A program made the position numbers and the translations under genes. A DNA stretch of 64,000 nt from contig NZ_CP047942.1 in the NCBI RefSeq assembly GCF_014279835.1, positions 1,674,001 through 1,738,000 on the forward strand. The letters run 5' to 3'. The DNA comes from Synechococcus sp. MVIR-18-1 (GTDB lineage Bacteria; Cyanobacteriota; Cyanobacteriia; PCC-6307; Cyanobiaceae). The notes under the pieces were generated by a model that worked only from the letters and a program-made list of their open reading frames with translations, ran no database searches and had not been told where the DNA came from. This document shows positions 1 to 64,000 of this stretch, piece after piece (within the stretch, counting starts at the first letter, position 1; each line of letters opens with the position of its first letter).

Positions 1-226
1 GAGCAGGCACAGTTCGAGCGCGAAGGTGCGCTGCCGTGCCGCTGAGCGCCGTTGGCACAATGGCAAAGGTGCTGGTCGCCAGAGCCTGATGCGGGGTTAA
101 CCCCATCCAGAGCAACAAAGGGGCAAAAATCAAACCACCTCCAATCCCCAGCAGTCCGGCCAATCCCCCGGCAAGCAGTCCCAGAGGCACTACCAGCAGC
201 CAATCCAAAATCTCCATTCCGGCCAT
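1..226 (-). CDS. TauE/SafE-family sulfite/anion exporter, N-terminal part
   Basis: The reverse strand reads MAGMEILDWLLVVPLGLLAG and continues through a glycine-rich first membrane helix and a GIGGG motif, then an alanine/threonine-rich second helix. This is the usual opening of TauE/SafE (DUF81) permeases, inner-membrane proteins thought to export sulfite or other small anions. Only about 75 residues lie in the window; the gene continues past the left edge. The start could be the ATG at 226 or the one at 217. The 226 start overlaps by two bases the ATG of the divergent lipoate-ligase-like gene, so the promoters of the pair must lie inside each other's coding sequence. Substrate cannot be inferred. 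Confidence 0.8.
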   Translation of the reverse strand, partial: MAGMEILDWLLVVPLGLLAGGLAGLLGIGGGLIFAPLLLWMGLTPHQALATSTFAIVPTALSGTAAHLRARTVPA

Positions 227-1061
227 GTCGATACCTGCATCCTGCCGGTCTGAGTTCGGAACCCACGGCCGACTGATCCCAGCTGTCGCCGGCCAAGGTC
301 CAGACCATATGGCCTTTGACGCCCTGTTGCTGGAACAGTGCCAAACCACAAACAACCCTGGCCCCGTGCTCCGCTTTTATCTCTGGGAAGGGTCCTGGTT
401 GTCACTCGGGCGCCACCAGACACCACGGTCGAATCAATGGCTCGATCTGGTAAGCAATGGACGCTTGAAAATGGTCCGACGCCCTAGCGGTGGTGGGGCT
501 GTTTTGCATGGCGGCGGCCTGACCTACGCCCTGATCTGGCCGCATCCACCCCGACAGCGGCGCGAAGCGTATCGCAGGGTGAACGCCTGGATCTCCTCTG
601 GATTAGCGCGACTCGGCCTTGAGCTTCATCCAGGGGATGATCCAGCCCTCGCTGGAAGCCAAAATTGCTTCGCCAGCGCCACCACGGCAGATCTCGTGGA
701 TCCTTTGGGGCATAAACGCATTGGCAGTGCCCAGTTTTGGCAAAGGGGCCACCTCCTGCAGCACGGTGAAATCCCCTTGGCGCCGTCCCAACAGCTTTGG
801 GAAGACGTCTTTGGAGCAGCTCCACCTTGCTGGCAGCCCACAGCACCGTCTGCTGCCCGTGTTGAAGCAGCTCTTACCGAGGCGATTGCGGAGCTCTGGC
901 CAGAACTCAGCTGGTGCGTGACGCCAATAAGCGGCAGGGAACAGCAGCTCGTAACGGAACGGGCTGCTGATTATGAGGTCAACGATTCAGCGGTCTCATC
1001 CAACAATCCCGAGGCACGCATCGATGTCACCGCCTGGAGAAGCGGCAAGCCGAAGGGATAG
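225..1061 (+). CDS. Lipoate-protein ligase A-like protein (BPL/LplA/LipB fold)
   Basis: A 278-residue protein of the biotin/lipoate ligase fold. It has the N-terminal GPDHMAFDALLLEQ segment (compare NMALDEAL in LplA), then LGRHQ and the signature RRPSGGGAVLHGGGLTYAL, which forms the lipoyl-adenylate pocket. It would attach lipoate or octanoate to 2-oxoacid dehydrogenase or glycine-cleavage H protein domains. Start at 225 is chosen because the next ATG (309) would remove the first conserved strand. The last 91 bases overlap, tail to tail, the coding end of the M50 protease on the other strand, so the C-terminal tail may be poorly conserved. Substrate (lipoate, octanoate, or another acyl group) is not determined by the sequence. 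Confidence 0.8.
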   Translation: MSIPASCRSEFGTHGRLIPAVAGQGPDHMAFDALLLEQCQTTNNPGPVLRFYLWEGSWLSLGRHQTPRSNQWLDLVSNGRLKMVRRPSGGGAVLHGGGLTYALIWPHPPRQRREAYRRVNAWISSGLARLGLELHPGDDPALAGSQNCFASATTADLVDPLGHKRIGSAQFWQRGHLLQHGEIPLAPSQQLWEDVFGAAPPCWQPTAPSAARVEAALTEAIAELWPELSWCVTPISGREQQLVTERAADYEVNDSAVSSNNPEARIDVTAWRSGKPKG

Positions 1062-2236
1062 TCGTTTCGACGCCTAGAGGCTTCGAGAAGGGGAGCCGGC
1101 AATTTGAGGGACAACCCCTTCAAAACCGCTTCGCCCACATCACTGCGATCGAGAGTTCCGGAGGGCAGACCAGCAGCACCAGTCACAAGCAATCGTCCAT
1201 GCTCACTTTGCTCGAGTGCGAGAACGGCTTTCCAGAGTGGATCTGACTCTTGAAGAGAGGGAAGTTCAGCCAGCGGTCGCATGTGCTCCCCCACGGTCTG
1301 TCGATCCCAGTACTGAACGGAGAGGTCTTTGAGTGGCTGATCAGTGACGTATCCGAGCCAGCGCCCAGACCGGCAAACAAGCACCCAGTCGGGCAGGAGA
1401 TCCGTCTCAGACTCAGCTCCTCTCAGACGCATTTGGCTCAGGCTGCGCAAGCTCTGATCGGCTTCCAACACCCGAAAACGCTTGGAGGACGCAGGGCCAA
1501 CCGTCAGGCGCATCAAAAGTTGCTGCAACGCCAAGGTCTGGGTTTGTGAACGAGAGGCTCCCATTCCGAACCAGCCCAGCATCACAAGCCAAAGAGCCGT
1601 GAACCCACCACCACGAAGGAAGAGATAGACGCCCAGCATGATCGCGGTCAGCGAGAGAAGCCGCCCAGTGGCCGTTGCCACCTGAATCCCGCGGCGTTGG
1701 CTACCAGTGAATTGCCAAACCAAGGCTTTGAGAATCAAGCCTCCATCGAGGGGCAGTCCGGGCAGAAGGTTGAATAAAGCCAGAACCAAATTGAGATAGC
1801 CAAGTCTTTCAACAAGATTGCCCAGCAAGGGATTCGCATGACCCGCAGCATGCTGACTTGCCAGAAGAAAGCCAGCCAGCAGAAAGCTGACAGCTGGTCC
1901 TGCCGCGGCCACCCGAAACGATCCCATCGGCGTGGAGCATTCCCTCTCCACGCGAGCCACACCACCGAGCAGAAAAAGAGTGATGCTGACAACCTTGACG
2001 CCTTCTCTAAGCGCAACCAGAGAATGGCCGAGTTCGTGCAACAGCACCGAAACGAACAGTAGAAGGGCAGTGGCCAAACCCAACAACCAGCTCAAACCGG
2101 GGGAACCAGATGCACCCGGCAGAAGAGCTGCGTCTTGCTGAAAAACCAGGGTGAACAACACCAAAATGATGAACCAGCTGGGGTGGACCCTTAGCGGAAT
2201 GCCGCGAATCCGCATCAGCTGCCAGCCATCGCCCAT
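971..2236 (-). CDS. Site-2 protease family (M50) membrane metalloprotease with C-terminal CBS-like region
   Basis: 421 residues. Several hydrophobic helices carry HELGH at about residue 67 (zinc ligands and catalytic Glu) and NLLPGLPLDGG at about 156-166 (third zinc ligand Asp). Both are diagnostic of SpoIVFB/S2P-type intramembrane proteases, which cut membrane-anchored regulators. The soluble C-terminal half (about 230-400) resembles a pair of degenerate CBS domains, common in cyanobacterial and archaeal members and possibly a nucleotide-sensing region (inference). The start at 2236 gives MGDGWQLMRIRGIPLRVHPS; 2215 is an alternative. It is divergent from trpF and overlaps the lipoate-ligase-like gene by 91 bases at its 3' end. 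Confidence 0.85.
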   Translation of the reverse strand: MGDGWQLMRIRGIPLRVHPSWFIILVLFTLVFQQDAALLPGASGSPGLSWLLGLATALLLFVSVLLHELGHSLVALREGVKVVSITLFLLGGVARVERECSTPMGSFRVAAAGPAVSFLLAGFLLASQHAAGHANPLLGNLVERLGYLNLVLALFNLLPGLPLDGGLILKALVWQFTGSQRRGIQVATATGRLLSLTAIMLGVYLFLRGGGFTALWLVMLGWFGMGASRSQTQTLALQQLLMRLTVGPASSKRFRVLEADQSLRSLSQMRLRGAESETDLLPDWVLVCRSGRWLGYVTDQPLKDLSVQYWDRQTVGEHMRPLAELPSLQESDPLWKAVLALEQSEHGRLLVTGAAGLPSGTLDRSDVGEAVLKGLSLKLPAPLLEASRRRNDYPFGLPLLQAVTSMRASGLLDETAESLTS

Positions 2237-2310
2237 GGGCTCCTCCGTTGGGCACTGCCGTGGCCCGATCGCCCAATCCTAGAAAGGAACCACTCGAGCT
2301 CCTCGATCGA

Positions 2311-2994
2311 ATGTCCGAAGCGGCTCTCGCTCTGAAAATCTGTGGGCTCACCGACCGCTCTCAAGCCTGTTCCATCGCTGCTATGGGAGTGCAAGCGATC
2401 GGCGTGATCGGCGTGGACAAAACACCCCGTTTCGCCGCGGAGCCGCTCCGACGTGCCATCTTTGCGGAATTGAAAAAGCGGCATCCGGACGTCGAGCGCG
2501 TCTGGGTTGTCGCGGATCCCTCCGATCAAGCCATCCAAAGCGCACTTCAAGGCGATGGGGCACCAACGATCGTTCAACTGCATGGATCGGAAACGCCAGA
2601 GCGCTGCCTTCAGCTGAAGCAGCAGCATCCATCAGTGCGCTGGTGGAAAGCCCTGAGACTGCGCACAGAACAAGATTTGAGTGAACTGAGCTCCTTTGAA
2701 TCCCACAGTGATGCCCTGTTACTCGATGCCTGGAGCCCTGATCAACTTGGCGGCACAGGCCATCGCCTGGACCCAAGCTGGTTTACCCACTTGCATGACC
2801 AGCTCAAACCCAACACCGTTTGGTGGTTAGCTGGAGGAATCAGCGCTGAATGGGTCCCTGAACTTCTCAGGCTCGTTTTGCCCTACGGACTCGATGCCTC
2901 AAGCCGTCTTGAAGTGAAACCAGGAGTGAAAGACCTCAACAAAGTGCGCGCTCTTGTTCAAACCGTTCATGACAACAGACGACTTCGGCAATAA
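2311..2994 (+). CDS. trpF: Phosphoribosylanthranilate isomerase
   Basis: 227 residues of TIM-barrel type, opening with ALKICGLTD, the canonical TrpF N-terminus with the catalytic Cys. It also shows VQLHGSE, LLDAW (acid catalyst Asp) and a C-terminal phosphate-binding LDASSRLEVKPGVKD segment (GVDVSSGVE in others). It converts N-(5-phosphoribosyl)anthranilate to the carboxyphenylamino-deoxyribulose phosphate in tryptophan synthesis. The reading frame is open back to 2248, but the ATG at 2311 fits the family N-terminus. It stands alone rather than in a trp operon, as is usual in cyanobacteria. A small secreted protein follows 25 bases downstream. Confidence 0.93.
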   Translation: MSEAALALKICGLTDRSQACSIAAMGVQAIGVIGVDKTPRFAAEPLRRAIFAELKKRHPDVERVWVVADPSDQAIQSALQGDGAPTIVQLHGSETPERCLQLKQQHPSVRWWKALRLRTEQDLSELSSFESHSDALLLDAWSPDQLGGTGHRLDPSWFTHLHDQLKPNTVWWLAGGISAEWVPELLRLVLPYGLDASSRLEVKPGVKDLNKVRALVQTVHDNRRLRQ

Positions 2995-3019
2995 GTTGCG
3001 GTCAATTCAACCCATTTCC

Positions 3020-3517
3020 ATGGCCTATCGGGCTGCAGCATCTGTATTGCTTCTCTCATGGATCAGCCTTTTACCTGCAGCAACGCAAGCGCAGGGAATG
3101 CTTCCGGGTTGTCGCCTGGAAGGCGGAAGCTTGCAATGCGTGCCTGGGTTAACGGCAGATCCAGAACAACAAATCAACGTTCTCAATCAAGAGATCTCAA
3201 TAGATGTCCAGAGGGAAGGGAGGTTCACACAAACCATCCAAGGACTCAAGACATTTGTCTTGATCGGAGAGGCAAAGGAAGGAGAACTTCTTAAAGCAAA
3301 ATTTGATCTCCAGGGAGAGAAAATCAACAGCGTTGATATTCACTGGTACCAACGCCAAGGGGATGGTCATTGGAAATTAGTGTCTAATCGCAGCGAAGAA
3401 AACTATCGAATCAGCCAAGCCGATCGTGGTGGATCAGTCATGGCTGTGATGGTTGTCACAACTAATGATGGAGACGTGAAGAGGGTGAGCAGCAACGTAA
3501 TCGGTCCAATTCGATAA
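3020..3517 (+). CDS. Secreted protein of unknown function
   Basis: 165 residues. A clear signal peptide (MAYRAAASVLLLSWISLLPA, with a likely cut after ATQAQ) is followed by a mostly beta-type, polar domain with two Cys near its start (PGCRLEGGSLQCVPG) that may form a disulfide. I recognise no domain. The frame is open from 2954, inside the end of trpF, but the ATG at 3020 directly precedes the signal peptide and is preferred. It probably shares the trpF transcript (25-base gap). The neighbour on the other side, folE, converges with a 43-base gap. Confidence 0.7.
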   Translation: MAYRAAASVLLLSWISLLPAATQAQGMLPGCRLEGGSLQCVPGLTADPEQQINVLNQEISIDVQREGRFTQTIQGLKTFVLIGEAKEGELLKAKFDLQGEKINSVDIHWYQRQGDGHWKLVSNRSEENYRISQADRGGSVMAVMVVTTNDGDVKRVSSNVIGPIR

Positions 3518-3560
3518 CACCGTTTCAATCGTGCTGATCACCGTCAACTCAGCTTATAAA

Positions 3561-4304
3561 TCAGGTGCTGAGCATTGCTTCTTGGTGGCGAACCAACTCA
3601 AAGAATTCTTGCTTAAGGCTGGGATCATGACGGAAATCACCACGAACCACTGAGTTCACCATGCTGGTTTGTGGTTCTTTGACACCTCTCCATTTCATGC
3701 AGTAATGCTGAGCCTTGATGATGATGCCCAGACCCTGGGGAGCACACAGCCGCTCAATTTCGTCGGCAAGGATCATCACTGCCTCTTCCTGGATATGAGG
3801 CCTAGAGAACACCCAATCAGCCACACGGGTGAACTTTGAAAGACCAATCACACGCTCACCGGGCTTGATCCCGATCCAGCAATTCCCCATGATTGGAACG
3901 AGGTGGTGGGAACAAGCAGAGCGAACGCTTATGGGGCCAACGGTATAAATTTCGTCGAGTTGCTTGACGTTTGGAAAACTCGCAACTTTGGGTTGATGGT
4001 TGTAGCGACCCTTAAACACCTCACGGAGATACATCCGCGCCACACGCTCTGCCGTTTCAGCAGTGTTGTGATCGTTGTCGATGTCAATGACAAGGCTGCG
4101 CAGAAGCTCCCTGACTCGATCAGCAACCTCGTGCTCGAGCTCATCGAGCTCACCGGTTTCGATGAAGGCCGCAACGTTGTCATTCGCCAAGAAAGAAATA
4201 CCCTGATCAACGAGGCGTTGGCGGATTCTCTGTGAAACGGGTTGGACTCCAGCATTAAGTGAAGTCAAAGTCCCGTCTGAGATAGCAGGAATAGTAGAAG
4301 TCAT
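3561..4304 (-). CDS. folE: GTP cyclohydrolase I (type IA)
   Basis: 247 residues. The core SVRSACSHHLVPIMGNCWIG contains the zinc Cys and His ligands, followed by ERVIGLSKFTR and the third zinc ligand in AQHYCMKWRGV. It opens GTP to 7,8-dihydroneopterin triphosphate, the first step to folate and other pterins. The roughly 50-residue N-terminal extension before the catalytic core is polar and variable. It is the last gene of a minus-strand run (ado, aar, accA, SDR, folE) and lies 12 bases downstream of the SDR gene, so co-transcription is likely. A pterin carbinolamine dehydratase gene lies elsewhere in the window (57814-58113). Confidence 0.95.
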   Translation of the reverse strand: MTSTIPAISDGTLTSLNAGVQPVSQRIRQRLVDQGISFLANDNVAAFIETGELDELEHEVADRVRELLRSLVIDIDNDHNTAETAERVARMYLREVFKGRYNHQPKVASFPNVKQLDEIYTVGPISVRSACSHHLVPIMGNCWIGIKPGERVIGLSKFTRVADWVFSRPHIQEEAVMILADEIERLCAPQGLGIIIKAQHYCMKWRGVKEPQTSMVNSVVRGDFRHDPSLKQEFFELVRHQEAMLST

Positions 4305-4316
4305 GTCAGGGGTGTT

Positions 4317-5024
4317 TTAAAAGGCACCAGTAGCTGGCATCAAAGTGAGGTCTTCAACAATTTGCGTGGAAGGCTGTTGCGCTAGATGAAGAAGCGTAAC
4401 AGCAACTTGTTCTGCTGGAAGCATGGCACGGCGGTCGAACGTGCTCTGGACGGTTGGCGAATCCCAAAGTGGCGTATCAACAGCACCGAGGGTGAGCGTG
4501 CAGGCACGGATGCTGTGCACCCTTTCTTCTTCAGCGAGACAGCGCGTAAAGCTGGCTAAGGCTGCCTTCACCGTGCAGTAAGCACCCCAATTCGGGAAAG
4601 CATTTCGGGCCGCATGACTGCTGATGTTGATCACCAGTCCGCCTGCAGGGCGCATGGCAGGAACCACCTCAGCGCACATTTGAAACACACTGGTGAGATT
4701 GAGCTGCATCAACCAATTCCAGCGGTCCAAGGGCATCTCAAGCAACCCTCCTGTCCATGCAGCACCTGCGTTGTTGATCAATACAGATGGTGTAAGCCCC
4801 TGACTCAGCAATGTTTTGACCCCAGGAGCAATCTCCTCAGGCTTGGTGAGATCAACGGCTCCGTAAACGATGCGTTGACCTGTCGATGCCAATTCAGTCG
4901 CCAGAGATTGGAGAGAGGCTTCGCTGCGTGACAAGAGAATCAAATCCCAGCCAGCTTCAGCAAAAGCGAAAGCAGCACTGCGGCCAATGCCGCGCGATGC
5001 TCCGGTAATTAGTACAGAGGGCAA
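4317..5024 (-). CDS. Short-chain dehydrogenase/reductase (classical SDR)
   Basis: 235 residues. The Rossmann motif TGASRGIG is near residue 7, NNAG near 87, and the catalytic Ser and YCTVK (YxxxK) follow in the middle of the protein. It is an NAD(P)-dependent oxidoreductase of unknown substrate. Position is informative: it sits 24 bases after accA and downstream of aar and ado, so it may act on a fatty aldehyde/alcohol or 3-oxoacyl intermediate. It lacks features that would make it a convincing FabG. The start ATG at 5024 is followed directly by PSVLITGAS, leaving no room for a longer N-terminus. Confidence 0.88.
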   Translation of the reverse strand: MPSVLITGASRGIGRSAAFAFAEAGWDLILLSRSEASLQSLATELASTGQRIVYGAVDLTKPEEIAPGVKTLLSQGLTPSVLINNAGAAWTGGLLEMPLDRWNWLMQLNLTSVFQMCAEVVPAMRPAGGLVINISSHAARNAFPNWGAYCTVKAALASFTRCLAEEERVHSIRACTLTLGAVDTPLWDSPTVQSTFDRRAMLPAEQVAVTLLHLAQQPSTQIVEDLTLMPATGAF

Positions 5025-5048
5025 CGAGCCTCAGCGATCACGTCGATC

Positions 5049-6038
5049 CTAAGAAGCTGGATCGGCATTCGACGAGCTCGGATCAATGAAACGGCCCATC
5101 GCCCGAAACTTTCCGTAGCGCTGATCCCGCAATTCTTCGGGCGGAAGTGCCAAAAGCTCAGACAGATTCCGTTCGAGAGCTTCCCGCAGGGTTGCTCCCG
5201 CCTCAAGGGGGGCCCAATTGTTTCCACCTGATGGTTCCGCAAGCACCTCGTCAACCACACCAAGGCTGAGTAAGTCTTTGCCAGTAATTCGCAATGCCGC
5301 AGCCGCTTCCGGTGCTTTGGCTGCATCGCGCCAAAGGATCGAGGCGCAGGCCTCTGGACTCGCCACCGTATAAACGCTGTGTTCAAACATCAGCAGCCGG
5401 TCAGCAACACCAATTCCAAGTGCACCGCCAGATCCGCCTTCGCCAATCACCGTGGCAATAATTGGCACTCTCAGGCGGAACATCTCGCGGAGGTTGACAG
5501 CGATCGCTTCACCCTGCCCCTGCTCTTCGGCCAGCAAGCCGGCATAAGCACCAGGAGTATCGATAAAAGTAAGAATCGGCAGACCAAAACGATCGGCATG
5601 CTCCATCAATCGCAGGGCCTTGCGATATCCACCTGGGGTTGCCATCCCAAAGTTACGAGCCACGTTTTCCTTGGTATCACGCCCCTTTTGATGGCCCAAA
5701 ACCACCACCGAGCGTTCACCTAAGCGACCGAGGCCACCCACCAAAGCCTGATCGTCGCTCCCACGACGATCACCATGAAGCTCAATCCAGTCATCGCAGA
5801 ACATCTGAATAAAATCCAGAGTGCTCGGACGATGAGGATGGCGAGCTACCTGAATTTTCTGCGCAGGAGTCAGATTTTGAAAAATCTCTTCGCGTCTGCG
5901 AGCAGCAAGAGTTTCCAGCTGAAGCAACTGCTGGCTTACATCGACTTCTGAGTCCCTAGCTAACTGGCGGATCTGCTCAATCTGCTGTTCAAGCTCAATC
6001 AGGGGCTTTTCAAACTCAAGCAGGGGGCGACGTGCCAT
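5049..6038 (-). CDS. accA: Acetyl-CoA carboxylase carboxyltransferase, alpha subunit
   Basis: 329 residues. It opens with [18 protein letters not shown], the standard AccA start, and includes [45 protein letters not shown] and [11 protein letters not shown] (CoA-binding/oxyanion glycines). With AccD it transfers carboxyl from biotin to acetyl-CoA to make malonyl-CoA, the committed step of fatty-acid synthesis. It begins 20 bases after aar ends. The ado-aar-accA order is a known conserved cyanobacterial arrangement linking fatty-acid supply to hydrocarbon synthesis. No unusual features. Confidence 0.97.
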
Positions 6039-6058
6039 GAAAACCGAATCTGTGAACG

Positions 6059-7102
6059 TCAGGCAGCGGCAGCCTGAAGCTGCCCCTGAAGATTGAGGGT
6101 CTTGAAACCATGCCGCATCGAGGCAGCACCAATGAAATCCATTTTTTCAAGGGTGATGTTGTTCCTACCCCAGCTGAAGTTGGTATGACAAGCCTCAAAC
6201 TCCAAAAGAATCGCCTCAGCAAAGCAAGCAAACATCTGACGTTGGGGCTTCTCCATCTCAGCAATTTCCATCATCGTCCAGCCGATATCTGATCCAAATT
6301 CGACAATGCCTCCCTTTAAGACGTGAACACCACCTTCACCTGCAACCCGCGAATCAAGATTTTTGGGGTAGCCGCCATCGATCATCAAGCAGGGTTTTTG
6401 CAAGCGATCCGCATCAATTTCCAAGGTGCGGGGCATGCTTGCCACCCAAACCACAACATCAGCCTCTGGAAGCGCTTCATCCAAGCTGAGGATGCGGCCG
6501 CCACCCAATTCCTCGCGTAGATCGGTAAGTGGCTGCTGCTGACGCGCGACCATAAGCAGCTCTTTAATTCCGGTGCGTTGCGTTAACCACCGACAAACTG
6601 CACTACCAATATCTCCTGTTGCTCCCACCACAGCAACCCGAGCCTTACTGAGGTCAATACCAAGCAAAGGAGCATTGATTTCAACCTGTCGACTGATGAC
6701 CCATGCCGTATGGGTGTTTCCAGTCGTAAACCGCTCCCATTCCAGCGTGGTACTGCGAATCGTTTGATGCTTTAGAAGGTTGAAGTTCTCGAAAATAATC
6801 GAGGTAAACCCCCCCAGAGCCGTGATGTTGATGCCTTTCTTTTGAGCCAACTCCATGGCGTTCAGCACCTTGCGCCTCGCTGTTTTAAAGCGGCTCAGCA
6901 TCTCTGGCACAAAGCAGGAATCGATATAGGCCCCTTCGATCGTTTTGCCTGTCAGGCTCGTGACTTCAAGATGCTCTACCAACTGAGGCGGTGCACTGCA
7001 CCAAACATCTAGATCACCCTCGGCGATGTGATCGAAACCCAGCTCCAAAGCCTTACGCCTAGCAGCTTCAAAACTGGTGGAATGTCCGATCAGACCAAAC
7101 AT
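6059..7102 (-). CDS. aar: Long-chain acyl-[acyl-carrier-protein] reductase (alkane pathway)
   Basis: 347 residues from the ATG at 7102. [12 protein letters not shown] is the invariant N-terminus of cyanobacterial AAR, and the 28 residues open upstream of it are unlike the family. It has [20 protein letters not shown], the NAD(P)-binding [13 protein letters not shown] and LSKARVAVV. It reduces acyl-ACP with NADPH to fatty aldehyde, the substrate of the neighbouring ADO. Together they make C15/C17 alkanes in thylakoid and cytoplasmic membranes. The 159-base gap from ado contains inverted repeats, and aar may have its own promoter. accA follows at 20 bases. Confidence 0.96.
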
Positions 7103-7188
7103 GTGCTGCCGACGGTCGTACTTAAAAGTAGAAATCTGAACCGCATCAACCGAATCAGGCGATGGATTTCGCATCCACCTAAGCACGG

Positions 7189-7241
7189 GTCGGGTTCAGG
7201 GTGAACGGACAGGGTGGAAATTGACGCCTGTCAAACCCGAC
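7189..7241 (-). promoter_or_regulatory. Inverted repeats in the ado-aar intergenic gap
   Basis: Two nested symmetric elements lie between the ado stop and the aar start. GTCGGGTT at 7189-7196 is matched by its complement AACCCGAC at 7234-7241. A compact palindrome TTGACGCCTGTCAA occupies 7221-7234. On the minus strand the palindrome also contains a TTGACA that could be a -35 element, but I see no convincing -10 at the right distance. Possible roles are an operator, a processing/attenuation hairpin, or part of a separate aar promoter. No U-tract follows, so a classical terminator is unlikely. Confidence 0.4.
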
Positions 7242-7261
7242 ACCATTGGAGGTGAGCGCAG

Positions 7262-7990
7262 CTAGATCGCCAGTGCGGCTGCTGCCATGCGAGCAATGTC
7301 GCGGGAGCTAAACCCAATCTCGTTCAAAGCTTCCTGATAGGCAATCAGAAAATCTTCGATCAGATCTTCTTTTTCCATGTGCAGAACAGAAGCATCAGCA
7401 GCCACCTGCTCAAGCATCGAACGGATCAGCGGAAGATTCACTTTGTTCGCTTCCATCAACTCATCGCGGCTTGACTCGAAATTGGCTTTCAACCACTCTT
7501 GGCCGTAGTTGAGGTGGGTGTACTCATCCTTGACAACTCCTTCAGTGATTTTGCGGGCGAAGGGGTCTGCGACAGGGATATAAATGTGGTAAGCGGAGAT
7601 AGCAAAGGCCTCAATCAACAGGGCCTGAATTAGCAGACAGCTGACCACCTTCCCCTCTTTCAGAGCAGATTGGAAATTTCCATGCAGGGGAGCAAAAAAC
7701 TCGTGGGCGAAGGGCATGTCAGCCACAACGTCAAGGTTTTTTGCACAGGCGGTGAAGCCCTTCATGTGCTTCATTTCCATCTTCGCCAGCTTGGCGAGTT
7801 CCTCGGCCTGATCTGGGATCAGCGTGCCTAGGGACAGGTAGTTGTCATGTGCTTCCTGCTCACCTTCGATCACGATGGCATTGATGCGGCTGTAAGCATC
7901 CTTATAAGCATCCGTCGTGAAATCAGGTAGCTCTGCCAAACCCTGCTGATCGTCGAGCACAGCTACTGCTGTGGAGTCAAGGGTTGACAT
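7262..7990 (-). CDS. ado: Aldehyde-deformylating oxygenase (alkane synthase)
   Basis: 242 residues of ferritin-like di-iron protein. Iron ligands are visible as Glu in [10 protein letters not shown], ExxH in EMKHMKGF, Glu in [14 protein letters not shown] and ExxH in [18 protein letters not shown] converts the Cn fatty aldehyde from AAR to a Cn-1 alkane plus formate, using O2 and external electrons (ferredoxin). Length and motifs match the cyanobacterial family throughout. It is the first gene of the alkane block, separated from the upstream creatininase-like gene by 71 bases and from aar by 159 bases, consistent with its own promoter. Confidence 0.97.
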
Positions 7991-8061
7991 GATTCGCTTC
8001 CGGTTATCAGCAATGTTGACGACTGTAACCAGGGTTCACCTCAACGGACGTGCTTTAAGGG

Positions 8062-8907
8062 TCAGTTGCTAACCGCAACAGGTTGAGAAGGGGGCCATTC
8101 ACTAGCCAACAAACTGCCAAAAAGGTTCAGCCAATGGCTCACCAGGCAGCGTTCCAACGCTTCACCGCATTCGGCACTTGCGGCGCGTGAATCACCGATC
8201 ACACCACTAGTACTCAAGTCAGTCGTTAACCAAGCCGTAGGAGCCGCTCCTTCAAGACTCCAACCAGGCGGAGGAGTAGCGAGAGAGGAGGGCTGGCGAT
8301 GGTCACCGTCAACAGGCCTTGCATCACCCACCAACTCCGGCTCAAGCGCGAGCATCAAACTTGTCTCAGCCTGAGCGGCATGCAATCCGCCCCGTAACTC
8401 ATCCCCAGGAATCAACGCATCCAAACCGGGAACACCACTCCACAAGAAGCAGGGAAGAATCGCCATCGACGGCGATTGAACACGCAGTTCCCTAGCTGCA
8501 GCCTGCAGCAATCCGATTTGCCCACCATGGGCGTTGAACAACACCAAGCGCTTCACCCCTTGGGCACACAACTGCGTTCCCACCTCGATAATGAGCTGGG
8601 TTAACAATCCAGAGGTCAGGCTCAAGGTTCCAGGAAAACCTGAATGTTCTGGAGAGAACCCGATGGATTGTGAGGGAAGACTCCAAATCGGGGCGTGGGG
8701 CGCGAGCTGTGACAACACAGTGTCCAAAATCTGCTCAGCAAACAGAGCGTCTGTGGCAAGAGGGAGATGGGGGCCATGTTGTTCAAACGCTCCCATCGGC
8801 CAAACCACCGTTGAACGGGATTGCTGCAAGGCCTTCTCCGCCTCAGGCCAACTCAACCTGTCCAGGCGACGTGTCGCTGAAAGACCCAAGTGAGCTTGTG
8901 CAGTCAT
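8062..8907 (-). CDS. Creatininase-family metal-dependent amidohydrolase
   Basis: 281 residues. It has the family metal-binding pattern MGAFEQHGPHLPLATDALFA (Glu, His, Asp), LFNAHGGQIGLLQAAARELR and HAAQAETSLML (Glu). These enzymes hydrolyse cyclic or formyl amides (creatinine, mycofactocin precursors, FAPy pyrimidines in MfnB/ArfB-like relatives). The substrate here is unknown; cyanobacteria are not known to use creatinine, so a role in pterin, flavin or nucleotide catabolism is possible. It is divergent from the S1-domain gene (56-base gap) and upstream of ado in the same direction, but no functional link to alkane synthesis is evident. Confidence 0.85.
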   Translation of the reverse strand: MTAQAHLGLSATRRLDRLSWPEAEKALQQSRSTVVWPMGAFEQHGPHLPLATDALFAEQILDTVLSQLAPHAPIWSLPSQSIGFSPEHSGFPGTLSLTSGLLTQLIIEVGTQLCAQGVKRLVLFNAHGGQIGLLQAAARELRVQSPSMAILPCFLWSGVPGLDALIPGDELRGGLHAAQAETSLMLALEPELVGDARPVDGDHRQPSSLATPPPGWSLEGAAPTAWLTTDLSTSGVIGDSRAASAECGEALERCLVSHWLNLFGSLLASEWPPSQPVAVSN

Positions 8908-8963
8908 GAGCCGACATGCCTCCCATTTCCTGCCAGACTGGCTGATCGAGGATATTGAGACCC

Positions 8964-10250
8964 ATGGCGGGATCAGAAAGCCAACATTCCATAGACAGCA
9001 AAGGGCAAAGCCCGGCAGCGCAGCCGCCTCGCAAGCCGTTGCAGGTGATGCATATCAGCCGCAAAGACGAACAGGACCGCCTCCATCGTGAGGCGGAAGA
9101 AGCACGGGCGGCCGCAGATGTGGCGATGGCACGGGCTGTTGAGTTAGAGCAGGCTGCACAAAGAGCTCAGAACACAACGGCTAGACCTCCAACCGCCCCA
9201 ACCACGACGGCCAAGCCATCAGCGGTTGATGACGACGCTCGTTTTGGGACCGATGAGCTCAGTGGCATGAGCATGGCCGACCTACTCGGCCCATCCGACG
9301 CGAATGGAAAAGCTTCGAAGTCCAAGCCAAGTCCTGCCAAAACCTCAAGTCGAAGCGTCGACGACTTCGACTTTGACGAAGGTGCTTTTCTCGCCGCCCT
9401 CGATGCCAACGAACCGGTGGGCACCACAGGGGAAGTAGTGACTGGAACAGTGATCGCGATGGAAAGCGATGGTGTTTACGTCGACATCGGCGGCAAGGCC
9501 CCAGGCTTTATGCCCAAAAACGAATGTGGTCTGGGAGTGATCACCAACCTGAAGGAGAGATTCCCTAAGGGCCTCGAGATTGAAGTCTTGGTGACGCGTG
9601 AGCAAAATGCTGATGGGATGGTCACCATCAGCTGCCGCGCCCTCGCCTTACGTCAGAGCTGGGACAAGGTCAAACAGCTTGAGAAAGAGGGCAGGGTCGC
9701 TCAAGTCAAAGTCACCGGTTTTAACCGCGGTGGTGTGACTTGCGATTTAGAAGGATTACGAGGCTTTATCCCCCGTTCCCAATTGCAGGACGGTGAAAAC
9801 CATGAAGCCTTAGTTGGCAAAACCTTGGGTGTGGCTTTCCTCGAGGTCAATTCTGAAACGCGAAAATTGGTCCTTTCTGAGAAGAGAGCAGCCACTGCCG
9901 CTCGGTTCTCAGAACTAGAAATTGGACAACTGGTTGAAGGCCATGTGGCGGCCATCAAGCCCTACGGACTTTTCGTAGATCTCGGAGGGATCAGCGGGCT
10001 TCTCCATCAATCCTCCATTACCGGAGGCAGCATGCGGTCAATGCGTGAAATCTTTGATCAAGGCGATGCGGTGAAAGCTTTAATTACGGACTTGGATCCA
10101 GGTCGCGGGCGAATCGCTCTCAATACCGCAATGCTTGAAGGACAGCCTGGTGAATTACTTGTTGATAAAGACAAAGTGATGGCAGAAGCGACCGATCGAG
10201 CCAATAGAGCTCGTAACGTCCTGAAGCAACAGGAACAATCAGCTGGATGA
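8964..10250 (+). CDS. S1-domain RNA-binding protein (ribosomal protein S1 paralogue, Rps1b-like)
   Basis: About 428 residues from the ATG at 8964 (8955 is an alternative). The N-terminal ~140 residues are low-complexity with an Ala/Glu-rich predicted helix and acidic patches. Three S1/OB repeats follow: GTVIAMESDGVYVDIGGKAPGF, AQVKVTGFNRGGVTCDLEGLRGF and EGHVAAIKPYGLFVDLGGISGL. Cyanobacteria carry two or three S1-like proteins, and this arrangement fits the second (Rps1b-type), which binds mRNA but is not the main ribosomal S1. Its stop codon overlaps the start of the Tab2-like gene by four bases, suggesting translational coupling of two RNA-related proteins. Confidence 0.85.
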   Translation: MAGSESQHSIDSKGQSPAAQPPRKPLQVMHISRKDEQDRLHREAEEARAAADVAMARAVELEQAAQRAQNTTARPPTAPTTTAKPSAVDDDARFGTDELSGMSMADLLGPSDANGKASKSKPSPAKTSSRSVDDFDFDEGAFLAALDANEPVGTTGEVVTGTVIAMESDGVYVDIGGKAPGFMPKNECGLGVITNLKERFPKGLEIEVLVTREQNADGMVTISCRALALRQSWDKVKQLEKEGRVAQVKVTGFNRGGVTCDLEGLRGFIPRSQLQDGENHEALVGKTLGVAFLEVNSETRKLVLSEKRAATAARFSELEIGQLVEGHVAAIKPYGLFVDLGGISGLLHQSSITGGSMRSMREIFDQGDAVKALITDLDPGRGRIALNTAMLEGQPGELLVDKDKVMAEATDRANRARNVLKQQEQSAG

Positions 10251-11161
10251 TCTCCGCCGAACAGACCCAGAACGATGCAAGTGAACGTTCAAGCGGGACT
10301 TTTTCAGGCGACTGGGAACTCGATTTCTATTCCAGACCCATCCTCGAACCTGATGGCAAAAAACGTTGGGAGCTGCTGATCATCAGCTCCCCCTGCGAAG
10401 GAACGACCGCCAGTTTTCGTTTCGAAAAACGTTGCCCAGCCGGCAGCGTGAACTCCACCTGGTTAACCAGCGCTCTTTCGGAAGCGATTGCAGCTGCTCA
10501 ACACCAAGGCTGGTCCGCACCCCGAAAGCTGCGTTCGTGGAGAAGCTCGATGCGCACCATGATTCAGAGGGCTGCGTCTGAACTGGGTCTCGAGATGGTG
10601 CCAAGCCGTCGCACCTACTCCCTATTCGATTGGATCGCTGAGCGCGAAGAAGATCTTTACCCCAACCAAGAGGGCTATATGGCAGGACCTCTTGCTCCCC
10701 CGCCAGTACCCATCAGCACGCCGCCTCGTCCCCTACCCGAATCTGTTCGTGGTGATGCCTGGAATTGGGCCGAACTCCCAGCTTCAGCCTTACGTGAAGC
10801 CGCCGGATGGCCCATCGGATTCCGAGGACTGCTGCCAGTTCCCACCACAATTCAGGATGACCAAGTCATCCCAGGATTGCGCCTTTTCAGCAAAACCAGG
10901 GGATTAGCCCTGGCTGGTCTCCTCGGTGGGATTGAACCTGTGCGCCTCAGAGTGAGCGGCACCCAACTTCTCCTGGAGGCTGGTCAGGATGACTGCTGGC
11001 TTGTAAGCGATCTCAGCGCCGAGGAAGCCACCCATGTTTCAGGACTGATGACACAAACGTCTGAGCGCGCTGACGGGTTGCAGTTCATCGCTGTTCAAAC
11101 CTCACCGGAAGCTGAGCGTTTTGAAGGGTTTTGGATGTTGCGGGATCAAGCAGAACCATGA
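10247..11161 (+). CDS. Tab2/Atab2-like RNA-binding protein
   Basis: 304 residues. WELDFYSRPILEPDGKKRWELLI near the start, KLRSWRSSMRTMIQRAASELG in the middle and AGWPIGFRGLLPVP are hallmarks of the Tab2 family. In Chlamydomonas and Arabidopsis these proteins bind the psaB mRNA 5' region and are needed for photosystem translation; the cyanobacterial homologues are uncharacterised in detail. It overlaps the S1-domain gene by 4 bases and the PgeF gene by 4 bases (ATGA), so the three are likely translated together. A role in thylakoid-protein mRNA handling is inference from the family. Confidence 0.88.
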   Translation: MISAEQTQNDASERSSGTFSGDWELDFYSRPILEPDGKKRWELLIISSPCEGTTASFRFEKRCPAGSVNSTWLTSALSEAIAAAQHQGWSAPRKLRSWRSSMRTMIQRAASELGLEMVPSRRTYSLFDWIAEREEDLYPNQEGYMAGPLAPPPVPISTPPRPLPESVRGDAWNWAELPASALREAAGWPIGFRGLLPVPTTIQDDQVIPGLRLFSKTRGLALAGLLGGIEPVRLRVSGTQLLLEAGQDDCWLVSDLSAEEATHVSGLMTQTSERADGLQFIAVQTSPEAERFEGFWMLRDQAEP

Positions 11162-11976
11162 CCGCTGCTGCCGATCCGTTCCGCCAGCCCGACAATCTGT
11201 TCAACACTCTTGAGCATTGGACATGGGTGGGCTGCTACGGCGGTTATTACCTCACCTCGGACGCGATGCAGACCGCAGGGTTCGAGCATGGCTTTTTCAC
11301 CCGTCTTTGGCAAAACCGCGGGCCTGATGCCTTAGCGGCCTATCTATCTGCGGGAGTGAGTGTCCACCGCCCCCAACAAGTTCACGGCAACCGAGTTCTC
11401 GATGCTGGAGAAGCGATCGGTTCTCCCTGGCCTGATGCCGACGGTTTAGTCAGCGACCGTGGTGGGCAAAGTCTCTGGGTTTGCGGTGCCGATTGCACCC
11501 CCGTTCTTTTTGCAGACCCCACCAGCGGCAACGTTGCTGCTTGTCATGCGGGCTGGAGAGGGGTCGCCAGCGGCATTCTGCCTGCAGCAATACGGCGTTT
11601 AGCCACGCTAGGAGCGAAACCAGACCAACTCATTGTGGCCCTAGGTCCAGCAGTTAGTGGGGTGAATTATCAGGTGGAAACCGACGTAGCGGAGCAGGTA
11701 GGACAAGCTCTCCATTCAGATCGATCGTTAGATCTCAGCGAACTGGAGGCCCTGGGCATCCTTTTGCCCGATCCAGCCCCCAACAAGTGTCGCCTCGATA
11801 TTCGTCTTGCCGCCCTTGAACAGCTGCAATGCTGCGGCATACCAGAGCAACAGATCAATCTCTGCCCTCTCTGCACCGTTTCAGAGCCAAGTCTGTTCCA
11901 CTCCTGGCGTCGCGATCAGGTAAGAGCAGTGCAATGGAGTGGAATCGTTGGTCAAGCGGCGGACTCCTCAGCGTGA
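11158..11976 (+). CDS. pgeF: Laccase-domain multicopper/purine nucleosidase family protein (YfiH/PgeF)
   Basis: 272 residues from the ATG that overlaps the Tab2 stop. Family motifs are QQVHGNRVL, DGLVSDR, CGADCTPVLFADP and CHAGWRGVASGI, with His and Cys zinc/copper ligands. The family includes purine-nucleoside phosphorylase/adenosine deaminase activity and, in E. coli PgeF, removal of misincorporated serine from peptidoglycan precursors. Which applies here is not decidable from sequence. A C-terminal CPLCTVSEPSLFHSWRRD segment matches the usual CTxxxxxxFFSxRRD end. It converges on the FAD oxidoreductase gene with a 9-base overlap. Confidence 0.88.
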   Translation: MTAAADPFRQPDNLFNTLEHWTWVGCYGGYYLTSDAMQTAGFEHGFFTRLWQNRGPDALAAYLSAGVSVHRPQQVHGNRVLDAGEAIGSPWPDADGLVSDRGGQSLWVCGADCTPVLFADPTSGNVAACHAGWRGVASGILPAAIRRLATLGAKPDQLIVALGPAVSGVNYQVETDVAEQVGQALHSDRSLDLSELEALGILLPDPAPNKCRLDIRLAALEQLQCCGIPEQQINLCPLCTVSEPSLFHSWRRDQVRAVQWSGIVGQAADSSA

Positions 11977-13635
11977 GGAACCCAGCCGCAAGCCCACGGC
12001 CTCTGCGACTCGTATCCCATCAATCGCCGCAGACAGGATCCCCCCCGCATAGCCGGCCCCTTCGCCAGCAGGCGTAAGACCCACCGTATTGATCGACTCG
12101 AAATGTTCGTCACGAGGAATACGCAGCGGTGACGATGTGCGCGTTTCCACTGCTGTTAGTAACGCATCGGGATGGTCATACCCCTTGATGCGACGAGCAA
12201 AACGAGGCAAAGCCTCTTGCAATGCTGCCACCATTGGGGGTGGCAGCAGGCTGCGTAAATCACTTGGTGACACACCAGGTTGGTAAGAAGCGCCGATTGC
12301 ACCAAGTTCCGTTGTGGAACGTCCAGCCAAAAAGTCCTGGAGCCGCTGCACTGGAGCGCTGTAATCAGCCCCCCCGAGAACAAACGCTTTTTGTTCCAGC
12401 GCACGCTGGAAGGCAAGACCAGCCAAGGGATCCCCTGGCCAGGCGGCATAGGCCGCCAGGTCGTCCTCATCCACAGGAACAACCAATGCGGCGTTGGCAT
12501 TGCGCTCATTTCGTGAATGCTGGCTCATGCCATTGGTGACGACCCGGCCCTTCTCCGAGGTTGCGCCAACCACCAGTCCGCCTGGACACATACAAAAGCT
12601 GTAAACACAACGGCCATTTTCAGCATGGTGAACGAGCTTGTATTCCGCCGCCCCAAGGAGTGGATGTCCTGCGTTCAGCCCCCAGCGCGCTTCGTCGACC
12701 AAGGCCTGGGGATGTTCAATACGAAATCCGACCGCAAACGGCTTGGCTTCAAGAGCCACTCCAGCCTCCTGAAGCATCTGGAAGCTGTCCCGTGCTGAAT
12801 GCCCTGGAGCAAACACCACCTGACGGCAACGCAATGAAGTCCCATCCGACAAGGACAGACCCACCACTTGCTGGGACTTACCTGAACCATGAGGTCCAGC
12901 GCAAGGTTTGAGCAAGATCTGATCAACCCTGCTGCCGAAACGAACCTCGCCACCGAGAGCCTCAATTTTGGCCCGCAGCCCCCTCACCACCGTGGCCAGT
13001 TTGAAGGTGCCGATATGGGGTCGGTGCTGCGTGAGAATCTCGCGATTTGCACCACAGGCCACCAGTTCTTCCAGGACTTTGCAGCCGTAATGATCAGGAT
13101 CACTGACCTGGCTGTAGAGCTTCCCATCCGAAAATGTTCCTGCACCGCCCTCCCCAAACTGGGCATTGGATTCTGGATTGAACTCAGCTGTTCGACGCCA
13201 AAATCCAAACGTATCGGCCGTTCTTTGTTTCACGGGCTGTCCCCGTTCCAGCAACAACGGACGAAATCCCATCTGAGCCAGAAGGAGAGCAGCAAAATAA
13301 CCACACGGACCAGCTCCGACCACCACAGGCCGCTGCTCGGAGTCCCAGACACTCCCTTCCGGAGCCTGGGCGACATATTTGTAGTGGGTGTCTGGGGTCG
13401 GACGAATTCTTCGATCGCCGTGTCTTCGCCGCAACAGCGCTGCTTCTCCATCCAGTGCTACATCCACGGAATAAATCAGCTGAATGCGATCGCGACGACG
13501 GGCATCAACACTCCGCTTCACCAACTGACAACGAAGCAGACGCGCCGGTGGAATCTTCAGGCAACGCAGAACCGCTTGCTCCAGATCATCAGGACCGTGA
13601 TCCAAAGGAAGTCGGAGTTCACTAAGACGCAACAC
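11968..13635 (-). CDS. FAD-dependent oxidoreductase (uncharacterised NAD(FAD)-utilising dehydrogenase family)
   Basis: 555 residues. A roughly 90-residue N-terminal region (SELRLPLDHGPDDLEQAVLR onward) typical of this family precedes the FAD-binding VVVGAGPCGYFAALLLAQMG and the ribose-binding Glu in LLLERG. It also has FGEGGAGTFSDGKLYSQ, FAPGHSARDSF, a Cys-containing FCMCPGGLVVGA and a C-terminal GEGAGYAGGILSAAIDGIR. This is the widespread bacterial COG2509-type dehydrogenase, whose substrate is unknown. It is the last gene of the hemH-ilvB run and starts 5 bases after the periplasmic-binding-fold gene ends. It overlaps pgeF by 9 bases at the 3' ends. Confidence 0.87.
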   Translation of the reverse strand: MLRLSELRLPLDHGPDDLEQAVLRCLKIPPARLLRCQLVKRSVDARRRDRIQLIYSVDVALDGEAALLRRRHGDRRIRPTPDTHYKYVAQAPEGSVWDSEQRPVVVGAGPCGYFAALLLAQMGFRPLLLERGQPVKQRTADTFGFWRRTAEFNPESNAQFGEGGAGTFSDGKLYSQVSDPDHYGCKVLEELVACGANREILTQHRPHIGTFKLATVVRGLRAKIEALGGEVRFGSRVDQILLKPCAGPHGSGKSQQVVGLSLSDGTSLRCRQVVFAPGHSARDSFQMLQEAGVALEAKPFAVGFRIEHPQALVDEARWGLNAGHPLLGAAEYKLVHHAENGRCVYSFCMCPGGLVVGATSEKGRVVTNGMSQHSRNERNANAALVVPVDEDDLAAYAAWPGDPLAGLAFQRALEQKAFVLGGADYSAPVQRLQDFLAGRSTTELGAIGASYQPGVSPSDLRSLLPPPMVAALQEALPRFARRIKGYDHPDALLTAVETRTSSPLRIPRDEHFESINTVGLTPAGEGAGYAGGILSAAIDGIRVAEAVGLRLGSSR

Positions 13636-13640
13636 CGGCT

Positions 13641-14918
13641 TTAAAGACCCCTGCCACGGTTAGACCCCGACTGCGGAGCAATCACCCGGGTAGTCGCCTG
13701 TCCCGACGGAATCTGTCCTGGTCTCAACGCCAGATCACTGGCGGCTCCCTCTAAAAGAACAGCCTTGCCTTGCTGACGAAGGGCAATCGCCTGACATAAA
13801 GGCTGCACCTCGGCATCCGGATCAAGCCAACCGATGGGGTCACGGAGCCCTTCCGATGACATAGGCGCGGGGGCGAGCGTAGCCAAAGCCACAACACGGG
13901 CAGCATCAAAACCAGAGGCCGCCAACAGATCAGGAGCCTGCCCCCAGCGCTGCTGGTAAGACGTCGCGAATGAAGACCAACCGGGACCGTGCGCCTGTTG
14001 ATCAGGACTCAATTGTGTCCAAGGTCTTTGAGAGACAGCATCAAGACGGGTCACGGGCAACAGCCAAATCCTGGCCGGTGACGCAAGCGAAGCTCCCATC
14101 AGCCGACCGTCGTTCTGTGCTTGATCCAACAGCCTCGCCAACTGTCCAGAAGGATCAGCGGCCAGAGCAATGGCAGCAGGACGTTTCCAAGCCACGTCTT
14201 GAATCAATTGATTCACAGCGGACGGATCGCCTGCGTTGACCTGCTGCACCAAAGACTTCTCATAGGATTCGACCTTGCCCCCTAATTGCTCGAAAGCCTC
14301 CGTATAGGTCACTGCCATGCCTGCAGCGCGGTCAGCCGGATCGGCAACCACCATGATTCTTCGCCATCCCTGCGCAAGCGTATCGATTGCCAGTTGATCG
14401 ATTTCAGACTGTTGGGAAGGGCTCAAAGGATGCAGCAATCCCTGCGGATCAAGCGGCACCAATTGATTTAAAGACGCACCGCGTTGATACGGAAGGATCA
14501 CATTGATCTGGTGGTCCTGGGCCAGTCGAGAAAAACGAGAGAGTTCCGTTGCAAAAGGTGCGATCACCACAGAACGCGTTGAACCAAGAAATGGAGCCGG
14601 GTCGTCATCGAGACCAATCGTGCGCCACTCCACATCCGCGGGGGAACTTCCACACTCTCGAACCTGCTCTTCCCCGAGAGCAAAACCTTGCCGAAACACA
14701 GCATGCGCAGGCATCAACCCGTCTGACAAGAGCGCAAGCACGGGGGCTCTTTCCTGCGTGCTTGCAGCGAGGGCTTGGCATCCCAGCAGACTTGCCACCA
14801 CGATTAAGCCTTGACCAATGCTGAAACGCTTCCAAAAGTTCCCTAATTTTGAATCAGAAGCACGGTCACTCATGGGGGCCTCAGTTGGAGGGGTCATGAG
14901 AGAACCGCTCTTTGTCAA
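13641..14918 (-). CDS. Type-1 periplasmic-binding-fold lipoprotein (ABC substrate-binding/LppC-like)
   Basis: Up to 425 residues; internal starts at 14897 and 14873 are possible. A hydrophobic segment GQGLIVVASLLGCQALA contains a plausible lipobox (SLLGC), suggesting a lipid-anchored periplasmic protein. The rest alternates alpha/beta and carries the pattern of the leucine/isoleucine/valine-binding-protein fold: SVVIAPFATELSRFS, RIMVVADPADRAAGMAVTYTEAF kept to a Rossmann-like rhythm, and AASGFDAARVVALA near the C-terminus. No permease or ATPase genes flank it, so it may be a stand-alone sensor or a regulator of wall synthesis (LpoA uses this fold). Ligand unknown. Confidence 0.72.
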   Translation of the reverse strand: MTKSGSLMTPPTEAPMSDRASDSKLGNFWKRFSIGQGLIVVASLLGCQALAASTQERAPVLALLSDGLMPAHAVFRQGFALGEEQVRECGSSPADVEWRTIGLDDDPAPFLGSTRSVVIAPFATELSRFSRLAQDHQINVILPYQRGASLNQLVPLDPQGLLHPLSPSQQSEIDQLAIDTLAQGWRRIMVVADPADRAAGMAVTYTEAFEQLGGKVESYEKSLVQQVNAGDPSAVNQLIQDVAWKRPAAIALAADPSGQLARLLDQAQNDGRLMGASLASPARIWLLPVTRLDAVSQRPWTQLSPDQQAHGPGWSSFATSYQQRWGQAPDLLAASGFDAARVVALATLAPAPMSSEGLRDPIGWLDPDAEVQPLCQAIALRQQGKAVLLEGAASDLALRPGQIPSGQATTRVIAPQSGSNRGRGL

Positions 14919-14921
14919 AAC

Positions 14922-15140
14922 CTAGGTAGATGGATCGGTTTCGTCCTCTTTTGTCTCAGGATTTGTCGATGGGATTAACAGGGCCAGCAAACCTGCAGCC
15001 AACAACAACCCGCCCAGTCCTAGGGCGAGGGATTGATTCTCTCCTGGCACATCGCCCCAAACCGCCGTACTAAAAAAAGCAGCTGATAGAAGCAAACAGG
15101 GCACCATCACAATGCCGGCAGCGAAGCGATTTTTTCCCAT
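14922..15140 (-). CDS. Small two-helix membrane protein
   Basis: 72 residues from the ATG at 15140 (MGKNRFAAGIVMVPCLLLSA). It has two hydrophobic segments, about 8-27 and 40-58, separated by a short polar loop with GDVPGENQ, and an acidic tail (PETKEDETDPST). The frame stays open upstream to 15212, inside the preceding gene, but that part is polar and unlikely to be translated. It lies 1 base after the nuclease-fold gene and 3 bases before the periplasmic-fold gene, firmly inside the hemH-ilvB run. Function unknown. Confidence 0.65.
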   Translation of the reverse strand: MGKNRFAAGIVMVPCLLLSAAFFSTAVWGDVPGENQSLALGLGGLLLAAGLLALLIPSTNPETKEDETDPST

Positions 15141-15141
15141 C

Positions 15142-15570
15142 TCAGCTTGCGTTGCAACTTTGCGTAGCCAAGCCGTTGGTGACCAGTGAAAGGCCAAGAT
15201 CCTGATCGGCATCTAGAGGGGTAACGCGGGCAATCAAAACACCGTCTTCATTTCCCTCTGGACGAAGGTTCACCCGTTTGCGTCGAGGCACTGCTTTCTT
15301 TAAAAGATCAACAGCAGCCTCTTCATTGGCGGGATCAACTGCAACACAAGCCAAACGAACGCTGTAATTGCGATTGCGATCTCCAATTTGAAGAAGAGTG
15401 GACGAACGCACTTGCAAGACTTCTGCTGCCACAGATGGCAATGGTGAAGCCAGCATCACGACCAACAGAATTAAAAAACTGGAGCCAAGACGGATCAGAG
15501 CTGCTCTTCGCAAACGGGGCAGCAATGGGGATTGCTGGCTGTGACGGTGAAGCAGTCCGGGCATGATCAT
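15142..15570 (-). CDS. Exported staphylococcal-nuclease-fold protein, apparently catalytically degenerate
   Basis: 142 residues. The N-terminus is basic, then a membrane/signal helix (SSFLILLVVMLASPLPSVAA). The mature part follows the SNase pattern (VRLACVAVDPANEEAAVDLLKK; VLIARVTPLDADQDLGLSLVTNGLA). The DGDT calcium site is replaced by RSST and the usual RDxYGR catalytic arginine region reads EDGVLIARV, so nuclease activity is doubtful. Its start overlaps the ilvB stop by four bases (ATGA), implying coupled translation. It is likely periplasmic or lumenal; role unknown. Confidence 0.7.
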   Translation of the reverse strand: MIMPGLLHRHSQQSPLLPRLRRAALIRLGSSFLILLVVMLASPLPSVAAEVLQVRSSTLLQIGDRNRNYSVRLACVAVDPANEEAAVDLLKKAVPRRKRVNLRPEGNEDGVLIARVTPLDADQDLGLSLVTNGLATQSCNAS

Positions 15571-17348
15571 CTGGAATCCTGGGCCAACTCAGGATGGGAG
15601 GGGAGACCCACCATCTGCGCATTGCTGGCGCCTGGTGGCACCATCGGGTAACAATTTTCCCCACGTCTGACGTGGACATCAATCAGGGTCGGACGTGGTG
15701 ATGCAAACGCTTCACTGAGCTTGGTATGAAGATCATCTCGTTCGGTGATCTTGACGCCATCAACGCCAAAAGCCCTTGCTAATGCACTGAAGTCAGGCAT
15801 GCCGTTGAGCATGTCGGATGCTGAATATCGCTCCTCGTAAAAGCTTTCCTGCCACTGCCGAACCATTCCCTGCCAGTGATTATTCACAATCACAACTTTC
15901 ACAGGAAGTGAATACTGAGCCAAGGTTCCAAGTTCCTGAATATTCATCAGGATGCTTGCATCACCAGCAATGCAAACCACTTTCTGATCCGGGAACGCCA
16001 CCTGAGCCCCGAGAGCGGCTGGCATTCCAAATCCCATGGTTCCCAATCCAGCGCTGCTGATCCAACAACGCGGCCCGTTACGCAAGTACTGAGCAGCCCA
16101 CATCTGATGTTGGCCTACATCTGTCGTGATGATGGCGTCACTGGCCAGATCACGGACAGCCAAAAGCACTTCTTGCGGAAAAATCGCTCCTTCCTTGGCA
16201 GGGATGGTGAGTGGGTAAAGCGTCTTCCAAGTCTTGATTTGTTCCAGCCAAGACGAGGTCTTCAACTCGGCGGAATGCGGTCGACTCTGATCAACAAGTT
16301 GAGCAAGGCTTAAACCCAAATCACCCAGCACAACCACATCGGGACGTCGGTTTTTACCAACCTCCGCAGGATCAATCTCAAAATGAATAACCTTGGCCTT
16401 GGGAGCAAACGTGTCGAGCTTGCCCGTCACGCGGTCGTCAAAACGAGCCCCAACTGCGATCAACAGATCGCAGTCTGTAACTGCAAAGTTGGCATACGCA
16501 GTTCCATGCATCCCCAACATGCCTAAGGCGAGTGAATGATTCTCGTCAAAAGCTCCCTTCCCCATCAACGTGGTGGTCACAGGGATCTGGAAGCGCTCAG
16601 CCAAGACTTGGAGGCTGTCATGGGCACCTGCGCTGACCGCACCACCCCCCACATAAAAGAGGGGACGACTCGACTCACGAATCAAGGCAAGCGCATCGGT
16701 AACCGCATCAACCGCAGGATGAGCCGGCTGCCTGAACCCAGGCGGATGGATCGATCCTGGTTGAACTGGGATGTAATCAAATTCTTCTTGACCTACATCT
16801 TTGGGGATATCGATCAATACAGGGCCAGGACGTCCTGAAGAAGCGATCAGGAACGCTTGAGCGACCACGGAAGCGAGATCCGCTGGGTCACGAACCACCC
16901 AGGAGTGCTTCACGATTGGCAACGTAATGCCAAAAATATCTGTTTCCTGAAACGCATCAGTGCCGATCGCAGGCCTAGGGACTTGGCCTGTGATGACCAC
17001 CATTGGAACGGAGTCCATTTGGGCCGTAGCAATGCCCGTGACCAGATTGGTGGCACCAGGGCCAGACGTTCCAAAACAGACGCCAACCCGACCAGTGGCA
17101 CGGGCATAGGCATCAGCGGCATGGGTGCCACCCTGCTCATGACGCACCAAAATGTGCTTTAGCCAGCCTTCGCTTTCGGCGATGTGCAGAGCGTCATAGA
17201 TCGGCAGGATCGCACCGCCGGGGTAGCCAAAAATGGTGTCGACGCCATGGAGCCTGAGGGCATTCATCAGGGCGTGGGCGCCGGTGATACGGCGTTGACC
17301 GTTCCAATCCAACGCATCCGCGGCCGTGGGAACGGATGTCAGGGTCAC
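15567..17348 (-). CDS. ilvB: Acetolactate synthase large (catalytic) subunit
   Basis: 593 residues of TPP enzyme. It has FGYPGGAILPIYDAL, the TPP-activating Glu in HEQGGTHAADAYARATGR, GTSGPGATNLVTGIATA, an FAD-binding middle domain and the TPP/Mg motif GDASILMNIQELGTLAQ followed by NNHWQGMVRQWQ. It condenses two pyruvates (or pyruvate plus 2-oxobutyrate) in branched-chain amino-acid synthesis. The regulatory small subunit (ilvH/N) is not in the window. It follows hemH after 60 bases, and the SNase-fold gene overlaps its stop by four bases. Confidence 0.96.
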   Translation of the reverse strand: MTLTSVPTAADALDWNGQRRITGAHALMNALRLHGVDTIFGYPGGAILPIYDALHIAESEGWLKHILVRHEQGGTHAADAYARATGRVGVCFGTSGPGATNLVTGIATAQMDSVPMVVITGQVPRPAIGTDAFQETDIFGITLPIVKHSWVVRDPADLASVVAQAFLIASSGRPGPVLIDIPKDVGQEEFDYIPVQPGSIHPPGFRQPAHPAVDAVTDALALIRESSRPLFYVGGGAVSAGAHDSLQVLAERFQIPVTTTLMGKGAFDENHSLALGMLGMHGTAYANFAVTDCDLLIAVGARFDDRVTGKLDTFAPKAKVIHFEIDPAEVGKNRRPDVVVLGDLGLSLAQLVDQSRPHSAELKTSSWLEQIKTWKTLYPLTIPAKEGAIFPQEVLLAVRDLASDAIITTDVGQHQMWAAQYLRNGPRCWISSAGLGTMGFGMPAALGAQVAFPDQKVVCIAGDASILMNIQELGTLAQYSLPVKVVIVNNHWQGMVRQWQESFYEERYSASDMLNGMPDFSALARAFGVDGVKITERDDLHTKLSEAFASPRPTLIDVHVRRGENCYPMVPPGASNAQMVGLPSHPELAQDSR

Positions 17349-17408
17349 GGCTGCCTCATAAGGATCTGACCCTCAAGATTAAGTGGCCATCTCACCAATT
17401 GGCACTGT

Positions 17409-18584
17409 TTAAAGCAAACCAACAGCATGCAGTGGGCCATGGCCGCTGATCAGCTCGAGAAGGAAGGCAGAAAAACCAACCATGGCCAGGCGTCCATTCC
17501 ACACTTCGGAGCTGTTATTCCAACCCCACTCCCACTTCTCCTGGGGATAGAGCTTCACGGTGGTGGCCAGTTCAGCCGCCTGGTCGAGATTCACTTCTGG
17601 ACCCTCAAGGCTGGCCTCGACTAAATCAGCCAATCCGGCAATAAAGGGTGGGTAGGTGTCCAGAGCCCTAACGCGACGGAAGTTCACGACACCTGACTCA
17701 GTCGCAAGTTCGCGGTATTCGATGTCAATTTCCTCGAGCGTTTCAATGTGCTCACTCACAAAACTGATAGGGACCACCACCAGATCTTGCGTCTTCGCCC
17801 GGCCGAGTTCTTCGAGGGCCTCCTCGGTATATGGCTTGAGCCATTCCACCGGCCCAACTCGGCTCTGATAGGCGAGGGTATGGGGATTGGAGTGGCCAAC
17901 AATGGTCTCCAATTCAGCCATGATCAGAGCCGCGCAAGCTTGAATCTCCTGCTGATAGGGATCGCCGGCCTCTTCCACATAGCTCTTCGGCACGCCATGG
18001 GCGCTGAAGAAGATATGGGCTTTTTCGACGTCGTCACTGGCGCGAACTTGCTCGGCGATGAGTTCAGCCATCGAGCGCACATAGCCTGGATGGTCGTACC
18101 AACTGCGAATGCAGCGCAAAGGCAACGCCTCAAAGCGTTCGTCCATTTGCCGAAGACGTTGGAGCTCACGGAAGCTCGAGCCGCTGGTACTGATTGAAAA
18201 GTGGGGGTAAAGGGGAAGAACGACAACTTCGTCAATGCCATCAGCTTTGAGATCAGCCACAGCCGATTCGGTAAATGGGTGCCAATAGCGCATGGCCACG
18301 TAGCTGGTGGCGTCCACCCCACGCTGGCGCAGAAGACTCTGGAGCTCTCGCGCTTGCTGCTCAGTGATTCGGCGGAGAGGAGAACCTCCTCCGATTGATC
18401 GATACGCCTCCTGCGACTTACTACTGCGCAACGTGCTGATCAACCAAGCGAGGGGTTTCTGCAGGATCGGGTTGGGCAGCCGAATAATTTCTGGATCCGC
18501 AAACAGGTTGTACAGAAAGGGGCCAACATCCTGAATCCGTTCTGGACCACCCAGATTGAGCAGAAGAATGCCAACCCGAGCCAT
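17409..18584 (-). CDS. hemH: Ferrochelatase with C-terminal chlorophyll-a/b-binding-type domain
   Basis: 391 residues. The catalytic domain has [11 protein letters not shown] at the start, active-site His in [18 protein letters not shown] and Glu in [17 protein letters not shown]. It inserts Fe2+ into protoporphyrin IX. After about residue 325 comes a linker and then [20 protein letters not shown], an ExxNGRxAMxGF helix like that of light-harvesting/HLIP proteins. This domain is known in cyanobacterial and plastid FeCII, where it anchors the enzyme in the thylakoid and tunes chlorophyll versus heme flow. The recombinase gene is divergent, 72 bases away. Confidence 0.97.
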
Positions 18585-18627
18585 GGAAAATTCTTGATTC
18601 TTAGGGGTTGAGCGTAACTCCCATCAA

Positions 18628-18640
18628 CGTCATGGTGACG
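18628..18640. promoter_or_regulatory. Short palindrome between hemH and the recombinase gene
   Basis: CGTCATGGTGACG is a perfect five-base inverted repeat around TGG in the 72-base gap between the divergent hemH and tyrosine-recombinase genes, 17 bases upstream of the recombinase ATG. Its place would suit an operator, but it is short enough to be chance and I cannot name a regulator. Confidence 0.25.
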
Positions 18641-18656
18641 CTGTCTTTACAGGGTC

Positions 18657-19838
18657 ATGAACTTCGACACCGCGATCGTGGCCGCCAATGCGGCTTTGGC
18701 CGAGCAGGGCTGTGGTCTTCGTGTGGAGCGCCGAGGGCAAAAACTCAATCTGCGTGGACGGCTGCCATGCCGTAAGCAACCCAACCACTGGAAAACCCAG
18801 CGCCTGAGTCTTGGACTCCTGGCCGACCTGAATGGGTTGAAAGAGGCTGAGCGCATGGCGCAGCTTGTGGAGCTGCAAATAAAGCGACAGCTTTTTGTAT
18901 GGGACCAGTGGTTACCGAAGCAAAAAGTTCAGCACCACAACACTCCAAATGGCGAAGCCACTTCAGTTGCCGATCCCTTGGATCGCGATCTGGATACGTT
19001 TAAGGAGGCATTCTTCGCAGACCCCCGTCGTCGTCGCTCCCCAGCTGGTAGCCGCACCACCTGGAGCGGGGCCTACCAGCCCTACCTGCGACGCCTCAAG
19101 GCCTTGGCTCTTGAACAACACTCGCTCCTCACTCCCGACTTATTACTGCTGACGCTGAACAGCTATCCCGATGGAAGCCGAAGTCGCCAGCAGTGTTCCA
19201 CTGCCCTAGGGGCACTCGCCCGGCATCAAAATCTGCCCCTTCCAGATGCATGGCGTGCAGAGGCGGGGGGATACGGCCTGCACCGCGCTCGTTTTCGGCA
19301 GTTACCCAGCGACCCGCAAATTGTTGAGGCCATGCTGCGCATTCCCAATCCGGGTTGGCGTCTGGTTTATGGACTGATGGCCACCTATGGACTTCGCAAC
19401 CATGAGGTGTTTTTCACGGATGTTTCGGCTTTAGCGGATGGAGGAGACAGGGTCATCCGCGTTCTTCCCACCACCAAAACCGGTGAGCATCAGGTTTGGC
19501 CCTTCCATCCGGAATGGGTGGATCGCTTCAACTTGACGCATCTGGCCTCCAATGCCGCGGCCCTCCCTCCTGTTTGCACCGATCTCCGCCACACCACACT
19601 CCAACAAGTCGGACGGCGTGTTGCCGAGCAGTTCAGGAGATACGACGTTCCCCTCACGCCCTACGACCTTCGCCACGCCTGGGCCGTACGCACCATCCAC
19701 ATCGGACTCCCCGATACCGTGGCCGCCAGGATGATGGGACATTCCGTGGCGATTCACACCCGCACCTATCACCACTGGATCACCAGACGAGATCAACAAC
19801 AGGCCGTCGATGCCGCGCTAGCTAGGAGAGAAGCCTGA
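18657..19838 (+). CDS. Tyrosine site-specific recombinase/integrase-like protein
   Basis: 393 residues. The C-terminal catalytic domain shows ArgI in YGLRNHEVF (R247), a beta-hairpin Lys in TTKTGEHQV (K274), the box-II segment TPYDLRHAWAVR (R339), MMGHS (H362) and the Tyr nucleophile in HTRTYHHW (Y371). The usual first His of HxxR is Tyr (Y336). The N-terminal ~200 residues would be an arm/core-binding domain. There are no tRNA, att repeats, excisionase or phage genes around, and it sits in a housekeeping run (methyltransferase overlapping by one base, then cobO), so a resident Xer-type or domesticated recombinase is as likely as a mobile integrase. Confidence 0.87.
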   Translation: MNFDTAIVAANAALAEQGCGLRVERRGQKLNLRGRLPCRKQPNHWKTQRLSLGLLADLNGLKEAERMAQLVELQIKRQLFVWDQWLPKQKVQHHNTPNGEATSVADPLDRDLDTFKEAFFADPRRRRSPAGSRTTWSGAYQPYLRRLKALALEQHSLLTPDLLLLTLNSYPDGSRSRQQCSTALGALARHQNLPLPDAWRAEAGGYGLHRARFRQLPSDPQIVEAMLRIPNPGWRLVYGLMATYGLRNHEVFFTDVSALADGGDRVIRVLPTTKTGEHQVWPFHPEWVDRFNLTHLASNAAALPPVCTDLRHTTLQQVGRRVAEQFRRYDVPLTPYDLRHAWAVRTIHIGLPDTVAARMMGHSVAIHTRTYHHWITRRDQQQAVDAALARREA

Positions 19839-20503
19839 TGACATCACCCCTTCGCCAACTGGCCTACCGCCACCGTTGGATCTACGACACCGTCACCGCG
19901 ATCTCTGCCCTGAGTGTTGGAGGTGTCGATCGACTGCGATGCCTTGGATTAGCAGCGCTCGATCCTGTTCTGCCAAGGGGGGCCACGGTGCTCGACTTTT
20001 GCTGCGGCTCAGGAGAAGCGGCAGCGCCATGGATCGAAGCAGGGTTTCAGGTCACCGGTCTCGATGTCTCACCCAAGGTTCTCGAACTCGCCGCAACCCG
20101 TCATCCACTCCTCACTTGCATTGAGGGGCTCGCAGAAGATCCGCCATGCACGCCAGCCAGCTTTGATGCCATTCAAATCAGCCTTGCGCTGCATGAATTT
20201 CCTCGAGCCGAGCGGCATCAAGTGTTGTTGTCCTGTTTGAAATTGCTGAAACCAGGCGGATGGCTCGTTGTTGTTGATCTCCACCCCGCTGGTCCTCTCT
20301 TGCAACTCCCCCAACAACTGTTTTGCGCTTTGTTCGAGACAGAAACTGCGATTGCTTTGCTTGAGGACAACATCCCCGAGCAATTGCAGCAGATCGGCTT
20401 CACCACGGTTGAGCAGTCTGTTTTGGCCGGGGCTGCTCTGCAGCGCATCACAGCAAGGTGCCCCGATAGCGGCATGCTGGAGGGAACTGGGGAGTTGTCA
20501 TGA
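19838..20503 (+). CDS. Class I SAM-dependent methyltransferase
   Basis: 221 residues. Motif I is VLDFCCGSGEAAAPWIEAG, then VTGLDVSPKVLELA (acidic ribose-binding Asp), motif post-I/II around SFDAIQISLALHEFP and LLKPGGWLVVVDLHP. The substrate is not evident; the fold resembles UbiE/menaquinone-type and small-molecule methyltransferases. The ATG overlaps the recombinase stop by one base (TGATG), and its own stop overlaps cobO by four, so the three are probably co-translated. N-terminal segment RHRWIYDTVTAISALSVGG is family-typical and supports the start at 19838. Confidence 0.87.
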   Translation: MTSPLRQLAYRHRWIYDTVTAISALSVGGVDRLRCLGLAALDPVLPRGATVLDFCCGSGEAAAPWIEAGFQVTGLDVSPKVLELAATRHPLLTCIEGLAEDPPCTPASFDAIQISLALHEFPRAERHQVLLSCLKLLKPGGWLVVVDLHPAGPLLQLPQQLFCALFETETAIALLEDNIPEQLQQIGFTTVEQSVLAGAALQRITARCPDSGMLEGTGELS

Positions 20504-21204
20504 GCTCGGATCAAACATCAGCCGCAAAGCCAACACCTGTGAACCCATCATCCTTGGACCAATCGGCCGAATCTCTTGGCATGGGAGGCGATTTAGCCCC
20601 AGAGAAAGACGCTGATGCCTACCGAAAGCGCATGGCACGGCGTCAAGACGTGCAGCGCAAACGGGTCTCAGAAAGAAGTGTTGAAAAGGGATTGGTCTTG
20701 GTCTTCACCGGCCACGGCAAGGGAAAGACCACTGCGTCTCTTGGCTTGGCCTTACGAACCCTCGGTCACGGCCACCAGGTTGCAGTTGTGCAATTCATCA
20801 AAGGGGGCTGGGAGCCTGGAGAAGCCAAAGCACTCAAAGCCTTTGGAGATGCCCTGAGTTGGCATGCCCTCGGAGAGGGCTTCACCTGGGAAACCCAAGA
20901 TCGTGAGCGTGATCGTCAGTTGGTCCAAGCGGCTTGGGAGACCTCGCTCTCTTACCTCAGAGACCCCAAGCAAAAACTTGTCGTGCTGGACGAAGTGAAC
21001 GTGGCGTTAAAACTTGGCTATCTCGAACTGGATCAAGTCCTGCAAGGCCTTGATGAAAGGCCTGAACTCACGCATGTTGCCCTCACTGGCAGAGGAGCTC
21101 CAGATGGGCTGATTGAAAGAGCCGATTTGGTCACGGAAATGTCCCTCGTCAAACACCCCTTTCGTGAACAGGGCGTCAAAGCACAACAAGGAATTGAGTT
21201 CTGA
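20500..21204 (+). CDS. cobO: Cob(I)yrinic acid a,c-diamide adenosyltransferase
   Basis: 234 residues. A polar ~60-residue N-terminal tail precedes the P-loop VFTGHGKGKTTASLGLALR, then VVQFIKGGWEPGEAKAL, the Walker-B-like LVVLDEVNVALKLGYL and ALTGRGAPDGLIERADLVTEM. CobO/BtuR transfers the adenosyl group of ATP to the cobalt of cobyrinic acid diamide during B12 (pseudocobalamin in Synechococcus) synthesis. It overlaps the methyltransferase stop by 4 bases. A second corrin gene, cobK, is at 42616-43431, so the pathway is scattered. pyrH follows after 87 bases. Confidence 0.95.
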   Translation: MSSDQTSAAKPTPVNPSSLDQSAESLGMGGDLAPEKDADAYRKRMARRQDVQRKRVSERSVEKGLVLVFTGHGKGKTTASLGLALRTLGHGHQVAVVQFIKGGWEPGEAKALKAFGDALSWHALGEGFTWETQDRERDRQLVQAAWETSLSYLRDPKQKLVVLDEVNVALKLGYLELDQVLQGLDERPELTHVALTGRGAPDGLIERADLVTEMSLVKHPFREQGVKAQQGIEF

Positions 21205-21291
21205 AGGAAGGCAGGGCTTGATCAGAAGTCGATCAGTTCTCCCGATCTCCCAGAAACAGCCTTGCTACTGTCCTACAGATAAGGATATCGA

Positions 21292-21999
21292 ATGGCCTAC
21301 GCGCGTGCCCTCCTGAAGATCAGCGGTGAAGCGCTGATGGGCAATCAGGGCTACGGAATTGATCCTGAAATTGTTTCGGCCATCGCCACAGATGTTGCCA
21401 AAGTTGTTGCCACTGGCACGCAGTTGGCGATTGTCGTCGGCGGCGGAAACATTTTCAGAGGTTTGAAGGGTTCCGCCGCCGGTATGGATCGCGCCACAGC
21501 TGACTACGTCGGCATGCTCGCCACCGTGATGAATGCCATCACCCTGCAAGACGGACTGGAGCGAGCCGGAATTCCCACCCGCGTACAAACCGCCATTGAG
21601 ATGCAAGAAGTGGCTGAGCCCTACATCCGCAGGCGCGCAATGCGACACCTAGAAAAAGGCAGGGTGGTCGTGTTTGGAGCAGGTTGTGGCAATCCGTTTT
21701 TCACCACCGACACCACAGCTGCTTTACGCGCAGCCGAAATCAGTGCTGATGTGGTGTTCAAAGCCACCAAGGTTGACGGTGTGTATGACAAAGATCCCCA
21801 TCAATTCCCTGATGCCGTCCGCTACGACTCCTTGACCTTCCAACAGGTACTCAGCGGCGAGCTCGCGGTAATGGACAGCACTGCCATCGCTCTTTGCAAA
21901 GACAACAACATCCCAATTGTTGTTTTTAATTTGTTTGAACCTGGCAACATCGGCAGAGCCGTGGCCGGTGAGCCCATCGGTTCTCGTATCAGCAACTAG
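21292..21999 (+). CDS. pyrH: UMP kinase
   Basis: 235 residues of the amino-acid-kinase fold. It has [11 protein letters not shown] at the start, [50 protein letters not shown] and [10 protein letters not shown]. It phosphorylates UMP to UDP and is typically a hexamer activated by GTP and inhibited by UTP. Start is unambiguous ([15 protein letters not shown]). frr begins 8 bases after the stop, the usual pyrH-frr order found across bacteria. Confidence 0.97.
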
Positions 22000-22007
22000 T
22001 CATCGTC

Positions 22008-22556
22008 ATGTCGCAATCCGATCTCGAAGCCAACATGCGCAAGTCGGTGGAAGCCACCCAGCGCAACTTCAACACCATCCGCACGGGCCGAGCCAATCCC
22101 TCGCTATTGGATCGAGTGAGTGTGGAGTACTACGGCGCTGATACACCACTGAAATCACTGGCGAGTCTCTCGACTCCCGATTCACAGACGATTGCCGTTC
22201 AACCCTTCGATATGGGATCTCTAGCGCTGATCGAAAAAGCAATCGCCACCAGTGATTTGGGATTCACGCCCAACAACGACGGCAAGGTCATCCGCATCAA
22301 TGTGCCTCCACTCACAGAAGAGCGCCGTAAAGAGTTCTGCAAACTTGCCGCAAAGTATTCAGAGGAGGGGAAGGTGGCCTTGCGCAGCGTGCGTCGCGAC
22401 GCCATCGACAAAATCAAGAAACAAGAGAAGGAAGGAGATCTTTCAGAGGATCAAAGCCGAGATGAGCAAGATCAAATTCAGAAAACAACCGATCGTTTCA
22501 TCGCAGAACTGGAAAAACATTTAGCGGATAAAGAGGTTGAAATCCTCAAGGTTTGA
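22008..22556 (+). CDS. frr: Ribosome recycling factor
   Basis: 182 residues. It has the RRF pattern [21 protein letters not shown] with the conserved Arg at the ribosome contact, [36 protein letters not shown] and a long C-terminal helix [18 protein letters not shown]. With EF-G it splits post-termination ribosomes. It is co-directional with pyrH (8-base gap). Its TGA overlaps the TTG start of the next gene by three bases (TTGA arrangement), indicating translational coupling. Confidence 0.97.
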
Positions 22557-23683
22557 GCACCACTGACGTTGCTGTTATCGGGGCCGGTGCAGCCGGCTCC
22601 AGCACGGCTTTCCATCTCGCCCGCTTAGGTCATCGCGTCACCGTTTTGGAACGGGACCGATCAGAGCGGCTGAAGCCATGCGCTGGTGGGATGGCGGCCT
22701 CCGTTCAGCAGTGGTTCCCCTTCGACTTACAACCAGCCGTTGATGACGTCATCCAACAGGTGGATTTCAGCTGGTGTCTCACTGATCCTGTGGTCGCGGA
22801 GCTTCCAGGCTCTGCACCCTTCTGGATCGTCAAGCGTGAGCGGCTCGACGCACTCTTGCTGGAGCAAGCGATCGCTTTAGGGGCAGAGCTGCGGCAGCCC
22901 TTCGAGGTTGTGGACCTTCAGCAGGATGAAAGCCATTGGCTTGTACGCAGCAAGGGCGGGGAGGTGATCGAGGCCAAAGCCGTGGTTCTGGCCGATGGCT
23001 CCGGTTCTCCTTGGCCCACACGCTTAGGAATCGGCCCTCGATCTCTGCACATGGCCAAGACGCTCTCTGTTCGCCTCGAAGGAATGGGAAGCTTGCAACC
23101 TGGCACCGCCAGGTTTGAATTTGGGCTCGTCCACCATGGTTTCGCCTGGGCGTTTCCACTGGCAAACGGCATCAATGTGGGAGTGGGCACGTTTATTGGA
23201 CGCCGGGCCAGTGACGCGGAAGCCGTGCTCGAACAACTCCTACCGGATTTAGGGTTTGCCTCCACAGACGGGCTGCGACAAAACTCCGAATTAAGAGTCT
23301 GGAATGGCCACACACCCCTCCACGGCAAAGGCGTAGTGGCAGTCGGTGATGCTGCATCGCTCTGCGACCCCTTTCTTGCCGAAGGCCTCAGGCCGTCGCT
23401 GATGAGCGGCTGCGAAGCAGCGGCCAGTCTCGATTCTTGGCTGAACGGAACTCAGCCTGACCTTTCCAACTACTCAAAACGGATGCGCGAACGCTGGGGC
23501 GATTCAATGGCTTGGGGGCGTCGCATTGCCCAGGTGTTTTATCGCTTTCCAAACGTGGGCTATCAACTCGGCATCAAACGTCCCACTGCTCCGCAGCGCA
23601 TTGCCCAAATTCTCTCTGGTGAAATGGGATACGGGGACATCGCCCAGAGGGTCATCCGCCGCTTGATGCTGCAAAGGGGTTAG
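22553..23683 (+). CDS. Geranylgeranyl-reductase-family FAD oxidoreductase
   Basis: 376 residues. The N-terminal dinucleotide-binding [21 protein letters not shown] with VLERDRS is followed by the family segment [10 protein letters not shown] (PCGGG-type loop) and later [23 protein letters not shown], the FAD-diphosphate motif. It reduces isoprenoid double bonds or belongs to a related group; it is shorter than chlorophyll ChlP and lacks its longer C-terminus, so I do not call it chlP. The only start near the family N-terminus is a TTG at 22553 that overlaps the frr stop. It converges on the photolyase gene with a 4-base overlap. Confidence 0.87.
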
Positions 23684-25203
23684 AGATCAAGCGTGAGCTG
23701 TTGGGAATCATCGAGCGTAGGGTTTCGCCGTCGCCGGCGGCGACCTTGACCCGTTGGCGCTAAACCTGAACGTCTCGACCCATGGCGCTGCTGAATTCCA
23801 TCAGCAATAGCAGAAAATCCAGAGCGCTCCCTGATCGCCCAAATCCTCTGCTTCGCCTCCCGAGCTGCAAGCGCAGGTTCCACCATGGGCAGGGGATAGT
23901 CCACTCCAAGCTCGAGCCCTGCCTGACGTTGCGCTGCCATCGACAACTTCCACGGCTCATGCACGTAGACATCGGGAACCAGGTGGAGTTCAGGACACCA
24001 AGTGCGAATGAATTCACCCTTCAAGTCATGGTCTTGCCCCTGCTTGATCGGGTTGTAGACCCGCACGGTATTGATGGCTGTGCTGCCTGACTGCATTTGG
24101 CACTGGCTCCAGTGGATCCCGGGCTCGTAGTCCACAAACTGTCGCGCCAGATGAAGTCCGCTGTCCCGCCACGGCAACCAGAGGTGGTAGCTGGCAAACG
24201 ACATCAACATCGCTCGCATCCTGAAGTTGATCCAACCGTGGGCCCGCAATGCGCGCATGCAAGCATCCACGAAAGGCACTCCAGTGAGTCCCTCCGACCA
24301 GGCAGAGAGTCGCTCATCATCCGCGCAGCGCAGCCCACGCATGAACGGATGAAAATCTTCGAATTCAATCGCTGGCTGCGCTTCTAGCTTTTGGATGAAG
24401 TGGCAATGCCAATGCAGGCGTGACTCAAAACTGCTTATTCCACGACCGCTAAAGCCACGGCTTGTTTGGATTACCTCTCGCATCGAGAGACATCCCCAAG
24501 TGAGATAAGCAGAGAGGCGTGAACACCCGGTAAACGCGGTGTTGGGGCTGGAGATGGAGCGTGCATAGCCGGACGCCCGATGTTCGAGGAAATCGTCCAG
24601 CTCCAGCAAGGCCATGGAACGACCACCGCTTTGACGATGCGGGCATGGATCGGCTGCCAGCTCCGGATGGGGTCGATCAGGAATGATGCCGGCCTCGATC
24701 CCCTCGATCGATGGCAGCCCTAACGGGGAAGGCGTGATTGGCTCAGCCATCTGCGCCTCCCAGCGCTTGGCCCATCGATTGCGGGACCGCAGACGGCGGA
24801 TCACGCCAAATTGGGGAATCTCCTTCCAAGCGATGCCGTGCTGCCGGCACCAGAGAGCGACGCGTTGGTCACGCTGATACGTCCAACCATTTCCGGTTTC
24901 TTCATGGCTCCAGAGCCCATCAAGACCAAATTGACGATGGGCACGCTCAAACACCTCCAACACATCACCACGGCGCACCAGCAGCGGTTGACCCAGCTCC
25001 GCCAACGCGAGCCGCAAATCCAGCAAAGACTCTCGGCAAAACAACCACTGCCGCTCGGAGACATCTTGCTGCTGCCACAACTCAGGCTCAACGACATAAA
25101 GCGGCAGCACTGGCCCCCTAAGCAAGGCCTGCTGCAAGGGCTGGTGATCCTTCACCCGGAGGTCTCGCTTGAACCAGACAAGCTGGAGCGCCATTGCAGC
25201 CAA
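23680..25203 (-). CDS. Photolyase/cryptochrome-family flavoprotein
   Basis: 507 residues (a second ATG at 25194 gives MALQLVWFKRDLRVKDHQPL, the usual start). The N-terminal half is the photolyase alpha/beta antenna domain (WFKRDLRV, YVVEPELW, WSHEETGNGWTY). The C-terminal half is the FAD domain: CSRLSAYLTWGCLSMRE, TGVPFVDACMRALRAHGWIN, RMRAMLMSFASYHLWLPWR. The FAD-pocket stretch reads IHWSQCQMQSGSTAINTVRV, unlike the classic CPD photolyase N-x-N/WQWVAG-type stretch, so it may belong to a less-studied clade. A basic tail (GRRRRRRNP) follows. It repairs UV-damaged DNA or senses blue light; which is not decidable. Confidence 0.88.
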   Translation of the reverse strand: MAAMALQLVWFKRDLRVKDHQPLQQALLRGPVLPLYVVEPELWQQQDVSERQWLFCRESLLDLRLALAELGQPLLVRRGDVLEVFERAHRQFGLDGLWSHEETGNGWTYQRDQRVALWCRQHGIAWKEIPQFGVIRRLRSRNRWAKRWEAQMAEPITPSPLGLPSIEGIEAGIIPDRPHPELAADPCPHRQSGGRSMALLELDDFLEHRASGYARSISSPNTAFTGCSRLSAYLTWGCLSMREVIQTSRGFSGRGISSFESRLHWHCHFIQKLEAQPAIEFEDFHPFMRGLRCADDERLSAWSEGLTGVPFVDACMRALRAHGWINFRMRAMLMSFASYHLWLPWRDSGLHLARQFVDYEPGIHWSQCQMQSGSTAINTVRVYNPIKQGQDHDLKGEFIRTWCPELHLVPDVYVHEPWKLSMAAQRQAGLELGVDYPLPMVEPALAAREAKQRIWAIRERSGFSAIADGIQQRHGSRRSGLAPTGQGRRRRRRNPTLDDSQQLTLDL

Positions 25204-25275
25204 CCCCCCTAAATCTCCCGACGAATGACCCTAACGATTGAATATGGACTCAGCGAGCCTCTGTTGCAAGCCACT

Positions 25276-25311
25276 AAAAAACACGCCTTCACTCCATAGA
25301 GCGAGGGCGTG
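25276..25311 (-). terminator. Rho-independent terminator downstream of the transaldolase gene
   Basis: A 13-bp stem at 25282-25311 (CACGCCTTCACTC pairing with GAGCGAGGGCGTG, one mismatch and one G-T pair, CATA loop) is followed on the minus strand by six U residues (the A-run at 25276-25281). It lies 31 bases beyond the transaldolase stop and separates it from the photolyase gene. This is one of only three clear intrinsic terminators in the window. Confidence 0.85.
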
Positions 25312-25341
25312 CTTGCTGTCTGGAGCCTTAAACAAGCTCGA

Positions 25342-26514
25342 TCAAACGGCGGTCAAAGACAAGGCGCCACCGAAACCCAAGCGCACATCGTCTGGTGTCA
25401 AACGACCGTCATGATCCTGATCTAAGGCATCAAAGACCGCATCACTTCCCAACCATTCATCGCGGGTGATGCAGCCATCACCGTTGAAATCGTTCAGCAG
25501 GAAAATCTCTTGAACGGCATGGCTGAACGCAGAGCCACCCTCGATCTGAGCCAAACGGTGAGCAAGTTGCTGCTCGAGAGTTTCAATCGCTTTGCTGAAA
25601 CCTTTGATGCCTTCACTGAGCTTGTCAGTAGCCATCCGATCCTCAGCCATCATGGAGACGAAGCGCTCCTGATCCACGTTCATTTGCTCTGCAACAGGAG
25701 CAAGATTGGAAGGATCTAACTTGCGAATCAGCGAAGCATCACTACTACGCAATTGATCCAACAATTTCGGGGAAATGGTCAATAGATCACAACCTGCAAG
25801 CTCAGTGATTTCATCAAGATTGCGGAAGCTGGCCCCCATGATTTCGGTTTTGTAGCCGTATGTCTTGAAGTAGTTGAAGATGCTGGTCACTGAAATCACA
25901 CCAGGATCTTCTGGACCTGGATAGGAATCGCGCCCTGTATCGGCCTTGAACCAATCAAGAATGCGACCAACAAACGGCGAGATCAACGTGACGCTTGCTT
26001 CGGCGCAGGCCACAGCCTGAGAGAAACCAAACAGCAGAGTGAGGTTGCAATGAATGCCATCCTTCTCAAGAACTTCAGCCGCTTTGATTCCTTCCCACGT
26101 GGAGGCAATTTTGATCAAGACACGTTCATTACTGATTCCCGAGTCGTTGTAAAGGCGAATAAGTTTCCGACCTTTTTCAATCGTGGCCTCTGTGTCGTAA
26201 CTGAGGCGGGCATCAACCTCCGTTGAAACACGGCCAGGAACGATCTTCAGAATTTCCTTTCCAAATATCACGCTGATTTCATCGAGCGCTTCATGCACCA
26301 CTTGCTCCACCGGAGCGCTCTCTCCTAGAAGCCGGCGTGACGAACGCAAGGCTTCATCGATGAGATTCTCGTAAGCAGGAATCTGTGCTGCAGCAAGGAT
26401 CAGGGAGGGATTGGTGGTCGCATCACGGGGAGTGAAACGCCTGATCGCTTCGAGATCACCCGTATCGGCCACCACCACGGTCATGGCGGAAAGCTGCTCA
26501 AGGAGGGTGGCCAT
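25342..26514 (-). CDS. tal: Transaldolase fused to a C-terminal EF-hand pair
   Basis: 390 residues. Residues 1-325 are a standard transaldolase: [23 protein letters not shown] with Schiff-base Lys135, [18 protein letters not shown] and [12 protein letters not shown]. It moves dihydroxyacetone units between sugar phosphates in the oxidative pentose phosphate pathway. The extra C-terminus contains two complete EF-hand loops, [12 protein letters not shown] (342-353) and [12 protein letters not shown] (365-376), with all side-chain Ca2+ ligands. Classic transaldolases end before this. Calcium control is therefore suggested. It stands alone between ftsI and photolyase genes with its own terminator. 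Confidence 0.96.
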
Positions 26515-26567
26515 AGCGCACTAAAACTCTATGAATTCAACGTAGCGACGATTTTCAAACTGACAGC

Positions 26568-28379
26568 TCAAGGAGGAGGTGTGTCCGTTTGTGCAGATTT
26601 AACCCGACCACTTGGTGGGATTTTTTCAATCACCAGGAGCCCATCAATGATGGATTTAGCCACAGGCAAAGCCACAGTTGAGCCATAGGCGTGCTCCCCC
26701 TGTGGTTCATCAACCACCACCAGCACGACATAACGAGGGTCCTCGATCGGAAGCGTTGCGACAAAACTGCAAATCAAGGCCCCAGGGACATACACACCAT
26801 TCACTGCCTTTTGGGCTGTGCCTGTTTTGCCGCCAATGCGATAACCAGGGGTGCGCACCCCCTTACCGCTGCCTTTTTCCACCACGGATTCCATCCAGTT
26901 CAGCACTGTGCGCGTGACCTCTGGGCGAAGCAAGGGTTGCCCCATGCGCTCACCACTCGGAGCCAATGCATGGCCAGCCCGTAAACCACGGGTGATGTGA
27001 GGACTCACAAGCCTCCCGCCATTGGCGATCAGTGCATGCAATTGAACAAGCTTGAGAGGTGTCAGCGAGAAGCCTTGACCGAATGCTGCTGTAGCTGGCT
27101 CGATGGGCTGCGTCGTGAATTGTTCCTTGGTCTTCAGCTGGCCCGCTACTGCACCTGGAAGGTCTGTGTCCGGCTTCGCATCGAGCCCAAGCCGACTCAA
27201 CCAGTCCCAATAATTAGAGGGACGCATTTTGCGCATCGCCTGCACCATGCCGACATTGCTTGAAACCTGAAGCACGGTTGCGAAATCCACGACGCCATTG
27301 CCCTTGCGGTCGTGGTTGCGAATCGGCCAGCCACCAATTGTGAGGGCCCCACTGTCGTAAACCGTCTCGTTGGGTTGGATCACACCTTCTTGAAGCGCTA
27401 AAGCCAAATTGATCGGCTTAAAAGTCGAACCCGGTTCGTAAAGGTCTTGAACAGACCATTCGCGAAAACGCTCTGGATTGAAATCCCAATAGCGATTCGC
27501 GTCGTACGTCGGCGTTGAGGCCAGCGCCATTAATTCGCCATTGGTGACATCCATCACGATCGCCACTCCCTTTTTGGCTTTCCAGGTCTTGACCTGTGCC
27601 GACAGGGCCTTGGCAGCCAGCTCCTGTAAGCGGGCATCCAAGGTGAGCTGCAATCTCAAGTCATCCCCGAAAAACACGCCTGGCGCGAGGTTGTCTGGCA
27701 ACGGGGTTCCGTCTGCTCCGCGACGAAGACTCCTGGCCTGTTCGTGACGCTGCAGGTCATCGTCACGACTCTGTTCCAGCCCCGCCTGGGGCTGACGCTC
27801 TTGATTGAGGAAACCAACGACATTGGCAAAAAGAGATCCCTGCGGATAGACGCGGTAGGGATAGGGCTCAAGATCGATGCCGCTGATTCCAAGGGAACGA
27901 ACTGTTGTTGCCGTTTCAGGGTCAACGCCCTCAGCCAACTTGATGCCAGACGCTCTGTCTCCCATCCTTTTGTTGAGCTCGCCAGAGGAAAGGGCCAACA
28001 CGGGGGAGAGGCGTGCAGCAACCTCTTGACGGTCACGAATGAGCGTCGGCTCGTCGCCAGGAAAGTTGAAGTAACGAGGGTGAGCCCAGATTCGATAACG
28101 CTCCTCGTCTAAGGCCACAAGCCTGCCGTTGCGATCCACAATCGGCCGGCGGCTGCCCAGGGGCTTGGTGCGTTGGGTTTGCACCACACGGGCCCGCGCC
28201 TCCAACTCGGAGGCTTGAACAATCTGTAACCAGGCCATACGCCCAACCAAACCCAATAAACCTGCACACAGCAGCACAAAGACCACTTTCATGCGACCCG
28301 CGGGCACCGGCTCAAGACGAATGACCCTTCGTCGTTCACGACGCGCCTTAGGGGTCGAGCCTTGCCGCTTGGCTGGCAT
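26568..28379 (-). CDS. ftsI: Septal peptidoglycan transpeptidase (penicillin-binding protein 2/FtsI)
   Basis: 603 residues. A basic cytoplasmic N-terminus leads to one membrane anchor (KVVFVLLCAGLLGLVGRMAW, about 31-50) and a PBP dimerisation domain with RRPIVDRNGRLVA. The transpeptidase domain carries the three active-site motifs: STFK (S318), SSN (373-375) and KTG in GGKTGTAQK near 520. It cross-links septal peptidoglycan with FtsW. The length fits class B PBPs without PASTA domains. The upstream gene (4-base gap) looks like an FtsL-type partner. Transaldolase starts about 50 bases downstream. Confidence 0.95.
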   Translation of the reverse strand: MPAKRQGSTPKARRERRRVIRLEPVPAGRMKVVFVLLCAGLLGLVGRMAWLQIVQASELEARARVVQTQRTKPLGSRRPIVDRNGRLVALDEERYRIWAHPRYFNFPGDEPTLIRDRQEVAARLSPVLALSSGELNKRMGDRASGIKLAEGVDPETATTVRSLGISGIDLEPYPYRVYPQGSLFANVVGFLNQERQPQAGLEQSRDDDLQRHEQARSLRRGADGTPLPDNLAPGVFFGDDLRLQLTLDARLQELAAKALSAQVKTWKAKKGVAIVMDVTNGELMALASTPTYDANRYWDFNPERFREWSVQDLYEPGSTFKPINLALALQEGVIQPNETVYDSGALTIGGWPIRNHDRKGNGVVDFATVLQVSSNVGMVQAMRKMRPSNYWDWLSRLGLDAKPDTDLPGAVAGQLKTKEQFTTQPIEPATAAFGQGFSLTPLKLVQLHALIANGGRLVSPHITRGLRAGHALAPSGERMGQPLLRPEVTRTVLNWMESVVEKGSGKGVRTPGYRIGGKTGTAQKAVNGVYVPGALICSFVATLPIEDPRYVVLVVVDEPQGEHAYGSTVALPVAKSIIDGLLVIEKIPPSGRVKSAQTDTPPP

Positions 28380-28383
28380 CTGT

Positions 28384-28839
28384 TTAATACCCGTGATGAA
28401 TTGAACGATCCATCAAGGAGCCAATGAAAGCGAGATGATCGTGGGAACCACCGGACTCCTCTTCATTGGGACGTTCGAGATACACCAATTTTTCAGCGGT
28501 CGTCGGAACCATCGACTTTGGAGTCTGGGTTCGATCGAGGAGATAACGCTCAAGCATTGCTGTGGACTCCGTCAGTCGGTGGCCCACGCCTCGGGTGTCC
28601 TCCAAGCGTTCAAAAGCAACCGTCCAGCGATATTGCCAGTGAAGCGTGAGTCCACTGAGAGCCAGAACAGCTGTGAACACCCCAATCAAACTGCCATCAG
28701 CCGCACGATGAAGACCGGCAAGCAGGGGAGAGCGGCGTGCAACACGCTTGGCGGACAGTGACCCCTGAATGAGCTCAAAGGCACCAGTGGCAGATGCGTG
28801 TTCCTGTGGGGCAGGTTGAGTTTGGGGAACCGCGACCAC
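28384..28839 (-). CDS. Single-pass membrane protein, FtsL-like
   Basis: 151 residues. A polar ~45-residue cytoplasmic segment is followed by one hydrophobic helix (GSLIGVFTAVLALSGLTLHW) and a short helical stretch with heptad-like spacing (FERLEDTRGVGHRLTESTAM). It ends with a conserved-looking MVPTTAEKLVYLERP. Topology, size and position immediately upstream of ftsI match the divisome protein FtsL, which is too divergent to assign by motif. I did not find any other explanation. Treat as a candidate FtsL; cyanobacterial division sets often lack an annotated one. Confidence 0.55.
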   Translation of the reverse strand: MVAVPQTQPAPQEHASATGAFELIQGSLSAKRVARRSPLLAGLHRAADGSLIGVFTAVLALSGLTLHWQYRWTVAFERLEDTRGVGHRLTESTAMLERYLLDRTQTPKSMVPTTAEKLVYLERPNEEESGGSHDHLAFIGSLMDRSIHHGY

Positions 28840-28926
28840 GTTGAACGATTAGGGCAATGCGCCAGTGAACCACCCGTATGGTCCGCCCGCAAGGCTGAAA
28901 TGTCTTACAGCATCAGGGAAATCAAC

Positions 28927-30318
28927 TCAAGTTCCCAGCAAGACAAGATTCAGGAAAGTGACACCGTTCCAGAGAGCATGCATCACCACACAAGGAAGGA
29001 GTCGACCACTGCTTAAACGCAGCAATGCCAAACCCAAACCAAGAACCAACAAAGGAAGTAACTCACCAATGCTGAGGTGAGCAACCGCAAACACAAGGGC
29101 GCTGCCAAAAACGCTCCAACCCCGCCCGAAGGAGCGTCCTAAAACGGGCAACAGCACCCCACGGAACACTGTTTCTTCAAACAGAGGGGCGAGCACAACC
29201 GCGGTGATGGCCAGCAGGAACAAGGCCAACGGATCGCTGCCGTTCAGCACCATTTCCAGCAATGGATTACTGCCTCCCTGATCGCCGATAAAGCGACTCA
29301 TCAGCCAACCGGTTAACACCACAGGCGGCATCACCATCAACCAGGCGCGGCCGCCCTGAAACAGTGCCGTCCACCATGGGCTCACGCGCCACTGAAGCCA
29401 ACCACCTGCAGGCAGCAAACGCTGATCAAGACCATCAAGCTGACTTTTGAGGATGAGCAACGGCGGCGTCGCGAGAGCGCAATAGCCAATCAGCACAGCC
29501 ACCGACTGGTTGAGTGGCGCCGCAATGCTCCGAGCCACCAAGGCTGAAAGAGGAGTGACTAAAAGTGGGACCAGCACCTCGCCCAGCACCACAAAACCCC
29601 CAGCGATCAGCAGCACCATGTCCACCAAACCAAGGGGTGCGGCTTGCAGTTCAGGCCAGGACGATTGCTTGCGGCGCAGAAGCAACCAAAGCTGACGAAC
29701 CAGCAGAAGAGAACCCAACAACAGTGCTCCGAGCGGCATCAGCTCACTCAGAACAAGACGTCGAGCCGCGGCCTTGGATGCAGCCTTGGCTGCAGAGCTT
29801 TCAAGGCAATCGGACGGTTCACCTCCCAATGCTTGGCACACCAAACGCCGGGTTAAGGGATCAGGACTGTTGTCAGACAACAACTCCTGGTCCTGTGAGG
29901 AGAGGTCACGAGGCCGCGGCTCGATGGCCAAAGTTTCCTGAAGCGTCCGAAGGTTTGGGGTTTGAAGTGGAGTCTCCAACAAGGTCTTACGACGCCCTGG
30001 ATCGTTTTCTAACGATGCAAATAACAGTGTTTGGCGTTCGCTGAGGCTGTCGAGAGGGGTCTCTCTCAACGTTTCAAGCAAGCTTTTGGCAGGATCTTGG
30101 CCAACAAGCAGAGGTTTGAGCGATGGCATCAAGGCGGGATCCGCCAACAACGCCAGCTCTTGCTGCTCCAACGACAAAGCGGGAGCCACAGATGGGCGCC
30201 CGAGGCTGTCCATCAAGCCGAGGAACCAAACGCTGCAAGCCAGCACCATCGAAACGACAGCTAGAAGGACTTTCCACTTAGGTGCTGCGTTTGAACGTCC
30301 GTTCAGCGGGCTGGTCAA
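28927..30318 (-). CDS. CPBP-family intramembrane metalloprotease
   Basis: About 463 residues from a TTG at 30318; the frame is open to 30447, but that part would overlap the divergent gene's control region. A first membrane helix (VLLAVVSMVLACSVWFLGLM) precedes a ~170-residue extracytoplasmic helical region, then several membrane helices. The CPBP/Abi motifs are present: EETVFRGVLLPVLGR (EExxxR), FAVAHLSIGELLPL (FxxxH) and HALWNGVTF (HxxxN). Relatives (Rce1, MroQ, cyanobacterial Abi proteins) cut prenylated or membrane substrates. The long pre-domain is typical for cyanobacterial members. Substrate unknown. Confidence 0.85.
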   Translation of the reverse strand: MTSPLNGRSNAAPKWKVLLAVVSMVLACSVWFLGLMDSLGRPSVAPALSLEQQELALLADPALMPSLKPLLVGQDPAKSLLETLRETPLDSLSERQTLLFASLENDPGRRKTLLETPLQTPNLRTLQETLAIEPRPRDLSSQDQELLSDNSPDPLTRRLVCQALGGEPSDCLESSAAKAASKAAARRLVLSELMPLGALLLGSLLLVRQLWLLLRRKQSSWPELQAAPLGLVDMVLLIAGGFVVLGEVLVPLLVTPLSALVARSIAAPLNQSVAVLIGYCALATPPLLILKSQLDGLDQRLLPAGGWLQWRVSPWWTALFQGGRAWLMVMPPVVLTGWLMSRFIGDQGGSNPLLEMVLNGSDPLALFLLAITAVVLAPLFEETVFRGVLLPVLGRSFGRGWSVFGSALVFAVAHLSIGELLPLLVLGLGLALLRLSSGRLLPCVVMHALWNGVTFLNLVLLGT

Positions 30319-30413
30319 CAGACGATGCGCAACTGCAAGTGATTCTCTCCGGCGAAGGGCAACCAACGACCGATTTTGACCATTTCGGCGTGATTGGACC
30401 GTGCGCCCATACG

Positions 30414-31769
30414 ATGACCGCGCCTTTCCCCCTTGTTGCGGTGTCACTGCGTCTCCTCCTGGTCCGCCACGGCCTGAGCAGCTTCAACATTGAGCGCCGC
30501 ATCCAGGGGCGCAACGATCTATCAACACTCACAGCCACTGGCGAAGACCAGGCGCGACGCATGGGCGTGGCCTTGGCCGACGTCCCGATTGATGCGGCCT
30601 ACAGCTCACCTCTTCAACGTGCTGCCGCTACCACAGCCGGAGTGCTGAGCGTGCGTCAAGACGGCCTGGCCCCCGTTCTGGATAACGGACTGCTGGAGAT
30701 TGATCTCGAGCCCTGGAGCGGGCTAACAGCCGATGAACGGGCGATCCAGGATCCAGAGGGCTACGCCACCTGGCGTCAACGACCGGAAGAGCTAGAACTC
30801 ACCCGCGCTGACGGCACCCGGTATCAACCGCTAACCGAGTTGATGGTTCAGGCGCGGGCGTTCTTGAAAGGCCTCATGGAACGGCATCCAGTGACTGGCG
30901 ACGACACCGTTCTGGTCGTGGGTCACAACGCCATTCTTCGCTGCTTAATTCTGGTGTTGTTGGGCGAGCCTCAAGGAGGCTTCAGGCGGCTACGCCTGGA
31001 CAATGCATCGTTGTCGGTGTTCAACCTCTCTTCCGGGCCTAATGGCTACCAAGTCCAGATCGAATGCTTAAACAGCATTGCCCACTTAGAGCCGGCTCTG
31101 CCAGCCAAAGGCACCAAGGCGCGTCTGGTGCTTGTCCGCCACGGTGAAACAGATTGGAACAGGCAGGGGCGATTCCAAGGACAGATTGATATTCCCCTCA
31201 ATAGCAACGGCCATGCCCAAGCAGAGGCGGCTCGCTCCTTCCTCGAGGCTGTGACTCTGGATCGGGCTTACAGCAGCTCGATGTCTCGTCCAAGAGAAAC
31301 CGCTGAGGGGATTTTGAAATCGCACGCCGGCGTACCGCTCACCGTGACTGATGGCCTGATGGAAATCGGCCACGGGCTTTGGGAGGGAAAGCTGGAATCA
31401 GAAATTCGAGAGGGCTGGGAAGAGTTACTCCAGGCCTGGAAGGACGCTCCCGAGACGGTGCAAATGCCCGAAGGCGAAACGATTCAAGACGTATGGGAAC
31501 GCTCTGTGGCCTGCTGGAACAGCATCGCGGATGGGCTCGATCCTTCAGAGACAGCCTTAGTTGTGGCGCATGATGCAGTGAACAAAACAATCCTGTGTCA
31601 CCTCTTAGGCCTTGCCCCCAAAGACATTTGGGCCGTGAAACAAGGCAACGGAGGCGTCACGGTGATCGACATGCCAGAAGATCCAAGCCAACCTGCAGTG
31701 GTGAGTTGCCTTAATCTCACCTCCCACCTCGGTGGGGTTCTGGATCGAACAGCAGCGGGAGCACTCTGA
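30414..31769 (+). CDS. Double-domain histidine phosphatase / phosphoglycerate-mutase family protein
   Basis: About 451 residues from the ATG at 30414 (a GTG at 30441 is also possible). Two tandem phosphoglycerate-mutase folds are present, each with its own catalytic RHG: LLLVRHGLSSFN near residue 18 and LVLVRHGETDWN near 242. Each also has a second His (VVGHNAI; VVAHDAV) and acid Glu regions (LEIDLEPWSG; MEIGHGLWEG). Cyanobacterial annotation treats it as a 2,3-bisphosphoglycerate-type mutase. Because several such family members turn out to be phosphatases, the substrate is uncertain. The dihydroorotase-like gene follows after 4 bases. Confidence 0.88.
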   Translation: MTAPFPLVAVSLRLLLVRHGLSSFNIERRIQGRNDLSTLTATGEDQARRMGVALADVPIDAAYSSPLQRAAATTAGVLSVRQDGLAPVLDNGLLEIDLEPWSGLTADERAIQDPEGYATWRQRPEELELTRADGTRYQPLTELMVQARAFLKGLMERHPVTGDDTVLVVGHNAILRCLILVLLGEPQGGFRRLRLDNASLSVFNLSSGPNGYQVQIECLNSIAHLEPALPAKGTKARLVLVRHGETDWNRQGRFQGQIDIPLNSNGHAQAEAARSFLEAVTLDRAYSSSMSRPRETAEGILKSHAGVPLTVTDGLMEIGHGLWEGKLESEIREGWEELLQAWKDAPETVQMPEGETIQDVWERSVACWNSIADGLDPSETALVVAHDAVNKTILCHLLGLAPKDIWAVKQGNGGVTVIDMPEDPSQPAVVSCLNLTSHLGGVLDRTAAGAL

Positions 31770-31773
31770 ACCC

Positions 31774-33051
31774 ATGACTGAGACGATGCTGCTCGACCCC
31801 GTGCAGGTTCTAGTCGCAAGCGATCAGCCGCTCCAAGTAGGAAGTGCTGCTCTCTTTGAAGATGATCGTCTTATCGCCCTAGGGGAAGAGGCAAGGCAGC
31901 GAGCCGCTGAGCGAGGTGTTTCGGGGCATAACCGGGCCCAGCAACTCCTCGCCCCATGTCTTGTCGACCCACATTCAAGCCTTCCCAGTCCATTTACAGG
32001 AAGCGGAGAGACGCTCAAAACCCTCATCAACTCCGCAGGGCGAGCCGGTTATGGACAGCTCGCACTGCTTCCAAACGGTGAATCGGAACGGGATAGCCCA
32101 GAACGCTTAAAGGGATTCCAGCCGAGCGATTGCGATCTCAAAATTCACTTATGGGGAAGCTTCACCCATCACGGAGAAGGCGAACGCCTCAGCCTCCACG
32201 CCGATCTGCTTGAAGCAGGTGCCATCGGTCTGAGCGCTGGGGAGCAGATGCCGTCTGCCAACCTCATCGACCGCGCCTTACTGCTCGGAGAAATGGATGG
32301 AGCCCCTGTGCTGATTGCACCCAATGACTCCAACCTGGGCGGAGACGGAATGATCCGGGAAGGCGTGGAGACACTACGAGCCGGATGGCCTGCAGATCCA
32401 ACCATCAGCGAAACGCTACCCATGGGGCAGCTCCTGGAATTGCAGCGCCGCCATAGCAATCGCAAGCTTGTGCTCATGAATCTTTCCACCGCTGCTGGAG
32501 TGGAGATGTTGAGCCATGCAACGTCATCTCCTCTGGCAACTGTCAGCTGGTGGCACCTCGTGCAGGATCGATCCAGCCAACCAGCTGAAGCGACCCATTG
32601 GTTTGTCACCCCTTCCATTGGTGGACAACGTGATCGCTGGGCCTTAATTCAGGCCTTAGGAGAAGGAAAGATCAACGCCGTTGCTGTTCATGGCATTCCT
32701 CTCGACGATGAGGAGTGTCTATTGCCTCCCGATCAACGTCCAAAAGGGTTATCCGGTCATCACTTAGTGCTGCCAACCCTCTGGCAGCATCTCGTGGTCG
32801 ATTTGAACTGGAGTGTGAACCAACTCTGGCAGGCGCTCAGTTTCGGCCCAGCACGGTTGCTTGGACAGGAGGAAGAACGACTGAGCATCGGAAGCAACCG
32901 CTGGTTGCTCTTTGATCCTGACCAAATATGGGATCAAACCCGTGCTGCTTCCCAAGCCCCGAGAGCTGCCAACCAGCCTTGGCTCGGCATGCGCATGCGA
33001 GGGCAAGTGGTGAGTTGTGGACTCAGGATCCCAACGAACCAAGTCGATTAA
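31774..33051 (+). CDS. Dihydroorotase-like protein lacking the HxH metal motif
   Basis: 425 residues from the ATG at 31774. The protein follows the amidohydrolase/dihydroorotase layout: a small N-terminal beta region, LAPCLVDPHSSL at the start of the barrel, GYGQLALLPNG, EAGAIGLSAGEQMPSAN and IGSNRWLLFDPDQ near the end. In active dihydroorotases the first motif is DxHxHxR; here it is D65-P-H67-S-S69-L, so one metal His and the substrate Arg are missing. It is probably a non-catalytic DHOase homologue, perhaps a partner of aspartate carbamoyltransferase as in some bacteria (inference). It overlaps lepB by 29 bases tail to tail. Confidence 0.8.
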   Translation: MTETMLLDPVQVLVASDQPLQVGSAALFEDDRLIALGEEARQRAAERGVSGHNRAQQLLAPCLVDPHSSLPSPFTGSGETLKTLINSAGRAGYGQLALLPNGESERDSPERLKGFQPSDCDLKIHLWGSFTHHGEGERLSLHADLLEAGAIGLSAGEQMPSANLIDRALLLGEMDGAPVLIAPNDSNLGGDGMIREGVETLRAGWPADPTISETLPMGQLLELQRRHSNRKLVLMNLSTAAGVEMLSHATSSPLATVSWWHLVQDRSSQPAEATHWFVTPSIGGQRDRWALIQALGEGKINAVAVHGIPLDDEECLLPPDQRPKGLSGHHLVLPTLWQHLVVDLNWSVNQLWQALSFGPARLLGQEEERLSIGSNRWLLFDPDQIWDQTRAASQAPRAANQPWLGMRMRGQVVSCGLRIPTNQVD

Positions 33052-33766
33052 ATGGCCAGAAACGCCAGACCGCTCGACCAATAATCTGATCTTCAGGCAG
33101 GAAGGCTCCACCCGGCCAATAGCGCCCATCCCAGCTGTTACTACGGTTGTCACCAAGAACGAGGACACGTCCCTCCGGAACCGTGGCATTCAGGGTGCGG
33201 CAAAGGCTCATACCCCGCTTGTCCAGAGGGCAGTAATTAGTCACATATGGTTCGTCGAGATCAACACCGTTCACACGCACCTGTCCTCGAGGGTTGACGA
33301 CCACCTGATCACCCGCCACAGCCACAACGCGTTTGATGTAGGCATCACAGGCCGGATGACTGACGCCAGGAATCAACCCAATCAAAGGGATATTTGCGAG
33401 AACGCATTGAAAAGGTGGGGGTGACGTTGTTGAGCGCAGTGCAGGATCGAAGGCATAGGGGGAATTGAACACAACAATTTCTCCGCGCCGAGGTTTGCGG
33501 CCGCGATAGGTGAGCTTCTCGACAAGCAAGCGATCTTGGATCTGCAAGCCAGGAAGCATCGAGCCTGAGGGAATGAAGCGTGCCTCGGCCAGATAGTGAC
33601 GAATCCCGAAATAGAGAGCCATCGTGAACAACAACGGGCCCCAAAAATCCCAGAGCGGATGTCCAGAACCTCGTTCCTTTTTTTGATCCTTATGGCCCTC
33701 CTGAAGAGTCTCGCTGCTGTTGGGCCGCTCGTCGTCAGAACGACTGTTGTGTTGCTTGTCTACCAA
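33023..33766 (-). CDS. lepB: Signal peptidase I
   Basis: About 247 residues from a TTG at 33766; no ATG fits well, and the frame runs open past the divergent neighbour's start. A polar, charged N-terminal tail precedes one membrane helix (FWGPLLFTMALYFGIRHYL). The S26 boxes follow: catalytic Ser in FIPSGSMLPGLQIQDRLLVEK, general-base Lys in AYIKRVVAVAGDQV and VLGDNRSNSWDGRYWP. It removes signal peptides from exported and thylakoid-lumen proteins. An internal stretch (PPPFQCVLANIPLIGLIPGV) is an insertion common in cyanobacterial members. The start is the least certain part. Confidence 0.93.
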   Translation of the reverse strand: MVDKQHNSRSDDERPNSSETLQEGHKDQKKERGSGHPLWDFWGPLLFTMALYFGIRHYLAEARFIPSGSMLPGLQIQDRLLVEKLTYRGRKPRRGEIVVFNSPYAFDPALRSTTSPPPFQCVLANIPLIGLIPGVSHPACDAYIKRVVAVAGDQVVVNPRGQVRVNGVDLDEPYVTNYCPLDKRGMSLCRTLNATVPEGRVLVLGDNRSNSWDGRYWPGGAFLPEDQIIGRAVWRFWPFNRLGSLGS

Positions 33767-33847
33767 CAGGCACCTTGCTTCAATCCTGAAGCTCACGATA
33801 GGCGCGATCAGCCTTCGCTTATAGCCTGAAACCAGGCACGGTGATCC

Positions 33848-35353
33848 ATGGTCCGACCCCGCTGGCAGGGCGTGAAACCCCGCACCATCCAATTGTTCTG
33901 GAACCGCTGGGATCAGGTCTTAGCCCTGATTGCAGCGCTCAATCTGATCTGGGTGATTTTCGATGTCACCTACATTCCGCTGCGAAATTTCTGGCTGCAG
34001 AGAACGCTCTATCCCGTTCCATCGATCAACTTGGCCTTGCCACTGCCGTGGCTGCCAGACATCACACCCCTCTACGACCCGCTGAAGGGCATCGAAGTTC
34101 ACCGAGACACGATGTCCTACGTCGAGCACTTCCGCAGACTCGAGACCACCGCTTCAACGTTGGGAATTAACAGTCCAGCCGCACGACAAATGCGGCTGGA
34201 ATTGGTTGTTAAAAACAGCCAATTAGTCGATGAAAACCCGTTCATCAGCTCTGGCAACGTTGGAGCATTCGAAAAGCTCAAGAACCGTCTTAGAGCGAGA
34301 GCTGAGATGGATTCAGCCAAACAAGCGGCGGCTTATCTCCTCAGCGACCGCTACTTGAGCAAGCACGACTGGGGGCAAGAGCGTCAGTTTTGGAACACCA
34401 AAATTCTTCCGCTAGCGGAGACCAATTACTCACGCGGAATTGATGAAAACGGAATGCCTATCGACCTGTCCTGGCGGATCGACATTCCTTTTCAAATCCT
34501 GTTTTTACTGGACATCCTGGTTCGTACGCTTCGACTGAAACGTCGATTTCCTGCGATTGCCTGGAGAGACGCCTTACTCAGACGTTGGATTGATCTTCCA
34601 CTGTTAATTCCATTTTGGCGTCTATTGCGAGTCGTTCCAGTCACAGAACGGCTGTCCCGCGCTCAGCTTCTCAATCTTGAGCCCCTTCGAGCAGCCGTCA
34701 GTCGCGGCGTTGTCGCAGTCCTGGCGCTCGAATTATTTGAAGTGATCACGCTGCGTGTTCTGGATGCCATGCAAGGCATCGTGCGCTCGCCGAATCTTCC
34801 CGACAGGATTCTCCGGCTTTGTAGTCATCAATCTGTGGACAGCAGCGAAGAAAGAGAACTCGCGGAGCTGCTTCGGCTCTGGCTCCCTCTCATCCTCACG
34901 CAAGTGGGTCCAGGGATGCGGCCACAACTTGTGGCGCTATTCGGCCACGCTCTGCAACGAAATTTGGATGGTCTGGTCTTACCGGCACCGCTGAGGGAGC
35001 TGCCTGGAGTGCAAAAGGCGGAATCCGAACTGAGCCGTCAGCTCGCTACGGGAATGGTGGATTCGCTGTTGGGGCTTTCAAAAAGTGCGGCAGACCAACT
35101 TGGTCAGAAAGATCAAGTTCTCGAAGATCTTGGGATCCAAACGCTCGATCGGTTTTGGGAGGAGCTCGCTCGCACGCTCGAACAAGGCGTGGTGCTGGAA
35201 CGGAGCCAGGAACTTTTGGTGGCGTTTCTCGAAGAATTCAAACGCACCAGCATGTTCCAACTTCACACGCAAGGTGGCGTCGATGAACTAATAACCGAGC
35301 TCGATGGGCTGAATTTCAACCCAAAAGAGCCTGGTTCCAATCCTCGGTCTTGA
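33848..35353 (+). CDS. Conserved membrane protein of unknown function (voltage-sensor-like region)
   Basis: 501 residues. The N-terminus has one hydrophobic helix (VLALIAALNLIWVIFDVTYI), then a ~180-residue polar region and a second membrane pair at about 215-260. There FQILFLLDILVRTLRLKRRF and WIDLPLLIPFWRLLRVVPV resemble the S3-S4 layout of voltage-sensor ion channels (Arg-spaced helix). No pore-loop selectivity filter is visible. The C-terminal 200 residues are helical with two segments resembling coiled coils. It is probably a cyanobacterial family without assigned role. It overlaps the ArsC-like gene by 38 bases tail to tail. Confidence 0.7.
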   Translation: MVRPRWQGVKPRTIQLFWNRWDQVLALIAALNLIWVIFDVTYIPLRNFWLQRTLYPVPSINLALPLPWLPDITPLYDPLKGIEVHRDTMSYVEHFRRLETTASTLGINSPAARQMRLELVVKNSQLVDENPFISSGNVGAFEKLKNRLRARAEMDSAKQAAAYLLSDRYLSKHDWGQERQFWNTKILPLAETNYSRGIDENGMPIDLSWRIDIPFQILFLLDILVRTLRLKRRFPAIAWRDALLRRWIDLPLLIPFWRLLRVVPVTERLSRAQLLNLEPLRAAVSRGVVAVLALELFEVITLRVLDAMQGIVRSPNLPDRILRLCSHQSVDSSEERELAELLRLWLPLILTQVGPGMRPQLVALFGHALQRNLDGLVLPAPLRELPGVQKAESELSRQLATGMVDSLLGLSKSAADQLGQKDQVLEDLGIQTLDRFWEELARTLEQGVVLERSQELLVAFLEEFKRTSMFQLHTQGGVDELITELDGLNFNPKEPGSNPRS

Positions 35354-35684
35354 AACCCACCAAAAAATCGCCGCTGGGCAAGGCAACAAAAGGGCGTTTA
35401 ATCAAACGCCCATCTGCAGCCAACGCGGCGAGTGCATCATCGTCATTCATCGCTTTAACAACAGCTGCTCCCAGGGCTCGATAGCTCTGGCCGCTGGTGT
35501 TGAAGAGACGTTGACGAAGACCCAAACGCTCGAAGGCAAGAGAAAGAACCTCTTTGGAAGGAGGAGCAGTTGTGATGTCAACAACCTCGTAAGCCAAGTT
35601 ATTGGCATCCAACCAAGCCAGGGCCTTACGGCACGTTGAACATCGGGAGTAGCTGTAAACCTTGATGGTTGGAGCCAAGCTCAA
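35316..35684 (-). CDS. ArsC/Spx-family thioredoxin-fold protein
   Basis: 122 residues. The N-terminal redox motif YSRCSTCRKALAWL (CxxC) and the later LIKRPFVALPSGDFLVGFK match the Spx/MgsR/ArsC-like family, with the conserved Arg-Pro turn. Such proteins are either arsenate reductases or thiol-dependent transcription regulators. The CxxC favours the Spx-like subgroup rather than classic Cys-only ArsC. It sits directly after the 2Fe-2S ferredoxin (4-base overlap of coding ends) and the coding end overlaps the membrane protein on the other strand. Function in cyanobacteria unknown. Confidence 0.83.
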   Translation of the reverse strand: MSLAPTIKVYSYSRCSTCRKALAWLDANNLAYEVVDITTAPPSKEVLSLAFERLGLRQRLFNTSGQSYRALGAAVVKAMNDDDALAALAADGRLIKRPFVALPSGDFLVGFKTEDWNQALLG

Positions 35685-36040
35685 CGTCCAAACAAGTTCT
35701 TCACAGCACCAAGCAGGCTGTTTGAACCCTTACCAACGCCTTCGTCAGGGCGAGTCTTGATGGTGACATCGCCATTCACACTTGTGCGGCAGCTCAGGCG
35801 ATAATTTGCGGGGCGATCCGAGAGATAAACCTCTTCAACATCGCTACGGGGGGAGAGGTTCTGGGCTCCTTCAAGAACCTCGATCACGCAGGTTCCGCAC
35901 TGGCCAACCCCGCCACAATTATTGAGGTTGTTCAGACCTTTGTATGGGTTGATCCCAGATGACAGGGCTGCTTTGCGTAAATTCGCTCCTTCGATGCAAC
36001 CGACCTGTTGGCCTTCCTGCTCAAAACGGATGGTGGGCAC
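35681..36040 (-). CDS. 2Fe-2S ferredoxin-domain protein
   Basis: 119 residues. It has the beta-grasp ferredoxin pattern with NNCGGVGQCGTCVIEVLEG (C-x5-C-x2-C) and the fourth ligand in YRLSCRTSVNG. The C-x5-C spacing differs from plant-type PetF (C-x4-C-x2-C), so it is a separate, bacterial CGGxGxCGxC-type electron carrier. A low-complexity C-terminal tail ends in LFGR. Its stop overlaps the ArsC-like start by four bases, suggesting a coupled redox pair. It may deliver electrons to a small oxidoreductase; the partner is not evident. Confidence 0.87.
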   Translation of the reverse strand: MPTIRFEQEGQQVGCIEGANLRKAALSSGINPYKGLNNLNNCGGVGQCGTCVIEVLEGAQNLSPRSDVEEVYLSDRPANYRLSCRTSVNGDVTIKTRPDEGVGKGSNSLLGAVKNLFGR

Positions 36041-36146
36041 GGGTCGTTCACAATCTAGGCGCGAACCAACTTACAAGAAGTAAGGCCTCAATAGCGCCCC
36101 AATCACAGATCTTGCCCAGAAAAGCTGGATTCAGCTCCATGAGGCC

Positions 36147-36659
36147 TTAACCACCGGCCGCTCGAACGCATGCCTCCAACAGGGGAGCAACGGCATCAGA
36201 GTCACGCCAACCTCCAATCGAAATGACGCGACCATCCATATTTTTGTAAGTACGGAAAAACTCAGCCACATCCTCAAGCTGGCTGGGTGCAATTTGTTGG
36301 ATGCTCTTAATCCCTGCTTGCCGCGGGTCAGCAACCGGAACACAAAGAATCTTGCCGTCGTAATGCCCCGTGTCGTCCATGTCGAGCACCCCGATCGGCC
36401 TGGCTTTGATCAAACATCCCGCAAAGGTAGGTTCCGCCATGATCACCATGGCATCGAGAGGTGAGCCGTCCTCGGCAAGCGTATTGGGAACAAATCCGTA
36501 ATCAAAGGGATATCGAATCGAAGGGTGAAGCACACGGTCCAGTGCCATCACGCCAACGTCTTCTGAAAACTCATATTTGTTGCAACTACCCGCTGGAATC
36601 TCAACGATCAGATTGAGTAGCCCCGGAGAGGGAGAAGGAGGCAGGGACCTCAGATCCAT
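36147..36659 (-). CDS. ppa: Inorganic pyrophosphatase (family I), first copy, with altered metal-site motif
   Basis: 170 residues. It opens MDLRSLPPSPSPGLLNLIVE and has NKYEF, LDRVL, RYPFDYGFVPNT, HYDGKILCVPV and FFRTYKN, all family I landmarks. The signature DGDPxD is DGSPLD here: the middle Asp (E. coli D67) is Ser66. Related cyanobacterial Ppa proteins, as I recall them, keep the Asp. It may be less active, use a different metal balance, or have a different role. A second gene with an intact motif is at 54592-55179. A small membrane protein gene overlaps its start by 59 bases. Confidence 0.92.
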   Translation of the reverse strand: MDLRSLPPSPSPGLLNLIVEIPAGSCNKYEFSEDVGVMALDRVLHPSIRYPFDYGFVPNTLAEDGSPLDAMVIMAEPTFAGCLIKARPIGVLDMDDTGHYDGKILCVPVADPRQAGIKSIQQIAPSQLEDVAEFFRTYKNMDGRVISIGGWRDSDAVAPLLEACVRAAGG

Positions 36660-36837
36660 GGCGATCTTGCGCAGTGAGTGGTGTCAAAGAACCCATTGGA
36701 GGGCGATCGGTCAATACAGCCGCCAAGGGAATTCCAAGGCTGGTGCAAGCAAGGATGAACCCTAAAAAGGCAAGTGTTGGAGCAGCAACTTGAAACGAGG
36801 GTTGCTGAGAAAGTTCGCGGGCAGGCTCGGGGTCCAT
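36601..36837 (-). CDS. Small single-helix membrane protein overlapping ppa
   Basis: 78 residues. A hydrophobic helix (FQVAAPTLAFLGFILACTSL) is followed by GIPLAAVLTDRP and a polar tail; I half-recognise this as a small membrane protein found upstream of ppa in marine Synechococcus. The last 59 bases overlap the ppa coding start in another frame, so the true stop may be fixed and the tail variable. Start at 36837 directly precedes a short acidic N-terminus. Function unknown. Confidence 0.5.
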   Translation of the reverse strand: MDPEPARELSQQPSFQVAAPTLAFLGFILACTSLGIPLAAVLTDRPPMGSLTPLTAQDRHGSEVPASFSLSGATQSDR

Positions 36838-36959
36838 TCAGGCAGGATTAAGGACATCCGGGAAGGGTTTTGACCCTGCGCAAACCACACCTAATGGCAT
36901 GAAAAGCTCCGGAAAGGCGTTATCAAAAGGCTAGAGATGATTCTCGCACCATTGCAGCT

Positions 36960-37424
36960 CTAGGCGGCTGGACGTTCTTGTCGATCGCGACGGGCCGCAA
37001 GATCAGACGGTGCTGCAGGAAGGTCTTCAAGGTGCGTTCTGATCTGGCGTAACTCCTCGAGGATGGCGCTTAGAACTTGCTGAGTCGCTGTCGATGGAGA
37101 ATTGAGAACTTCAACTGTGACCTCCTTAATCCTCAATACATCCTTGGCAAAACGCGCCACTTCGTTCGGATGAAACAGAAGAGGATCTTTTTGATCGCTT
37201 CGATATTCGGGATTTAACTTCTTGGGATTAAAAGGAGGATTTAAATTGCGGGAATCAGTATTTGTATAACGATAAACAGATGCTCTGGATCGGTTCAAGG
37301 ATTTTTGAACATCATCGATTGCAACTAACGCATCTGATTGAGCCATCACCGCGTCAACATCTGTTGTGGATAGAGAGGCATCCTCAGCAACAGAAACGGG
37401 ACTTTCGATCGACCTAGGAAACAT
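36960..37424 (-). CDS. Putative DNA-binding protein with helix-turn-helix and helical C-terminus
   Basis: 154 residues. After a ~25-residue polar start there is a segment LVAIDDVQKSLNRSRASVYR, which fits a helix-turn-helix with a recognition helix, followed by basic residues. The C-terminal half is helical (TATQQVLSAILEELRQIRTH) and could be a coiled-coil dimerisation segment. I recognise no named regulator family. It is divergent from proS with a 148-base shared upstream region. No clear target operator can be recognised. Confidence 0.6.
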   Translation of the reverse strand: MFPRSIESPVSVAEDASLSTTDVDAVMAQSDALVAIDDVQKSLNRSRASVYRYTNTDSRNLNPPFNPKKLNPEYRSDQKDPLLFHPNEVARFAKDVLRIKEVTVEVLNSPSTATQQVLSAILEELRQIRTHLEDLPAAPSDLAARRDRQERPAA

Positions 37425-37572
37425 GAGACTGATTTAGGACGCACTGGATTGGGCAGACAGTAGCAGCTGAGAATCAGGATGCCAGCGACGTTCCAGGCGA
37501 TCGGGACACTTCCTTAAGCGACCATTTTCTCGCAGCGATGGTAGCTTCCAATCTCATTCAACACTTATTGCT

Positions 37573-39369
37573 ATGCGCGTCTCCCGCCTGATGCTGGTGA
37601 CGCTGCGGGATGTTCCCGCTGACGCCGAAATCGCTTCGCAACAACTGCTAATTCGTGGCGGGTATATCCGACGCGTTGGCTCAGGAATTTATGCCTATCT
37701 CCCACTGATGTGGAGGGTCCTTCAAAGGGTGATGAGAATCGTCAGGGAGGAGATGAATCAAATTGGTGCACTTGAAACGTTGTTACCTCAACTTCAACCA
37801 GCCGAATTGTGGGAAAAAAGTGGCCGTTGGCAGGGATACACCGCTGGAGAGGGGATCATGTTCCACCTTGAAGATCGCCAGGAACGCTCCCTTGGCCTGG
37901 GTCCCACCCATGAAGAAGTGATCACGGAATTGGCCAGTGATCTACTGAAGTCATATCGCCAGCTCCCAGTCACCCTTTATCAAATTCAAAGCAAATTCAG
38001 GGACGAGATTCGCCCCCGCTTTGGCTTGATGCGGAGCCGCGAATTCATCATGAAAGATGCCTATTCCTTCCATGGAGATGAAGGAGACCTGGCCAGCATG
38101 TACACGCAGATGGAGAGGGCCTACACCCAAGTCTTCCAACGTTGCGGCCTGACGGCTGTCGGAGTTGATGCCGACAGTGGAGCCATCGGCGGCGCCGCAT
38201 CCCAGGAATTCATGGTGACAGCCGATGCAGGAGAAGATTTGATCCTCATCAGTCCTGATGGTGATTACGCAGCCAATCAAGAAAAAGCCGTCTCAATCGC
38301 ACCACCTGCTCTGCCCTTACCCAGCGGGAAATCACAGGTCATTGCCACTCCAGGGCAGCTCACGATTGATGCTCTGTGTTCAGCCCATGCGCTTGATCCC
38401 AGTCAGGTGGTCAAAGTGCTGCTACTCCTCGCCAAGCTTGAGTCCGGCGATGAACAGCCGGTTCTTGTCTGTCTGCGCGGAGACCAGGAACTCAACGAGG
38501 TGAAGCTTGTTAACGCACTCACAAAACAACTCGACAGCCCCGTTCTCGATCTCAACCCGATCAATGCCGAACAACTGAAATATCAAGGACTGGAGCCCTT
38601 CCCGTTTGGCTCCATCGGCCCCGACCTCTCAGATCACCTCCTCGCTGGGGCGCGCAGCTGGCGGAACACGTTCTACAAGCTCGCTGACACAACAGCTGCA
38701 GAGCTCGACCGTTTTGTCTGCGGAGCCAACACAAGCGACGAACACCGTTGGGGCTGCAACTGGTCTGATCTCGGCGCCATCCCCACGATGGATCTCCGTA
38801 ATGCCAGAGCAGGCGATCACTGTGTCCATAGGCCAGAACAGAGCCTCGAAGAACGACGCGGGATCGAGGTGGGACATATTTTTCAGCTTGGCCGCAAGTA
38901 CTCCCAATCGATGGGAGCGCAAATCACCACAAACGAGGGCAAACAGGAGCACCTCTGGATGGGGTGTTACGGCATCGGAATCTCACGACTAGCCCAGGCC
39001 GCCGTTGAGCAGCATCACGATGACGCCGGAATGATCTGGCCGCTCAGCATTGCCCCGTTTCAGGTGATCGTGGTGGTGGCCAATATTCAAGATGAGGTCC
39101 AAATGGCCCTCGGTGAGGAGATTTACAACGAGCTCCGTGCCTCCGGGATCGATGCCCTACTGGACGATCGTGGAGAGCGGGCCGGGGTGAAATTCAAAGA
39201 TGCCGATCTCATCGGCATCCCTTGGAGAGTTGTCGTTGGTCGTGCTGCCGCCGAGGGAAACGTGGAACTGGTGCAACGTTCAAAACGAGACGCCAACGTT
39301 TTAAGCAAGGCCGACGCCATCTCGTCCCTTTTTAAAGCGATCCCAACCGAGCTTCGGGTCCAGCTCTAA
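37573..39369 (+). CDS. proS: Prolyl-tRNA synthetase (bacterial type, with editing insert)
   Basis: 598 residues. Class II motifs are visible: RGGYIRRVGSGIYAYLPLMW at the start, GLGPTHEEVITELASD (motif 1-2 region), FRDEIRPRFGLMRSREFIMKDAYSF (motif 2) and GCYGIGISRLAQAAVEQ (motif 3). The middle ~180 residues form the YbaK-type insertion that edits mischarged Ala-tRNAPro, and the C-terminal anticodon-binding domain follows. It charges tRNAPro with proline. psb27 begins 32 bases after the stop. The divergent HTH-like gene shares the upstream region. Confidence 0.97.
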   Translation: MRVSRLMLVTLRDVPADAEIASQQLLIRGGYIRRVGSGIYAYLPLMWRVLQRVMRIVREEMNQIGALETLLPQLQPAELWEKSGRWQGYTAGEGIMFHLEDRQERSLGLGPTHEEVITELASDLLKSYRQLPVTLYQIQSKFRDEIRPRFGLMRSREFIMKDAYSFHGDEGDLASMYTQMERAYTQVFQRCGLTAVGVDADSGAIGGAASQEFMVTADAGEDLILISPDGDYAANQEKAVSIAPPALPLPSGKSQVIATPGQLTIDALCSAHALDPSQVVKVLLLLAKLESGDEQPVLVCLRGDQELNEVKLVNALTKQLDSPVLDLNPINAEQLKYQGLEPFPFGSIGPDLSDHLLAGARSWRNTFYKLADTTAAELDRFVCGANTSDEHRWGCNWSDLGAIPTMDLRNARAGDHCVHRPEQSLEERRGIEVGHIFQLGRKYSQSMGAQITTNEGKQEHLWMGCYGIGISRLAQAAVEQHHDDAGMIWPLSIAPFQVIVVVANIQDEVQMALGEEIYNELRASGIDALLDDRGERAGVKFKDADLIGIPWRVVVGRAAAEGNVELVQRSKRDANVLSKADAISSLFKAIPTELRVQL

Positions 39370-39401
39370 CCCGCGTAAAGTCCACCAAATTTCCTCCGGT
39401 C

Positions 39402-39824
39402 ATGATCGCCGTACTGAAACGCCTCACTCGCCGTCTAACCAATGTGACCTTGGCCCTTTGCCTTGGGCTTGCTTTGCTCGTGACGGCTTGCGGGAACGAA
39501 TCGTCCACCCTTACCGGGGACTACGTCCAAGACACCGTTGCTGTAGCCCACACCATTCACGACACTTTGGCGTTGCCCCAGGACGCGGCGAATCGCCAAG
39601 AAGCTGAAGGCGAGGCCCGCGACTTGATCACCGAGTACGTCTCTCGTTACAGAGCACGTCCCAAGGTGAACGGCTTGAGTTCATTCACGACCATGCAGAC
39701 CGCACTCAATTCCTTGGCTGGTCACTACAACAATTACACCAACCGTCCCGTTCCCGATGCGCTGAGAGCCAGGATCGACAAGGAATTGGGCAAGGCCGAG
39801 AAAGCAGCAGTTCGCGGCACTTGA
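39402..39824 (+). CDS. psb27: Photosystem II assembly lipoprotein Psb27
   Basis: 140 residues. A signal sequence with lipobox (LALLVTACGNE) is followed by a four-helix bundle with TGDYVQDTVAVAHTIHDTLA, SYVSRYRARPK-like features (YVSRYRARPKVNGLSSFTTM) and LNSLAGHYNNYTNRPVPD, all typical of Psb27. Anchored on the lumenal side of the thylakoid, it binds CP43 and keeps unassembled photosystem II from binding extrinsic proteins before manganese-cluster assembly. It follows proS closely, a location that may simply reflect co-transcription. purA begins 91 bases downstream. Confidence 0.93.
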   Translation: MIAVLKRLTRRLTNVTLALCLGLALLVTACGNESSTLTGDYVQDTVAVAHTIHDTLALPQDAANRQEAEGEARDLITEYVSRYRARPKVNGLSSFTTMQTALNSLAGHYNNYTNRPVPDALRARIDKELGKAEKAAVRGT

Positions 39825-39914
39825 TCACAAAATCGAACAGCACTTTGACCGCAGGCACGACTGTCTGCGAAAGTGCTGGATTGTGCAGAAATGCGGCTTC
39901 GGGCCGCCGATTCT

Positions 39915-41228
39915 TTGGCCAATGTTGTCGTCATCGGTGCTCAATGGGGTGACGAGGGAAAAGGAAAGATCACCGATCTTCTGAGCCGCTCCGCCGATGT
40001 CGTGGTGCGTTATCAGGGAGGCGTTAACGCTGGTCACACCATCGTGGTGGACGGTCGAGTGCTCAAACTCCACCTGATCCCTTCCGGAATCCTCTACCCA
40101 GACACCACGTGCCTGATCGGCTCCGGGACCGTTGTTGATCCCAAGGTGATGCTTGGAGAACTCGACATGCTGATCTCCAACGGGATCGACATTTCAGGCC
40201 TCAAGTTGGCATCGACTGCGCACGTCACGATGCCTTACCACCGCCTCTTGGATCTGGCGATGGAAAAGCAACGAGGTGAACGCAAAATCGGCACCACCGG
40301 CCGCGGCATCGGTCCCACTTACGCAGACAAGTCTCAGCGAAGTGGCATCCGTGTTCTCGACCTGCTCGATGAAGATCGGCTGCGTGATCGGCTTGAAGGC
40401 CCGCTGAGCGAAAAAAATCAACTGCTCGAAACCATCTATGGCGAAAAGCCATTGGATGCTGAAGAAATCATCCGTGAATATCTGGCTTACGGAAAACGAC
40501 TAGCCCCTCATGTGGTGGATTGCACCCGCGCCATCCATGAAGCCGCAAGCGACCGCAAAAATATTCTTTTTGAGGGTGCACAAGGCACTCTGCTCGACCT
40601 CGATCACGGCACCTATCCCTATGTGACCTCCTCCAACCCAGTGTCAGGAGGTGCCTGCATCGGTGCTGGCGTCGGTCCGACCCTGATCGACAGAGTGATT
40701 GGAGTCGCCAAGGCCTACACCACTCGGGTTGGAGAAGGTCCCTTCCCCACAGAACTCTCTGGAAGCTTGAACGACCAGCTGTGTGATCGAGGCGGAGAAT
40801 TTGGAACAACCACGGGCCGCCGTCGCCGCTGTGGCTGGTTTGATGGCGTGATTGGGCGCTACGCCGTTCAAGTCAACGGACTGGACTGCCTTGCGATCAC
40901 CAAGCTCGATGTGCTGGATGAAATGGATGAAATCCAAGTGTCAGTGGCCTACGAGCTTGATGGCGAACGCATCGATTACTTCCCCAGCAGCTCCGAAGAT
41001 TTCGCTCGTTGCAAGCCAATCTTTGAGACCCTCCCTGGTTGGCAATGTTCCACGGCTGAATGCCGTCGACTCGAAGACCTTCCTGCCCCAGCGATGGCTT
41101 ACCTACGCTTCCTAGCCGACCTGATGGACGTGCCGATTGCGATCGTTTCCCTCGGTGCCAGCCGAGACCAAACGATCGTGGTGGAGGATCCGATCCATGG
41201 TCCTAAGCGCGCTCTCCTCAGCGCCTAA
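39915..41228 (+). CDS. purA: Adenylosuccinate synthetase
   Basis: 437 residues from a TTG at 39915, giving [20 protein letters not shown], the invariant N-terminus. The frame is open to 39873 but those 14 residues are not family-like. It has the GTP loop [54 protein letters not shown] and [13 protein letters not shown]. It joins IMP and aspartate with GTP to form adenylosuccinate. A TTG start in such a conserved gene is noteworthy but well supported by the alignment to the family start. The PfkB kinase gene follows after 74 bases. Confidence 0.97.
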
Positions 41229-41302
41229 GCGCACTCGCATCGCCCCCTCAGAGCAGCGATCCAACGAACAGCCATACTTTCGCTGTATTAACGACAGCAG
41301 AG

Positions 41303-42316
41303 ATGTCCTCCACTCCCCGGTTCAGCACTGCAAGTTCTCTCGACGTGGTGGGCATCGGTAACGCCATCGTCGACGTGTTGGTTCAAACCGAGGACCAGTT
41401 TCTGAGCGATCACAACCTCAGCAAGGGCAGCATGGCCCTTGTGGATGAAGACCAAGCCAAAAGCCTCTACGAAGCCAGCGGTCCAGGTCTCGAAACCTCC
41501 GGAGGTTCAGCTGCAAACACACTGGCTGGCCTCGCTCAACTCGGAAGCAAGGCCGGTTTCATTGGTCGTGTTCGTGACGACCAACTCGGGACCATCTTTA
41601 TCCACGACATCCAGTCTGTTGGGACCCGTTTCGAGACACCGGCTGCCGTGAGCGGTGCGAGCACGGCCCGTTGCCTCATTCTCGTGACCTCGGATGCTGA
41701 ACGCACCATGTGCACCTATCTCGGTGCCTCAACCCAACTGGACCCTGATGATCTTGACCTCTCCATGGTTCGCGACACCAAGGTGCTCTATCTCGAGGGC
41801 TACCTCTGGGACAGTCCTGCAGCAAAAAAGGCCTTCATCACAGCCGCAGAAGCCTGCCGGGAAAGCGGCGGGCAAGTAGCCCTGTCGCTTTCCGATGGCT
41901 TCTGCGTTGACCGTCACCGTGAAAGCTTTCTCGAGCTTGTTGACGGACATGTGGATGTGCTCTTTGCCAACGAGGATGAGATCAAATCTCTGTACGGAGC
42001 AGCTGACTTCGAGAGCGCGCTTGAGCAAGTCAAAGGTCGCTGCAGCGTGGCCGTCTTAACCCGCAGCGCTCAAGGCTCTGTCGTGCTCTGCGGGGATCAG
42101 CGCTGGGAAATCCCCTCCTACAAGCTCGGAGATCTCGTCGACACCACGGGAGCCGGCGATCTCTATGCGGGTGGTTTTCTGCATGGCTACACCCATGACT
42201 TCCCTTTAGACGTCTGCGGCAAAATGGGGTCCATCTGTGCCGGGCAGGTCGTGACCCAATTAGGACCTCGCTCAAAGGTTTCACTGCCTGATCTGATCGC
42301 TAAGCATCTGGATTGA
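41303..42316 (+). CDS. PfkB-family carbohydrate/adenosine kinase
   Basis: 337 residues of ribokinase fold. It has VVGIGNAIVDVLVQTED at the start, the first PfkB motif region GGSAANTLAGLAQLG and the second motif DTTGAGDLYAGGFLHG, whose Asp is the catalytic base. The early GGSAANT and FANEDEIKSLYG resemble adenosine-kinase-like members that act in purine salvage, but ribokinase-type sugars remain possible. Being near purA is compatible with a purine role (inference). It overlaps cutA by 17 bases tail to tail. Confidence 0.9.
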   Translation: MSSTPRFSTASSLDVVGIGNAIVDVLVQTEDQFLSDHNLSKGSMALVDEDQAKSLYEASGPGLETSGGSAANTLAGLAQLGSKAGFIGRVRDDQLGTIFIHDIQSVGTRFETPAAVSGASTARCLILVTSDAERTMCTYLGASTQLDPDDLDLSMVRDTKVLYLEGYLWDSPAAKKAFITAAEACRESGGQVALSLSDGFCVDRHRESFLELVDGHVDVLFANEDEIKSLYGAADFESALEQVKGRCSVAVLTRSAQGSVVLCGDQRWEIPSYKLGDLVDTTGAGDLYAGGFLHGYTHDFPLDVCGKMGSICAGQVVTQLGPRSKVSLPDLIAKHLD

Positions 42317-42632
42317 TCGACGCCGCGGCCCAAGCGCCATAGGCGTGCGATGGCCGAGCCTGCCAGTGAAGAATCTCGGGGTTGTTGTAGCTGTGGAGCG
42401 CCTCAATAGCCCCGAGCACCGCGTTCAAACCGGGTGCCGTGGTCTTGATCAAAAGCTGCACTTCATCGGCACGTTCAACCCGTCCTTCCCAGCGATAGCA
42501 AGACTGAATGGCCTGAAAGCTCACACAAGCGGCGAGCTCACGGCTGATCAGCTGCTCAGCGAGTGCAGAGGCTCTCTGTTGATCAGCCTCGGTGGTTAAG
42601 ACCAACCACAAAGGATCAGGGTGTTGTGCCAT
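42300..42632 (-). CDS. cutA: Divalent-cation tolerance protein CutA
   Basis: 110 residues. The family pattern is clear: ALAEQLISRELAACVSFQAIQSCYRWEGRVE, EVQLLIKTT and SYNNPEILHWQA. CutA1 forms very stable trimers and binds Cu2+ in vitro; its physiological function is unclear. It overlaps the PfkB kinase by 17 bases at the 3' ends and overlaps the upstream cobK stop by 17 bases, so it is packed between two neighbours. No further unusual features. Confidence 0.93.
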   Translation of the reverse strand: MAQHPDPLWLVLTTEADQQRASALAEQLISRELAACVSFQAIQSCYRWEGRVERADEVQLLIKTTAPGLNAVLGAIEALHSYNNPEILHWQARPSHAYGAWAAASINPDA

Positions 42633-43431
42633 TCAGATGCGCCAGAAGCTGGCTCACGCTATGCACGACAGGAACTTCAGCAATGGGTGAAGGTCGGCGC
42701 AGGAGCCATAACGCAAACCCCATTTCCATCGAAAGGCTCGCCCAGAGCGCCTCAGTCGCTCCTCCCGACTGCCTACAGACCACGTCTGTGATCGCCCAGC
42801 GCCTGCAAACAGCAGCTTCCAGTGCACCTGGCTGGGGACCCTGAAGTGGTCGCACCACCGCTAGGTGTTCTGGTGGAACGCCTGCTGCCGCTGCCTTCAT
42901 GAGAGACATTGGCGAAGGAAGAACTCGGGCAAACACTGTGGCCCCTGCGTCACGAGCGACCTGCGCTGCTTCAACCAACTGGCGGGCACCAAGGGCCAGG
43001 AGAAGTCGTCGTCCCGATAGGCCGTGATCAGCAAGGTCAGCCATGGAGCCGAGTACAACCGCCTTGCCCGAGGCCTCCATCCGCCGTTCGAATCGCACCA
43101 ACCCCTGGCCCGAGACCTTGCAAGCCTGGTTCAACTGGTCACTGATCCTCAGCGCAAACGGGTGCGTGGCATCCACAACCCAATCCACAGGAATCGTCTG
43201 CAGCCATTGAGAAATTCCCTGTGAACCACCCAGAGCACCCACGTGGATCTCGTCCACATCCATTCCTCGATAGGGATGGGCCGCCATGGCGCCCACGACG
43301 CTGACATGGACATGCCATCCCTGCGAGATCAAAGCCTCAGCTAAGTGCGGGCCATCACCCGTCCCTGCCAGCAACCAGACAGTCCCCTGGCGATTCTCCT
43401 GTCGGTGCATCAGGATGGCGCTCACTGTCAT
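42616..43431 (-). CDS. cobK: Precorrin-6A reductase
   Basis: 271 residues (43410 is an alternative start). It opens with VWLLAGTGDGPHLAEALISQG, the GTxxG nucleotide-binding start of CobK/CbiJ, and contains DATHPFALRISDQLNQAC, the hallmark DATHPFA, plus VFARVLPSP and ALGARQLVEAA. It reduces precorrin-6A with NADPH during cobalamin (pseudocobalamin) synthesis. It is separated from the other corrin gene in the window (cobO at 20500). ssb lies 8 bases away and is divergent, so the two start codons share a tiny promoter space. Confidence 0.93.
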   Translation of the reverse strand: MTVSAILMHRQENRQGTVWLLAGTGDGPHLAEALISQGWHVHVSVVGAMAAHPYRGMDVDEIHVGALGGSQGISQWLQTIPVDWVVDATHPFALRISDQLNQACKVSGQGLVRFERRMEASGKAVVLGSMADLADHGLSGRRLLLALGARQLVEAAQVARDAGATVFARVLPSPMSLMKAAAAGVPPEHLAVVRPLQGPQPGALEAAVCRRWAITDVVCRQSGGATEALWASLSMEMGFALWLLRRPSPIAEVPVVHSVSQLLAHLNGTTP

Positions 43432-43439
43432 AGCTGAGA

Positions 43440-43934
43440 ATGAACCACTGCGTGCTCGAGGTGGATGTCCTTCAAGCTCCCACCCTGCGATACACCCAAG
43501 ACAATCAAACGCCCATTGCTGAGATGGACGTGTCCTTCGATGCCCTCAGGCCCGATGACCCCAAAGGGCAGTTGAAAGTGGTGGGATGGGGCAACCTCGC
43601 TCAAGACCTTCAAAACCGAGTGCAGGTCGGGCAACGTCTCGTCATTGAAGGCCGACTGCGTATGAATACTGTTCCCCGTCAAGACGGCACGAAAGAGAAA
43701 AAAGCTGAGTTCACCCTTTCGCGGCTGCATTCAGTAGGCGCGGCTGGATCCACGACAGCATCAAGCCAAGGCCAGCCCCCTGCCGCAGCGCGCACAGCTC
43801 CAGCTCGACCCGTACCAGCTCAAATGCCTCAGTCCTCCGAATCAGCGGGCAAGCCAGCGCCGGCCGGCCAGGATTCAGCGGCTCAGTGGAACACCTCTCC
43901 CCTCGTTCCCGAGACCGACGACATTCCCTTTTAA
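43440..43934 (+). CDS. ssb: Single-stranded-DNA-binding protein
   Basis: 164 residues. The OB-fold core includes EVDVLQAPTLRYTQDNQTPI, VVGWGNLAQDLQNRVQVGQR and LVIEGRLRMNTVPRQDGTKE. A Gly/Ala/Pro/Gln-rich flexible linker follows (about 100-150). The C-terminal tip is TDDIPF, the acidic motif that binds repair and replication partners such as PriA (also encoded in the window, 46753-49032). The N-terminal MNHCVLEVDV lacks the classic MNSVNLVGRL, as is common in picocyanobacteria. It is divergent from cobK. Confidence 0.92.
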   Translation: MNHCVLEVDVLQAPTLRYTQDNQTPIAEMDVSFDALRPDDPKGQLKVVGWGNLAQDLQNRVQVGQRLVIEGRLRMNTVPRQDGTKEKKAEFTLSRLHSVGAAGSTTASSQGQPPAAARTAPARPVPAQMPQSSESAGKPAPAGQDSAAQWNTSPLVPETDDIPF

Positions 43935-43955
43935 GACCAAGGGGCTGCAAAGTTT

Positions 43956-44150
43956 TCACTGACTTTTGTCAGAACATTGCTCTGCAGCACGCAACAGCAG
44001 CTGACCGAGCTCTCGCTCGAGAGCCGCTAAATCCAGTCTTAACTCTGGCCAGCGGCCGCGATCAATTTGTTCGAGCAACCACGCACGATCGGCCTCCAGC
44101 TGAGCAATCAGCTCTCGGCTATCTACAGGCTGCACGGAGGGGATGTTCAT
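43956..44150 (-). CDS. Small acidic helical protein, unknown
   Basis: 64 residues. Most of the sequence is predicted helix with charged spacing (LIAQLEADRAWLLEQIDRGR; LDLAALERELGQLLLRAA), rather like a coiled coil. It occupies the gap between ssb and the DUF2854 gene and is antisense to neither. Its presence is supported by coding-like composition and a full frame with an ATG start, but it is short and I do not recognise a family. Confidence 0.5.
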   Translation of the reverse strand: MNIPSVQPVDSRELIAQLEADRAWLLEQIDRGRWPELRLDLAALERELGQLLLRAAEQCSDKSQ

Positions 44151-44217
44151 GTTTATTGGACTTCTCCACCCATCCTGCAGCCCTCTTGGTCACAATGGCT
44201 TCAATGCACGGGCCCCC

Positions 44218-44784
44218 ATGAACGAGCTCATTTCGCCCGGAAGTCTGATCACCATCGCTGGCGGTGTCCTCACCGTGGTTGGTGCACTGGCCTACGGAGC
44301 TGGCAATGCCAATCTCAGCTTGCCCACCATTTTTTATGGAATTCCGATTCTTCTCGGGGGTCTTGCGCTCAAATCCTCAGAACTTCCCCCAGCACGCCGG
44401 GTGACACCCAAAGCAAAATTTCGCGAGGAACGCGAGGCTGCATCTCCTGAACTGGTCAAGCTGCTAAATGACGTCACGCGCTGGCGCTATGGGCAGAAAG
44501 CTCACCTCGAGAGCTCTCTCGAAGCGTTGAAACTCTGGGACGAGGACAAGCCTTCACAGCTGCTGGAAATTGAAGAGATCAGTAGTGAGGGTGGATATGG
44601 CCTCAGAATGCGTTTTGCCTGTGAAGCCGTCGGTCTCGAGCGCTGGCAAGAACGCCGCGAGCGCTTAGGTCGTTTTTTCGCTAAGGGTTTAGAGGCGCAA
44701 ATCCTGCCGTTGGAGAACGATCAACTCGATTTGAAGCTGCTTCCAAAGAGTGACGCCACGACAAGCGAGCATGGAGAGCCCTGA
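44218..44784 (+). CDS. DUF2854 family membrane protein
   Basis: 188 residues from the ATG at 44218 ([20 protein letters not shown]), which directly precedes two hydrophobic helices; the open frame before it starts at 44143. The C-terminal soluble part has [20 protein letters not shown] and a helix [20 protein letters not shown]. This is the cyanobacterial and plastid DUF2854 family of unknown function. The coding end overlaps argB (14 bases to the 44771 start), suggesting coupled translation. A thylakoid location is possible but not shown. Confidence 0.85.
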
Positions 44785-45652
44785 GCAGCTTCAAATGGAT
44801 GATTCCCTAAGGGTCTCCGTCCTGAGCGAGGCCCTCCCTTACATCCAACGTTTTGCTGGGAGACGGATCGTAGTCAAGTACGGCGGTGCAGCCATGGTCC
44901 ACGCAGAGTTGCGTGATGCCGTCTTTCGCGACATCGCCTTGCTGGCCAGTGTGGGTGTGCAACCTGTGGTTGTTCATGGCGGAGGCCCAGAGATCAACAC
45001 CTGGCTGAAGCGGCTCAATATTCCCTCTGAATTTCGTGACGGCTTGCGCGTCACCGATGCCGACACTATGGACGTGGTGGAAATGGTTCTTGTCGGCCGC
45101 GTGAACAAACAGATCGTCAATGGACTCAACCGACTGGGAGCAAGTGCTGTAGGTCTCAGCGGTAGTGACGGCCGACTGGTCGAGGCACGTCCCTGGGGTG
45201 ATGGCAACCACGGCTTGGTCGGCGATGTGGCACGGGTGAATCCAGATGTGTTGGAACCACTCCTGGCACGGGGATACGTTCCGGTGATTTCAAGCGTGGC
45301 TGCCAACCCGGAAGGGGAATCTCACAACATCAATGCCGACACAGTTGCTGGTGAGCTTGCTGCCGCACTCGAAGCGGAAAAATTGGTTTTGCTAACGGAC
45401 ACCCCAGGAATCCTTCGCGATCGTGACAACCCCGACTCCCTGATCCGACAACTCCGGCTGTCTGAGGCACGGCAATTGATCCACGACGGTGTTGTTGCCG
45501 GTGGGATGACGCCAAAAACCGAATGTTGTATTCGTGCCCTGGCTCAAGGGGTTGCTGCAGCGCACATCCTGGATGGTCGTGTCCCCCACGCCTTGCTCCT
45601 TGAAGTGTTTACAGATGCAGGCATCGGAACGATGGTTCTGGGCCGCGGTTAA
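44771..45652 (+). CDS. argB: Acetylglutamate kinase
   Basis: About 293 residues from the ATG at 44771 (44750 and 44795 are alternatives). An N-terminal helix ([20 protein letters not shown]) typical of arginine-inhibited, PII-regulated kinases precedes [48 protein letters not shown] and LLTDTPGIL. It makes N-acetylglutamyl phosphate, the controlled step of arginine synthesis in cyanobacteria, where PII relieves arginine inhibition. The C-terminal [20 protein letters not shown] fits. The upstream DUF2854 gene overlaps its start. Confidence 0.95.
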
Positions 45653-45655
45653 TCG

Positions 45656-46750
45656 ATGACCAATGCACTGGCAGCCGCGGAAGCCGCTCTCGAGCGTGGC
45701 GATTACGGCCAGTGCATCGCACTGTTGGAGCCGCTAGCAGAAGCCAACCCGATCACGAACAGTCAAGGGGCTGAGATCCGCATGCTGTTGGTCACAGCTT
45801 GGATGGGGAAGGGAGATGAAAGCAAGGCGCTGAGCATCTGCCGACTGCTCACGCGTTGCAAGGATCTAGAGGTGCGCAACAGGGCGCGGCAGTTGCTGGA
45901 TGTTCTTGAGGCGCCAAGCCTGGCAAGACCTGAGAGCTGGTCGATGCAACTCCCGACTTTGGAGATGGATCCAAGTGTGGGCAAACGTCCAAAGCTGTTG
46001 AGTCGCCGCAAGCTGCCGCCGCCGCCGCCATCACCTCCCACCGGTCCAACCAGGGCCCCAGCAGCAGGCTTCGCGGTGCTGGTCATCACCGTGCTGGTGG
46101 GGTTAACACTCTTGTTGAGTGGCTGCGTACGCATCACCGCAGACCTCAGTCTCCCTGGACCAGACAGGGTGGAGATGGCTTGGACAATCGACAGCCGCAG
46201 TGGCTTACAACTTCCTTGGCAGGACGCATTCAGCCAGGAGTTGAAGGCGAGGCAGCTGCCTTGGAACATTCGAAACGCAGGCAACGGTCACCTTGAGGTG
46301 AAAGCACCAACTCAAAACAGTGAAGAGGCCTCTGCACTCCTTAGCCAAACGGTTGCGGCAGCAGGGCGAACCGCCGGCCTTCTCTTGCCGGCACCCACCC
46401 TCAAACTGGATGAGCGCAATTGGCTTGTCGGTCTTAAGCAGGAGCTGCTCTTGGAGCTGGATCTCAGCGCTCTTGACAGCCTGAATGAGCTACAAATCGC
46501 GGTACGCCTTAGGGACCAAGCGAGCTTGCGCAGCTTGCAAAGCAGCCCTGCCATGGCGAGCAAAAATGCCAAGGGTGAGCTCATCTGGCCGCTCACAATT
46601 GGCGTTCAGAATCGTTTGCAGTGGAGTCAATGGCGCTGGAGCCGCCTTGGACTCGGCAGTCTTGCGATCTTGGCGCTGCTTGTGTTGACCGCCGGCCTGC
46701 AACGGCTTCGGCTGCTCATGGGTTTCGGCTACCCGGAATTACCGTCTTGA
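45656..46750 (+). CDS. DUF3153 protein with an N-terminal helical-repeat extension
   Basis: 364 residues. Residues 1-110 form TPR-like helices (ALERGDYGQCIALLEPLAEA; MGKGDESKALSICRLLTRC). A proline-rich linker (LPPPPPSPPTGPT) leads to a membrane helix with an internal lipobox, LVGLTLLLSGC, at about 160. The DUF3153 domain (VRITADLSLPGPDRVEMAW onward) follows and a last helix (LGLGSLAILALLVLTAGLQ) ends the protein. DUF3153 proteins are usually lipoproteins starting at that lipobox, so this looks like a cytosolic module fused upstream. It starts 3 bases after argB. Function unknown. Confidence 0.8.
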   Translation: MTNALAAAEAALERGDYGQCIALLEPLAEANPITNSQGAEIRMLLVTAWMGKGDESKALSICRLLTRCKDLEVRNRARQLLDVLEAPSLARPESWSMQLPTLEMDPSVGKRPKLLSRRKLPPPPPSPPTGPTRAPAAGFAVLVITVLVGLTLLLSGCVRITADLSLPGPDRVEMAWTIDSRSGLQLPWQDAFSQELKARQLPWNIRNAGNGHLEVKAPTQNSEEASALLSQTVAAAGRTAGLLLPAPTLKLDERNWLVGLKQELLLELDLSALDSLNELQIAVRLRDQASLRSLQSSPAMASKNAKGELIWPLTIGVQNRLQWSQWRWSRLGLGSLAILALLVLTAGLQRLRLLMGFGYPELPS

Positions 46751-46752
46751 GT

Positions 46753-49032
46753 TCAGAGCTGCAGTGGGTCTGGATCAACAGCCAGGGCTACACCACTGGG
46801 TAAGCCATCCCAGAGAGAGCTCCCGGGTGGCAAAGGCAAAGGCGAAGCTTGTGGACCATGCATTAATAGCTGCCAGCGACTGCGACCAGCAACCCGTGCC
46901 ACCGGAGCTGGAGCAGGGCCAATCAGCTGCCAACCGGCGTTAATACAACCGGGGCGCAGTTGTTCCGCCAACACAGCTGCTGCTGTTGCCGTTGTAGATG
47001 CGGACGTCCCAGACAACCGCAACACGCACGCCCTGGCATAGGGCACCAATCCGGCTTCGCGGCGCTCTTGAGCTTCCTCCTCCAGAAAACGCTCATAACG
47101 GCCATCCACTAAATGCAAGATCACCGGATGATCAGGGCTATAGGTCTGAACGAGCACTTGCCCAGGACGCTCTCCACGGCCAGCCCTGCCTGCCAATTGC
47201 AACAACAACTGAAGCGCCTGCTCCCCAGCCCGGAGATCGGGACGATGCAACAGGCCATCAGCGGCCAACACGGCGGCAAGCGTGACGCGCGGTAAATCCA
47301 TCCCTTTCGCCAGCATTTGGGTTCCAACCAAGACATCGGCTTCACCAGCTGCAAATTGATCCAACAAACGCCGATGTCCGTCGCGTCCACCCGTGGTGTC
47401 GCGATCAAAGCGCAACAACCTCAGTCCCTCCAACTCAGACTCCAGCTGTTCCAAAACCCTTTGCGTGCCAGCGCCGAAGGGCTTAAAAGCCGACGAGCCA
47501 CAGTGCCCGCAGTTGGCTGCGACCGGGGCTCGATGATCACACCAGTGGCAACGCAGCCACTGGTGACCGGTGCTTTTCCCATGAACGGTTAACGCCACAT
47601 CGCAGTGAGGACACTGGACGACCTCACCACAGCTGCGGCAGCTCACAAACGTGCTGTAACCACGGCGTGGCACCAAGACAACCGCCTGCTCCCCCTGTTC
47701 GGGAAGTTTCGACAACCGATCCATCAGCGCCCTGCTGATCAAGCGCCGATGGCCATCGGCGAGCTCATGGCGCATGTCAATGATCTGAACCGGGGGCAAA
47801 GGTTGAGCCGAGATGCGCTGTTGAAGCCGAGCCAAGGCCAACGGTCCTTCTGGGGCTAGCTGAATCCAGGTTTCAAGGGAGGGTGTTGCACTTCCAAGCA
47901 ACAGACGACCTCCCTCCCGTTGCACTCTCGCCATCGCGAGGTCACGGGCGTGATAGCAGGGCATCGGGGACTCCTGCTTATAGGAGCTGTCGTGCTCCTC
48001 GTCCAACACGATCAAACCCAAGGGGCTAAGCGGCAGAAAGATGGAGGAGCGGGTGCCAACGATGACGAGTGGCTCCTCTGCATCCAGGCTGTTGCGCCAG
48101 GTGCGGACCCGTTCTCGTTCCGTGCAACCACTGTGATATTCGAGCACTCGAGAACCAAATCGACTCCGACAGCGATCCACCAGTTGGGGAATGAGACCAA
48201 TTTCAGGCGTCAGCAACAACACATGCCGTCCTGCAGCCAACTCATCAGCAGCGAGCTGGAGATACACCTCGGTCTTGCCTGAACCGGTGATCCCCCAAAG
48301 CAGCACACCCCCACCATCGGGCTGATCTTTAAAGGTGTCGATCGCAACCTGCTGCTCGTCAGTGAGCGTTCTTGGCGCTTCGGTCGCCGCAGCCAAGCCC
48401 AGCGACAGCGTGCTTCGTTGCCCATCAGTGGCGAGACGCAACTCACGAACCAGACGCTCTCGGCGCACCAGAGCTTGGACAAGTCCTGCTTGAAAACCTG
48501 CAGCAACGAGATCTCGCTGCCACGCGCCTCCTCCTAACTCCTGCAACTTGGCGACCAAGCAGGCCTGTCGCTCAGGCAAGTCAGCCTCCAAACTGGCGCT
48601 GCTTTCAGACAAAGACACCCACCACAGCCTGCGTTCCTTCACGGTTGAAACCACGCGCTGCCCCAACCAACCAGGAGGGAGAGCTGCTTTCAACATTCGA
48701 AACGGGCTGGTGTGGCAACGCTGCGCCATCTCCTCAAGCCACAACCTCCAGGCCTTTCCGACAGCAACGGGTTGAAGGAGAGCTTCCACCGGCTGAAGCG
48801 GGCGATTCTCATCCTCAGGTTGTGTGCGGCAAGCCGTGACCAACCCTTGAATGCGACGACCGCGAAGAGACACCTGAACAAGGTCCCCTAAACGGACATT
48901 CAGCTGCTTGCGATCGCAGTAGGTGAAGGTGCGACCATCCCGACCAGCCTCAAGCCAAACATCGACCACCACTAGAACTGGCGGAGGGCGAACGGGGTTT
49001 TCTGAAAAATCGGTTATTGGGGTTGCGTTCAT
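46753..49032 (-). CDS. priA: Primosomal replication-restart helicase PriA (N')
   Basis: 759 residues. The N-terminal DNA-binding domain (VVVDVWLEAGRDGRTFTYCD) is followed by the helicase core: GITGSGKTEVYLQLAADEL (Walker A), DEEHDSSYKQ (DEEH box) and SATPSLETW. Zinc-binding cysteines sit in CRSCGEVVQCPHCDVALTVH and CHWCDHRAPVAANCGHCGS. The later VLVGTQMLAKGMDLPRVTLA and LQLAGRAGRGERPG complete the motor. It reloads replication forks away from oriC. A good ribosome-binding site AAGGTGTC lies just before its ATG. It converges on the DUF3153 gene with a 2-base gap; ssb in this window is its known partner. Confidence 0.95.
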   Translation of the reverse strand: MNATPITDFSENPVRPPPVLVVVDVWLEAGRDGRTFTYCDRKQLNVRLGDLVQVSLRGRRIQGLVTACRTQPEDENRPLQPVEALLQPVAVGKAWRLWLEEMAQRCHTSPFRMLKAALPPGWLGQRVVSTVKERRLWWVSLSESSASLEADLPERQACLVAKLQELGGGAWQRDLVAAGFQAGLVQALVRRERLVRELRLATDGQRSTLSLGLAAATEAPRTLTDEQQVAIDTFKDQPDGGGVLLWGITGSGKTEVYLQLAADELAAGRHVLLLTPEIGLIPQLVDRCRSRFGSRVLEYHSGCTERERVRTWRNSLDAEEPLVIVGTRSSIFLPLSPLGLIVLDEEHDSSYKQESPMPCYHARDLAMARVQREGGRLLLGSATPSLETWIQLAPEGPLALARLQQRISAQPLPPVQIIDMRHELADGHRRLISRALMDRLSKLPEQGEQAVVLVPRRGYSTFVSCRSCGEVVQCPHCDVALTVHGKSTGHQWLRCHWCDHRAPVAANCGHCGSSAFKPFGAGTQRVLEQLESELEGLRLLRFDRDTTGGRDGHRRLLDQFAAGEADVLVGTQMLAKGMDLPRVTLAAVLAADGLLHRPDLRAGEQALQLLLQLAGRAGRGERPGQVLVQTYSPDHPVILHLVDGRYERFLEEEAQERREAGLVPYARACVLRLSGTSASTTATAAAVLAEQLRPGCINAGWQLIGPAPAPVARVAGRSRWQLLMHGPQASPLPLPPGSSLWDGLPSGVALAVDPDPLQL

Positions 49033-49351
49033 GACACCTTTTTTTTAAAATAAAAGGGTTGGACAGCTGAAAGGCTGTTGTTGGAACAAGCAGAGTTCCT
49101 TCCAAAGGGAAGATCCGAAGTTCGAGCCATGGGATTCCATGAAGCCGACCGGTCTGAGAATGCCCTTGACAGTTCTGCATCGGACCACTCCAGCTCTCTC
49201 AATTTTGCTTAACGCTCCGCGTTTTTCGTTGCGCACCGTTTCTATGACGGGAAGGTGACGCCACAAAAGCATCCGCCCTCATCCGGCCGGGTGCATTGAC
49301 TGTTGATGACATTCGCTTCCTGTCCCGCTCTCTCCTTCGTTACTGACCGCC
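49033..49351. other. Gene-free stretch between divergent priA and rpoD
   Basis: This 319-base gap is the longest without a gene. On the minus strand it carries the priA ribosome-binding site in an A-rich run (49033-49060). A short hairpin (ACAGC at 49063-49067, GCTGT at 49074-49078, loop TGAAAG) follows. I see TTGACA-like hexamers (about 49168 and 49298) but no convincing paired -10. It must hold the priA and rpoD promoters. Small frames here are not coding-like. Confidence 0.5.
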
Positions 49352-50674
49352 ATGAGTCCTGCCGCGACCAAATTGGCACAGGCCAAAGCAACACCAGCGC
49401 CTTCGATCATGATGCTGGCCGATGAAAACGGTCAAGCAAAGCAGGTGAAGGCCAAAGCAAAGCCTGCCTCGAAAGCCAAAGCAGCAACAAAGGCCACCAC
49501 CAAAACAAAAGCGAGTAAAATCGCCCCCAAAGCCAAAACCAGCAAAGCCAGCAGCAAAGCAAAAGCCACCACGACTGCAGCCAACCTGGACGCATCAGCG
49601 GATCAACTGCTTGCTGCTACGGAGACAACAGCAAGCGCAGCAAAAGCCATTGAAGCGGCTGCAACTAAAGCCAAAGCAGAAGCGAAAGCCAAGGTTTTGG
49701 CGAGCATCAAAGTAGGGCCTAAAGGCGTTTACACCGAAGACTCCATTCGGGTTTACCTTCAAGAGATCGGACGCATTCGCCTACTGCGGCCGGACGAAGA
49801 GATTGAATTGGCTCGCAAAATTGCGGACCTCCTGCATCTCGAGGAACTCGCTGCACAGTTTGAAAGCGACAACGGAAAACTTCCTGATACCAAGGAATGG
49901 GCAGCACTGGTTGAGATGCCAGTGATCCGCTTCCGTAGAAGATTGATGCTCGGGCGACGCGCCAAAGAAAAAATGGTGCAATCGAACTTGCGCCTGGTGG
50001 TGTCAATTGCAAAGAAATATATGAACCGAGGCCTGAGCTTTCAGGACCTCATTCAGGAAGGCAGCCTCGGTCTGATTCGTGCCGCAGAAAAATTCGATCA
50101 CGAAAAAGGATACAAATTCTCGACCTATGCCACTTGGTGGATCCGTCAGGCCATCACCCGCGCCATCGCCGATCAGTCGCGAACCATCCGACTACCCGTT
50201 CACCTCTACGAGACCATTTCCAGGATCAAGAAAACCACCAAAGTCCTCAGCCAGGAGTTTGGACGCAAACCAACAGAGGAAGAAATCGCTGAATCGATGG
50301 AAATGACCATCGAGAAATTGAGATTCATCGCCAAGAGTGCCCAACTTCCAATTTCCCTCGAAACACCTATTGGCAAAGAAGAGGATTCACGACTAGGCGA
50401 CTTCATCGAAGCCGATATCGAAAATCCAGAGCAAGATGTTGCCAAGAATCTTCTTCGCGAAGACCTTGAGGGAGTTCTTGCCACTCTGAGCCCTCGCGAG
50501 CGGGATGTCCTGCGCCTTCGCTACGGCCTTGACGATGGACGCATGAAGACATTGGAAGAGATTGGACAAATCTTTGATGTCACCCGTGAGCGGATTCGTC
50601 AAATCGAAGCCAAAGCTCTGCGAAAATTACGCCATCCCAATAGGAATGGCGTGCTCAAGGAGTACATCAAATAA
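49352..50674 (+). CDS. rpoD: Principal RNA polymerase sigma factor (RpoD/SigA)
   Basis: 440 residues. The C-terminal ~310 residues are a full group 1 sigma: [20 protein letters not shown] (1.2), [20 protein letters not shown] (2.1-2.2), [20 protein letters not shown] (2.3-2.4), regions 3, and [19 protein letters not shown] (4.2). Region 2.4 recognises the -10 element and 4.2 the -35. The first ~125 residues are unusual, a low-complexity Lys/Ala/Thr-rich head (for example [18 protein letters not shown]), histone-tail-like. It directs housekeeping transcription. It is followed by a strong terminator. Confidence 0.96.
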
Positions 50675-50703
50675 CAAGTCAAGTTTGAGGTTGTATCTCT
50701 CCT

Positions 50704-50731
50704 ACCCCCTACCAAAGACAGGGGGTTTTTT
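50704..50731 (+). terminator. Rho-independent terminator of rpoD
   Basis: The stem ACCCCCT/AGGGGGT (50704-50710 pairs with 50720-50726) has a nine-base loop and is followed by a T-run (50726-50731), 30 bases after the rpoD stop. This is a typical intrinsic terminator on the plus strand. Confidence 0.88.
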
Positions 50732-50857
50732 AATGCTCCATGGCACGTAGGTCTATATCCACCAAAGCGGTATTAGTCATCGATACCCCTGAGAAAACCT
50801 TGCCCGAAAGACGTGCATAAAATCAAACGCAACGGACAGAGCTCTTTCTCGTCAACC

Positions 50858-50911
50858 ATGACATCGATCAGCTCCTCACACTCATACAAAACCTCCTCTC
50901 AAAGCAAATGA
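50858..50911 (+). CDS. Possible 17-residue leader peptide
   Basis: An ATG at 50858 gives MTSISSSHSYKTSSQSK and stops with a TGA at 50909-50911 that overlaps the ATG (50908) of the next gene in an ATGA arrangement. It is Ser-rich. A short upstream frame coupled in this way may influence translation of the downstream protein, but its reality is uncertain. Confidence 0.35.
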   Translation: MTSISSSHSYKTSSQSK

Positions 50912-51264
50912 CTATCAACAACATAAACACATCACAAGAATTCCTAGAGGCCCTGGAATCACTTAAGCAAGCAAGACTTGTTACCCACTCATTTATGACG
51001 CATGACCACCAATTCAAAGGCCTGACCGAAGCCGAACAGAATGACCTTCAAAACAGCATCACGCCCTTTTTTAATGCCATTTTCGAAATCGAAGACCGGA
51101 TCCTGTCTTGGTATCGCGAAATACATCCAGAACTCGCAGATGATGACGACTTGATTGAATCAATCGAAGACGAGCTTGGTTATGAAACGCTACTTTCCGA
51201 AAAGGGAAAAATAGACTTGGAAAAACTTTTCAAAGAGGACACTGAAAAAAGCAATCAAAACTGA
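50908..51264 (+). CDS. Hypothetical acidic protein
   Basis: 118 residues, strongly acidic in the C-terminal half (ELADDDDLIESIEDELGYET) and helical in pattern (EFLEALESLKQARLV). No known family is recognised. Local base composition is lower in GC than the neighbours (rpoD, hemC), so it may be a recently acquired or rapidly evolving gene. The start overlaps a tiny upstream frame's stop (ATGA). It converges with the following gene, with a 38-base gap. Confidence 0.6.
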   Translation: MTINNINTSQEFLEALESLKQARLVTHSFMTHDHQFKGLTEAEQNDLQNSITPFFNAIFEIEDRILSWYREIHPELADDDDLIESIEDELGYETLLSEKGKIDLEKLFKEDTEKSNQN

Positions 51265-51302
51265 ATACAATTTTCTTTAAAAGCATCATCCCGCGCTGCG
51301 GC

Positions 51303-51767
51303 CTATGAAGCATCCTCAATGCATTCAGTAAATTCTTGAAAAGCTCGCTTTAGTCGTTCAACAGGTGTCTCTGAAGGCGGACACTCCTGGGATGTATTGC
51401 GTGCATAGACCTGAAGCAGCCGAGGATCAGGGTCAAGAATGGATGCCACTGCAGCTTTGTAAACCACAATATTTTTTTGCGACGTCAAGCCCTCTAAATA
51501 AGGCTGCAATTGCCAAGGCTGATCCGAGCTGGCTTGGATCACACTGAGCGGACGGATCAATTGGTACGCCCGTTCGCCATCTGGATCGGTTGTGTTCCTA
51601 AGCCGCGCCATCAAGACACCGCCACTGCTCAACAGGATCAATTTGATCGTGCCCTCATTCAAGAGTGGCAAAAATGGGAGGACCTCCTTAGCAGACGTTG
51701 CCTGATCCAGAGCAGGCAGACCGTCTTTACGAACTCCGTTAACCACAGGCCCTGGCATGGCATTCAC
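51303..51767 (-). CDS. Hypothetical protein, conserved-looking
   Basis: 154 residues (51758 is an alternative start). Features: ALDQATSAKEVLPFLPLLNE, then LLSSGGVLMARLRNTTDPDG and QLIRPLSVIQASSDQP. The C-terminal third is helical (ETPVERLKRAFQEFTECIED). No domain is recognised. A 13-base palindrome (TCAAC-TAT-GTTGA, 51768-51780) sits directly upstream of the start and could be an operator or chance. Confidence 0.6.
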   Translation of the reverse strand: MNAMPGPVVNGVRKDGLPALDQATSAKEVLPFLPLLNEGTIKLILLSSGGVLMARLRNTTDPDGERAYQLIRPLSVIQASSDQPWQLQPYLEGLTSQKNIVVYKAAVASILDPDPRLLQVYARNTSQECPPSETPVERLKRAFQEFTECIEDAS

Positions 51768-51923
51768 TCAACTATGTTGAATTGTAAATCTGAGCGCTTG
51801 TGCAAGGCGACAAACAGCCAGGCCTTTGGGTAGCAAGCGCAACGACCCATGCCAATTTTCATAGACATGCACGTGACGGCGGGGGCACGTTTGCGTAATC
51901 TGGCGGATTGAAGTCTCTCAAAC

Positions 51924-52874
51924 ATGGCCCTAGAGCATCTGCGCATCGCCTCCCGCCGCAGCCAGCTGGCCATGGTTCAGACCAATTGGGTCAAAGCAGA
52001 ATTAGAAAAAGCCCACCCCGGCCTTGCCATATCAGTTGAGGCAATGGCAACCCAAGGGGACAAAATTCTCGACGTTGCCCTCGCGAAGATCGGAGATAAA
52101 GGCTTATTCACCAAAGAGCTGGAAGCTCAAATGCTGGTGGGCCGTGCCGAGATCGCCGTTCACTCCCTAAAAGACCTGCCCACGAATCTTCCCGAGGGGC
52201 TGATGCTGGGTTGCATCACCGAACGGGAAGACCCCGCCGATGCCTTGGTGGTGAACAGCAAGAACGCTGAGTACAAACTCGAGACACTGCCAGAGGGTTC
52301 CATCGTTGGAACGAGCTCTCTACGTCGCCTTGCCCAACTGCGCTACCACTATCCCCATCTTCAGTTCAAAGACGTTCGTGGAAACGTCATTACGAGACTT
52401 GAGAAGCTCGACTCAGGCAATTACGACTGTTTAATTTTGGCCGCAGCTGGCCTCAGTCGACTCGGCTTCGGCGATCGAATTCACCAAAGCATCCCCGGAA
52501 ACATCTCTCTTCATGCAGTGGGACAAGGAGCTCTAGGGATTGAATGCGTTTGCGATCGTCCCGAAGTGATGGAGCTGATTCAAGTGCTAAACCATGAACC
52601 AACTTCAGCCCGCTGCTTAGCAGAACGAGCATTCCTGAGAGTTCTGGAGGGCGGTTGCCAAGTGCCAATCGGCGTCAATAGCCATATTCAGGGGGACACA
52701 ATCCAGCTCACTGGAATGGTGGCCAGCCTTGATGGCAAACGACTCATCCGTGACGAGCAAGCTGGCCCCCTAGCCGACCCTGAAGCGGTGGGACGAGACC
52801 TCGCCCACAAGCTCAAGGATCAAGGAGCCGGCGAGATCCTTCAGGAGATCTTTGAACAGGAACGAGGCCAGTGA
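51924..52874 (+). CDS. hemC: Porphobilinogen deaminase (hydroxymethylbilane synthase)
   Basis: 316 residues. [20 protein letters not shown] opens the protein, then [58 protein letters not shown] and the cofactor-attachment Cys in [11 protein letters not shown]. It assembles four porphobilinogens into hydroxymethylbilane on a dipyrromethane cofactor, feeding heme, chlorophyll and corrin synthesis. hemH and cobO/cobK also lie in the window but not adjacent. It converges on the L,D-transpeptidase gene with a 10-base gap. Confidence 0.96.
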
Positions 52875-52884
52875 TCGCTGGGGG

Positions 52885-53412
52885 TCAACGCTTAATTTCC
52901 ACTGCCATCCCCACTTCCACGTGGTCATACAGCTTCTGAACATGCGCATTCAACATGCGTACACAGCCGTTGGATACCGACGCTCTGGTTTTCACCCAAT
53001 GAGGCCAGGGAGTGCCATGAATTCCGAATTGATTGGGTCCACTTCGCAGGAAACCAATCCAGCGATGCCCCAACGGGCTTTGAAGACCACGTTTGGGATG
53101 CAGCTTCCCTGACTTAGTGCTCTGGTACTGAGGGTTCATCATCATGTTCTCGACCTTGAACAGCCCAGAGGGCGTAGGGGTCTTGGGATCACCAATGGCT
53201 ACCGGCCATGGGCCAAGGGTCTGGCCCTGGCGCACAACGCTGATTTGCCTGCGGCCCAGATCCAAGACAACACGCCCTTGCTCTGGAGGACGAACAGCCA
53301 TCGACACTTGGATGGGCTGGGCCTGAGACAGCGCTGGAGCCGCCACGAGAAGAGAGGAAGCGAGCAATCCCAGTGAAGACAAAGGAACGCAAGAGGCGCA
53401 TTTGAGACCCAT
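52885..53412 (-). CDS. L,D-transpeptidase (YkuD family), exported
   Basis: 175 residues from the ATG at 53412, which starts a signal sequence (CVPLSSLGLLASSLLVAAPA). The YkuD domain follows: VVLDLGRRQISVVRQGQTLG, PVAIGDPKTPTPSGLF, FGIHGTPWPHWV and the active-site Cys in SNGCVRM with the conserved Ser/Asn/Gly. It forms 3-3 peptidoglycan cross-links or attaches proteins to the wall. The frame is open to 53472, but the extra 20 residues do not look like a signal peptide. The COQ4-like gene is divergent. Confidence 0.9.
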   Translation of the reverse strand: MGLKCASCVPLSSLGLLASSLLVAAPALSQAQPIQVSMAVRPPEQGRVVLDLGRRQISVVRQGQTLGPWPVAIGDPKTPTPSGLFKVENMMMNPQYQSTKSGKLHPKRGLQSPLGHRWIGFLRSGPNQFGIHGTPWPHWVKTRASVSNGCVRMLNAHVQKLYDHVEVGMAVEIKR

Positions 53413-53540
53413 GGATGGACAACCAAGACTCACTGGTCTCAACGTATGCACTGTGCGAAAAAAAAACCGCACACTGCGAGGAGTGAAACCTTAAGGATTT
53501 CAGAAATGTGCTACGCAAGCCCTAATTCATCAAATCTGGA

Positions 53541-54518
53541 ATGAAGAACCAACCGTGCTGGCCCGAAGCAGACGCAAAGCTGTTCTTGCAAGCCATGCAC
53601 GAAGTGGGCTCCATGGGAGGCATTGCAGACGTTGAGCCCATCACCATCGAAATGATGGAATCCATTCAGAACTTTGTTCTGAAGTCGTCCGTCGACCTGA
53701 ACCATCTAAAGGGCATCGCACCAGCAGATTTATCAGAAAAGATATCCGATCAAAAGAAACGCGAACAACTCCTTCAAATCCTCATTCTTCTTCCTTATGT
53801 TGACATGAAGGTCGACCCGAGGATGGTAGAAACTGTAGATAAATTCGCAGAACATCTAGAGATTCATCCCAATACAATCAAAGACTTACATCGAGTTCGA
53901 GACAACCACTTAAAGCGACTTTTACTCGATTATGGACGCAGGAGCTTAGGCGAATTCCTAGGCCTTGATTCAGCACCTAAAGTGATCAAAGGTGTCATCA
54001 CAATGTTCCATCAAGCCATCGGAGATAGGGGTGTTTCTGAGCGCTACCAGCAATTAGAGTCCTATCCAGAAGGCAGCCTCGGCCACACTGTGTTCCATTG
54101 GTACCGGGATAGAAATTGGGCACTACCAGGAGAGAAAAAAAGCACATCTGAATTGCTCTTAAATCACGATTGCTGCCACATTCTTGGAGGATTTAATACG
54201 GATGTCCAAGGCGAAATGAATGTAGCAGCCTTTCAGGCTGGGCTTTTTGATGATGGCTTTGGATTTGAATCACTTCTAGAGGTTATTCTCGACTTTCACT
54301 TGGGAAAAGCTTTCAGCACTGTTGGAGATATCATTCCACCCTCAACGGGAGCCTTTCACCCTAACGATGCAATGGCAGGATATGAAAAGGGTTTAGCTTG
54401 CAATGTAAACCTCGTTAGGGATTTAAACTTCTGGTCAGAAGCAGAACAATCCGTTTTCACTCTCAGAGAGAAGTTTAATATTCCAGCCTCCTCTGGCCCT
54501 CTTTTGATTAAGCCCTAA
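53541..54518 (+). CDS. TerB-like/COQ4-like protein
   Basis: 325 residues. The N-terminal ~130 residues resemble a TerB-like helical domain (REQLLQILILLPYVDMKVDP; VDKFAEHLEIHPNT). The C-terminal half carries HDCCH (H209, D210, H213) followed 11 residues later by E225, the HDxxHx11E zinc motif of COQ4, with supporting GGFNTDVQGEMNVAAFQAGL and a downstream HP. COQ4 was recently shown to replace the carboxyl carbon of ubiquinone precursors by hydroxyl. Cyanobacteria make plastoquinone, so the role here is open; it could act in quinone metabolism or in an unrelated reaction. It is expressed from the region shared with the L,D-transpeptidase. Confidence 0.75.
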   Translation: MKNQPCWPEADAKLFLQAMHEVGSMGGIADVEPITIEMMESIQNFVLKSSVDLNHLKGIAPADLSEKISDQKKREQLLQILILLPYVDMKVDPRMVETVDKFAEHLEIHPNTIKDLHRVRDNHLKRLLLDYGRRSLGEFLGLDSAPKVIKGVITMFHQAIGDRGVSERYQQLESYPEGSLGHTVFHWYRDRNWALPGEKKSTSELLLNHDCCHILGGFNTDVQGEMNVAAFQAGLFDDGFGFESLLEVILDFHLGKAFSTVGDIIPPSTGAFHPNDAMAGYEKGLACNVNLVRDLNFWSEAEQSVFTLREKFNIPASSGPLLIKP

Positions 54519-54536
54519 ATCAGAGATTAAGCAATA

Positions 54537-54561
54537 AAAAGCGGGGTATCACCCCGCTTTT
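54537..54561. terminator. Bidirectional intrinsic terminator
   Basis: A 7-bp GC-rich stem GCGGGGT/ACCCCGC (54541-54547 with 54551-54557) is flanked by AAAA on the left and TTTT on the right. It lies between two convergent genes (the COQ4-like gene and the second pyrophosphatase) and could stop transcription from both sides. Confidence 0.85.
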
Positions 54562-54591
54562 ACCTACTTGTTCAACGAGAACACGAGGAGA

Positions 54592-55179
54592 TCAGTCAAC
54601 CAACTTAGGGTCGATGTCAGTCATGTAGCGAGCTTCGCAGCTCTTGATAATCTCCACAGCCTTTTCGGTACCAAAAAATCCATTCACCGTGCAGGTTCCT
54701 GGCTTCTTCAAATCCTTGTAGTGCTCCCAGTAATAAGTGGTTTCTTTCTTCCATTGCTCACCAAGATCTTCAAAGCTCTTGATGTGATCAACACGCTTGT
54801 CATCGGCCAATACGGCGATCACCTTGTCATCAACCTCACCACCATCATCAAAGGTCATGATGCCGATGATCCTTGCTTCCACGATCGAACCTGGAATTAA
54901 GGGTTCGGTCACATTCACGATCTCAATATCAAGAGGATCTCCGTCCTCGTCCCAGGTACGAGGAATACAGCCATAGGCAAAGGGATAAGCCAGAGAGGAG
55001 TAACCGACCCGATCCAACTTGAGATGGCCTGTTTCCGTAATGAGCTCGTACTTGTTGATCGTGTTGGAGTTGAGCTCCACGATGGTGTTGAGGCGTAGCT
55101 CAGCCTCATCAGCAAAGGCCGGCAGCACATGAAGCAGGTTGGGCATGCTGCGGCTTGGAGCCTGGTCGAGATTGGCCAT
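54592..55179 (-). CDS. Inorganic pyrophosphatase (family I), second copy
   Basis: 195 residues. It has INKYEL, KLDRVGYSSLAYPFAYGCIP and DEDGDPLDIEIV (D79, D81, D84), i.e. all three signature Asp, plus EVDDKVIAVLADD and YYWEHYKDLKKPGT. It hydrolyses PPi to two phosphates, pulling biosynthetic reactions forward. It is longer than the first copy and has a ~30-residue N-terminal extension. Compare the 36147-36659 copy, which lacks the middle signature Asp. It converges on the COQ4-like gene with a terminator between them. Confidence 0.92.
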   Translation of the reverse strand: MANLDQAPSRSMPNLLHVLPAFADEAELRLNTIVELNSNTINKYELITETGHLKLDRVGYSSLAYPFAYGCIPRTWDEDGDPLDIEIVNVTEPLIPGSIVEARIIGIMTFDDGGEVDDKVIAVLADDKRVDHIKSFEDLGEQWKKETTYYWEHYKDLKKPGTCTVNGFFGTEKAVEIIKSCEARYMTDIDPKLVD

Positions 55180-55261
55180 GGAAGAGGACGATCAGCGCCG
55201 GAATCCTACGGGGAGCCAGATCCCAGCAATAAAGCACGCTGGCGCGTCATAAACGTAACTT

Positions 55262-56797
55262 TTACGTGCCGCCGACTGGGCTCGTCGCTAAAACCCGGTC
55301 GAGTTTGTCTTCCAAGTAGCGCAAGAATGGTTCAGGCGTCAGGGCTCGACCACTCACGGACTGAACCAATTGTTCGGCATTCATGGCCCGTCCGACGGGA
55401 TGCACATGCTGACGGAGCCAGTCCAGCAAGGGTGAGACATCACCCCGACGAACATGGTCCTCGGGGCAACCAATCGCAGCGGCCATTGCCTCGCTCAGCT
55501 GAGCACTGATCAGATGTCCAAGCAGATACGAAGGGAAGTATCCAAACAGTCCTTCGCTCCAGTGAACATCCTGAAGGCAGCCCTCTGCATCATTGGCTGG
55601 TGTCACGCCAAGAAGCTCGCCGTAACGCCGATTCCATTCAGCAGGAAGCTCCTCCACCGGAAGGCCTTGCTCGAGCAAGGCAATTTCTAGATCCGTTCGA
55701 ATCATGATGTGCAATCCATAGCTGAGCTCATCGGCCTCCACCCGGTTCAAACCAGGAGCTAAAGGATTCATCGCCCTCCAGAGAGCGTCTGCTGATGGGA
55801 GAGGAGCCCCGGCAGCCTCAAACTCCTTCCACCACTGCTGCGCAAACGGTTGACTTCTTGCAACCCGATTTTCCCAAAATAGAGATTGACTTTCGTGCAC
55901 GGCCATGGATGTCGCCTGCCCCAAAGGCCAGGCGAACCATTGATGTTTCTGATCTGGAAGACCCTGCTCATACAGTGAGTGGCCCCATTCATGGGCCGTA
56001 GCCAGGAAACAGGACAGCGGTTGCCCTGGAACAACTCTGGTCGTGATTCTGTAGTCGCTCGGACCAAGCGTGATCGAGAAGGGATGGGGGGATCGCGCAA
56101 CACAGGTGATCGACGCATCCCGTCCCCAGGAGCTCAACAACGTGTCGCAGAGCTGTTGCTGTGATGGTTCAGGGAGATCCCAACTGAGCTCTCTCTGACG
56201 TGGCTGCCCTCCAGCGCGTTGCAACAACTCTGGCAAGCGCTGGCGAAGCGGTGCAAACAACTCCTGCAAACGCTTCAAGGTGAGATCCGGCTCAAATGGT
56301 TGAGCCAGTGTTTCCCAACAACTGCGCGGCTCAGCAAGCTGTCGAGCCTGTTCTTGACGCAATCCAATGATGGAGCGCAAGGAGGGAGCAAATAAGCCGA
56401 AATCCGATTTGGCACGAGCTTGTTGCCAGTTGTTGTAGCCGTCGGCTTTGGCCGTTGCCAACGCTGCTACCAAAGCAGGATCTAACGCCTGTTGCCGGCC
56501 CAGATCCTGCTCGAGCAAGTCAAGATTCCTGCCGCAAGCCAACTTTTCCGTCGTTGAAAGCCCTGACTGGCTCCACTCAACACGAGCTTCCTGAATTAAA
56601 TCGGCATACTCCCGAGAGCTTTGCCGGGAATGCAATTGAATCGCCAGTAGTGCCAGTTGCTCTCCACGCCAGGAGGCCCCGGCGGAGGGCATGCGCGTGT
56701 TTTGGTCCCAGTACAGCGTGCTCGCAATGGAGCCCGTGATTTTGGTCTGATGCAGGTAATCGCCTAACCGATCCCAGGCCGTGGTCCTGGATCCCAT
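55262..56797 (-). CDS. Carboxypeptidase Taq-type metallopeptidase (M32)
   Basis: 511 residues. The zinc site is HEWGHSLYEQG (HExxH) and the M32-specific HESQSLFWEN follows, with a mostly helical structure throughout. The family removes C-terminal residues with broad specificity and is Co2+/Zn2+-dependent. Start at 56797 gives a short polar N-terminus and then helices. It is likely cytosolic, with no signal peptide. The substrate in cyanobacteria is not known. It follows the second pyrophosphatase in the same direction (82-base gap to that start). Confidence 0.9.
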   Translation of the reverse strand: MGSRTTAWDRLGDYLHQTKITGSIASTLYWDQNTRMPSAGASWRGEQLALLAIQLHSRQSSREYADLIQEARVEWSQSGLSTTEKLACGRNLDLLEQDLGRQQALDPALVAALATAKADGYNNWQQARAKSDFGLFAPSLRSIIGLRQEQARQLAEPRSCWETLAQPFEPDLTLKRLQELFAPLRQRLPELLQRAGGQPRQRELSWDLPEPSQQQLCDTLLSSWGRDASITCVARSPHPFSITLGPSDYRITTRVVPGQPLSCFLATAHEWGHSLYEQGLPDQKHQWFAWPLGQATSMAVHESQSLFWENRVARSQPFAQQWWKEFEAAGAPLPSADALWRAMNPLAPGLNRVEADELSYGLHIMIRTDLEIALLEQGLPVEELPAEWNRRYGELLGVTPANDAEGCLQDVHWSEGLFGYFPSYLLGHLISAQLSEAMAAAIGCPEDHVRRGDVSPLLDWLRQHVHPVGRAMNAEQLVQSVSGRALTPEPFLRYLEDKLDRVLATSPVGGT

Positions 56798-56903
56798 CTG
56801 GGCTCCAACTCTGGTTAAACCTTATACAGCTCGGTGCTTTGAGGTGAAGACACCCACACATTTCAGCGAAGCAAATTCACCACACCCGTGGTGGTGATTG
56901 GAT

Positions 56904-57128
56904 TCAAGGCAGGAGTTGAATCTCCTCTTGCCTTCTGTACGCAGTGGGCACAATCACCAGAAACAACATCCACCAGGCCAAAATTGCCAGGGTGATGGGA
57001 AGCGTGATCCAAAGTCGATGTAGGAATTGCCAGCTGCCAAGTGTGATGACAACGCCTGTGAGCACAATGCTCCAGGGCTGACACCACCACGGTTTCAGAG
57101 ACCAAAAAGCAACTGGCTGTTGATTCAC
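56904..57128 (-). CDS. DUF6737 family small membrane protein
   Basis: 74 residues from a GTG at 57128. FWSLKPWWCQPWSIVLTGVV is a strongly conserved-looking motif, followed by two hydrophobic helices (LTGVVITLGSWQF; TLPITLAILAWWMLFLVIV) and a basic tail. The name DUF6737 is from memory of this WNLKPWWCQPWS pattern. The frame is open to 57188, but the added residues do not look like a membrane-protein start. A separate Cys-rich gene ends 8 bases upstream. Function unknown. Confidence 0.7.
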   Translation of the reverse strand: MNQQPVAFWSLKPWWCQPWSIVLTGVVITLGSWQFLHRLWITLPITLAILAWWMLFLVIVPTAYRRQEEIQLLP

Positions 57129-57136
57129 GTTCAGAC

Positions 57137-57370
57137 CTACTTTTTCCTGCAATAACCAGCCCCAACATTCATCCAACCGGAGTCGCAAGCCTCACCATTT
57201 GTAGGCCTCATTTGATAATTAATAGGCGAAACGCAGGTGCTACCAAGAGTATTCACATAACCCAACGGGCACTGATCATGACCCTGTGCTTTGGGGATTT
57301 TTTTCTGAGCAAGGGCGTCGGTGGGTGCAACCAGAGACAACAACACCCCGAGAGCAAATAAACGGACCAT
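57137..57370 (-). CDS. Small secreted cysteine-rich protein, copy 1
   Basis: 77 residues from the ATG at 57370. A signal peptide (MVRLFALGVLLSLVAPTDA, likely cut after LAQ) is followed by ~50 residues with four Cys: CPLGYVNTLGSTCVSP and ACDSGWMNVGAGYCRKK. The same Cys spacing and CPLGYV, SGW-V and GYCRK motifs recur in the adjacent gene, so the two are tandem paralogues. I do not know the family. Disulfide-bonded periplasmic or secreted role is inference. Confidence 0.7.
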   Translation of the reverse strand: MVRLFALGVLLSLVAPTDALAQKKIPKAQGHDQCPLGYVNTLGSTCVSPINYQMRPTNGEACDSGWMNVGAGYCRKK

Positions 57371-57432
57371 TCGAGTTGAGTTAGCTATCGGCAGCTTAGT
57401 GATGACGTTGTTGGGCGTCAGAAAGCAACAAC

Positions 57433-57726
57433 TCATTGTTTGCGGCAATACCCTCCACCCACATCCAGCCATCCAGATGGGCAGGCTCGACCATCGATGG
57501 CTTGAACTGTATGAGTCCTCATCCCGAGTGTGCTGCATTTTCCATTGAGCATGTCCACATAGCCCAAAGGGCAACGGCTCTCGATTTTTTCAACAATTCG
57601 CTGCGCCGAAGCGGATGGTGCCTGACAGGCCCACAACACAATCGATGCTGTGGCAAGGACAGCACTCACACTCCAGGTCCGCAAAGAGGACGAACGACCA
57701 GACAAGGGCGTCATCGCCATCGGCAC
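57433..57726 (-). CDS. Small secreted cysteine-rich protein, copy 2
   Basis: Up to 97 residues (57714 is an alternative start, MTPLSGRSSS). A hydrophobic signal segment (WSVSAVLATASIVLWACQAP) is followed by SASAQ, a likely cut site. The mature part has CPLGYVDMLNGKCSTLG and ACPSGWLDVGGGYCRKQ, i.e. the same four-Cys pattern as the neighbouring 57137-57370 gene. The cysteine in LWACQAP could be a lipobox, making it a lipoprotein instead. It is divergent from the pterin dehydratase gene (87-base gap). Confidence 0.7.
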   Translation of the reverse strand: MPMAMTPLSGRSSSLRTWSVSAVLATASIVLWACQAPSASAQRIVEKIESRCPLGYVDMLNGKCSTLGMRTHTVQAIDGRACPSGWLDVGGGYCRKQ

Positions 57727-57813
57727 TCAAAACGCCCTAAAACATTAGTGGTGGTTTTAGCTCTGTTTTGGGTCTGAACCAAACTCCAGACACCTCAAAA
57801 TCCAGATTCATCT

Positions 57814-58113
57814 ATGTCAAAGCAAGCTGTTTTGCTCGATGACGCGGCACGTCAAAGCCTCTGCTCCTCTTGTCCTTCCTGGACGATTGCAGCTGATGGA
57901 CTGGAGAGGGAATGGCGCTTCCAATCCTTCATTGAAGCCTTTGGCTTCATGACTCAGGTCGCACTTCTAGCCGAATGCGCCAATCACCACCCTGAGTGGA
58001 GCAATGTTTACAACCGTGTCACCATTCGTCTTACGACCCATGATCTTGGCGGACTCTCCAGCCGTGATGCCGAATTAGCCCAAGCGATCGACTCTCTCTC
58101 TCCAACCTTTTAA
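57814..58113 (+). CDS. Pterin-4a-carbinolamine dehydratase family protein
   Basis: 99 residues. It has [39 protein letters not shown] with the catalytic His-His-Pro-x-Trp cluster, and [15 protein letters not shown]. It dehydrates 4a-hydroxytetrahydropterin. In cyanobacteria no aromatic amino-acid hydroxylase is usual, so the true role is unclear; relatives of this fold act as Rubisco assembly factors (inference). cobW follows after 8 bases, probably in one transcript. Confidence 0.92.
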
Positions 58114-58121
58114 ATCCGGCC

Positions 58122-59186
58122 ATGTCAGCGACTGCTTCCAACCAAAGGATTCAGACCAACGGAACTCCTGTCACTATTCTCACCGGATTTCTAGGCGCAG
58201 GAAAGACCACTCTTCTCAATCACATTCTCAGCAATCAAGACGGTCTCAAAACAGCTGTTCTGGTCAACGAGTTCGGAGAGATTGGCATCGACAACGATCT
58301 TGTGGTGAGCACCAGCGCAGACATGGTGGAACTCAGCAATGGCTGCATCTGCTGCACGATTAACGGCGAATTGCTGGAAGCTGTCGATCGCATCTTGAAG
58401 CGCCCCGAACCTTTGGACTATTTGGTTGTGGAGACGACAGGTCTTGCCGATCCACTTCCCGTAGCCATGACATTTCTAGGCAGTGAATTGCGAGATCAGA
58501 CCAGGTTGGATTCAATCATCACCCTGGTTGATGCTGAAAATTGCAATGCTCGCGTTTTTGAAAGTGAAGTGGGTCGCTCCCAAATTATTTACGGAGACAT
58601 TCTTCTTCTCAACAAAACAGATTTGGTATCCACAGAGCGTGTCAAAGAATTAGAAGAAAGCCTGCGCAGTATCAAAAAAGACGCTCGCATCCTTCATTCC
58701 GTAAAGGGAGATGTTCCCCTGCCTCTCTTGATGAGTGTTGGATTATTTGAGAGTGATCGCGTGGCGACCAAAGCCGATCACGACCATCACGATCACGGGC
58801 ACGATCACGCGCATGCGCACCACGACCACGACCACGCGCATCATGACCATGCGCACCACGACCATGCGGACCATCTCGACATCGAGGGATACACCTCCCT
58901 CTCATTCAGTAGCGATGGACCCTTCTCGCTCCGTAAATTTCAAAACTTCCTCGACAATCAATTGCCCGAGAGCGTCTTTCGCGCCAAGGGCATCCTTTGG
59001 TTTAACGAAAGTGAAAAGCGCCATGTTTTTCACTTAGCTGGCAAACGCTTCTCTATCGATGACAGCGACTGGGATGGCGAACGCAAAAATCAACTGGTGT
59101 TGATCGGTCAGGAGATGGATCACAGCACCCTCAGGAGGCAACTCCAAGCCTGTGTCGCCAAAGATGCTGGCCAAGGCTTTTCCTAA
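58122..59186 (+). CDS. CobW/COG0523 GTPase with histidine-rich metal-binding loop
   Basis: 354 residues. P-loop GFLGAGKTTLLNHIL, NEFGEIGIDNDLV, the CxCC metal motif in SNGCICCTINGEL and NKTD identify a COG0523 GTPase. Between the G domain and the C-terminal CobW_C domain is a His/Asp repeat (about residues 218-248, e.g. DHDHHDHGHDHAHAHHDH). Such proteins are metal chaperones for zinc, cobalt or other ions. The region is also visible as repetitive DNA at about 58780-58875. The pterin dehydratase gene precedes it by 8 bases. Metal unknown. Confidence 0.92.
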   Translation: MSATASNQRIQTNGTPVTILTGFLGAGKTTLLNHILSNQDGLKTAVLVNEFGEIGIDNDLVVSTSADMVELSNGCICCTINGELLEAVDRILKRPEPLDYLVVETTGLADPLPVAMTFLGSELRDQTRLDSIITLVDAENCNARVFESEVGRSQIIYGDILLLNKTDLVSTERVKELEESLRSIKKDARILHSVKGDVPLPLLMSVGLFESDRVATKADHDHHDHGHDHAHAHHDHDHAHHDHAHHDHADHLDIEGYTSLSFSSDGPFSLRKFQNFLDNQLPESVFRAKGILWFNESEKRHVFHLAGKRFSIDDSDWDGERKNQLVLIGQEMDHSTLRRQLQACVAKDAGQGFS

Positions 59187-59275
59187 GCCAACCAACCCAT
59201 TCCAACGGTTGAAATCCGATTGAGATGTCGATACCGAATCATTCTGATTAGAGTTTCCCCAGCTTTGGGTTGGCG

Positions 59276-59425
59276 ATGTTTGAGCTCACCCTTCTGGGGA
59301 CTTGTTGCATTCTGATTGGCATCCTCCTTTGGTTTAACGCCAACTCTGACGATGACGACAACAGCGGTGGCGGCTTGATGGAACCCGCACTCGTCCCGAT
59401 CCCTGTACGGCAATACCGACGCTAA
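59276..59425 (+). CDS. 49-residue single-helix membrane peptide
   Basis: MFELTLLGTCCILIGILLWF is a membrane helix, then NANSDDDDNSGGG (acidic and Gly-rich), then MEPALVPIPVRQYRR. It is below common gene-finding cutoffs but has an ATG, a coherent helix plus polar tail, and a stop at 59423-59425. An inverted repeat CCAACCCA/TGGGTTGG (59192-59199 and 59266-59273) ends just before its start and could control its translation or terminate cobW. It fits the small-membrane-protein class common in cyanobacteria, but I know no homologue. Confidence 0.5.
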   Translation: MFELTLLGTCCILIGILLWFNANSDDDDNSGGGLMEPALVPIPVRQYRR

Positions 59426-59623
59426 TAGCGTGATTTCGGCTCAGTGAACCTCTTAAACAAGGGATTGATTGGGCAGAAGGACCAAGCCAAACAATCCACT
59501 CTTGAGTATCGTTCTCAACATGCTCTTGGTGCGAATGCAAGTCAGTAGCAATCCATTGCGTGGACGTGGACCTGACTGCTTCCTCCTTGTGAATGTTCGA
59601 GCCCTAGGCCTTCGCTACCACTC

Positions 59624-61162
59624 ATGACAAGCAAGAGCTTGCAAGCCCAGTGGCAGCAAGGGAGGACCCTATTGGCAGTCGTGGCCTGCCTCCTCGCAGC
59701 GCTCGCGCTCTTTCCCTTAGGCGGATTAATCGGCGAGGGCGTCAGAGGCCTTCTTCTTGGTTCGGCCAGCCTGGGCGCCGATGGTCTGATCCAAATCCGA
59801 GGAACAACCCTCCTGCTGCTTGGCACCGCGAGCCTCGGAGCGATTCTTGGCTCCGCAAATGGCTGGCTCCTCGCCAATTGCCGCTTTCCAGGCCGACGCC
59901 TTCTTCGGATTGCCCAGCTTCTCCCGCTCGCCAGCCCCTCGTATCTTCTCGCCGCAACGCTCGTGGATCTGGGCAGCATCCATGGGATCCGAATTTATGG
60001 ACTGGGTTGGGGTGTACTGGTCATGGCCTTGAGCACCTATCCCTACGTTTTCCTGCTCAGCACTGAAAGCTTCAGCATCTGCGGTCGCCGTCAACTAGAA
60101 GCCTGCCGTTGCCTCGGAGTGGGTCCATGGGAAAGCTTTCGACGCATCGCCCTCCCGATGGCTCTCCCTGCCATAGGAGCGGGAATCGCCCTGATGGGAA
60201 TGGAGGTGGTCAACGAACTTGGGGCCGTTCAACTCCTAGGCATTCCAAGTCTCTCCGCTGGAATTCTCCAAGCCTGGCAACTCGAAGGAAACCCAGCAGG
60301 AGCGGTAGGACTTGCCCTAGTCACGCTGATCATCGTGACGGGTCTGTTGATTGGCGAACGCAAACTGCGTCGTCGTAGCCGTCGATGGTCGGAAGGCCTA
60401 ACGGGTGGAGAATCCCCGAACTGGACTCTCACTGGAACGAGAGCCTTGGCCGCTCAGGCCTTGGGGTTCATTCCACCGTTTCTCAGTCTTGGCACGCCCT
60501 TGATCTGGGCCTGCTTGAACCTTGATCAACTTCAAACCGGTTTGCAACCAGAACTGTTGCTGTTGACCTTGCGCAGTCTTGGTCTCGCCCTCGCCGCGGC
60601 AGGTTTGGCCTTGGCAGCGGCCTTGCTCCTGGCGATCACAAAACGCTGGACCACGGCCCCTTGGCTGCACAGCCTCACCTTTCTCGCCGGACTCGGATAC
60701 GCGATTCCAGGTGCGGTGCTCGCCCTGGCCTTACTGCTCATCGGTGGGCCCTGGCAGCTCTCACCCATCCTGCTGTTGCTCTGGGGCTACAGCGATCGCT
60801 TCCTTGCCGTTGCCAAAGGGGGACTTGATGCAGGCTTGGAACGCATGTCACCCAGCCTGGACGAGGCAGCCACCGGCCTGGGCTGTCGCTGGCCGGATGT
60901 GCTCCGTCGCATTCACATCCCCCTGCTGCGGGGCCCGCTCGCGGTCGGTGCACTGCTTGTCTTTGTGGACACGGTGAAGGAGCTACCTCTCACCTTCGCG
61001 CTTCGCCCCTTTGATTTCGACACCCTTTCCGTGCGGGTCTTTCAATACGCGAGCGACGAACGGCTCGCCGCAGCGCTTTGGCCTGCCTTGATGATCCTGG
61101 GACTCGGACTCATTGCTGCAGCGGCCCTGATTCCAGGCCTCGATCACACAACTGAGACTTAA
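59624..61162 (+). CDS. Fe3+-type ABC transporter permease (two-domain)
   Basis: 512 residues with about 12 hydrophobic helices in two repeated halves. Each half has an EAA-like coupling loop: EACRCLGVGPWESFRRIALP and DEAATGLGCRWPDVLRRIHI. This double-permease layout matches iron(III) or thiamine-type FbpB/FutB/ThiP importers. The second half ends VDTVKELPLTFALRPFDFDT, typical of iron permeases. The periplasmic binding protein and ATPase are not in the window. It converges on the esterase-like gene with a 4-base overlap. Confidence 0.92.
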   Translation: MTSKSLQAQWQQGRTLLAVVACLLAALALFPLGGLIGEGVRGLLLGSASLGADGLIQIRGTTLLLLGTASLGAILGSANGWLLANCRFPGRRLLRIAQLLPLASPSYLLAATLVDLGSIHGIRIYGLGWGVLVMALSTYPYVFLLSTESFSICGRRQLEACRCLGVGPWESFRRIALPMALPAIGAGIALMGMEVVNELGAVQLLGIPSLSAGILQAWQLEGNPAGAVGLALVTLIIVTGLLIGERKLRRRSRRWSEGLTGGESPNWTLTGTRALAAQALGFIPPFLSLGTPLIWACLNLDQLQTGLQPELLLLTLRSLGLALAAAGLALAAALLLAITKRWTTAPWLHSLTFLAGLGYAIPGAVLALALLLIGGPWQLSPILLLLWGYSDRFLAVAKGGLDAGLERMSPSLDEAATGLGCRWPDVLRRIHIPLLRGPLAVGALLVFVDTVKELPLTFALRPFDFDTLSVRVFQYASDERLAAALWPALMILGLGLIAAAALIPGLDHTTET

Positions 61163-62205
61163 TCCTTCGGTAATGACCGGCATCGAGGGCTACGGCGCGG
61201 AGCCAACAGTCCCACCAAATTTCGCTGAATCAGACTGAAATTATCGTCACTGACGATCACGAGAGTGCGACGCCCATCGTCAAGCTTTGGCCCCCAAGCC
61301 AGACCCTCCCAATTTTCGCGAGGAACCTCCTCAGTTGTGAAATCCCAACCCGTGATGGGCTGCAAAGCCAACGGAGACGGACGTGCAGGCCAAGAGAACA
61401 ATTGAAGCTTGGCCGTCCAATGAAGTGGCCGATGACGACGAATCAGTGCCAACAATGCTGGTGGGCCATCCAATGCAAGAAGTTCGGTGAGTCCCACCGT
61501 TTCTTCTGAATCGGTTTCTTCTGGATCTGTTTCTGCTGGATCTGAGTCGCTGGAATCGAGAGGCAAGCGACCACGCTCTTCCAGGACACCTTCCCGGTCC
61601 AAATGCGCTAACCGAACGCCATCCGTATCCCCTTGAGCGAGATCCTGAAGCAACGGAGCCTCTGCTGCCAGCACAAGTCCCCCATCGCTGGATCGCGTTA
61701 AAGACTCGGGCCCTTGATTCACAGCGAGTCCCTGACCAGGACGAGCTGTCCATGCAGGAGGCAGACGCTTGGTCTCCAATAACCATCCATTGCGAAGCGA
61801 AAAGCGCTGAAGACGCGCCTGGTGCCCTGCTTGACGGCGCCCCTCGCTAACAATCCAAACCCCGTGGTTGCCCGTCAGCACCAAACCCTCTGCGTCAAAA
61901 GAGGGAGGAAGAGGAGTTCCACTTTGGTCACGCAAAACCAAGCGAGGACCAACCTGCAATGGATCGCCTGTTCGTAATGCTTTTGCAAGAGGGCCAACTG
62001 GCAACAAATATCCCCGAGACGCATCACTCACCAACCAAAGCCGGTCATCCGAAGCCTGGTAGGCAGCTGCTGAAAACCCTCCAAGGGACAGCCCGTTATC
62101 GGCTCGTTTTGGGAGTTCCCACAGACGAATCAGAGCCCAGCCAGCCTCCAGCGGACAGGGCAAAGCCTCCCAGCGCATTGGGAGTTCAGGGAGCGGCCAC
62201 ACCAT
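61159..62205 (-). CDS. Esterase-like activity of phytase family protein
   Basis: 348 residues of probable beta-propeller type. Conserved-looking pieces are FDAEGLVLTGNHGVWIVSEG, GLAVNQGPESLTRSSDGGLV and ENWEGLAWGPKLDDGRRTLV followed by IVSDDNF, matching the phytase-esterase-like family. No clear signal peptide begins the frame, so it is either cytosolic or the start is wrong. An internal acidic repeat, SDPAETDPEETDSEET, is a low-complexity insertion. Activity on phosphate esters is not shown for this family. It overlaps the permease by 4 bases tail to tail. Confidence 0.82.
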   Translation of the reverse strand: MVWPLPELPMRWEALPCPLEAGWALIRLWELPKRADNGLSLGGFSAAAYQASDDRLWLVSDASRGYLLPVGPLAKALRTGDPLQVGPRLVLRDQSGTPLPPSFDAEGLVLTGNHGVWIVSEGRRQAGHQARLQRFSLRNGWLLETKRLPPAWTARPGQGLAVNQGPESLTRSSDGGLVLAAEAPLLQDLAQGDTDGVRLAHLDREGVLEERGRLPLDSSDSDPAETDPEETDSEETVGLTELLALDGPPALLALIRRHRPLHWTAKLQLFSWPARPSPLALQPITGWDFTTEEVPRENWEGLAWGPKLDDGRRTLVIVSDDNFSLIQRNLVGLLAPRRSPRCRSLPKD

Positions 62206-62217
62206 CAGAACAGCCGA

Positions 62218-63153
62218 TTAAACGCGAACCTTTGCTGCCATCCAGGCATCACCCTTCACAGCAGCGGCAGCGATCAGATCGGCCAAGGTCACGAGCAATC
62301 TGTAACTGAGTGCCACCGCAAGCAACGGCGCCTCCGGCACCATCGTGCCCATACGAAACAACAGAACCACCTCAAACACCCCCAAACCACCTGGAGCAGC
62401 AGGAACAACCAGGCCAGCCGTCCAGGCGAGGGCAAAGGCCGCAAGCCAAAGGCCTAGAGGCTGCCCAGCCAGGAGTCCGAACGTCTGCAAGCAGCACCAA
62501 AACCCCGCAAATCGACAGAGCACGAACAACAGTTCAGTGACCAGGGGCCACCAGGGGTAAGACGTTCTGCCGCTGCCCAATTCCTCATCCTCAATGGAGG
62601 TCGTACTCCCAGGGTCCACGCGATTGAGCTGGCGCAACTTGCTGGTCTCCAGCCGACGCAACAAAGGCTCACGCCAACGCGGCATCAGCAGCGCGGAAGG
62701 AAGAACACAGAGCAACGCCAACCCGTTTTGAAACCCACCAAATGGCACCCACAGCAAGGCAGCAACGGCCATCACCATCGGCTCCATCAACACCGACACC
62801 AAAGCTTTGCCGCCACCAAGTTGAGGCCTGAGAGCACGAAAACGATCGAGGAAATGCCAAATGCCACCAGGCAGATATTTGAGCAAGTTGCTGCGGAGAT
62901 AAAGCGGCACCAAGGCCAAGCGTCCAGGCTGATGCCCGAGCCAAACCACCAAGACCTTCCAAGCCAGGGCATTGACCACCAAACTGAGCCAACTCAAGCC
63001 AAGCCCCATCAACAACCACCACCATCCCTGTCGGCTAATGGTGAGAGCGCGCAATCCTGTGGCATGGCTTGCCAATGCCACTCCTACAAAGGCGAGGGTG
63101 AGCAGGGTGATCCAAAGCCGTAAACCACCAGGCAAAGAAAGCCGTTTCAGCAC
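62218..63153 (-). CDS. Lysylphosphatidylglycerol-synthase-like flippase-domain membrane protein
   Basis: 311 residues with about 7-8 hydrophobic helices. It follows the UPF0104/LPG_synthase_TM family: GLRLWITLLTLAFVGVALAS at the start, RLALVPLYLRSNLLKYLPGG (the conserved YLPGGxWxxxxR region: GIWHFLDRFRALRPQLG), and AAPGGLGVFEVVLLFRMG near the end. It may move lipids or polyprenol-linked sugars across the membrane. No aminoacyl-transferase domain is present, so it is not a full MprF. It starts inside the end of larC (7-base overlap) and precedes the esterase-like gene (12-base gap). Confidence 0.87.
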   Translation of the reverse strand: MLKRLSLPGGLRLWITLLTLAFVGVALASHATGLRALTISRQGWWWLLMGLGLSWLSLVVNALAWKVLVVWLGHQPGRLALVPLYLRSNLLKYLPGGIWHFLDRFRALRPQLGGGKALVSVLMEPMVMAVAALLWVPFGGFQNGLALLCVLPSALLMPRWREPLLRRLETSKLRQLNRVDPGSTTSIEDEELGSGRTSYPWWPLVTELLFVLCRFAGFWCCLQTFGLLAGQPLGLWLAAFALAWTAGLVVPAAPGGLGVFEVVLLFRMGTMVPEAPLLAVALSYRLLVTLADLIAAAAVKGDAWMAAKVRV

Positions 63154-64000
63154 TGCCAGTCCTCCTCAGGCACAAAAGCATGGGCCTCGAGAGCGAGGCG
63201 ATCACGAAGCTCCATCACGGTGAGACCAGCCTCAGCAGACACACGCTGGAGCTCGTCTTGCTCCCACTTAAGAGTGAAAGTCCCATCCGGTCGGCGCGTC
63301 TGCTTGGCGCGAATCATGCCCCAAGGGGTTGCACTTGCCCCACATCGACGGGGCAGCACCCAGCGACCCTGTTCTCTCTCCCTTAAGCCGATGGTTGGAC
63401 TATGGCGCCACCACACCTCCCGCAAGGCAGCAGCCTGATCTGGCGTTGTAAGGGCGATCACCGAAGTACCAGGCCTTTGCTTTTTCATCAACACGGCTCC
63501 CTGAACCACATCCAACGCGCCAGCCAAACGCAAGTGCTGAGCCAGGCTTGCCAACTCTTCGGCAGTGGCATCGTCAATCCAAGCCTCCTGCACCACAAGC
63601 TCCTGCCAACCAGGCTGTGTTCTGCTCGCAGCACGAATGCGGATCAAGCGCAGGAGGTTGGGACGATCCAAACAGCGATGGCCGAGACCAACTCCGACGG
63701 CTTCAACCTCCATTCTTGAGGGGCGTTGAAAGTGATCCGCCAACACAGCCACCAAGGCCAACCCGGTGGGTGTGGTGAGCTCAGCAGCAGGAAGATCTTC
63801 CCCCGTGAGGAGCGGCAGCTGATGACGCTTCGCCAATTCGAGTACTGCTGGCACCGGAACAGGAAGCACCCCATGGGCCGTTGTCACTCGACCATGGCCG
63901 GAGGGAGGGGCTGTGCAATAAATCGACTCAGGGGCAAGGTTCTCGATGCCAGCGCAGACGCCGATCACATCCACCAAGCTGTCGATCGCCCCAATCTCAT
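63147..64000 (-). CDS. larC: Nickel-insertion protein LarC family (cut by right edge)
   Basis: About 284 residues are visible. The upstream bases of the frame read EIGAIDSLVDVIGVCAGIE, matching the conserved LarC segment, so the gene continues beyond 64000 and the N-terminus is missing. Further motifs are GHGRVTTAHGVLPVPVPAVLE and the C-terminal GLTVMELRDRLALEAHAFVP. LarC inserts nickel by CTP-dependent cyclometallation to make the NPN cofactor of lactate racemase; in cyanobacteria the target enzyme is unclear. It overlaps the flippase-like gene by 7 bases. Confidence 0.88.
   Translation of the reverse strand, partial: EIGAIDSLVDVIGVCAGIENLAPESIYCTAPPSGHGRVTTAHGVLPVPVPAVLELAKRHQLPLLTGEDLPAAELTTPTGLALVAVLADHFQRPSRMEVEAVGVGLGHRCLDRPNLLRLIRIRAASRTQPGWQELVVQEAWIDDATAEELASLAQHLRLAGALDVVQGAVLMKKQRPGTSVIALTTPDQAAALREVWWRHSPTIGLREREQGRWVLPRRCGASATPWGMIRAKQTRRPDGTFTLKWEQDELQRVSAEAGLTVMELRDRLALEAHAFVPEEDWQC

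Follow-up and report, generated by a model that had tools for sequence, protein, structure and literature searches.

The gene at positions 53541..54518 (+) of the window, by which we mean the whole stretch of 64,000 nucleotides from Synechococcus sp. MVIR-18-1 that was analysed, encodes a protein in which a TerB-like helical domain is fused to a divergent Coq4-like one. We hold this two-domain assignment to be nearly certain. Judged from sequence comparison, the product is most likely an accessory, metal-dependent protein that acts on a lipid-tailed, perhaps aromatic, substrate. Taken as a whole, we give this reading a probability of about 0.45. The protein is probably not an enzyme of the plastoquinone pathway.

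The source genome is of the marine Synechococcus type and consists of one contig of 2.45 Mb. The reading frame starts with ATG and encodes 325 amino acids. By its arrangement the gene is monocistronic: a YkuD gene lies upstream in divergent orientation and a pyrophosphatase gene lies downstream in convergent orientation. An inverted repeat, AGCGGGG-TATCA-CCCCGCT followed by T, can be read directly off the sequence at 54540..54561 (+) and is likely a terminator common to the fusion gene and the convergent pyrophosphatase gene. The protein lacks transmembrane helices (hydropathy over 19 residues peaks at 0.99), so contact with the membrane, if there is any, would be peripheral.

The first-pass annotation had pointed to the string HDCCH at residues 209-213 with a glutamate at 225, which together form the HDxxH-x11-E motif of COQ4. 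Translation of the 325-residue frame bears this out: it reads H209, D210, C211, C212 and H213, and then E225 (54165..54215, +). The string by itself is weak evidence. Given the amino-acid composition of the window, chance alone would produce it 1.3 times in 800,000 residues, about once per proteome, and it is found once among the 498 open stretches of the window.

It is conservation that makes the case. All 36 aligned fusion relatives keep HDxxH and 35 keep E225; the remaining protein has a Glu one residue nearer. H209, D210, H213, G224 and E225 are invariant in 16 fusion proteins aligned over their full length; the other members of this alignment are between 18 and 88% identical to the window protein. 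The same 16 proteins all carry D130 and R133 of a D130-x-x-R133 motif in the linker between the two domains (53928..53939, +), and D130 is present in 32 of the 36. L180 and G181 (36/36) belong to a PEGSLG motif at residues 176-181 (54066..54083, +), which matches the 'PeGtLG' of Coq4 and also occurs in the standalone Coq4 alignment.

The metal motif lines up with HDIWH-x11-E of Alr8543 in every column. In the structure of that protein (6E12), H120, D121, H124 and E136 act at two Mg ions (PMC9774615), and H209, D210, H213 and E225 correspond to these metal-site residues by alignment. An AlphaFold2 model from a two-sequence alignment (the window protein with an 88%-identical orthologue) has a mean pLDDT of 38.9 and is unusable, so the case for the four residues lying together comes from the alignment to 6E12. 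We think it quite probable that the metal site is in use.

The C-terminal domain is homologous to Coq4 at the superfamily level. Coq4 is the sole Pfam match of the window protein (residues 209-232, E 0.01, 15.6 bits vs a cut-off of 22.9), and a search of NCBIfam gave no match. A profile made from ordinary cyanobacterial Coq4 only scores the window protein at 31.9 bits (E 3.9e-9) and each of the 35 tested fusion proteins at 22-41 bits. The best of several hundred decoys, which were shuffled, reversed and neighbouring proteins, reaches 4.5 bits. When the fusion-family profile is run against all PDB sequences, the top two are 6e12 (Alr8543, E 5.9e-8) and 3msq (E 1.2e-7). Pairwise HHalign comparisons of the C-terminal part with standalone Coq4 give 98.0% and 99.1%, vs 0.4% for the reversed control. 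Among the fusion proteins, L108 exceeds the Pfam Coq4 cut-off (26.2 bits) and has TerB as its other match (E 0.004), while TerB and Coq4 are the top two Pfam matches of L113. We place the Coq4-like domain at residues 168-316 (54042..54488, +), following the Coq4-only profile and the alignment of the family profile to the C-termini of Alr8543 and standalone Coq4; the window protein by itself aligns to Coq4 only across residues 168-233.

The likeness to Coq4 of PF05019 (Alr8543 of Nostoc, PDB 6E12, formerly 3KB4; PDB 3MSQ) extends over the PeGtLG motif, HDxxH-x11-E, the GE-x5-AF context and the C-terminal helical region. Unlike Alr8543 and 3MSQ, the fusion carries about 130 extra residues at the N-terminus, the TerB-like domain. 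It is about 20% identical to this family, lies below the Pfam cut-off and is set apart from ordinary Coq4 by a long, well-supported branch. In the tree a single branch with support 100/99 parts the fusion domains from the ordinary ones, to be read with caution because the branches are long. Cyanobacteria also have short Coq4-like proteins of about 175 aa (e.g. L121, L125), which share the metal motif and have a C-terminal region that the fusion profile matches, but they lack the TerB-like domain. When they are added to the tree most of them group with standalone Coq4; the fusion side is then supported by no more than 60/94, because the short protein L013 groups beside the fusions. Six short proteins (L121, L122, L123, L125, L126, L128; about 175-250 aa) form a subfamily with the signature RRKQLHDxxHVLTGY that is distinct from ordinary Coq4 and from the fusion.

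The TerB-like character of the N-terminal helical domain, residues 15-117 (53583..53891, +), was likewise claimed in the first-pass annotation and holds at the level of the family. Pfam TerB does not match the window protein by itself, and it matches 8 of 17 N-terminal domains of the family (best E 4.7e-5). Pairwise HHalign of the N-terminal family against standalone cyanobacterial TerB gives 93.5% and, in a second comparison, 95.9% (E 6e-9); reversed and cross-domain controls give 0.2-0.4%. A cyanobacterial TerB profile scores the window protein at 11.2 bits; no decoy reaches this score apart from one neighbouring protein, which is a true TerB. Furthermore, positions 7-116 of the fusion profile pick out cyanobacterial proteins of ~240 residues that Pfam independently calls TerB (e.g. 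in G008, G036, G062, G074). The window protein itself stays below both Pfam cut-offs. It is therefore a divergent relative and not a filed COQ4.

As in TerB (PF05099), the N-terminal region is helical, matches the profile at family level and has an 'aDG'-type turn (D88 in the window protein). Unlike TerB, the window protein remains below the cut-off, no ter operon is nearby, and the turn Asp is not retained in the fusion paralogue groups of L002/L011 and L003. The best PDB match of the N-terminal profile (residues about 30-109) is a weak one to DotZ of the Legionella secretion coupling complex (6sz9, E 0.019), which may reflect chance or a common helical fold. One relative, G189, encodes a standalone TerB protein (L144:13540-14052, -; 35.5 bits) ~3 kb from its second fusion gene. 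Our literature search, which covered part of the literature, found no description of a TerB-COQ4 fusion; hence the architecture is likely, rather than demonstrably, new.

The source genome carries three fusion paralogues, the window copy, C1:1887724-1888677(-) and C1:1329446-1330432(+), together with three ordinary Coq4 proteins that pass the Pfam cut-off. Among 242 genomes sampled from the class, six-frame searches found full-length fusions in about 18-20, spread across several families. Orthologues of the window gene are nearly confined to a single genus. At E 1e-3 it has matches in 13 of 291 phylum genomes. Within the family, 251 genomes yield orthologue matches in 15, namely in 14 of the 16 sampled from its own genus and in one other. 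Ten of the own-genus copies, including the window's own, are intact and at least 65% identical, two are divergent (37%) and two are broken. The decayed copies in G139 (L018) and G189 (L143) and at the MAG locus L035 all contain stops and frameshifts; that of G139 additionally carries a series of 'EMKV' repeats.

Where it is intact, the gene evolves under purifying selection. The dN/dS ratio is 0.08-0.10 between the window gene and its 88%-identical orthologues, and 0.06-0.15 among close-orthologue pairs with usable dS, a range that leaves out L034. Low dN/dS combined with broken or missing copies shows that the gene is useful where present and dispensable. We found no relatives of the fusion in viral contigs, no matches to it in phages and plasmids, and no match for the protein in the PADLOC defence library and PHROGs.

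Gene neighbourhood does not lead to a function. In relatives of the same genus the position is kept, with hemC/YkuD and ppa on either side. At other loci, fusion relatives adjoin Hsp33, glyQ, a NACHT-associated gene, a Rieske oxygenase or trpF. Because the neighbours of relatives elsewhere are unrelated, we accept none as a functional partner. No quinone, prenyl or lipid gene consistently flanks the window gene or its relatives.

How might such a protein work? Animal COQ4 is a Zn-dependent C1 decarboxylase that is inactivated by mutation of the H/H and D/E motif residues (PMC7615680), human COQ4 has been reported as an oxidative decarboxylase (PMC11495197), and Alr8543 binds lipid in crystals (PMC9774615). 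The fusion shares with eukaryotic COQ4 the four metal-site residues required for activity; unlike it, the fusion resides in a cyanobacterial host that has UbiD, and its gene is dispensable. A relative with an intact motif is expected to bind metal and may carry out COQ4-related chemistry. We envisage an accessory protein, soluble or peripherally bound to the membrane, whose Coq4-type domain would hold a divalent metal through H209, D210, H213 and E225 and would accommodate a lipid-tailed substrate between its helices. The reaction could plausibly be a metal-assisted (oxidative) decarboxylation or a ring modification, as in eukaryotic COQ4, and the TerB-like domain would most likely dock or regulate. 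That the protein catalyses a reaction on a lipid-tailed substrate at all has, in our estimate, a little less than an even chance.

A more specific version gives the family a metal-dependent reaction of the COQ4 type, either (oxidative) decarboxylation or ring hydroxylation, whose substrate would be a non-quinone or unusual membrane metabolite and which the TerB-like domain would gate. We consider this version rather unlikely as it stands; if true, COQ4 chemistry would be employed outside ubiquinone synthesis. Cyanobacteria, to our knowledge, do not make ubiquinone, yet Coq4-type proteins are widespread among them. They must therefore serve some other purpose in these organisms, and a distinct fusion family that has three paralogues in one small genome and is under purifying selection yet dispensable offers a tractable gene for finding it.

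The first-pass annotation saw in the gene a candidate for a step, missing or parallel, in the synthesis of plastoquinone, with an unrelated reaction as its fallback. Such a step could be, for example, the decarboxylation at C1 or the hydroxylation of the solanesylated ring. As far as we know, all oxygenic cyanobacteria need plastoquinone. A gene that is nearly restricted to one genus, and whose distribution across the phylum and family samples is as sparse as described above, does not fit such a need, and neither do the broken copies in three relatives. Three quarters of the cyanobacteria sampled also lack ordinary Coq4 (present in 45/194). The proposal does have points in its favour: COQ4 acts on C1 of the analogous ubiquinone precursor (PMC7615680, PMC11495197), and the cyanobacterial plastoquinone pathway is incompletely assigned (PMC7133116). 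However, UbiD, to which the decarboxylation step of plastoquinone synthesis is assigned in Synechocystis (sll0936; PMC7133116), is encoded in the source genome and in 56 of 61 complete relatives. The other five, small-genome picocyanobacteria, are G311 and four members of genus g2 with genomes of 1.6-1.7 Mb and 100% completeness (G107, G161, G163, G169); they lack UbiD at E 10, and all five also lack Coq4 at E 1. Coq4 is therefore not a substitute for UbiD there. With quinone genes not being consistent neighbours either, the plastoquinone proposal is not borne out and we regard it as very unlikely. The name COQ4 is no ground for assigning plastoquinone steps.

Three further readings compete with the preferred one. 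Chance occurrence of the motif in an unrelated helical protein would agree with a string expected about once per proteome and with a Pfam score under the cut-off, but it is contradicted by the decoy-controlled profile results, the PDB matches and the unbroken conservation of HDxxH, which leave it hardly credible. A non-enzymatic role deserves more weight. The domain could be a metal-stabilised module for lipid binding or scaffolding, which the TerB-like domain ties to a stress or metal-response complex. For a long time yeast Coq4 was regarded as organising the Q complex (see the review in PMC11495197), the lipid in the Alr8543 crystals would suit such a module (PMC9774615), and a stress role would go with a TerB-like domain and an accessory distribution. 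Yet distant members keep all four metal ligands in a domain that is otherwise largely altered, a pattern that catalysis explains no less well than scaffolding, and we consider the scaffold possible but doubtful. The protein might also make or modify a small accessory metabolite, be it a natural product, a signalling lipid or an antioxidant lipid, with paralogues serving different substrates. Three divergent fusion paralogues along with three standalone Coq4 in one genome would suit this idea, as would the Coq4 gene reported in a RiPP/polyketide-type cluster of marine Synechococcus (PMC10783134) and the Rieske-domain oxygenase gene that adjoins fusion gene L147. The window copy, however, stands alone, outside any biosynthetic cluster, and a metabolite role of this kind appears unlikely to us. 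We retain the accessory, metal-dependent protein with a lipid-tailed substrate as the preferred reading.

Two further observations concern genes other than the fusion. At 58122-59186 of the window, 3.6 kb downstream, lies a gene for a CobW/GTPase-type protein with a His/Asp-rich stretch, likely a metal chaperone, whose position is kept in relatives. Moreover, a phage contig (L149:4887-5609; IMG/VR IMGVR_UViG_3300017728_000199) encodes a standalone Coq4 above the Pfam cut-off, alongside a tail protein and other phage families. No relatives of this phage-contig Coq4 were found in 50,697 phage records; in the tree it is the sister of one of the source genome's own Coq4 proteins, L029.
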